Position numbers and translations under genes: made by a program. The notes under the pieces were generated by a model, which was not told where the DNA came from, searched no databases, and saw nothing but the letters and a program-made list of their open reading frames with translations. 21,314 nt of DNA from IMG/VR virus record IMGVR_UViG_3300007754_000069, positions 1-21,314 of that record. One strand, 5' to 3'. This stretch comes from a virus. The first letter of the stretch is position 1, and each line of letters opens with the position of its first letter. Of the stretch, positions 1 through 21,314 are shown piece after piece.

Positions 1-650
1 TTATTATATGTACTCATGTAACTTGCAAGAGAACCTGTATTAGTTGCATCACCAATTATATCTCTAAATTCTTGTGAATCTACTAACGTTTTCATTTTTA
101 ATCTTAATAAATGTGGCCACCAAGTTTGTGAAAATCCTTCTGCCGCTCTGTTTACATCTTCTATTACATAATATCTTTTTAATGCAATTGGAATAGATGC
201 ATCTAACGAAAAATCTTCTTTCATGTGTGGAAATTCAATAACATCACCTGACATTGGTTTTCTACCTATTCTTTCAACAACATCATTCATATGCACAGTT
301 AAAAATATAGTATCATTTTGTAAAAACATACCAAATTGTGAAAGATTAAAATCTATATCTTGCACATTATAAATTCCACGAAACGTATAGATATCTGATG
401 AGTATTTTCTATCTCTATTTTCTAAAAATAATAAGTCTTGTATAGTAGTTTCGTTAATATTGCTCTGAGCACGTTGTGGTTGGGATGGTGATGGTGCACC
501 ATCTTTAGTCTCATCACTTTGATCATATGGTCCTAAATATTTGTGGAAATGTAAATCAGTGCCTCCAACCGTAAACATCTCTTTAATAGTACGATCAAAG
601 AATTTATAATCATTTCCTTTTTCTGGTTTATATAGTGACAATCTTGGCAT
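1..650 (-). CDS. 14: Neck protein gp14-like, partial (C-terminus outside window)
   Basis: Reading the minus strand from the ATG at 650, an open frame of about 216 codons runs off the window edge without a stop. It begins MPRLSLYKPEKGNDYKFFDR. Its middle part (FGMFLQNDTIFLTVHMN, then SGDVIEFP) matches the T4 gp14 pattern, in which an FGM segment is followed by a (E/S)GDLIYFP-type segment. gp14 is a neck protein that joins with gp13 to close the filled head and dock the tail; T4 gp14 is 256 aa, so about 40 residues are probably missing. It is transcribed divergently from gp13, whereas in T4 the two genes are adjacent and co-directional. A late-promoter-like TATAAATA box on the same strand ends 7 nt before the start codon and no Shine-Dalgarno is visible. 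The family call rests on remembered motif similarity, not on an alignment. Confidence 0.7.
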   Translation of the reverse strand, partial: MPRLSLYKPEKGNDYKFFDRTIKEMFTVGGTDLHFHKYLGPYDQSDETKDGAPSPSQPQRAQSNINETTIQDLLFLENRDRKYSSDIYTFRGIYNVQDIDFNLSQFGMFLQNDTIFLTVHMNDVVERIGRKPMSGDVIEFPHMKEDFSLDASIPIALKRYYVIEDVNRAAEGFSQTWWPHLLRLKMKTLVDSQEFRDIIGDATNTGSLASYMSTYN

Positions 651-657
651 ATACCTA

Positions 658-665
658 TATTTATA
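658..665 (-). promoter_or_regulatory. Late-type promoter box TATAAATA for gp14
   Basis: The plus strand reads TATTTATA, so the minus strand reads TATAAATA, the consensus of T4 late promoters recognised by gp55-type sigma factors. It ends 7 nt before the gp14 start codon at 650. It forms one half of an inverted repeat with the plus-strand box at 680-687. Confidence 0.6.
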
Positions 666-679
666 GATAGTAAAAGAAC

Positions 680-687
680 TATAAATA
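680..687 (+). promoter_or_regulatory. Late-type promoter box TATAAATA for gp13
   Basis: A perfect TATAAATA lies at 680-687. The first ATG of the gp13 frame (687) overlaps the last base of the box, while the second ATG (693) lies 5 nt after it. A late promoter normally starts transcription a few nt beyond the box, so this placement favours 693 as the translated start. Confidence 0.6.
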
Positions 688-1454
688 TGAGTATGTCAGA
701 ACTACAAACAGGTCAACAAGAAGTATTTGAGTACGTTAAAGCAAATCTCGGCGAGGGAATGATTGACGTTGAATTAGACCCTAAACACTACCAAATAGCA
801 CTCGAAAGAGCAATTAATAGATATAGACAGCGTTCTTCAAACGCAGTTGAGGAATCTTATGCTTTTTTAGTACTTAAAGAAAATCAAAATACTTACATTT
901 TACCTGACGAAGTAATTAATGTTAGAAAATTATTTCGTAGAACGGTTGGCTCTCGTACAGAAGGTGGCGAAGGTGGAACACTTTTTGAACCGTTTAATCT
1001 TGCATATACTAACACATACTTGTTAAGAGCGGGAGCAACTGGAGGTCTTGCAACTTACTATGCTTTTGCATCTTATCAAGAATTAATTGGAAAACTATTT
1101 GGAAGTTTTATTCAATTTCATTTTGACGTAGCAACTAAAAAACTTACAATTACACAAAGACCACGTGCAGATAACGAAAGTGTTTTAATGCATACTGACA
1201 ACTTTAGACCGGATATAACACTCTTTAAAGACATCTATTCAAAACCATGGATTAGAGATTACACACTAGCAATATGCAAAGTAATGTTAGGTGAAGCAAG
1301 AGGTAAATTTAATACTATTGCTGGTCCACAAGGTGGTACATCACTTAATGGTGCTGATCTAAAACAAGGCGGATTAGCTGATATGGAAAAACTTGACCAA
1401 GAAATTAACAATTTCGCAGAAGGTGGCACACCACATAGTTTTGTTATAGGTTAA
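687..1454 (+). CDS. 13: Neck protein gp13-like
   Basis: This 255-aa protein (253 aa from the second ATG) resembles T4 gp13 (309 aa). gp13 is a neck protein that forms the collar ring with gp14 and seals the capsid portal after DNA packaging. Visible family features are the N-terminal INRY segment of a helical domain, a central region ending in FQFHFD-type strands with PRADNES, and a C-terminal segment from WIRDYTLAICKVMLGEARGKF to the FVIG end. T4 gp13 similarly has WVKDYATALAKELNGQ and ends in ILVG. The start is uncertain: 687 overlaps the promoter box, so 693 (MSELQTGQQ) is more likely the real one. There is no Shine-Dalgarno sequence. Confidence 0.85.
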   Translation: MSMSELQTGQQEVFEYVKANLGEGMIDVELDPKHYQIALERAINRYRQRSSNAVEESYAFLVLKENQNTYILPDEVINVRKLFRRTVGSRTEGGEGGTLFEPFNLAYTNTYLLRAGATGGLATYYAFASYQELIGKLFGSFIQFHFDVATKKLTITQRPRADNESVLMHTDNFRPDITLFKDIYSKPWIRDYTLAICKVMLGEARGKFNTIAGPQGGTSLNGADLKQGGLADMEKLDQEINNFAEGGTPHSFVIG

Positions 1455-1470
1455 TTCATTATCAATTCAT

Positions 1471-1478
1471 TTTAAATA
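1471..1478 (+). promoter_or_regulatory. Late-type promoter box TTTAAATA
   Basis: TTTAAATA lies in the 32-nt gap after gp13 and ends 8 nt before the ATG at 1487. The layout is the same as at other late genes in this window, with no Shine-Dalgarno between box and start. Confidence 0.45.
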
Positions 1479-1486
1479 CCGATACT

Positions 1487-1687
1487 ATGCCGAAGATAAA
1501 AGTAGAAGTTACACCCGATAAACGTTATCGAAGTTATAAAGATTTATCTTATACCGAACTAAAAGAGTTGGTAAAAAGTTTAGAGTCTGACTCCAAACGA
1601 GCCAAACAAAATCCAACATTACGAAACCAAATTCTTGGTGCTGTTATTGAAGCAAAAACAGAGATTGCAAAACGTATTATAAAATAG
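1487..1687 (+). CDS. Small basic protein of unknown function
   Basis: A 66-aa lysine-rich protein that is probably mostly helical: the segment around YKDLSYTELKELVKSLESD, then NPTLRNQILGAVIEAKTEIA, looks like two or three amphipathic helices. There are no cysteines, membrane segment or signal peptide. It lies between gp13 and dNMP kinase, with a late-type box 8 nt before its start, so it may be made late. I do not recognise a family. The tight spacing (32 nt after gp13, 12 nt before the next ATG) and the clean frame support it as a real gene. Confidence 0.7.
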   Translation: MPKIKVEVTPDKRYRSYKDLSYTELKELVKSLESDSKRAKQNPTLRNQILGAVIEAKTEIAKRIIK

Positions 1688-1693
1688 TATAAT
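1665..1693 (+). promoter_or_regulatory. Sigma70-like promoter for dNMP kinase
   Basis: TTGCAA (1665-1670), a 17-nt spacer and a perfect TATAAT (1688-1693) lie within and just after the 3' end of the 66-aa gene. The -10 box ends 6 nt before the ATG at 1700, so a start 6-7 nt downstream would begin transcription at or next to the start codon. The metabolic function of the next gene fits host-polymerase expression. Confidence 0.55.
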
Positions 1694-1699
1694 CATTTA

Positions 1700-2296
1700 A
1701 TGTTAATAGGATTAGTAGGACCAATTAATTCTGGCAAGGATACCGTTGCAGATAGATTAGTGATAAAACATGGTTATAAAAGAGATAGTTTTGCAAAAAG
1801 TTTAAAAGATGCAGTTAGCTCAATGTTTAATTGGGACAGAGAAATGTTAGAAGGTAATACTGAATCTAGTAGACATTGGCGAGAACAACCTGATAAATTT
1901 TGGAGTGAAAAAATGGGTAAAGAAGTTACACCAAGAATAATATTACAGCAATTTGGTACTGAAATTATGCGTGGTCAAATGTATGATGGGATATGGGTTG
2001 ATTCTGTTATTGGAAGATACAAAGGTGAAAAAACTGTTATTTCTGATACACGATTTCAAAACGAAATTAAAACTATTAAAGCACATGGTGGTGTAATTGT
2101 TCTTGTAAAAAGAGAAGAAATACCTACTAGAGAAGAAATGCAAAAACAAGGCGCACACCAATCTGAATGGGATTGGATTGGGTCTGATTTTGATTATATT
2201 ATTGATAATACAAGTAGTTTAGAAGGATTAAATGCTCATATAGATCATTTTATTGATCAGCTACAAGGTCACCCATCTTCCAACGTAACTTCCTAA
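1700..2296 (+). CDS. 1: Deoxynucleoside monophosphate kinase (T4 gene 1-like)
   Basis: This 198-aa P-loop kinase starts MLIGLVGPINSGKD, with GPINSGKD at residues 7-14 binding the ATP phosphates. A second conserved segment, VISDTRFQNE, corresponds to the base/phosphate-contacting DxRFxNE element of phage dNMP kinases. The enzyme transfers phosphate from ATP to dNMPs to give dNDPs for phage DNA synthesis; T4 gp1 (241 aa) acts on dGMP, dTMP and hydroxymethyl-dCMP. Substrate range here cannot be read from sequence. No Shine-Dalgarno precedes the ATG, but a TTGCAA-N17-TATAAT promoter ends 6 nt upstream. The 3' end overlaps the convergent zinc-protein gene by 47 bp. Confidence 0.85.
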   Translation: MLIGLVGPINSGKDTVADRLVIKHGYKRDSFAKSLKDAVSSMFNWDREMLEGNTESSRHWREQPDKFWSEKMGKEVTPRIILQQFGTEIMRGQMYDGIWVDSVIGRYKGEKTVISDTRFQNEIKTIKAHGGVIVLVKREEIPTREEMQKQGAHQSEWDWIGSDFDYIIDNTSSLEGLNAHIDHFIDQLQGHPSSNVTS

Positions 2297-2627
2297 CACT
2301 AGCTAATCGTTGACAGTTAGCACATACCGTTTTTAAATTGTGAAAAGCACAGTTATTTTTATTACCATCTACAAAAAACACATCTAGTTGTAAAGGTTCT
2401 TGTGCTTTAAATCCACATAATTCACAGTTACTTCTCTTTCTATAACCTGAACGTTGTAATGGCGTTACACCACCTATACGAAGCTTTTTCTTTTTTCGAA
2501 TACAAGTATCACATAAACTACGCCAATAAACTTTTTTTCCTCGTCTATAACCCATAGCTCTAACTTTTACTTTACACTGTTTACATAACGGCCTGGTGCC
2601 TATAAATGGTTTAATAGATCTTAACAT
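2250..2627 (-). CDS. HNH-like zinc protein with both catalytic histidines replaced
   Basis: A 125-aa protein read from the ATG at 2627 (MLRSIKPFIG); an upstream TTG at 2651 is in frame but lies inside the promoter/repeat region. It has three CxxC knuckle pairs: C15/C18 with C39/C42, then C68/C71 with C102/C105. The second half follows an HNH layout (CELCGFK, LDVFFVDGN, NLKTVCANCQR), but the usual DH is F84-F85 and the usual CH of the last knuckle is C105-Q106. The zinc-binding scaffold is kept while the metal/hydrolysis histidines are missing, so it is probably a DNA- or RNA-binding protein, not a nuclease. It reads against its neighbours and lies between dNMP kinase and the sheath. I recall similar FxVDGN proteins in marine T4-like phages, which would make this a conserved non-catalytic family. 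Confidence 0.75.
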   Translation of the reverse strand: MLRSIKPFIGTRPLCKQCKVKVRAMGYRRGKKVYWRSLCDTCIRKKKKLRIGGVTPLQRSGYRKRSNCELCGFKAQEPLQLDVFFVDGNKNNCAFHNLKTVCANCQRLASVRKLRWKMGDLVADQ

Positions 2628-2682
2628 TTGGTACCTATATATAATATACAATTGTATTTACGTAACCTATATAGGTACCAAA
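2627..2682. repeat. 15-bp perfect inverted repeat between zinc-protein and sheath genes
   Basis: TTTGGTACCTATATA (2627-2641) is repeated as its exact reverse complement at 2668-2682, with a 26-nt spacer. The spacer and right arm contain further symmetry: ATACAATTGTAT (2646-2657), TTACGTAA (2658-2665) and ACCTATATAGGT (2665-2676). The left arm abuts the minus-strand start codon of the zinc protein. It could be an operator, a mobile-element end or a processing site; the sequence alone does not decide. Confidence 0.7.
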
Positions 2683-2717
2683 ATTAGTAAAATAAAGTCA
2701 TATTTTACGTAAGATGT

Positions 2718-2725
2718 AATAAATA
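2718..2725 (+). promoter_or_regulatory. Late-type promoter box AATAAATA for tail sheath
   Basis: AATAAATA is followed by a leader of up to about 38 nt before the ATG. Unlike most late genes here, a good ribosome-binding site, AAGGAG at 2748-2753, lies 10 nt before the start at 2764. Confidence 0.5.
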
Positions 2726-2763
2726 GTTCTAGTAATACACGACTTGCAAGGAGAATTGATAAT

Positions 2764-5700
2764 ATGGCATTAACATCACCAGGAGTAGAAGTTTCAGTAA
2801 TAAATGAAAGTTTCTATGTACCATCAGATGCGGGTACAACACCACTTTTTATAGTAGCATCAGGACAAGATAAAGCACCAGGATCAGGATCAGGCACGGC
2901 GGATGGAACAACAACTGCCAATGCCAACACTGCTTATCTAATTTCATCTCAAAGAGAATTAACAGAAACCTTTGGCGATCCAAAATTTTATACAGACTCT
3001 TCATCTAATCCATTACATGGATATGAATTAAATGAATGGGGACTACAAGCGGCATATTCTTTCTTAGGACTTGCCAACAGAGCATACGTATTACGAGCAA
3101 ATGTAAACTTAACAGATTTAATCGGAAGTGCAACATCACCAACTGCAAACCCATCAGATGGAACATATTGGTTTGACCTTGCAACTTCTAGTTTTGGACT
3201 ATTTGAATGGTCACAAACAAATCAAAAATTTACAGCAAAAACACCAATTTTAATTACATCAGTATCTGACCTAGTTGAAAACTCTAGCACAGGTGCACCT
3301 AAAACTTCAGTAGGTTCACAAGGTGATTATGCTATAAACACAACACACGTTTCAAACAAAATTTATTATAAAAATGCCTCAAATACTTGGGTTCATCTAG
3401 GATCAAATGCATGGCATAATTCACATCCAGTAGTTTCAGTTGCATCAGGAACAACTGTTACAGGTGGACAAACAATGTCAATTAACGGTATTACTGTAAC
3501 ACCTGGTGGAACAGCATTATCCGATGTTGCAACAGCTATCAACACTGCTAATGCAGGTGGAGTTACTGCAAGTGTAAACGGCACAACAGGTAACTTAGAA
3601 ATATTCCACAATGGTGGAGCATTTGGTGATTCAACTGCAGGTTTCAATACAATTAGATTTGAAGAAGGAAATGGAGTATTAGCGGCTTTAGGAATTACAG
3701 CGGCAACATACAAAGGTCCAAGATTCCAACAATCAGCACACACTAGCAGACCAACTTGGAAAACCGCAGATCAAAACAGACCTAATGGTTCTGTTTGGGC
3801 TAAAACAACATCAGCAAATAGTGGAGCAAACATGATTGCTAAACTTTACAGCACATCAAGTGGGGCTTTTGCAAGTGTAAGTGCACCATTATACGCAAAC
3901 AATCATTCAGCAATTTACAATATAGATCCAACAAACGGTGGAACAACTATTGCAGTTGGATCACTTTATACACAGTACAACATAACTGAACAAAGTGTAG
4001 ATGGACAAGCAGATAATACACCAAATGTAGGTGATTCACAATTATTTAGATATGAAGGTGGAACAACTAGTATTCAATCTAGAAATACTAATCCAAGTAC
4101 CACAGCAGGTGAAACATTTACAGTTAGAGAATCATTAAAAAACCAAGAAGCATTAGATACTGCTAAAACAGTTACTATGGTTTCTGGAGATGGTTCAACA
4201 CTAGGTGATGCAGATGACTTTATAACAGCATTTGCGGCGGCTGGTTTTACAAACTTAACAGCAACAAAAATTACAGAAGGTGAATACACGGGTGCAATTA
4301 AAATTACACACGCATTAGGTGGTGATTTTAGAATGAATAACACATCAGGTACTCCATTAGATGATGTTGGTTTTGGTACAGGTTCAGCACACGCATACGG
4401 AACTTATACTGCAAACAGTACAACTTTAATTGATAACTTATATGTTACACCAACGGGTGATTCAGAAGATTCAACTGTAGGTAATGAAGTAATGGCTTCT
4501 AATTGGAAGAGATTATCTTACACAGCATCTATAAATTCACCAAGTAATGAACCAACAGATGGTACATTATGGTATGACACAAACATTGATTCAGCAGATA
4601 TCATGACACATAACGGAACGACTTGGAAAGGATATGCAACTGTATATACATTAACTGATCCAAATGGTCCTCAATTTTCAGCAACAGCACCAACTACACA
4701 ATCAGATGGTACTGGTCTTGTTGATAATGACTTATGGATTGATACAAGCGATTTAGAAAATTATCCAAAACTTTACAAATATAACACTTCAGCAACATTA
4801 AGTTCAACTAATACATCTAATAATGTAGCAGTTACAACAACTGGTGCGGCGTGGGTACTAGTAGACAAAGCAGATCAAACAACAGAAGATGGTATTGTTT
4901 TTGCAGATGCTAGATGGCAAACAAGTACAGAAAAAAATGCAAATAATAGTACACAGGCGGGAACAGCATCTTCAATTAAAAATTTATTAAGTGATAATTT
5001 CTTAGATCCAGATGCTCCAAATCCAGCTTTATATCCACAAGGTATAATGTTATGGAATACAAGACGTTCTGGTTACAATGTTAAGGAATACAAAAACAGC
5101 TATATAACAACTACAAAATATCCAAGTTCAGGATCAAATGGATTAGGTAACATTAGATACAACAACGAATCAGTTGCAGGTTACTTTCCTGATAGATGGA
5201 TTACAAAATCAACTAACAAACCTGATGGCTCTGGATGTTTTGGAAGAAAAGCACAAAGACAAGTTGTTATAAAACAATTAAAATCTGAAATAGATACTAA
5301 CCAAGCAATAAGAGAAGATCAAAGAGGATTTAACGTAATTGCTTGTCCTGGTTATCCAGAAGCGATACAAAATATGATCAACTTAAACATTGATCGAAAC
5401 TATACAGCATTTGTAATTGGTGATTCTCCAATGAGATTAGAAGGTACAGCAACAGCAATTCAAGATTGGGCAAATAATACTGCAGGAGCTACTGATAACG
5501 GTGAAGACGGATTAATAAGTGCAAGTGATTACTTGGGTGTATTTTATCCATCAGGATATAGTACAGACAATTCAGGTAACAAAATTGTTGTCCCATCATC
5601 ACATATGATGATTAGAACATTAGCGAACAACGATAATCTTTCATATCCATGGTTTGCACCAGCAGGTACAAGACGTGGTGTAGTAGACAATGCAACAGCA

Positions 5701-6189
5701 GTTGGATATATTGACACAAGTTCAGGTGAATTTAAAACAATATCTGTTACAGAGTCAATAAGAGATTCGATGCATACAGTCAAAGTTAATCCAATTACTT
5801 TCTTCTCAGGAGCAGGAATTGTTAACTTTGGTAACTTAACAAAAACATCAGCAAGTTCGGCATTAGATAGAATCAATGTTTCTAGATTAGCAGTGTATCT
5901 AAGAAGTCAATTAGACGCAATTGCTAAACCATTTATTTTTGAACCAAATGATGAATTAACTAGAAACGAAATTAAAGGTGCAATCGAATCATTCTGTTTA
6001 GAACTAGTTGGACAAAGAGCATTATATGACTTCTTAGTAGTTTGTGATGAAACAAATAACACAGCAACAAGAATAGACAGAAACGAATTGTATGTTGATA
6101 TAGCAATTGAACCAGTTAAATCAGTTGAATTTATTTACATACCTTTAAGAATCAAAAACACAGGAGAAATAGCAAAATTAGGGAACTAA
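2764..6189 (+). CDS. 18: Contractile tail sheath protein gp18-like, with large insertion
   Basis: At 1141 aa this is far larger than T4 gp18 (659 aa). The N-terminus (MALTSPGVEVSVINESFY) and the C-terminal 390 or so residues (from about 745, including GFNVIACPGYP near 855, then YPWFAPAGTRRG and ITFFSGAGIVNFGNLT) are the classical sheath core that stacks around the tail tube and contracts. Between about 120 and 740 lies a Ser/Thr/Asn/Gly-rich insertion. It holds several divergent units of the type PxDGTxWxD (near 130, 340, 597 and 655), and two modules resembling flagellin hook-IN repeats (about 235-310 with SINGITVTPGG, and about 465-535 with STLGDADDFITAF). The insertion probably decorates the outer sheath surface. 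AAGGAG lies 10 nt before the start, and the tail tube gene follows after 30 nt. Confidence 0.93.
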   Translation: MALTSPGVEVSVINESFYVPSDAGTTPLFIVASGQDKAPGSGSGTADGTTTANANTAYLISSQRELTETFGDPKFYTDSSSNPLHGYELNEWGLQAAYSFLGLANRAYVLRANVNLTDLIGSATSPTANPSDGTYWFDLATSSFGLFEWSQTNQKFTAKTPILITSVSDLVENSSTGAPKTSVGSQGDYAINTTHVSNKIYYKNASNTWVHLGSNAWHNSHPVVSVASGTTVTGGQTMSINGITVTPGGTALSDVATAINTANAGGVTASVNGTTGNLEIFHNGGAFGDSTAGFNTIRFEEGNGVLAALGITAATYKGPRFQQSAHTSRPTWKTADQNRPNGSVWAKTTSANSGANMIAKLYSTSSGAFASVSAPLYANNHSAIYNIDPTNGGTTIAVGSLYTQYNITEQSVDGQADNTPNVGDSQLFRYEGGTTSIQSRNTNPSTTAGETFTVRESLKNQEALDTAKTVTMVSGDGSTLGDADDFITAFAAAGFTNLTATKITEGEYTGAIKITHALGGDFRMNNTSGTPLDDVGFGTGSAHAYGTYTANSTTLIDNLYVTPTGDSEDSTVGNEVMASNWKRLSYTASINSPSNEPTDGTLWYDTNIDSADIMTHNGTTWKGYATVYTLTDPNGPQFSATAPTTQSDGTGLVDNDLWIDTSDLENYPKLYKYNTSATLSSTNTSNNVAVTTTGAAWVLVDKADQTTEDGIVFADARWQTSTEKNANNSTQAGTASSIKNLLSDNFLDPDAPNPALYPQGIMLWNTRRSGYNVKEYKNSYITTTKYPSSGSNGLGNIRYNNESVAGYFPDRWITKSTNKPDGSGCFGRKAQRQVVIKQLKSEIDTNQAIREDQRGFNVIACPGYPEAIQNMINLNIDRNYTAFVIGDSPMRLEGTATAIQDWANNTAGATDNGEDGLISASDYLGVFYPSGYSTDNSGNKIVVPSSHMMIRTLANNDNLSYPWFAPAGTRRGVVDNATAVGYIDTSSGEFKTISVTESIRDSMHTVKVNPITFFSGAGIVNFGNLTKTSASSALDRINVSRLAVYLRSQLDAIAKPFIFEPNDELTRNEIKGAIESFCLELVGQRALYDFLVVCDETNNTATRIDRNELYVDIAIEPVKSVEFIYIPLRIKNTGEIAKLGN

Positions 6190-6195
6190 TTTTTG

Positions 6196-6203
6196 GATAA
6201 ATA
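6196..6203 (+). promoter_or_regulatory. Late-type promoter box GATAAATA for tail tube
   Basis: GATAAATA lies in the 30-nt gap between sheath and tube genes. An AGGAG ribosome-binding site at 6206-6210 is 9 nt before the ATG at 6220. Transcription from this box would give a leader of roughly 10 nt, so much of the tube message may come from the sheath promoter. Confidence 0.4.
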
Positions 6204-6219
6204 TTAGGAGATAAAAATT

Positions 6220-6846
6220 ATGGCAATATCAACACTTTCAAAATTTACAGTACCTTTAGCAAACGATCAAAGTTCAGCATCACAAGGCTTATTGATGCCA
6301 AAACTACAATATCGTTTTAGATGTATCCTAGAAAATTTTGGAGTATCAACACCAAGATCAGAAATTACAAAACAAGTAATGGATGTTACAAGACCAAACT
6401 TAACTTTTGATAACGTAACATTAGATGTTTACAACTCAAGAGTTTATATGGCAGGTAAACACGTTTGGGATCCAATTACAATTACAATAAGAGATGACGT
6501 TAATAATTCAGTTACTAAACTTGTTGGCGAACAAATTCAAAAACAATTTGATTTCTTTGAACAATCAAGTGCGGCATCTGGTATTGATTACAAATTTACA
6601 ACTAGAATTGAAATGCTTGACGGTGGAGGTGGATCATCTACACCAAACGTATTAGAAACATTTGAATTATATGGTGCGTATGTTGAAAACGTAAACTATA
6701 ATACACTAGCATATGCAACTTCTGATCCAGCAACAATTACAATGTCTATAAGATACGACAACTGTATACAAACACCACAAGGTACAGGAATTGGTACAGC
6801 AGTATCAAGAACAATCGGTACACTAGCAACAGGTGGTGGACAATAA
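6220..6846 (+). CDS. 19: Tail tube protein gp19-like
   Basis: This 208-aa protein belongs to the T4 gp19 tail-tube family (T4: 163 aa) and would stack as hexamers to form the tube through which DNA passes. The order LQYRFRCILENFG, a DVTRPNLTFDNV strand pair, HVWDPITITIRDDV and YDNCIQT fits the gp19 layout of paired beta-hairpins. It directly follows the sheath gene, as in T4. A clear AGGAG site precedes it and a strong intrinsic terminator follows 27 nt after the stop, suggesting high, bounded expression. The C-terminal tail is Gly/Thr-rich. Confidence 0.93.
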   Translation: MAISTLSKFTVPLANDQSSASQGLLMPKLQYRFRCILENFGVSTPRSEITKQVMDVTRPNLTFDNVTLDVYNSRVYMAGKHVWDPITITIRDDVNNSVTKLVGEQIQKQFDFFEQSSAASGIDYKFTTRIEMLDGGGGSSTPNVLETFELYGAYVENVNYNTLAYATSDPATITMSIRYDNCIQTPQGTGIGTAVSRTIGTLATGGGQ

Positions 6847-6872
6847 AATTTAACTTGCAATTATAATGAAAG

Positions 6873-6897
6873 AAGCGCCTTTAACGGCGCTTTTTTT
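6873..6897 (+). terminator. Intrinsic terminator after the tail tube gene
   Basis: AAGCGCC (6873-6879) pairs with GGCGCTT (6886-6892) around a 6-nt loop and runs into a stretch of seven T (6891-6897). It is the clearest GC-rich hairpin plus T-tract in the window and separates the sheath/tube unit from the next late promoter. Confidence 0.9.
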
Positions 6898-6902
6898 ATG
6901 GC

Positions 6903-6910
6903 TATAAATA
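6903..6910 (+). promoter_or_regulatory. Late-type promoter box TATAAATA
   Basis: A perfect TATAAATA sits 5 nt after the terminator T-tract and ends 7 nt before the ATG at 6918, with no Shine-Dalgarno. Terminator followed by promoter marks a clean operon boundary. Confidence 0.7.
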
Positions 6911-6917
6911 CAAGGGT

Positions 6918-8300
6918 ATGCCAAGTATTAATAGTTTTCTTAAAGGATTTCAAGACGGCCTTCCAGGAATGAAGGATTTCCGTCATGCTTCACGATTATA
7001 TATTGACGATCATTTTAAACTTGCACCAAAACAAAAATTTCTCTTTCATGTAGTATTAACACTTAATGACGTTGTAACTCAAAGAAAATTTACTCCTAAT
7101 GAATTAATAGAATTGAATATGCTAGTAAAAAGCTGTGAACTTCCTCGTTACAATATGAACATAGAGGAAAAAACTCAATATAATAAAAAAATGTATACAG
7201 CAACACGTATCGCATATGATCCTATAAACATTACATTTCATGATGATCATGCTGATACTGTAAATGCTTTTTGGAAAAAATATTATGAATATAATGTTGC
7301 AGATTCAGTACATCTTAATGAAGAACTTGCAGAAAAATATGCTAAAGATGATTATTATACAACAAATAGAAAAACTACAAAGTGGGGTTTAGATACTCCT
7401 AAACAAAGTAAACTTCCATTTATAAAAAATATTGAAATTTTTGTATTACACAAACAAAGATTTACATCATTTAGATTGATTAATCCTGTTATTGGTTCAT
7501 TTAATCATGACAATTTAGACCAAGCAGATGGAACTGGTATTATGCAAAATACAATGCAAGTTTTATATGAAACTGTAAGATACAAAGCAGGAGTGGTTGG
7601 AAAATCGGCAATAACAGGATGGGCTACATTACACTATGATAATGAGCCTTCACCTTTAAGTGTATTAGGTAAAGGTACAAATTCTCTTTTTGGTCCTGGG
7701 GGTGTTGTGGATGGCATTGGTTCTGTAATAGGTATGGCTAGAGAAGGAAATATTTTAGGTGCAATTATTGGTGCGTCAAACACATATAATAATGCTAAAA
7801 AAATGAAAAAATCAGCGGTCAAAGAAGAATTAAAAGGAATTGTTAAAGAAGGTGTTTTAGAAGTTGGCAAACAAGCAGGTACAATTACAAATCCTGTTGG
7901 TTCTTTTGCAGTTGGCGCCGTGGCGGCAACAGCACTAACTCTTGCAACTGCAAAAGGTACAGTCGATAATAAAAATCGACAAAATACAACAGTAATATCG
8001 GCTCCACAATTAGATACTGTAAATTTTCTTACACCAGATGAATCTTATACTCTTATAACAACAAACACAACCGTAAGAGATGCAATCGCGGCAGGTATAT
8101 ATTATAAAGACATTGGTTCTCGAAAAGGTTTAACAGTAGCAGAAAGTGACATAGAATATTCAGGCTCTCTTGATACAACAAAAACAGTATATAGAGCTAA
8201 AGCAAATACAGATATTCGTAAACTTGTAACAGAAGGATATATAAAAATTAATAGAGATACACAAAACGTATCTATTATAACTGAAAAGGCAAACTTATAA
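6918..8300 (+). CDS. gp19-related virion protein (tail tube / baseplate tube type)
   Basis: A 460-aa protein. The first roughly 240 residues look like an enlarged tail-tube domain: DDHFKLAPKQKFLFHVVLTL, then VKSCELPRY, then YDPINITFHDD and KQRFTSFRLINPVIGSF match the beta-strand order of gp19-type proteins. It probably sits in the tail tube or at its baseplate/terminator end; I recall similar proteins annotated only as virion structural proteins in marine T4-like phages. A Gly-rich segment follows (about 250-290), then a lysine-rich helix (about 293-320) and a strongly hydrophobic stretch at about 327-348 (VGSFAVGAVAATALTLATA) that could insert in a membrane. The C-terminal 100 residues are not recognised. 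It is the first gene of a coupled operon: its stop overlaps the next start as TAATG. Confidence 0.7.
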   Translation: MPSINSFLKGFQDGLPGMKDFRHASRLYIDDHFKLAPKQKFLFHVVLTLNDVVTQRKFTPNELIELNMLVKSCELPRYNMNIEEKTQYNKKMYTATRIAYDPINITFHDDHADTVNAFWKKYYEYNVADSVHLNEELAEKYAKDDYYTTNRKTTKWGLDTPKQSKLPFIKNIEIFVLHKQRFTSFRLINPVIGSFNHDNLDQADGTGIMQNTMQVLYETVRYKAGVVGKSAITGWATLHYDNEPSPLSVLGKGTNSLFGPGGVVDGIGSVIGMAREGNILGAIIGASNTYNNAKKMKKSAVKEELKGIVKEGVLEVGKQAGTITNPVGSFAVGAVAATALTLATAKGTVDNKNRQNTTVISAPQLDTVNFLTPDESYTLITTNTTVRDAIAAGIYYKDIGSRKGLTVAESDIEYSGSLDTTKTVYRAKANTDIRKLVTEGYIKINRDTQNVSIITEKANL

Positions 8301-8677
8301 TGGCAAATTCTTATACAAACCTACCTCCTAAAGATAAAAATCAGTTAGATAAAACAATTGAAAAATTAACTACATCAAATTATCAAGAAGAATTTCAATT
8401 TAACGTTGGTGAATATGACGCGGCAATTGCCTTTTTTGTTAAAAGAGGATTTTCAAGAAGTGCGGCCGAAACAACTGCTTATATAATTTTACAACAAGCA
8501 AAAATAGATTCGGTAAGTCCTCAACAAATTTTAGATCAACTTACAGTCTCCTCTCCAGCTCAACTTTCTGAATTAATAACAATTATATTAAATGCCAATA
8601 GATATAAATCAAGTAGATTAGGAGTAAGGCAAACTCGTACAACGAAAGATACTGTGTCTAGAAACATTCTAGACTAA
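8300..8677 (+). CDS. Probable small virion protein, function unknown
   Basis: A 125-aa protein with no known catalytic motif, signal or membrane segment. The middle (GEYDAAIAFFVKRGFSRSAA, then TAYIILQQAKIDSVSPQQIL) is predicted helical, and it ends LNANRYKSSRLGV through VSRNILD. I recall small marine T4-like phage structural proteins with a similar LNxNRYxxSxLG element and RNI-type terminus, but cannot verify this. Both junctions overlap by one base (TAATG at 8298-8302 and again at 8675-8679), so its translation is coupled to the upstream tail gene and to gp4. Operon position favours a structural or assembly role. Confidence 0.7.
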   Translation: MANSYTNLPPKDKNQLDKTIEKLTTSNYQEEFQFNVGEYDAAIAFFVKRGFSRSAAETTAYIILQQAKIDSVSPQQILDQLTVSSPAQLSELITIILNANRYKSSRLGVRQTRTTKDTVSRNILD

Positions 8678-9117
8678 TGATACCAAGATTTGCTAAAGGA
8701 AAATTTTCATTAAAAAATCCAGAAAAATATGTTGGACTAAAAACGCCAACTTATAGAAGTAGTTGGGAACACGGATTTATGAGATTATGTGATGAACATC
8801 CTAACGTATATAAATGGGCTAGTGAATCAATAAAAATACCTTATAGGCACCCATTAACAGGCAAGTATACAATCTATGTACCGGATTTTTTCATTGTTTA
8901 CATGGACAAAGAAGGGCGTAAACACGCCGAAATGGTTGAAGTTAAGCCATTGTCCCAGACTTCTCTAGAATCTGCTGGTAAAAGTATGGGCAAAAAGAAA
9001 CAAGTTATAATTAATCGTGCTAAATGGGAGGCCGCTTCTGCCTATGCTCGACAAAATAAAATGATATTTAGAGTAGTATCAGAAGACCAATTATTCCATC
9101 AAGGTACACGTAAATAA
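8677..9117 (+). CDS. 4: Head completion protein gp4-like (PD-(D/E)XK nuclease fold)
   Basis: This 146-aa protein resembles T4 gp4 (also called gp50; 150 aa), which acts on the packaged head before tail joining and has a nuclease-like fold. The opening (KGKFSLKNPEKYVG, then YRSSWEHGFMRLCDEHPNV) matches the family. A full PD-(D/E)XK set is visible: E31 in SSWE, P69-D70, and E88-V-K90. It may therefore trim or protect DNA ends at the portal. Its start overlaps the stop of the preceding gene (TAATG). The next gene, a probable small terminase, follows after 5 nt, so head completion and packaging genes are clustered. Confidence 0.85.
   Translation: MIPRFAKGKFSLKNPEKYVGLKTPTYRSSWEHGFMRLCDEHPNVYKWASESIKIPYRHPLTGKYTIYVPDFFIVYMDKEGRKHAEMVEVKPLSQTSLESAGKSMGKKKQVIINRAKWEAASAYARQNKMIFRVVSEDQLFHQGTRK
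9109..9116 (+). promoter_or_regulatory. Possible late-type box CGTAAATA overlapping the gp4 stop
   Basis: CGTAAATA includes the last codons of gp4 and ends 6 nt before the ATG at 9123. The spacing matches the other late genes, but the sequence is also constrained by coding, so it is weaker evidence than the intergenic boxes. Confidence 0.35.
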
Positions 9118-9122
9118 TCAAA

Positions 9123-9671
9123 ATGACTAAAAAGTTAGAAGACATATTAAATTTACCAAACGTTAAAGAAGCATTTGCTAAAGTAGATGCAAAAGAAAAA
9201 GAAAAAGAAACTAAACAAATAAATGGTACTGTACCTAAAAATGTCGATCCAATTACTGCAAAAAATTTAGAAAAAACATATGCTGAATTTGATAAAATTG
9301 CGGCCTCATTACCTCAAGTAAAAGGACTAGGAGAACTGTCAGATTTAGAATTAGATAAATTAGCAACCGAGGCAGAAGAATCATATAAGAATTTAATGGA
9401 CTTGGGTATGAACGTAGACTCACGTTATTCAGGACGTATTTTTGAGGTTGCAAGTACTATGTTACGTAATGCCATAGATGCAAAAGGCTCTAAAATAGAC
9501 AAAAAACTAAAAATGGTGGAATTACAACTTAAAAAGCTAAAAATAGACAAAACAGGTAAAGACGACTTGGGTACTATTGAAGAAAGTGACGGATTTGTTA
9601 TATCAGATCGTAACGAATTAATGAAGAAGTTGCTTAAAACAGATGACGCCAAGAGTGAAGATAAAGACTAA
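9123..9671 (+). CDS. 16: Probable small terminase subunit gp16-like
   Basis: A 182-aa, highly charged helical protein. The central part, ITAKNLEKTYAEFDKIAASL followed later by YKNLMDLGMNVDSRYSGRIF and then KKLKMVELQLKKLKI, follows the T4 gp16 plan: a long helical pair with a xxRxxEVxxxM(L/I)xxA hinge. gp16 (164 aa in T4) forms rings that regulate gp17 and select DNA for packaging. The N-terminal 60 residues are Lys/Glu-rich and the C-terminus is acidic. It lies 5 nt after gp4, in the same packaging neighbourhood as gp17 2.4 kb downstream; in T4 gp16 and gp17 are adjacent. The assignment rests on pattern and context. Confidence 0.6.
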   Translation: MTKKLEDILNLPNVKEAFAKVDAKEKEKETKQINGTVPKNVDPITAKNLEKTYAEFDKIAASLPQVKGLGELSDLELDKLATEAEESYKNLMDLGMNVDSRYSGRIFEVASTMLRNAIDAKGSKIDKKLKMVELQLKKLKIDKTGKDDLGTIEESDGFVISDRNELMKKLLKTDDAKSEDKD

Positions 9672-9674
9672 ATA
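9667..9674 (+). promoter_or_regulatory. Late-type promoter box ACTAAATA
   Basis: ACTAAATA overlaps the stop codon of the gp16-like gene and ends 8 nt before the ATG at 9683. No Shine-Dalgarno lies between. Confidence 0.4.
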
Positions 9675-9682
9675 GTACTAAT

Positions 9683-10282
9683 ATGAGCACGTTTACAAAA
9701 TATCTAACAGAATCAGTTAAGACCTATGAATATAAAATCAAAATAGCGGGTGATATTGAAAAAGGCTTCGCTAATCGTTTGGAAACTGCTTGTCAAAAAT
9801 TTGAAATACAAAAATTATCAGCAGGAAAGAAAACTCCAATACAATCGCTACCTTTAGACTTTCCAACAATAAAAAATGAATCTGTTACAATTTTCGATCT
9901 TCAAACTTCTTATCCAGTTGCAGTAAATGAATTAAGAGAATATATTGCTGATTATATGAGAATTTCTCCAGCTTGTGTAGTTGTAAGAAAACCAGGAGAA
10001 CCATCAGAAGAATATCAAGAAACAATTGCAAATGCAACTAAATCAGAATACAAAAATAAACTTCATGACATAGAATATAAAGACGCACCTAAAGTAAATG
10101 CAGAAGATTTTCATTCTACGAAAGCAAACATGAGTTTGTTAAAAGAATTATTAAAAGACAGAGATCTTAATAAGGAAGAAACTCCAAAAGAAAAAGAAAA
10201 TATTACAACTAAAGAAGACTCACCAGCAGATTCTCCATTTACAAAAACAACAAATCCACATCCGGATCCAAAGAGAAAATAA
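9683..10282 (+). CDS. Conserved phage protein of unknown function
   Basis: A 199-aa protein in two parts. The N-terminal 110 residues (TESVKTYEYKIKIAGDIEK, then TPIQSLPLDFPTIKNESVTI, then LREYIADYMRISPACVVVR) read like a compact alpha/beta domain, with strands alternating with helices as in ferredoxin-like folds. The remaining 90 residues are charged, Lys/Glu/Pro-rich and probably disordered, ending HPDPKRK. I recall proteins with the same TYEYKIKIAGD opening in marine T4-like phages but know of no assigned function. It begins a four-gene run (this gene, Cys-rich peptide, acidic protein, cold-shock protein) between the two terminase genes, suggesting a late role. Confidence 0.75.
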   Translation: MSTFTKYLTESVKTYEYKIKIAGDIEKGFANRLETACQKFEIQKLSAGKKTPIQSLPLDFPTIKNESVTIFDLQTSYPVAVNELREYIADYMRISPACVVVRKPGEPSEEYQETIANATKSEYKNKLHDIEYKDAPKVNAEDFHSTKANMSLLKELLKDRDLNKEETPKEKENITTKEDSPADSPFTKTTNPHPDPKRK

Positions 10283-10284
10283 TT

Positions 10285-10353
10285 ATGCCTTGTAATAATC
10301 CAAATTGTCAGTGTGAAAATTGTACTTGTGAAAATTGTACTTGCAGAGAATAA
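10285..10353 (+). CDS. 22-aa cysteine-rich metallothionein-like peptide
   Basis: A very short frame, ATG at 10285 to TAA at 10351-10353, encodes 22 residues of which seven are cysteine (positions 3, 8, 10, 13, 15, 18, 20). Most are in CxC and CxxC spacing, with the motif CENCT occurring twice in tandem. That density and spacing resemble metallothioneins, which bind Zn or Cu/Cd through thiolate clusters. The start lies 2 nt after the stop of the upstream gene and the next gene starts 3 nt after its stop, so it fills the gap exactly as a translated gene would. A weak AAGAGA lies upstream. The tandem repeat is exact at DNA level (two 15-nt copies at 10312-10341), suggesting recent duplication. 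Seven thiols is few for a full metal cluster; it may act as a dimer or with a partner. Confidence 0.65.
   Translation: MPCNNPNCQCENCTCENCTCRE
10312..10341 (+). repeat. Two exact 15-nt tandem copies inside the Cys-rich peptide
   Basis: TGTGAAAATTGTACT occurs twice back to back in frame, each copy coding C-E-N-C-T. Confidence 0.9.
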
Positions 10354-10356
10354 ATT

Positions 10357-11850
10357 ATGGAAATGGTTGACGTTTTACAAAAACTAAAAGAAATTACTAA
10401 CAAATCTCCAGAAGTTGCAAAAGCAATTAAAAGTGTAGAATCAACAACTAATCCAAAAACCGAAGTTGCACCTCCAGGAAGAGAAAAACAAGTAAAAGCA
10501 TTAAAAGGAAAAGTAGACAATCCTTATGCAGTTGCTTGGTCATCTTATAATAAATCTAAAGGCAAAAAAGAATCAATAAAAGAAGGCGGAATGTCAGACG
10601 TACATATTGGTGCACAAGAAAAAGTTGGTGAATATGTTGATCAAGACGGCAATCTTTCGGCACCTAAACAAGATGTATTACAATCATTAGAACAACAAAG
10701 AGCATCAGCTCCTTTTCCAGAATCATATGAAATTGAAACTGCAATAAAAATGGTACAAGATGATTTTGATGACAACGGTCAAGCAAAAGCAGAATATGAA
10801 CCTGATCCAGAAGACAATATTCCACACGATGTAGATACACAAATGAATATGGACGCACCAGCAGAAGAACAACCAATAAAAGAAGCACCAAATCCTAAAA
10901 GAGAAGCTATACAAACTCTTGAAGCATTAAGAGATATGGTTATGGAATTACCTATATCCGATGATGCTAAAACTTCGGCCCATACAGCATTAGATCAAGT
11001 GTCAGACGATATCATGATGGACACAGCTACTGATGAAGAAGCAACTGCAGAAGAACCAAAAATTGAAGAAGATACTCTTAATATAAATGGAATGACAACT
11101 GAAGAAGATGTTATTAGCATGATTCAAGATACTATAAGTGCTGGAAAAGGTGACGATGCAAAAGATTACCTAGAACAGTTTAAACAATATCTATTTGTAA
11201 AATCAGGTGGACGAGCGGAGTCAAAAGAACTAAATACAGAAACAATGAAAAAAGAAGATAAAAAACCCCTTAAAGAAGCAATTACAATGTCTGCAGACAC
11301 ACCTCAAGAAGCAGGTATGTTAATGCAAATTTTAAAACTTGCAGGTGTACAACAAGTAACACCTGATATGATTGGTGCAGAAGAACCAACAGCAGATGTA
11401 CCAACTAATGATGCCGATCACGATCATAACAACGACGGCGAACAAGATCACGCACCACAAGATTGTAATGTTTGCTCTGGTGACGATGCAATTGGCTCAC
11501 AAGGAATGGGTAATATGAGAGATATAATCTCTAAAAATGATAATGATGAACAAGCAGAAGAAACTTGGGATAATGCACCAGATGAAAAAGTTGACGACCT
11601 TGACACATTAGTGAACGTTCATTCAGGTGGCTTAAACAAACAAAAACAACAAGTAAGAAAAGAATATCCAGGTGACAATCCACTTGCCGCCGAAGATAAA
11701 ATTAGCGAAGAAGATTTAGCCAATAGTTTAAGAACACAATACGAAGGCTTTAAAAAATCTTACCAAGAAGCAACAAAAGTTGCTGAAACAAAAGCAGAAC
11801 CAAAAGAAGAAGAAGAAGTAAAGAAAGAAGCTGTTGCTGACAAAAAATAA
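10357..11850 (+). CDS. Acidic low-complexity protein, possible prohead/virion component
   Basis: This 497-aa protein is dominated by Glu, Asp, Ala, Lys and Gln, with long segments likely disordered. Recognisable islands are VDNPYAVAWSSYNKSKG near 65, a helical EAPNPKREAIQTLEALRDMV near 175, a helix ending MLMQILKLAGV at about 321-331 followed by TPDMIG, and a short Asp/His-rich stretch (DADHDHNNDGEQDH) followed by C-N-V-C. The last 60 residues are a charged helix. I recall similar acidic proteins with a LAGVxxVTPDM element in marine T4-like phages, usually annotated as structural or hypothetical. A scaffold or head-core role is possible but unproven. The His/Asp cluster plus CxxC could bind metal, which is notable beside the Cys-rich peptide. 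Confidence 0.75.
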   Translation: MEMVDVLQKLKEITNKSPEVAKAIKSVESTTNPKTEVAPPGREKQVKALKGKVDNPYAVAWSSYNKSKGKKESIKEGGMSDVHIGAQEKVGEYVDQDGNLSAPKQDVLQSLEQQRASAPFPESYEIETAIKMVQDDFDDNGQAKAEYEPDPEDNIPHDVDTQMNMDAPAEEQPIKEAPNPKREAIQTLEALRDMVMELPISDDAKTSAHTALDQVSDDIMMDTATDEEATAEEPKIEEDTLNINGMTTEEDVISMIQDTISAGKGDDAKDYLEQFKQYLFVKSGGRAESKELNTETMKKEDKKPLKEAITMSADTPQEAGMLMQILKLAGVQQVTPDMIGAEEPTADVPTNDADHDHNNDGEQDHAPQDCNVCSGDDAIGSQGMGNMRDIISKNDNDEQAEETWDNAPDEKVDDLDTLVNVHSGGLNKQKQQVRKEYPGDNPLAAEDKISEEDLANSLRTQYEGFKKSYQEATKVAETKAEPKEEEEVKKEAVADKK

Positions 11851-11862
11851 AAACAATCAAAT

Positions 11863-12081
11863 ATGAGCATAAACGGAAAAGTAAAATGGTATAATGGAAC
11901 CAAAGGATTTGGTTTTATTGCCAGAGAAGACAACGAAAAAGATGTATTTGTTCACAGAACGGCTCTTCAAGCCGCAGGTATACCCAACCTGAGAGAAGGT
12001 GAACAATTAACATTTGATGTAGATATAGCGGCAAAAGGACCTTGCGCCGTTAATTTACAAAAACCTGACATAAACAGTTAG
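11863..12081 (+). CDS. Cold-shock domain protein (CspA family)
   Basis: This 72-aa protein is a complete cold-shock domain. It opens MSINGKVKWYNGTKGFGFI, with RNP1 KGFGFI at 14-19 and RNP2 DVFVH at 27-31, both aromatic-rich nucleic-acid-binding strands, followed by EGEQLTFDVD and a closing VNL strand. Such proteins bind single-stranded RNA or DNA and melt RNA structure. The length equals that of bacterial CspA. It lies 12 nt after the acidic protein gene and 35 nt before gp17, so it is probably made with late packaging genes. No Shine-Dalgarno is apparent. Origin by capture of a host csp gene is likely. Confidence 0.93.
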   Translation: MSINGKVKWYNGTKGFGFIAREDNEKDVFVHRTALQAAGIPNLREGEQLTFDVDIAAKGPCAVNLQKPDINS

Positions 12082-12101
12082 TTTTCTTAACATAAAATAG
12101 C

Positions 12102-12109
12102 CTTAAATA
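12102..12109 (+). promoter_or_regulatory. Late-type promoter box CTTAAATA for gp17
   Basis: CTTAAATA lies in the 35-nt gap after the cold-shock gene and ends 7 nt before the gp17 ATG at 12117. There is no Shine-Dalgarno. Confidence 0.55.
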
Positions 12110-12116
12110 CAACACT

Positions 12117-13712
12117 ATGGCGTATGTATCGTTAGACAGTGAACAGGTAAAACGTGCCCATAAAAAGCACAAATATACCAAAGAACAAGTCTTACAACTC
12201 GAACAGTGTATGAACACAAAGACTGGACCGTTGTATTTCATGGAAACATTTATGAGAATACAACATCCAACTAAAGGTGAAATGGCTTTTCATCCTTATT
12301 CTTTTCAAAAAAGATTAATTGAATCATATAACAATTATCGATTTTCTGTATCAATGCTACCACGACAAACAGGTAAAACAACCTGTGCGGCAGGATATAT
12401 TATTTGGTATGCTATGTTCCATCCAGATTCATCTATATTAATTGCGGCACACAAATACGCAGGTGCGTCTGACATTATGTCACGTGTAAGATTTTCATAC
12501 GAAATGTTACCTGAATGGATTAAAGCTGGAGTAACGCAATACAATAGAAATTCTATAGAATTTGACAATGGTTCAAAAATAATAGCAACTACTACAACTG
12601 TATATAGTGGGCGGGGTATGTCTTTAACAATGATATATTGTGATGAGTTTGCATTCCTCCAACCACCAGATAAAGCAAAAGAATTTTGGACGTCACTATC
12701 TCCTACCTTGTCAACAGGAGGTAAGTGTATGATTACATCAACTCCAAACTCTGATGAAGATCAATTTGCGTTAATTTGGAAAGAAGCTAATAAAAAATTC
12801 GATGAATACGGCAATGATAAAATTGTAGGAACTAATGGCTTCTATGCCATGAAAGCTCACTGGTCAGAACATCCTGAACGAGATGATAAGTGGGCAGAAA
12901 CTGAAAAAGCAAGAATAGGTGAGGAAAGATTTAGACGAGAACACGAATGTGAGTTTATAATCTTTGATGAAACATTAATTAACTCTACAACATTAGCAGA
13001 AATGGAAGGTACTCTTCCTATAGAAAGTACAGGACAGGTACGTTGGTATAAAAGACCCACACCAGGACATACATATATGGTATCATTAGATCCAAGCATG
13101 GGTACAGGTGGCGACTATGCGGCTATACAAGTATTTGAATTGCCAACATTTGAGCAAGTTGCAGAATGGCGTCATAATGAAACACCAATGAATCAGCAAA
13201 TTAGAATATTACAAGGAATTACCAAACATATACATGACACTATAATAGAGAAAGATGCAGGTGCTACTCCACAAATATTTTATTCAATGGAAAATAATGC
13301 AATTGGTGAGGCGGCACTTTTAAGAGTTATGGATATTGGCGAAGAAAATATTATAGGTATGTTCTTATCAGAACCTATTAGAAGAGGACATAGACGAAAA
13401 TTTAGAAGAGGATTTAATACTACTGCAAAACATAAAATTGATGCTTGTACAAAATTTAAAGAACTTGTAGAAAATAACAAACTACAAATTAACTCTAAAT
13501 TGCTTATAACAGAATTAAAGGATTTTGTTGCAATAGGTATGAGTTATAAAGCTAAACCAGGACAACACGACGATTTAGTTAGTGCTTGTTTATTAATGAC
13601 ACGTATGATAAAAGTACTTGCAGATTTTGATCCTAAAATATTCGAAAAATGGACTGATAGAACATCTGAATGGACTGCACCAATGCCAATCTTCGCAAAC
13701 CTATACGGATAA
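12117..13712 (+). CDS. 17: Terminase large subunit gp17 (packaging ATPase and nuclease)
   Basis: This 531-aa protein has the full gp17 architecture (T4: 610 aa). The ATPase domain has a Walker A RQTGKTT at 83-89 and a Walker B with D176-E177 in MIYCDEFAFL, followed by a SPTLSTGGK-type coupling segment and a TSTPNSDEDQ motif. The RNase-H-like nuclease domain has D325 in VSLDPSMGTGGDY, a second acidic region around YSMENNAIGEAALL, and HDD at 484-486 before a helical end. It pumps DNA into the prohead at the portal and cuts the concatemer. It overlaps no neighbour; a late-type box ends 7 nt before the start. The probable small subunit gp16 is 2.4 kb upstream, not adjacent as in T4. Confidence 0.97.
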   Translation: MAYVSLDSEQVKRAHKKHKYTKEQVLQLEQCMNTKTGPLYFMETFMRIQHPTKGEMAFHPYSFQKRLIESYNNYRFSVSMLPRQTGKTTCAAGYIIWYAMFHPDSSILIAAHKYAGASDIMSRVRFSYEMLPEWIKAGVTQYNRNSIEFDNGSKIIATTTTVYSGRGMSLTMIYCDEFAFLQPPDKAKEFWTSLSPTLSTGGKCMITSTPNSDEDQFALIWKEANKKFDEYGNDKIVGTNGFYAMKAHWSEHPERDDKWAETEKARIGEERFRREHECEFIIFDETLINSTTLAEMEGTLPIESTGQVRWYKRPTPGHTYMVSLDPSMGTGGDYAAIQVFELPTFEQVAEWRHNETPMNQQIRILQGITKHIHDTIIEKDAGATPQIFYSMENNAIGEAALLRVMDIGEENIIGMFLSEPIRRGHRRKFRRGFNTTAKHKIDACTKFKELVENNKLQINSKLLITELKDFVAIGMSYKAKPGQHDDLVSACLLMTRMIKVLADFDPKIFEKWTDRTSEWTAPMPIFANLYG

Positions 13713-13718
13713 TAAATA
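13711..13718 (+). promoter_or_regulatory. Late-type promoter box AATAAATA
   Basis: AATAAATA overlaps the gp17 stop codon and ends 6 nt before the ATG at 13725. No Shine-Dalgarno is present. Confidence 0.5.
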
Positions 13719-13724
13719 CACTAT

Positions 13725-15773
13725 ATGAACCCAAAAACATCATCTGACTTGTTTAACAAAATACGATCGCAATTTTCTAACATAGAAATAGGTGATCCTA
13801 CAGGTCAACCTACAGCAGATCCCAGTCAAGCTGTATTCTTTGATTTTGAATTTAAGGAAGATGCTGATACATATGGACGTGTAAGTATATCACTTGCTGA
13901 TGAAGAAAATATGAAGGTGTTTTATAACCGTGATTTAGTAGAAAAAATCGACGATGACAGCAGAGATGAATGGTATGCTTTTTTAAAAGAATTAAAAGAC
14001 TTTGCAGTGGAACATTCATTAAGATTTGATGTTAGAGATATTACTAAATCGAACCTAACGAAGCAAGATTATAAGAACCTAGCAGATACGAACGCAACGG
14101 TAAATACTGATACAATGTCAGAAGAATTAAACAGAATTACAACATTAGCAGGTGTTAAAGAAACCGAAGACAAACAAAAACCTACTGATAAAGAAATTAA
14201 ACAAGCAAAAGGTATTGCTTTTGATAAACGATACAAAGGTGGCAACTACACCGGAGCATCAAACACTATTGATAAACTTAAAAAAGGATTATCACAACAT
14301 CCAGATGTTGCTGATGCATTAAAAAGAGCAAACGAGGCAGTTAAAGAAGGTATGACTGGTACAACTCGATCTTCATACGAAAACCTAGATAAAACAAGAT
14401 TAATAATTAGACATTCAGGACCAGTTGACGAAAACGTACCTGGTGCAAGATCAAGACATATTAATTCATTATACATTGAAAATGAAGATGGTGAAAGATT
14501 TAAATATCCAATTACTCATTTAGCAGGTGCAAGAGCAATGACTAGGCACGTTGCTAACGGTGGAAGACCACATGATGAATTTGGGCAACACATTGTCAAA
14601 ACATCAGAAAATATTGCACAATTAAATTCGTTTTCTAGATATGTTTCTCATAAAGATCAATTAAATGATAATGCTGGTGACATAATTGAACAAACAAAAT
14701 TAAAATTAGAAAATTTAAGACAATATATGAGAAGCCTAAACAAACAATCACACTATGATGAAACTTTTAAAAACTTTAAACCATCAGCAGTTGCAGAATT
14801 AAGTGATGATGAACGAAGTGCATATAGAGAAAAATTTACAATGAAACATCTTGACAACAGAGTTGAAGATGTTTTACCATTAATTCACAACATTATGCAA
14901 GAATATGAACCAGATCCAACTGATAAAGATGCAAAAGTAGAACCAATTGTAGACCACGGAGCAATAGTACAAGGATTTTTAACTGATCCAAACAAAAAAT
15001 TAATTTTAAGAAAAGACGAATCGGCAGATAAAATGTTATCTGTAACAAAATTTACTAATAATAACACAATGTTAGGTTCAATACTTTCAGACATAGCGTC
15101 TAGAATGCTTACACAAGATGCCAACGAAGAAAGAGTTGCCAACTTTGCATCTAGAGTTGCTGACGGTTTAGAAAGAGAAGGTGAATTGTTTAATGATCCA
15201 GATAGCGATTGGCCAAAAAATAAATCAATTGCGATTCAACTTGCACGAAGATATATTGACGATTATAAAAAAATGCAAAAAGATCCTGCATATGCAGAAG
15301 AAGTAAGAATGGATGCTGGTGCATTTAAACCAAAAGCACATCCAAAATTAGACAAAAAAGCAAAAGGTGAAACAGCAGAATTTGAAGAATGGGTTGATGA
15401 TACAATTAATCCTAAACAAGAACCAGCACCTAAAGAAAAAGCATTTGCAGGAGAAGACTTAAAATTTGAAGATATTAAACCTTATGTGTCTATGTACAAA
15501 GGTGACGATGGCAAGACAGTTCATGATGTATTAGACAAAGATGGTAAATCGACATATAAAACAAATAATCCTAAAGACGCAATGAATTATTTGTCAAAAA
15601 ACTTTAGCAAACTTCGAGGAGATTCATCTAAGAAACAAGAATCATTAAACGAATCAAGAACTAAAATAGTAGAAGCAATTAAATCTAAAGTAGCAAAAGA
15701 AGATACAGGGTTTAATATTGCTGGTGTTGAAGGCGAAGTCGAAAGAATAACTCAACTAGCAAATTACCAATAA
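13725..15773 (+). CDS. Conserved marine T4-like phage protein, probable virion component
   Basis: A 682-aa protein with several domains. Residues 1-120 (NIEIGDPTGQPTADPSQAVF, then YGRVSISLADEENMKVFYNR, then LRFDVRDITKSNL) form a mixed alpha/beta domain. A linker carries ELNRITTLAGV at 134-144. The middle from about 205 has RSSYENLDKTRLIIRHSGPV, INSLYIENEDGERFKYP and LAGARAMTRHVANGG, which I recall as highly conserved in marine T4-like phages. Helical charged segments follow, and the protein ends EVERITQLANYQ, echoing the linker motif. No catalytic motif or membrane segment is apparent. It follows gp17 by 12 nt under its own late-type box. Virion location is inferred from context. Confidence 0.8.
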   Translation: MNPKTSSDLFNKIRSQFSNIEIGDPTGQPTADPSQAVFFDFEFKEDADTYGRVSISLADEENMKVFYNRDLVEKIDDDSRDEWYAFLKELKDFAVEHSLRFDVRDITKSNLTKQDYKNLADTNATVNTDTMSEELNRITTLAGVKETEDKQKPTDKEIKQAKGIAFDKRYKGGNYTGASNTIDKLKKGLSQHPDVADALKRANEAVKEGMTGTTRSSYENLDKTRLIIRHSGPVDENVPGARSRHINSLYIENEDGERFKYPITHLAGARAMTRHVANGGRPHDEFGQHIVKTSENIAQLNSFSRYVSHKDQLNDNAGDIIEQTKLKLENLRQYMRSLNKQSHYDETFKNFKPSAVAELSDDERSAYREKFTMKHLDNRVEDVLPLIHNIMQEYEPDPTDKDAKVEPIVDHGAIVQGFLTDPNKKLILRKDESADKMLSVTKFTNNNTMLGSILSDIASRMLTQDANEERVANFASRVADGLEREGELFNDPDSDWPKNKSIAIQLARRYIDDYKKMQKDPAYAEEVRMDAGAFKPKAHPKLDKKAKGETAEFEEWVDDTINPKQEPAPKEKAFAGEDLKFEDIKPYVSMYKGDDGKTVHDVLDKDGKSTYKTNNPKDAMNYLSKNFSKLRGDSSKKQESLNESRTKIVEAIKSKVAKEDTGFNIAGVEGEVERITQLANYQ

Positions 15774-15783
15774 TTTTTTACAC

Positions 15784-15812
15784 TCGACGATTTAATTTAA
15801 ATACTGTATAAT
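15784..15812 (+). promoter_or_regulatory. Sigma70-like promoter for the radical-SAM gene
   Basis: TCGACG (15784-15789), a 17-nt spacer and a perfect TATAAT (15807-15812) precede the ATG at 15821 by 8 nt. A late-type TTTAAATA (15796-15803) lies inside the spacer, so the gene might be read both early and late. There is no Shine-Dalgarno. Confidence 0.5.
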
Positions 15813-15820
15813 TAGGTATA

Positions 15821-17341
15821 ATGAACTATCACGCAGTATTTGTTTTTAATCCATTTTCAAAAATTGATGCTATGCCCATGGCGCCTGCATTATTAAAAGC
15901 TATATGTGATGCAAATGGCCTCAAAACTACAACATTAGATTACAATATAGAATTACAAATCGCATATTTTAATAAAAAAATTGCTGTTGATGTGGAACAA
16001 TATCTAATGCATTTTTCTAAAATGTCTATTGAAGCATATGACTGGTATCATCAATGGGTGGAAGAAAAAGCAAAAGAATTAATAAATTTAAATGCTAATT
16101 GGATAGGATTTTCATTATTAAGTTATCAAAGTTTAACATTTACACACGATATTTGTTATTATATAAAAAAAAATAAACCCGAACAAAAAATTATACTTGG
16201 TGGACAAGGTATTAGTAAAGATGATAATACTAACGGTTCTTACAGAAATAATAAAAAAATGCCAGATGTACTACTAGAAACTGGACTATGTGATACTATT
16301 ATAATAAACGAAAGTGAAAGTTTGTTAATTGATATTCTACTTAATAATAAAAAAGGAAAATTTAATACTAAAGTACAATTAACAGCCGAAGACCTAAACC
16401 AATTACCTACTCCATCATATATTGATTATAAATTAGATCTTTATAAAAACGCTTCAAATGATTTTCTCTCAGCTGAACAAAAATCAGTTTTGTATAAACA
16501 AGGTGTTGCGGCTACTATAACTGGTTCTAAAGGATGTGTGAGAAGATGTACATTTTGTGATGTATTTTCATTTGAACCGAAATTTGTTTTTAAAGACGGT
16601 AATAAAGTTGCTGAGGAAATGATTGAAATATATGAAAAACAAGGAATAACAAATTTTATGTTATCTGATTCATTAATAAACGGATCAATGAAAGCATTTA
16701 GACAAATGAATACAGCACTTGCAAAAAAACTACCACGAACAATAAGTTATTATGGTGAATATATAGCACGACCGGAAGGACAAACTACTAACGAGGATTA
16801 TCATCTTATGGCCGAAGCAGGTTGCAAACACGTTATTGTTGGTGTTGAATCTGGCAGTGAAGCTGTACGAAATCATATGAGGAAAAAATTTACAAACGAT
16901 GATTTACATTTAATGATTGAAAGTCTTTATAACGTTGGTATCACTCAAGAATGGAATATAATGACTGGCTATATTACTGAAACAAGAAAAGATTTTGAAG
17001 ATACACTTGCGTTAGTAAAAAAATATAAAGATATTCCATTTCCAAAAATGATCGTTAATCCAGTTGGGGTATTACATTTATTACCAGGATCTCCATTATA
17101 TGATACTCATGCTAGACAACTAGAAATTACCTGGGAAGATATAAAACCCGGAGTAGGATTAATATATGATTATTGGTATAGTAAACAAAATCCAACTAAC
17201 ACGTTTGTTAATAGGATAACTTGGTGGACTGAATTAATCGAATATTGTCATGATCACGGATACATGACAGAATATAGATATAATACAAAGAAGGCAACTG
17301 CTAATCGATTAATCCAGGCCTGGAACGAAAATAAAAAATAA
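15821..17341 (+). CDS. Radical SAM enzyme with B12-binding-like N-terminal domain
   Basis: A 506-aa protein. The catalytic core has the radical-SAM cluster motif CxxxCxxC at C239, C243 and C246 (GSKGCVRRCTFCDV), which holds a 4Fe-4S cluster that cleaves S-adenosylmethionine to a 5'-deoxyadenosyl radical. Further core elements are DSLINGS, the strand around YYGEYIARPEG and GVESGSE, a typical SAM-contacting region. The first 190 residues (AVFVFNPFSKIDAMPMAPAL, LDYNIE, WIGFSLLSYQ, KIILGGQG) follow the Rossmann-like pattern of the B12-binding domain, but no DxHxxG cobalt-ligand motif is visible, so cobalamin use is doubtful. Substrate is unknown. The 134-aa gene starts 1 nt after its stop and is probably co-translated. 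Its composition is more Asn/Lys/Ile-rich than the structural genes, consistent with acquisition. Confidence 0.92.
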   Translation: MNYHAVFVFNPFSKIDAMPMAPALLKAICDANGLKTTTLDYNIELQIAYFNKKIAVDVEQYLMHFSKMSIEAYDWYHQWVEEKAKELINLNANWIGFSLLSYQSLTFTHDICYYIKKNKPEQKIILGGQGISKDDNTNGSYRNNKKMPDVLLETGLCDTIIINESESLLIDILLNNKKGKFNTKVQLTAEDLNQLPTPSYIDYKLDLYKNASNDFLSAEQKSVLYKQGVAATITGSKGCVRRCTFCDVFSFEPKFVFKDGNKVAEEMIEIYEKQGITNFMLSDSLINGSMKAFRQMNTALAKKLPRTISYYGEYIARPEGQTTNEDYHLMAEAGCKHVIVGVESGSEAVRNHMRKKFTNDDLHLMIESLYNVGITQEWNIMTGYITETRKDFEDTLALVKKYKDIPFPKMIVNPVGVLHLLPGSPLYDTHARQLEITWEDIKPGVGLIYDYWYSKQNPTNTFVNRITWWTELIEYCHDHGYMTEYRYNTKKATANRLIQAWNENKK

Positions 17342-17342
17342 A

Positions 17343-17747
17343 ATGATTAATTTTAATATTGAAATTGGTAAAAAAACCAATAAATGTCCTGCAGGCAAAA
17401 TTATTTTTAATAACAAAATAATTCATACTGGAGAATATAATAAGAATTCTTTTGAGTTAAAACCTGTTATAGGTACAAACACATTATCGATTAGTTTAGA
17501 AAACAAAAATGATGGCGATACTGTGTTAAAAGGAAATAAAATTACAGAAGATATATTTATTATTGTGAAAGATATACAATGTCAAATTACCAAAGACTCT
17601 ACTAATCAATTTGATACAATAGGATCTTACATTACTGACGACGGAAAAGCTGAAAAAACTCATGGCTATTTGTCATATAATGGTACCTATACTTTTAAAT
17701 TTGATTATCCATTCTTTATTTTCAATAAAAATAAGATTTTTTACTAG
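17343..17747 (+). CDS. Small beta-rich protein paired with the radical-SAM gene
   Basis: A 134-aa protein of alternating hydrophobic and polar residues, predicted mostly beta: FNIEIGKKTN, KIIFNNKIIHTGEY, FELKPVIGTNTLSISLENKN, IFIIVKDIQCQIT, then HGYLSYNGTYTFKFDYPFFI. The layout suggests a beta-sandwich, perhaps binding carbohydrate or another virion protein. It has two cysteines and no signal or membrane segment. The single-base gap from the radical-SAM stop (TAAAATG) implies translational coupling and a shared job. I recall small phage proteins ending in a YLSYNGTYTF-like motif but no function. Very high Asn/Lys/Ile content fits the most AT-rich part of the window. Confidence 0.75.
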   Translation: MINFNIEIGKKTNKCPAGKIIFNNKIIHTGEYNKNSFELKPVIGTNTLSISLENKNDGDTVLKGNKITEDIFIIVKDIQCQITKDSTNQFDTIGSYITDDGKAEKTHGYLSYNGTYTFKFDYPFFIFNKNKIFY

Positions 17748-17756
17748 ACATTATTA

Positions 17757-17764
17757 GATAAATA
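17757..17764 (+). promoter_or_regulatory. Late-type box GATAAATA and possible sigma70 promoter upstream of gp32
   Basis: GATAAATA lies 68 nt before the gp32 ATG. Overlapping it is a weaker sigma70-like arrangement, TTTACT (17740-17745), 17 nt, TATAGT (17763-17768). Either would give a leader of about 60 nt containing the palindrome at 17771-17791. Confidence 0.4.
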
Positions 17765-17770
17765 TAGTAG

Positions 17771-17791
17771 TATATTAAGAAGCTTAATATA
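17771..17791 (+). promoter_or_regulatory. Palindrome / hairpin in the gp32 leader
   Basis: TATATTAAG (17771-17779) and CTTAATATA (17783-17791) are perfect 9-bp arms around AAG; a G-U and an A-U pair can extend the RNA stem to 11. It lies 26 nt before the Shine-Dalgarno, followed by an A-rich, weakly structured stretch with a direct repeat (TAGGCAAA, twice). T4 gp32 represses its own translation by nucleating on a structured leader element and spreading over unstructured RNA, so this is a candidate autogenous operator. Confidence 0.55.
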
Positions 17792-17817
17792 TTTAGGCAA
17801 AACAAACATAGGCAAAT

Positions 17818-17824
17818 AAGGAGG
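17818..17824 (+). promoter_or_regulatory. Strong Shine-Dalgarno AAGGAGG of gp32
   Basis: AAGGAGG lies 8 nt before the ATG at 17833. It is the strongest ribosome-binding site in the window and fixes the start of gp32. Confidence 0.85.
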
Positions 17825-17832
17825 CTTACATT

Positions 17833-18801
17833 ATGGCTACATTGGCTGAAATAAGAGCGAAGTTAAAATCCCAAGAAGTGAATCGCTCCACTTCTTCAAC
17901 AGGTGGCGACAATGCCATCTATCCACACTGGAACATACAGGAAGGACACGAAGCAGTTATTAGATTCTTACCCGATAAGGATACTACTAACACTTTTTTC
18001 TGGACTGAGAGAAATATGATCAAACTACCTTTTGCAGGTATTAAAGGTCAAAGTGATTCTCGACCAATCCAGGTGCAAGTACCGTGTATGGAAATGTACG
18101 GAAAAACTTGTCCGGTTCTAACAGAAGTTAGACCTTGGTTTAAAGACAAATCAATGGAGGACATGGGCAGAAAGTATTGGAAGAAAAAAAGTTATATATT
18201 CCAAGGCTTTGTTGTACAAAATCCATTAAACGAAGATGCAACTCCAGAAAACCCAATTAGAAGATTTATAATTGGACCACAAATCTTTAATATAATTAGA
18301 TCGGCATTACTTGATCCAGAAATGGAAGAGTTACCAACTGATTATGTAAAAGGTGTAGACTTTAGAGTTAACAAAACTTCTAAAGGTGGTTATGCTGATT
18401 ACTCAACATCTAAATGGTCAAGAAGAGAAAGAGCTCTAGACGAAACGGAAAGAGCATCTATTGATAAGTTTGGTTTACATAACTTATCAGACTATAGACC
18501 AAAAGAACCATCTGAAGCAGAAGTAAAAATAATTAAAGAATTATTTGAAAAATCTGTTGAGGGTGAGTCTTATGATCTTGAGAAGTATGGACAATACTTT
18601 AGACCTGCAGGTGTAGGTAGAGTATCTATACCAACAGCAAGTAGACCTGCTCCAGTTGAGAAGACTGCTAACCCGGTAAATGCAGAAGTAAAAGTTGCAG
18701 AAACGGTAACAGCGTCGGCTCCAACAGCACAACCAACAGGTGATAGTGCCAAACGAGCAGAAGACATCTTGAAATTAATCAGATCAAGACAGGCAAAATA
18801 A
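17833..18801 (+). CDS. 32: Single-stranded DNA-binding protein gp32-like
   Basis: This 322-aa protein (T4 gp32: 301 aa) coats ssDNA during replication, recombination and repair. The basic N-terminal arm (LAEIRAKLKSQEV) matches the region for cooperative binding between monomers. The core runs from WNIQEGHEAVIRFLPDKD through FFWTERNMIKLPF, MEMYGKTCPV, RKYWKKKSYIFQGFVVQNPL and FGLHNLSDYRP. In T4 a zinc is held by one His and three Cys; here only two cysteines, in the segment VPCMEMYGKTCPV, are obvious, so zinc binding may be altered. The tail is Ala/Pro/Thr-rich and ends basic (LIRSRQAK) rather than acidic as in T4. uvsX follows after a 68-nt gap with a hairpin. Confidence 0.92.
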   Translation: MATLAEIRAKLKSQEVNRSTSSTGGDNAIYPHWNIQEGHEAVIRFLPDKDTTNTFFWTERNMIKLPFAGIKGQSDSRPIQVQVPCMEMYGKTCPVLTEVRPWFKDKSMEDMGRKYWKKKSYIFQGFVVQNPLNEDATPENPIRRFIIGPQIFNIIRSALLDPEMEELPTDYVKGVDFRVNKTSKGGYADYSTSKWSRRERALDETERASIDKFGLHNLSDYRPKEPSEAEVKIIKELFEKSVEGESYDLEKYGQYFRPAGVGRVSIPTASRPAPVEKTANPVNAEVKVAETVTASAPTAQPTGDSAKRAEDILKLIRSRQAK

Positions 18802-18809
18802 TAACCAAA

Positions 18810-18850
18810 ATACAAGGTCTTAATTTATATTGACGATTAGGACCTTGTAT
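18810..18850. repeat. 10-bp inverted repeat (hairpin) interleaved with the uvsX promoter
   Basis: ATACAAGGTC (18810-18819) and GACCTTGTAT (18841-18850) are perfect arms separated by 21 nt. As RNA the stem extends inward by about six more pairs, including two G-U, leaving a roughly 9-nt loop. There is no T-tract after it, so it is not a standard intrinsic terminator. The right arm lies within the spacer between the -35 and -10 of the uvsX promoter, so it could be both a 3' stabiliser of gp32 mRNA and an operator. Confidence 0.75.
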
Positions 18851-18858
18851 GCTAAAAT
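18830..18858 (+). promoter_or_regulatory. Sigma70-like promoter for uvsX
   Basis: TTGACG (18830-18835), exactly 17 nt, then TAAAAT (18853-18858). The expected start point is around 18865, about 5 nt before the ATG at 18870. It is the best -35/-10 pair seen in the window. Confidence 0.65.
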
Positions 18859-18869
18859 AGAAAGTGATT

Positions 18870-19931
18870 ATGGTTAAACCGTTTGACGTAACAAAATTTA
18901 GAAAAAGCATAACAAAGTCCATACAAGGACTTGGCATAGGATTTAATGATCCAACGGATTGGATAAGCACAGGAAACTATGCGTTAAATTATTTAATAAG
19001 TGGAGACTTCAACAAAGGTGTTCCGCTAGGCAAAGTAACAGTACTAGCAGGTGAGTCTGGCTCAGGTAAATCATTTATAGCATCAGGCAATTTAGTGCGT
19101 AATGCACAAAAACAAGGCATCTATGTAATACTAATCGATTCTGAAAATGCATTAGACCAATCATGGCTTGAAGCCCTTGGTGTTGATACTAGCGAAGATA
19201 AACTTTTAAGATTAAGTTTATCAATGGTAGATGACGTAGCAAGAACTGTTTCAGACTTTATGAAAGGTTATAAAGACGAACACGCCGACGATAAAGAAAA
19301 TGCACCTAAAGTATTAATTGTAATTGATAGTTTGGGTATGTTATTAACACCAACCGATGTTGATCAGTTTGAAAAAGGTGAAATGAAAGGTGACTTAGGT
19401 AGAAAACCCAAAGCCTTAACAGCATTTGTAAGAAACTGTGTTAATATGTTTGGTAGTTGGAACGTAGGACTTATAGCAACTAATCACACTTATGCATCAC
19501 AAGATATGTTTAATCCTGATGATAAAATATCTGGTGGACAAGGATTTATATATGCATCAAGTATTGTGATTGCAATGAAGAAATTAAAACTTAAAGAAGA
19601 CGAAAAAGGTAATAAAATTACTGACGTTAGGGGTATTAGAGCGGCTTGTAAAGTAATGAAAACACGTTTTTCAAAACCGTTTGAATCAGTACAAGTTAAG
19701 ATACCGTATGACACGGGTATGGATCCATTTTCGGGATTAGTTGAATTATTTGAGAAAAAAGGGGTACTAGTACAAACAGGAAACAGGTTAAAATACGTAG
19801 ATTCTAAAGGAAAAGAACATATTGAGTTCCGAAAATCCTGGGTTGGAGATAAATTATTGATGTTGATGGACAACTATGATAAATTATCAACAAACCTTAA
19901 GGAAGAAATTGATGATAGACATGACGCATGA
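18870..19931 (+). CDS. uvsX: UvsX, RecA-like recombinase
   Basis: A 353-aa RecA/UvsX protein (T4 UvsX: about 390 aa) that forms filaments on ssDNA with gp32 and UvsY and carries out strand exchange in recombination-dependent replication. Walker A is GESGSGKS at 61-68, followed by VILIDSENALDQ and a Walker B region in VLIVIDSLGML; DNA-binding loop regions are near KPKALTAFVRN and ISGGQGFIYASS. I chose the ATG at 18870 over a GTG at 18864 because the GTG lies at or before the predicted transcription start. The next gene begins inside its last codons, with an AAGGAAG site. Confidence 0.95.
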   Translation: MVKPFDVTKFRKSITKSIQGLGIGFNDPTDWISTGNYALNYLISGDFNKGVPLGKVTVLAGESGSGKSFIASGNLVRNAQKQGIYVILIDSENALDQSWLEALGVDTSEDKLLRLSLSMVDDVARTVSDFMKGYKDEHADDKENAPKVLIVIDSLGMLLTPTDVDQFEKGEMKGDLGRKPKALTAFVRNCVNMFGSWNVGLIATNHTYASQDMFNPDDKISGGQGFIYASSIVIAMKKLKLKEDEKGNKITDVRGIRAACKVMKTRFSKPFESVQVKIPYDTGMDPFSGLVELFEKKGVLVQTGNRLKYVDSKGKEHIEFRKSWVGDKLLMLMDNYDKLSTNLKEEIDDRHDA

Positions 19932-20163
19932 AGACATTGAACGTATTTGGAACTCATTTTCTCTTTACATACCAGACAGACAAAAATCGGATGCCGCAGT
20001 TGACTTTGTTAGTACATTAAAGTTTCTTGATGTTGACACTGATCAAATTAAAGCATCATCCGATCATGATCCAAAATTAGAAGAAGCAGTAGAATCTGTG
20101 TATGGTGGAGAAGAAGACGAAGACGAAGACGAATACGGAGATGATGGTGAATTGGTATACTGA
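19912..20163 (+). CDS. Small acidic protein between uvsX and uvsY-like genes
   Basis: An 83-aa protein beginning MIDMTHEDIERIWNSFSLYI. AAGGAAG at 19899-19905 lies 6 nt before the ATG at 19912, which supports this start; an ATG at 19921 is the alternative. The N-terminal 60 residues are helical, with PDRQKSDAAVDFVSTLKFLD, and the C-terminus is a strongly acidic run of Glu/Asp, ending GELVY. Acidic tails of this kind can mimic DNA or contact ssDNA-binding proteins, but no function is known to me. It overlaps uvsX by 20 nt and the downstream gene by 23 nt, so it is a coupled member of the recombination operon. Confidence 0.75.
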   Translation: MIDMTHEDIERIWNSFSLYIPDRQKSDAAVDFVSTLKFLDVDTDQIKASSDHDPKLEEAVESVYGGEEDEDEDEYGDDGELVY

Positions 20164-20605
20164 AGTAAGCAAAAACATACAACAAATACCAGACTGTATT
20201 AAACACTTTGAAACTGAATTATTACAAGCAAAAAAAGAATGTTCTATTTGGGGTAATTTAGAAAAAGCATCTGCAACAATGCCCGGAGTAGTTGAACACC
20301 GATTTAATCAATTACAAGAAATCGAAGCAATCCTAGAATATTTAAATATTGAATATCGTAGGTTAAGATCTAAAACATTTCGAAATTTTTTAGAAAGTTA
20401 TAATAAAAAGCTAACCAGCAGAGATGCTGACAAATATGTTGACGGTGAAGCCGATGTTGTTGATATGGCAAAAATTATAAATGACTTTGCACTTTTAAGA
20501 AACCAATGGTTAGGCATTACCAAAGGACTAGACCAAAAACAATGGCAACTTACAAACATTGTTAAATTGCGTGTAGCAGGGATGGAAGATGCCAATATCA
20601 AATAG
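20141..20605 (+). CDS. uvsY: UvsY-like recombination mediator
   Basis: A 154-aa (or 153) helical protein. The order FETELLQAKKECSIWGNLEK, then QLQEIEAILEYLNIEYRRLR, then SRDADKYVDGEADVVDMAKI, NDFALLRNQWLGI, and GLDQKQWQLTNIVKLRVAG follows the UvsY plan: a helical core, a (D)xYxDG-type linker and a C-terminal helix ending in KxIxxxR. UvsY (137 aa in T4) loads UvsX on gp32-coated ssDNA. Position two genes after uvsX supports the call. The start is uncertain: 20141 or 20144 (ATGATG) with GGAG just upstream; an earlier in-frame ATG at 20102 would add a Lys/Thr run read out of frame from the acidic repeats and is unlikely. Confidence 0.6.
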   Translation: MMVNWYTEVSKNIQQIPDCIKHFETELLQAKKECSIWGNLEKASATMPGVVEHRFNQLQEIEAILEYLNIEYRRLRSKTFRNFLESYNKKLTSRDADKYVDGEADVVDMAKIINDFALLRNQWLGITKGLDQKQWQLTNIVKLRVAGMEDANIK

Positions 20606-21221
20606 AATAATCCTTACAGACGTAGACGGCGTATTACTAGAATGGGAAAATCATTTTACTAAATGGATGATATCTCGTGGACACAAATTAAAAGAAAATT
20701 ATAAATCTGAATACGATATGGGAAAAAGATTTGTATATTATGCAAAAATCTTTGAATCTACCAAACATTATAGCGAGGCGTCTGATGATATTAAAATTGC
20801 AATTCGAGAATTTAATAAAAGTGCTTGGATGGCAACACAACCCCCAATGCCTGACTCGCAAACTTGGGTAAAACTATTACACGCAGAGGGCTGGACATTT
20901 ATACCAATTAGCTCACAAACATCTGATGTTCCTGCACAAGAATTACGTAAAAGAAGATTAGAAGAACTATTTGGTAAGGATACTTTTTATAACTTTCATA
21001 TACTCGACACTGGACAAGATAAAGACGATGTTCTTGCAGAATTCCATGGTACAGGATTATATTTTGTAGAAGATAAATGGACAAATGCATTAGCAGGTTT
21101 AAAATATGGCTTAAAAGTATTATTCATTAGTCATCCTTATAACAAAAAATATAGACACCCCAACATTACCAGAGTAAGTAATTGGCAAGACATACATAAA
21201 ATTGTTAAAAAGGGAAAATGA
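20589..21221 (+). CDS. HAD-superfamily hydrolase/phosphatase
   Basis: This 210-aa protein has the HAD motif I as D11-V-D13-G-V (ILTDVDGVLLEW), where D11 is the expected nucleophile and D13 the acid/base. A motif-II-like Ser is in IPISSQTSD, and motif III is EDKW in FVEDKWTNALAGLKYGLKVL. The helical cap between them (about 20-90) is modest in size. Probable activity is phosphatase on a nucleotide or sugar phosphate; T4 PseT is a HAD 3'-phosphatase, but nothing here shows that specificity. AGGGA at 20578-20582 gives a good ribosome-binding site, and the start overlaps the UvsY-like gene by 17 nt. The stop overlaps the next start (ATGA), so it is coupled to a glycosyltransferase-like gene. Confidence 0.85.
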   Translation: MPISNRIILTDVDGVLLEWENHFTKWMISRGHKLKENYKSEYDMGKRFVYYAKIFESTKHYSEASDDIKIAIREFNKSAWMATQPPMPDSQTWVKLLHAEGWTFIPISSQTSDVPAQELRKRRLEELFGKDTFYNFHILDTGQDKDDVLAEFHGTGLYFVEDKWTNALAGLKYGLKVLFISHPYNKKYRHPNITRVSNWQDIHKIVKKGK

Positions 21222-21314
21222 AAATTTACGTAGGCTACGACACTCGAGAAGATATAGCATATCAAGTTTGCGAACATTCCATTAAAAGACGCAACGGACA
21301 AACTGAAGTTATTG
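21218..21314 (+). CDS. Glycosyltransferase-like protein, partial (5' end only)
   Basis: The ATG at 21218 overlaps the HAD stop (ATGA) and the frame stays open to the window edge, giving 32 residues: MKIYVGYDTREDIAYQVCEH, then SIKRRNGQTEVI. The opening IYxGYDxREDxAYxVxxxSI matches the nucleotide-sugar-binding start of GT-A glycosyltransferases of the GT8-like type seen in marine phages. A role in modifying phage DNA or host surface glycan is possible. Only the first strand and helix are visible. Confidence 0.6.
   Translation, partial: MKIYVGYDTREDIAYQVCEHSIKRRNGQTEVI

Follow-up and report, generated by a model that had tools for sequence, protein, structure and literature searches.

What does a reading frame of only 22 codons, seven of which specify cysteine, do for a phage that carries it in the seam between two much longer genes, and is it a gene at all? 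The frame begins with ATG, occupies 10285..10353 (+) of the window, by which we mean the whole 21,314-base virus record analyzed here, and encodes the peptide MPCNNPNCQCENCTCENCTCRE; the same frame recurs in 10 other contigs. It starts 2 nt after a 199-aa gene and ends 3 nt before a 497-aa gene, its cysteines stand at positions 3, 8, 10, 13, 15, 18 and 20 (7 of 22 residues), and its product is acidic, one third cysteine, and free of both aromatic residues (F/W/Y) and histidine. An original prediction had described this frame with its seven cysteines and its 2-nt and 3-nt gaps, all of which were exact on recheck, as well as an exact 15-nt in-frame duplication, which we find to be tandem (10312..10341, +): the unit TGTGAAAATTGTACT is present twice (10312-10326 and 10327-10341), each copy encoding C-E-N-C-T. 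The same prediction had spoken of CxC/CxxC spacing throughout, a description that fits from Cys8 onward, where CxC and CxxC alternate, but not the first spacing, which is C-x4-C. At the 3′ end of the gene, AGAGA (10345..10349, +; GGAGA in lineage C, introduced below) can be read as a possible Shine-Dalgarno sequence of the downstream gene; the three clearest Shine-Dalgarno sequences in the window lie ahead of 2764, 6220 and 17833.

The window is identified by its sequence as a fragment of an uncultivated T4-like phage, a myovirus. Comparison with PHROGs assigns a head-tail adaptor (687-1454), a tail sheath (2764-6189), two tail-tube-like proteins (6220-6846 and 6918-8300), head closure (8677-9117), a cold-shock protein (11863-12081), TerL (12117-13712), a single-strand DNA-binding protein (17833-18801) and a UvsX-like recombinase (18864-19931). 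The upstream neighbor of the peptide gene (9683..10282, +; 199 aa) matches the virion structural protein family phrog_14802 and has a homolog in the jumbo phage PA5oct (32% identity over 74% of the protein, E 7e-9), while the downstream neighbor (10357..11850, +; 497 aa) is the counterpart of PA5oct gp281 by position alone. The PA5oct record has the same gene order as the window and annotates both the 199-aa homolog and gp281 as structural proteins on the basis of ESI-MS/MS; there the two counterpart genes lie 29 nt apart with no annotated gene between them. The best TerL matches among 50,697 phage records, at 52.8% identity, likewise come from PA5oct-like jumbo phages. None of these records is a close relative of the window, and blastn over both neighboring genes came back empty; the near-identical relatives are IMG/VR contigs. 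A marine origin is conjectural. Directly after the structural genes of the window, 15821-17341 encodes a radical SAM protein (PF04055) with a B12-binding match below cut-off; of the NCBIfam models, that of a PhpK-like P-methyltransferase comes nearest, at a score far short of its cut-off. A ferredoxin-like protein with 4Fe-4S motifs is encoded on a 121,819-bp phage contig (L548:9095-9430, which corresponds to bases 89095-89430).

First, the frame has to be told apart from a chance run of cysteine codons. Of ATG frames between 15 and 60 aa long whose cysteine content is 30% or more, the window contains this one alone and the 121,819-bp contig only the near-identical copy, and 20 first-order Markov resamplings of that contig produced no ATG frame of such size and cysteine content. 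When GTG and TTG starts are permitted, the contig holds three further frames of that size and content, and thus cysteine content alone is no proof of a gene. Cysteine spacing alone was also dropped as evidence: the real seven-cysteine spacing and a permuted-spacing control are both abundant among the matches listed, internal stops interrupt 83 of the 184 matches to the real spacing and 84 of the 166 to the control across the 194 loci of these scans, and most of the short frames among the matches listed are of low complexity. The frame is nonetheless confirmed as a genuine gene, because it is conserved at its site and because its few changes are mostly silent. A first search with the 199-aa protein gave 60 loci, of which 56 are readable at the junction (two run off before the stop codon and two end 10-12 nt after it); five carry the peptide and 51 a gap of 2-4 nt. 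A survey of the best 80 of at least 515 relatives of this protein, together with the window, covered 81 places that were not chosen by cysteine content: the 22-aa peptide is present at 11, a different peptide with nine cysteines at one, a gap of 1-4 nt at 68 (including L321 and L345, whose contigs end soon past the junction), and one runs off. The 11 carriers, six of them ending in RE and five in GE, comprise three lineages, namely A (the window and four contigs), B (L272) and C (five contigs, all GE). The original prediction had looked to the corresponding gaps of relatives for cysteine-rich frames, which these 11 places supply, and had counted relatives without the frame against the gene; such relatives prevail, but their sites are empty rather than occupied by broken frames, and the gene is therefore best regarded as an optional accessory and not as an artefact. 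In the records of two cassette-less relatives (196,581 and 86,865 bases, perhaps incomplete), the CxC motif pattern was not found elsewhere either.

The manner in which the copies differ points the same way. Between the window and L006, a contig of lineage B, the peptide gene has accumulated four silent and no replacement codon changes in 22 codons, as compared to 33 silent and 32 replacement changes in 198 codons of the neighboring gene. Over the three lineages the peptide gene has undergone five changes, four silent and one replacement, and the probability of four or more silent changes among five without selection is 0.003-0.023 for transition weights of 1-8; five changes in three lineages thus give a moderate signal suggestive of selection. 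A residue-column table was excluded as evidence, as the expression that selects its rows itself demands the cysteine positions. Could the frame nevertheless be a non-functional repeat expansion, that is, a chance frame inserted between two genes and carried along? Such an origin would agree with the exact tandem repeat, the absence from most relatives (best 80 of at least 515, plus the window) and the few other short cysteine-rich GTG/TTG frames in the contig. Yet four of the five changes are silent, the 20 resamplings contain no such ATG frame, a different cysteine-rich peptide occupies the same site in another phage, and the motif recurs in a wide set whose reversed control is empty, so that we hold this origin to be very improbable.

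Second, the gene behaves as a unit that comes and goes at one position. Alignment with cassette-less relatives delimits an accessory cassette (10285..10356, +; ATG...TAA-ATT), 72 nt long in lineage A, that fits exactly from the stop codon of the upstream gene to the start codon of the downstream gene. A tree of the neighboring protein (57 distinct sequences), whose bootstrap is not fully settled and which does not distinguish gain from loss, requires at least three changes of presence, forced by supported branches, with the nine-cysteine phage L318 scored as a carrier. In this tree, lineages A and B pair with the empty relative L273, C with L274, and L318 with L317. The 199-aa neighbor gene diverges by 12-22% across the three carrier lineages, and lineage C is 92.6% identical in neighbor-gene DNA to its empty relative L274. 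Between lineages A and C, the DNA of the peptide gene is 97.1% identical and that of the neighboring gene 78.3%. As the peptide DNA of A and C is far more alike than the DNA beside it, transfer of the cassette between phage lineages would be the best explanation, a single gain followed by losses being a possible alternative. The occupant of the site may also differ: L318 carries at the same junction (3100-3186) a 28-aa peptide, MSCNECKCNCTECNCAYCLCDDCGETRD, whose nine cysteine positions are identical to those of two other viral peptides (L078 and L137), and its close relative L317 has no peptide there.

Third, what would such a peptide do? Metallothioneins as a class are short, about one third cysteine, rich in CxC and CxxC, and devoid of aromatic residues, a composition that the phage peptide shares (7 of 22 residues cysteine, both CxC and CxxC, and none of F, W, Y or H). 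It is shorter than the bacterial metallothionein types, and metal binding is in its case a prediction. The bacterial SmtA/BmtA-type metallothioneins (PF02069) are prokaryotic and cysteine-rich like the phage peptide, which by contrast has no histidine, is less than half their length, and does not match the PF02069 profile at E up to 10. In size and cysteine number the peptide resembles the fungal copper thioneins of the Neurospora crassa type (about 25 aa, seven cysteines), but the spacing differs, and no homology is claimed. The peptide matched nothing in Pfam at E up to 10 (a search in which the speed filters of HMMER may drop very short queries), in NCBIfam at E up to 10, in PHROGs at E up to 0.001, or in the PDB. 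Searches of the 50,697 phage records with the 22-aa peptide and a 41-aa relative gave zero matches with the BLAST low-complexity filter on, so that absence is not implied, and blastn with 200 bases of the contig L066 gave none.

Given a short acidic peptide, one third cysteine, with regular CxC/CxxC spacing and without aromatics or histidine, we consider it probable that the 69-bp frame works as an accessory micro-gene and that its product is a micro-metallothionein, a thiolate buffer for Cu(I) or Zn encoded on an exchangeable cassette. The 22-aa chain would probably fold only around metal, its seven thiolates holding a small Cu(I) or Zn(II) cluster inside the infected cell. It may be co-produced with the virion proteins, presumably late, and could then act during virion assembly as a buffer or donor of soft metal or as a quencher of thiol-reactive stress. 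Related phage lineages would have acquired or shed the cassette at a single inter-cistronic position, and by motif the peptide would belong to a wider modular set of (C-E-N-C-x)n micro-proteins in phages and bacteria. The original prediction is thereby partly supported: its account of a micro-gene that is metallothionein-like in composition and easy to miss has held up, and the gene proves to be conserved and flanked by genes whose counterparts encode virion proteins. Its suggestion that the peptide supplies zinc to zinc proteins has fared worse where it can be tied to a neighbor. Donation of metal to the 497-aa protein was tried as a candidate and rejected: in a comparison of 64 rows (three without the next gene and several incomplete), a CxxC is found in eight, including L274, which lacks the peptide, whereas L277, which has the peptide, has no CxxC. 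The motif does not follow the peptide, and a link to a zinc site in that protein is unsupported.

If the metal-thiolate reading is correct, phages would carry some of the smallest metal-thiolate proteins known, and metal buffering would be a selectable trait of infection. The peptide thiols might alternatively scavenge oxidants or electrophiles, with metal merely incidental. The same sequence facts are compatible with such a redox sink, a phage contig encodes both a ferredoxin and a radical SAM protein, and one viral copy of the motif (L079) has a ferredoxin gene two genes downstream. Regular CxC/CxxC spacing, however, is typical of metal-thiolate clusters and would not be needed for a plain pool of thiols, and we judge the redox sink unlikely.

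Fourth, the peptide has company among viruses. A strict pattern finds 12 viral stretches, 10 of which are the peptide at this junction. The pattern C-E-N-C-x-C-x-N-C-x-C finds 88 viral stretches, as opposed to none for the exactly reversed residue pattern, and 85 of the 88 are stand-alone frames of 18-55 aa; the three exceptions lie at the end of a 201-aa frame (L119), are cut by the contig end (L136), or lack a start codon (L146). The window peptide, itself a stand-alone short frame with this motif, fits such a set of (C-E-N-C-x)n phage micro-proteins. In L119, which is a phage sequence, the protein that terminates in the motif has a DUF3008 N-terminus, and an internal ATG could alternatively start the motif frame alone. 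Three of the 88 viral stretches (L110, L119 and L140) encode peptides with the full 12-cysteine spacing of the flavobacterial type described below.

Copies elsewhere precede a variety of genes: a head maturation protease gene by about 1.3 kb (L078), a tail sheath gene by 1.2 kb (L144), an endolysin gene by 0.8 kb (L083), and the ferredoxin gene already mentioned by two genes (L079). A sheath-like label for a 690-aa protein near the L090 copy and a holin-like label for the neighbors of L074 were discarded, neither having a PHROG match. This distribution bears on the possibility that the peptide is itself a virion component, incorporated into the particle alongside the products of the neighboring genes, where metal or disulfide bonds would make it a structural staple. 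The PA5oct counterparts of both neighbors have been detected by mass spectrometry, according to the record annotation, and the copies ahead of the protease and sheath genes suit a structural role; the copies ahead of the endolysin and ferredoxin genes do not, and the peptide is absent from 68 of 81 places (best 80 of at least 515 relatives, plus the window). A virion role is quite unlikely in our estimate.

Fifth, the motif extends to bacteria, where its setting is different. A scan of one genome for each of 84,980 species returned 115 stretches with C-E-N-C-x-C-x-N-C-x-C, and a 12-cysteine spacing, C.C.C..C.{4,5}C..C.C..C.C..C.C, is present in 62 of the 80 listed and 32 of the 35 others. The organisms of the 80 listed stretches belong mainly to flavobacterial genera, such as Tenacibaculum, Winogradskyella, Polaribacter and Kordia. 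A member of one gene cluster follows closely in 62 of these 80 loci, as the first gene in 61 of them, at a median distance of 81 nt; the two members scanned fall in the sigma-70 family, nearest to SigZ at scores below curated cut-offs, and 59 of 63 members have at least three cysteines in their last 40 residues. As the search pattern itself imposes five cysteines, silent and replacement counts of the motif-found set were excluded in favor of a count anchored on the sigma factor. For this, the SigZ protein of Tenacibaculum discolor (L162; Flavobacteriaceae), a query drawn from a locus found by the cysteine motif, was compared with 149 genomes of the family at E up to 1e-30. Of 29 matching genomes, the query genome included, 28 encode, no more than 400 nt upstream, a micro-ORF 15-70 aa long that contains five or more cysteines; of 650 other stretches on the same strand of these loci, 10 have one. 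The micro-ORFs that precede SigZ-like ECF sigma genes in Flavobacteriaceae are mostly 33-41 aa long (L551 and L554-L581; also L150-L264).

The flavobacterial SigZ-linked micro-protein of 33-34 aa shares its C-terminal C-E-N-C-x-C-x-N-C-x-C with the phage peptide but has 12 cysteines and a fixed N-terminal half, where the phage peptide has seven cysteines and a C-N-N-P-N-C start. The phage peptide lacks the 12-cysteine spacing and is followed not by a SigZ-like gene but by the 497-aa virion-protein counterpart; a representative flavobacterial peptide, for its part, matched no NCBIfam model. The most phage-like bacterial peptide observed is MNTIEVNGPNCGNPNCTCENCTCENCTCGQQ, from a Parafilimonas MAG (L170), which is identical at 16 of 20 core residues and shares all seven cysteine positions and N-P-N with the phage peptide, while being chromosomal, nine residues longer and confined to a single locus in one MAG. 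No other match came from the 394 genomes of its family or the 396 of its order that were scanned. Its surroundings include a Cation_efflux gene, an HMBD gene, and a gene for a TonB-dependent receptor with an HMA match below the Pfam cut-off. Phage and bacterial peptides may be of common descent; their likeness is one of motif only, and short cysteine repeats could arise independently.

Tentatively, then, and with rather less confidence than we attach to the phage gene, we raise the possibility of an unrecognized class of modular micro-thioneins, built of C-E-N-C-x units and common to phages and bacteria. The phage cassettes would sit among structural and lysis genes, with seven- and nine-cysteine types in the same slot, and the counterpart in Flavobacteriaceae would form a regulatory pair with a cysteine-tailed, SigZ-like ECF sigma factor. 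Were such a class real, the handling of metals and thiols would be a recurrent stake of infection, and the near-constant pairing in Flavobacteriaceae (28 of 29) would offer a cultivable system in which to study function.

Regulation of another kind is also conceivable. Cysteine-rich leader peptides occur in mycobacteria, and the phage frame might likewise sense the supply of cysteinyl-tRNA and tune translation of the 497-aa gene, the peptide itself being inert. A frame rich in cysteine codons does stand directly ahead of a large gene, at a distance of 3 nt, and the flavobacterial peptides too precede a gene. However, consecutive cysteine codons are absent, the E, N and T residues recur together with the spacing, and the module is found fused into larger proteins. 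Furthermore, RNA structure over 10270-10375 is not beyond chance (z +1.26, one stretch folded), and most relatives keep the downstream gene with a gap of 1-4 nt in its place (best 80 of at least 515, plus the window). A leader function is therefore improbable in our view, and a peptide that acts as a metal-thiolate buffer is the reading that we retain.

Among the matches listed from the open-licence literature, no phage-encoded metallothionein of this kind was found. A word search for "metallothionein" finds no instance in PMC11364881 or PMC11323111, and PMC9723704, on a flavobacterial transcriptome, contains neither "metallothionein" nor "SigZ". If a class of this sort exists, annotation would have missed it because the genes are very short; both the phage peptide gene and the flavobacterial micro-gene are of the kind that length-limited annotation can overlook. 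Small genes of phages are reportedly the subject of work by Fremin et al. in 2022.

Finally, the module is not confined to micro-proteins. Bacterial fusions join it to GrpE and to a ferredoxin, one phage has it at the end of a DUF3008 protein, and it thus behaves as a protein domain. The GrpE proteins (PF01025) carry an N-terminal extension of repeated C-E-N-C-x units (L169:5225-5854 and L209:1607-2206) and come from MAGs titled Tenericutes and Erysipelotrichaceae, and the ferredoxin-like protein (L183:1788-2045), from a MAG titled Bacilli, ends in the tail C-Q-C-E-N-C-D-C-E-N-C-D-C.
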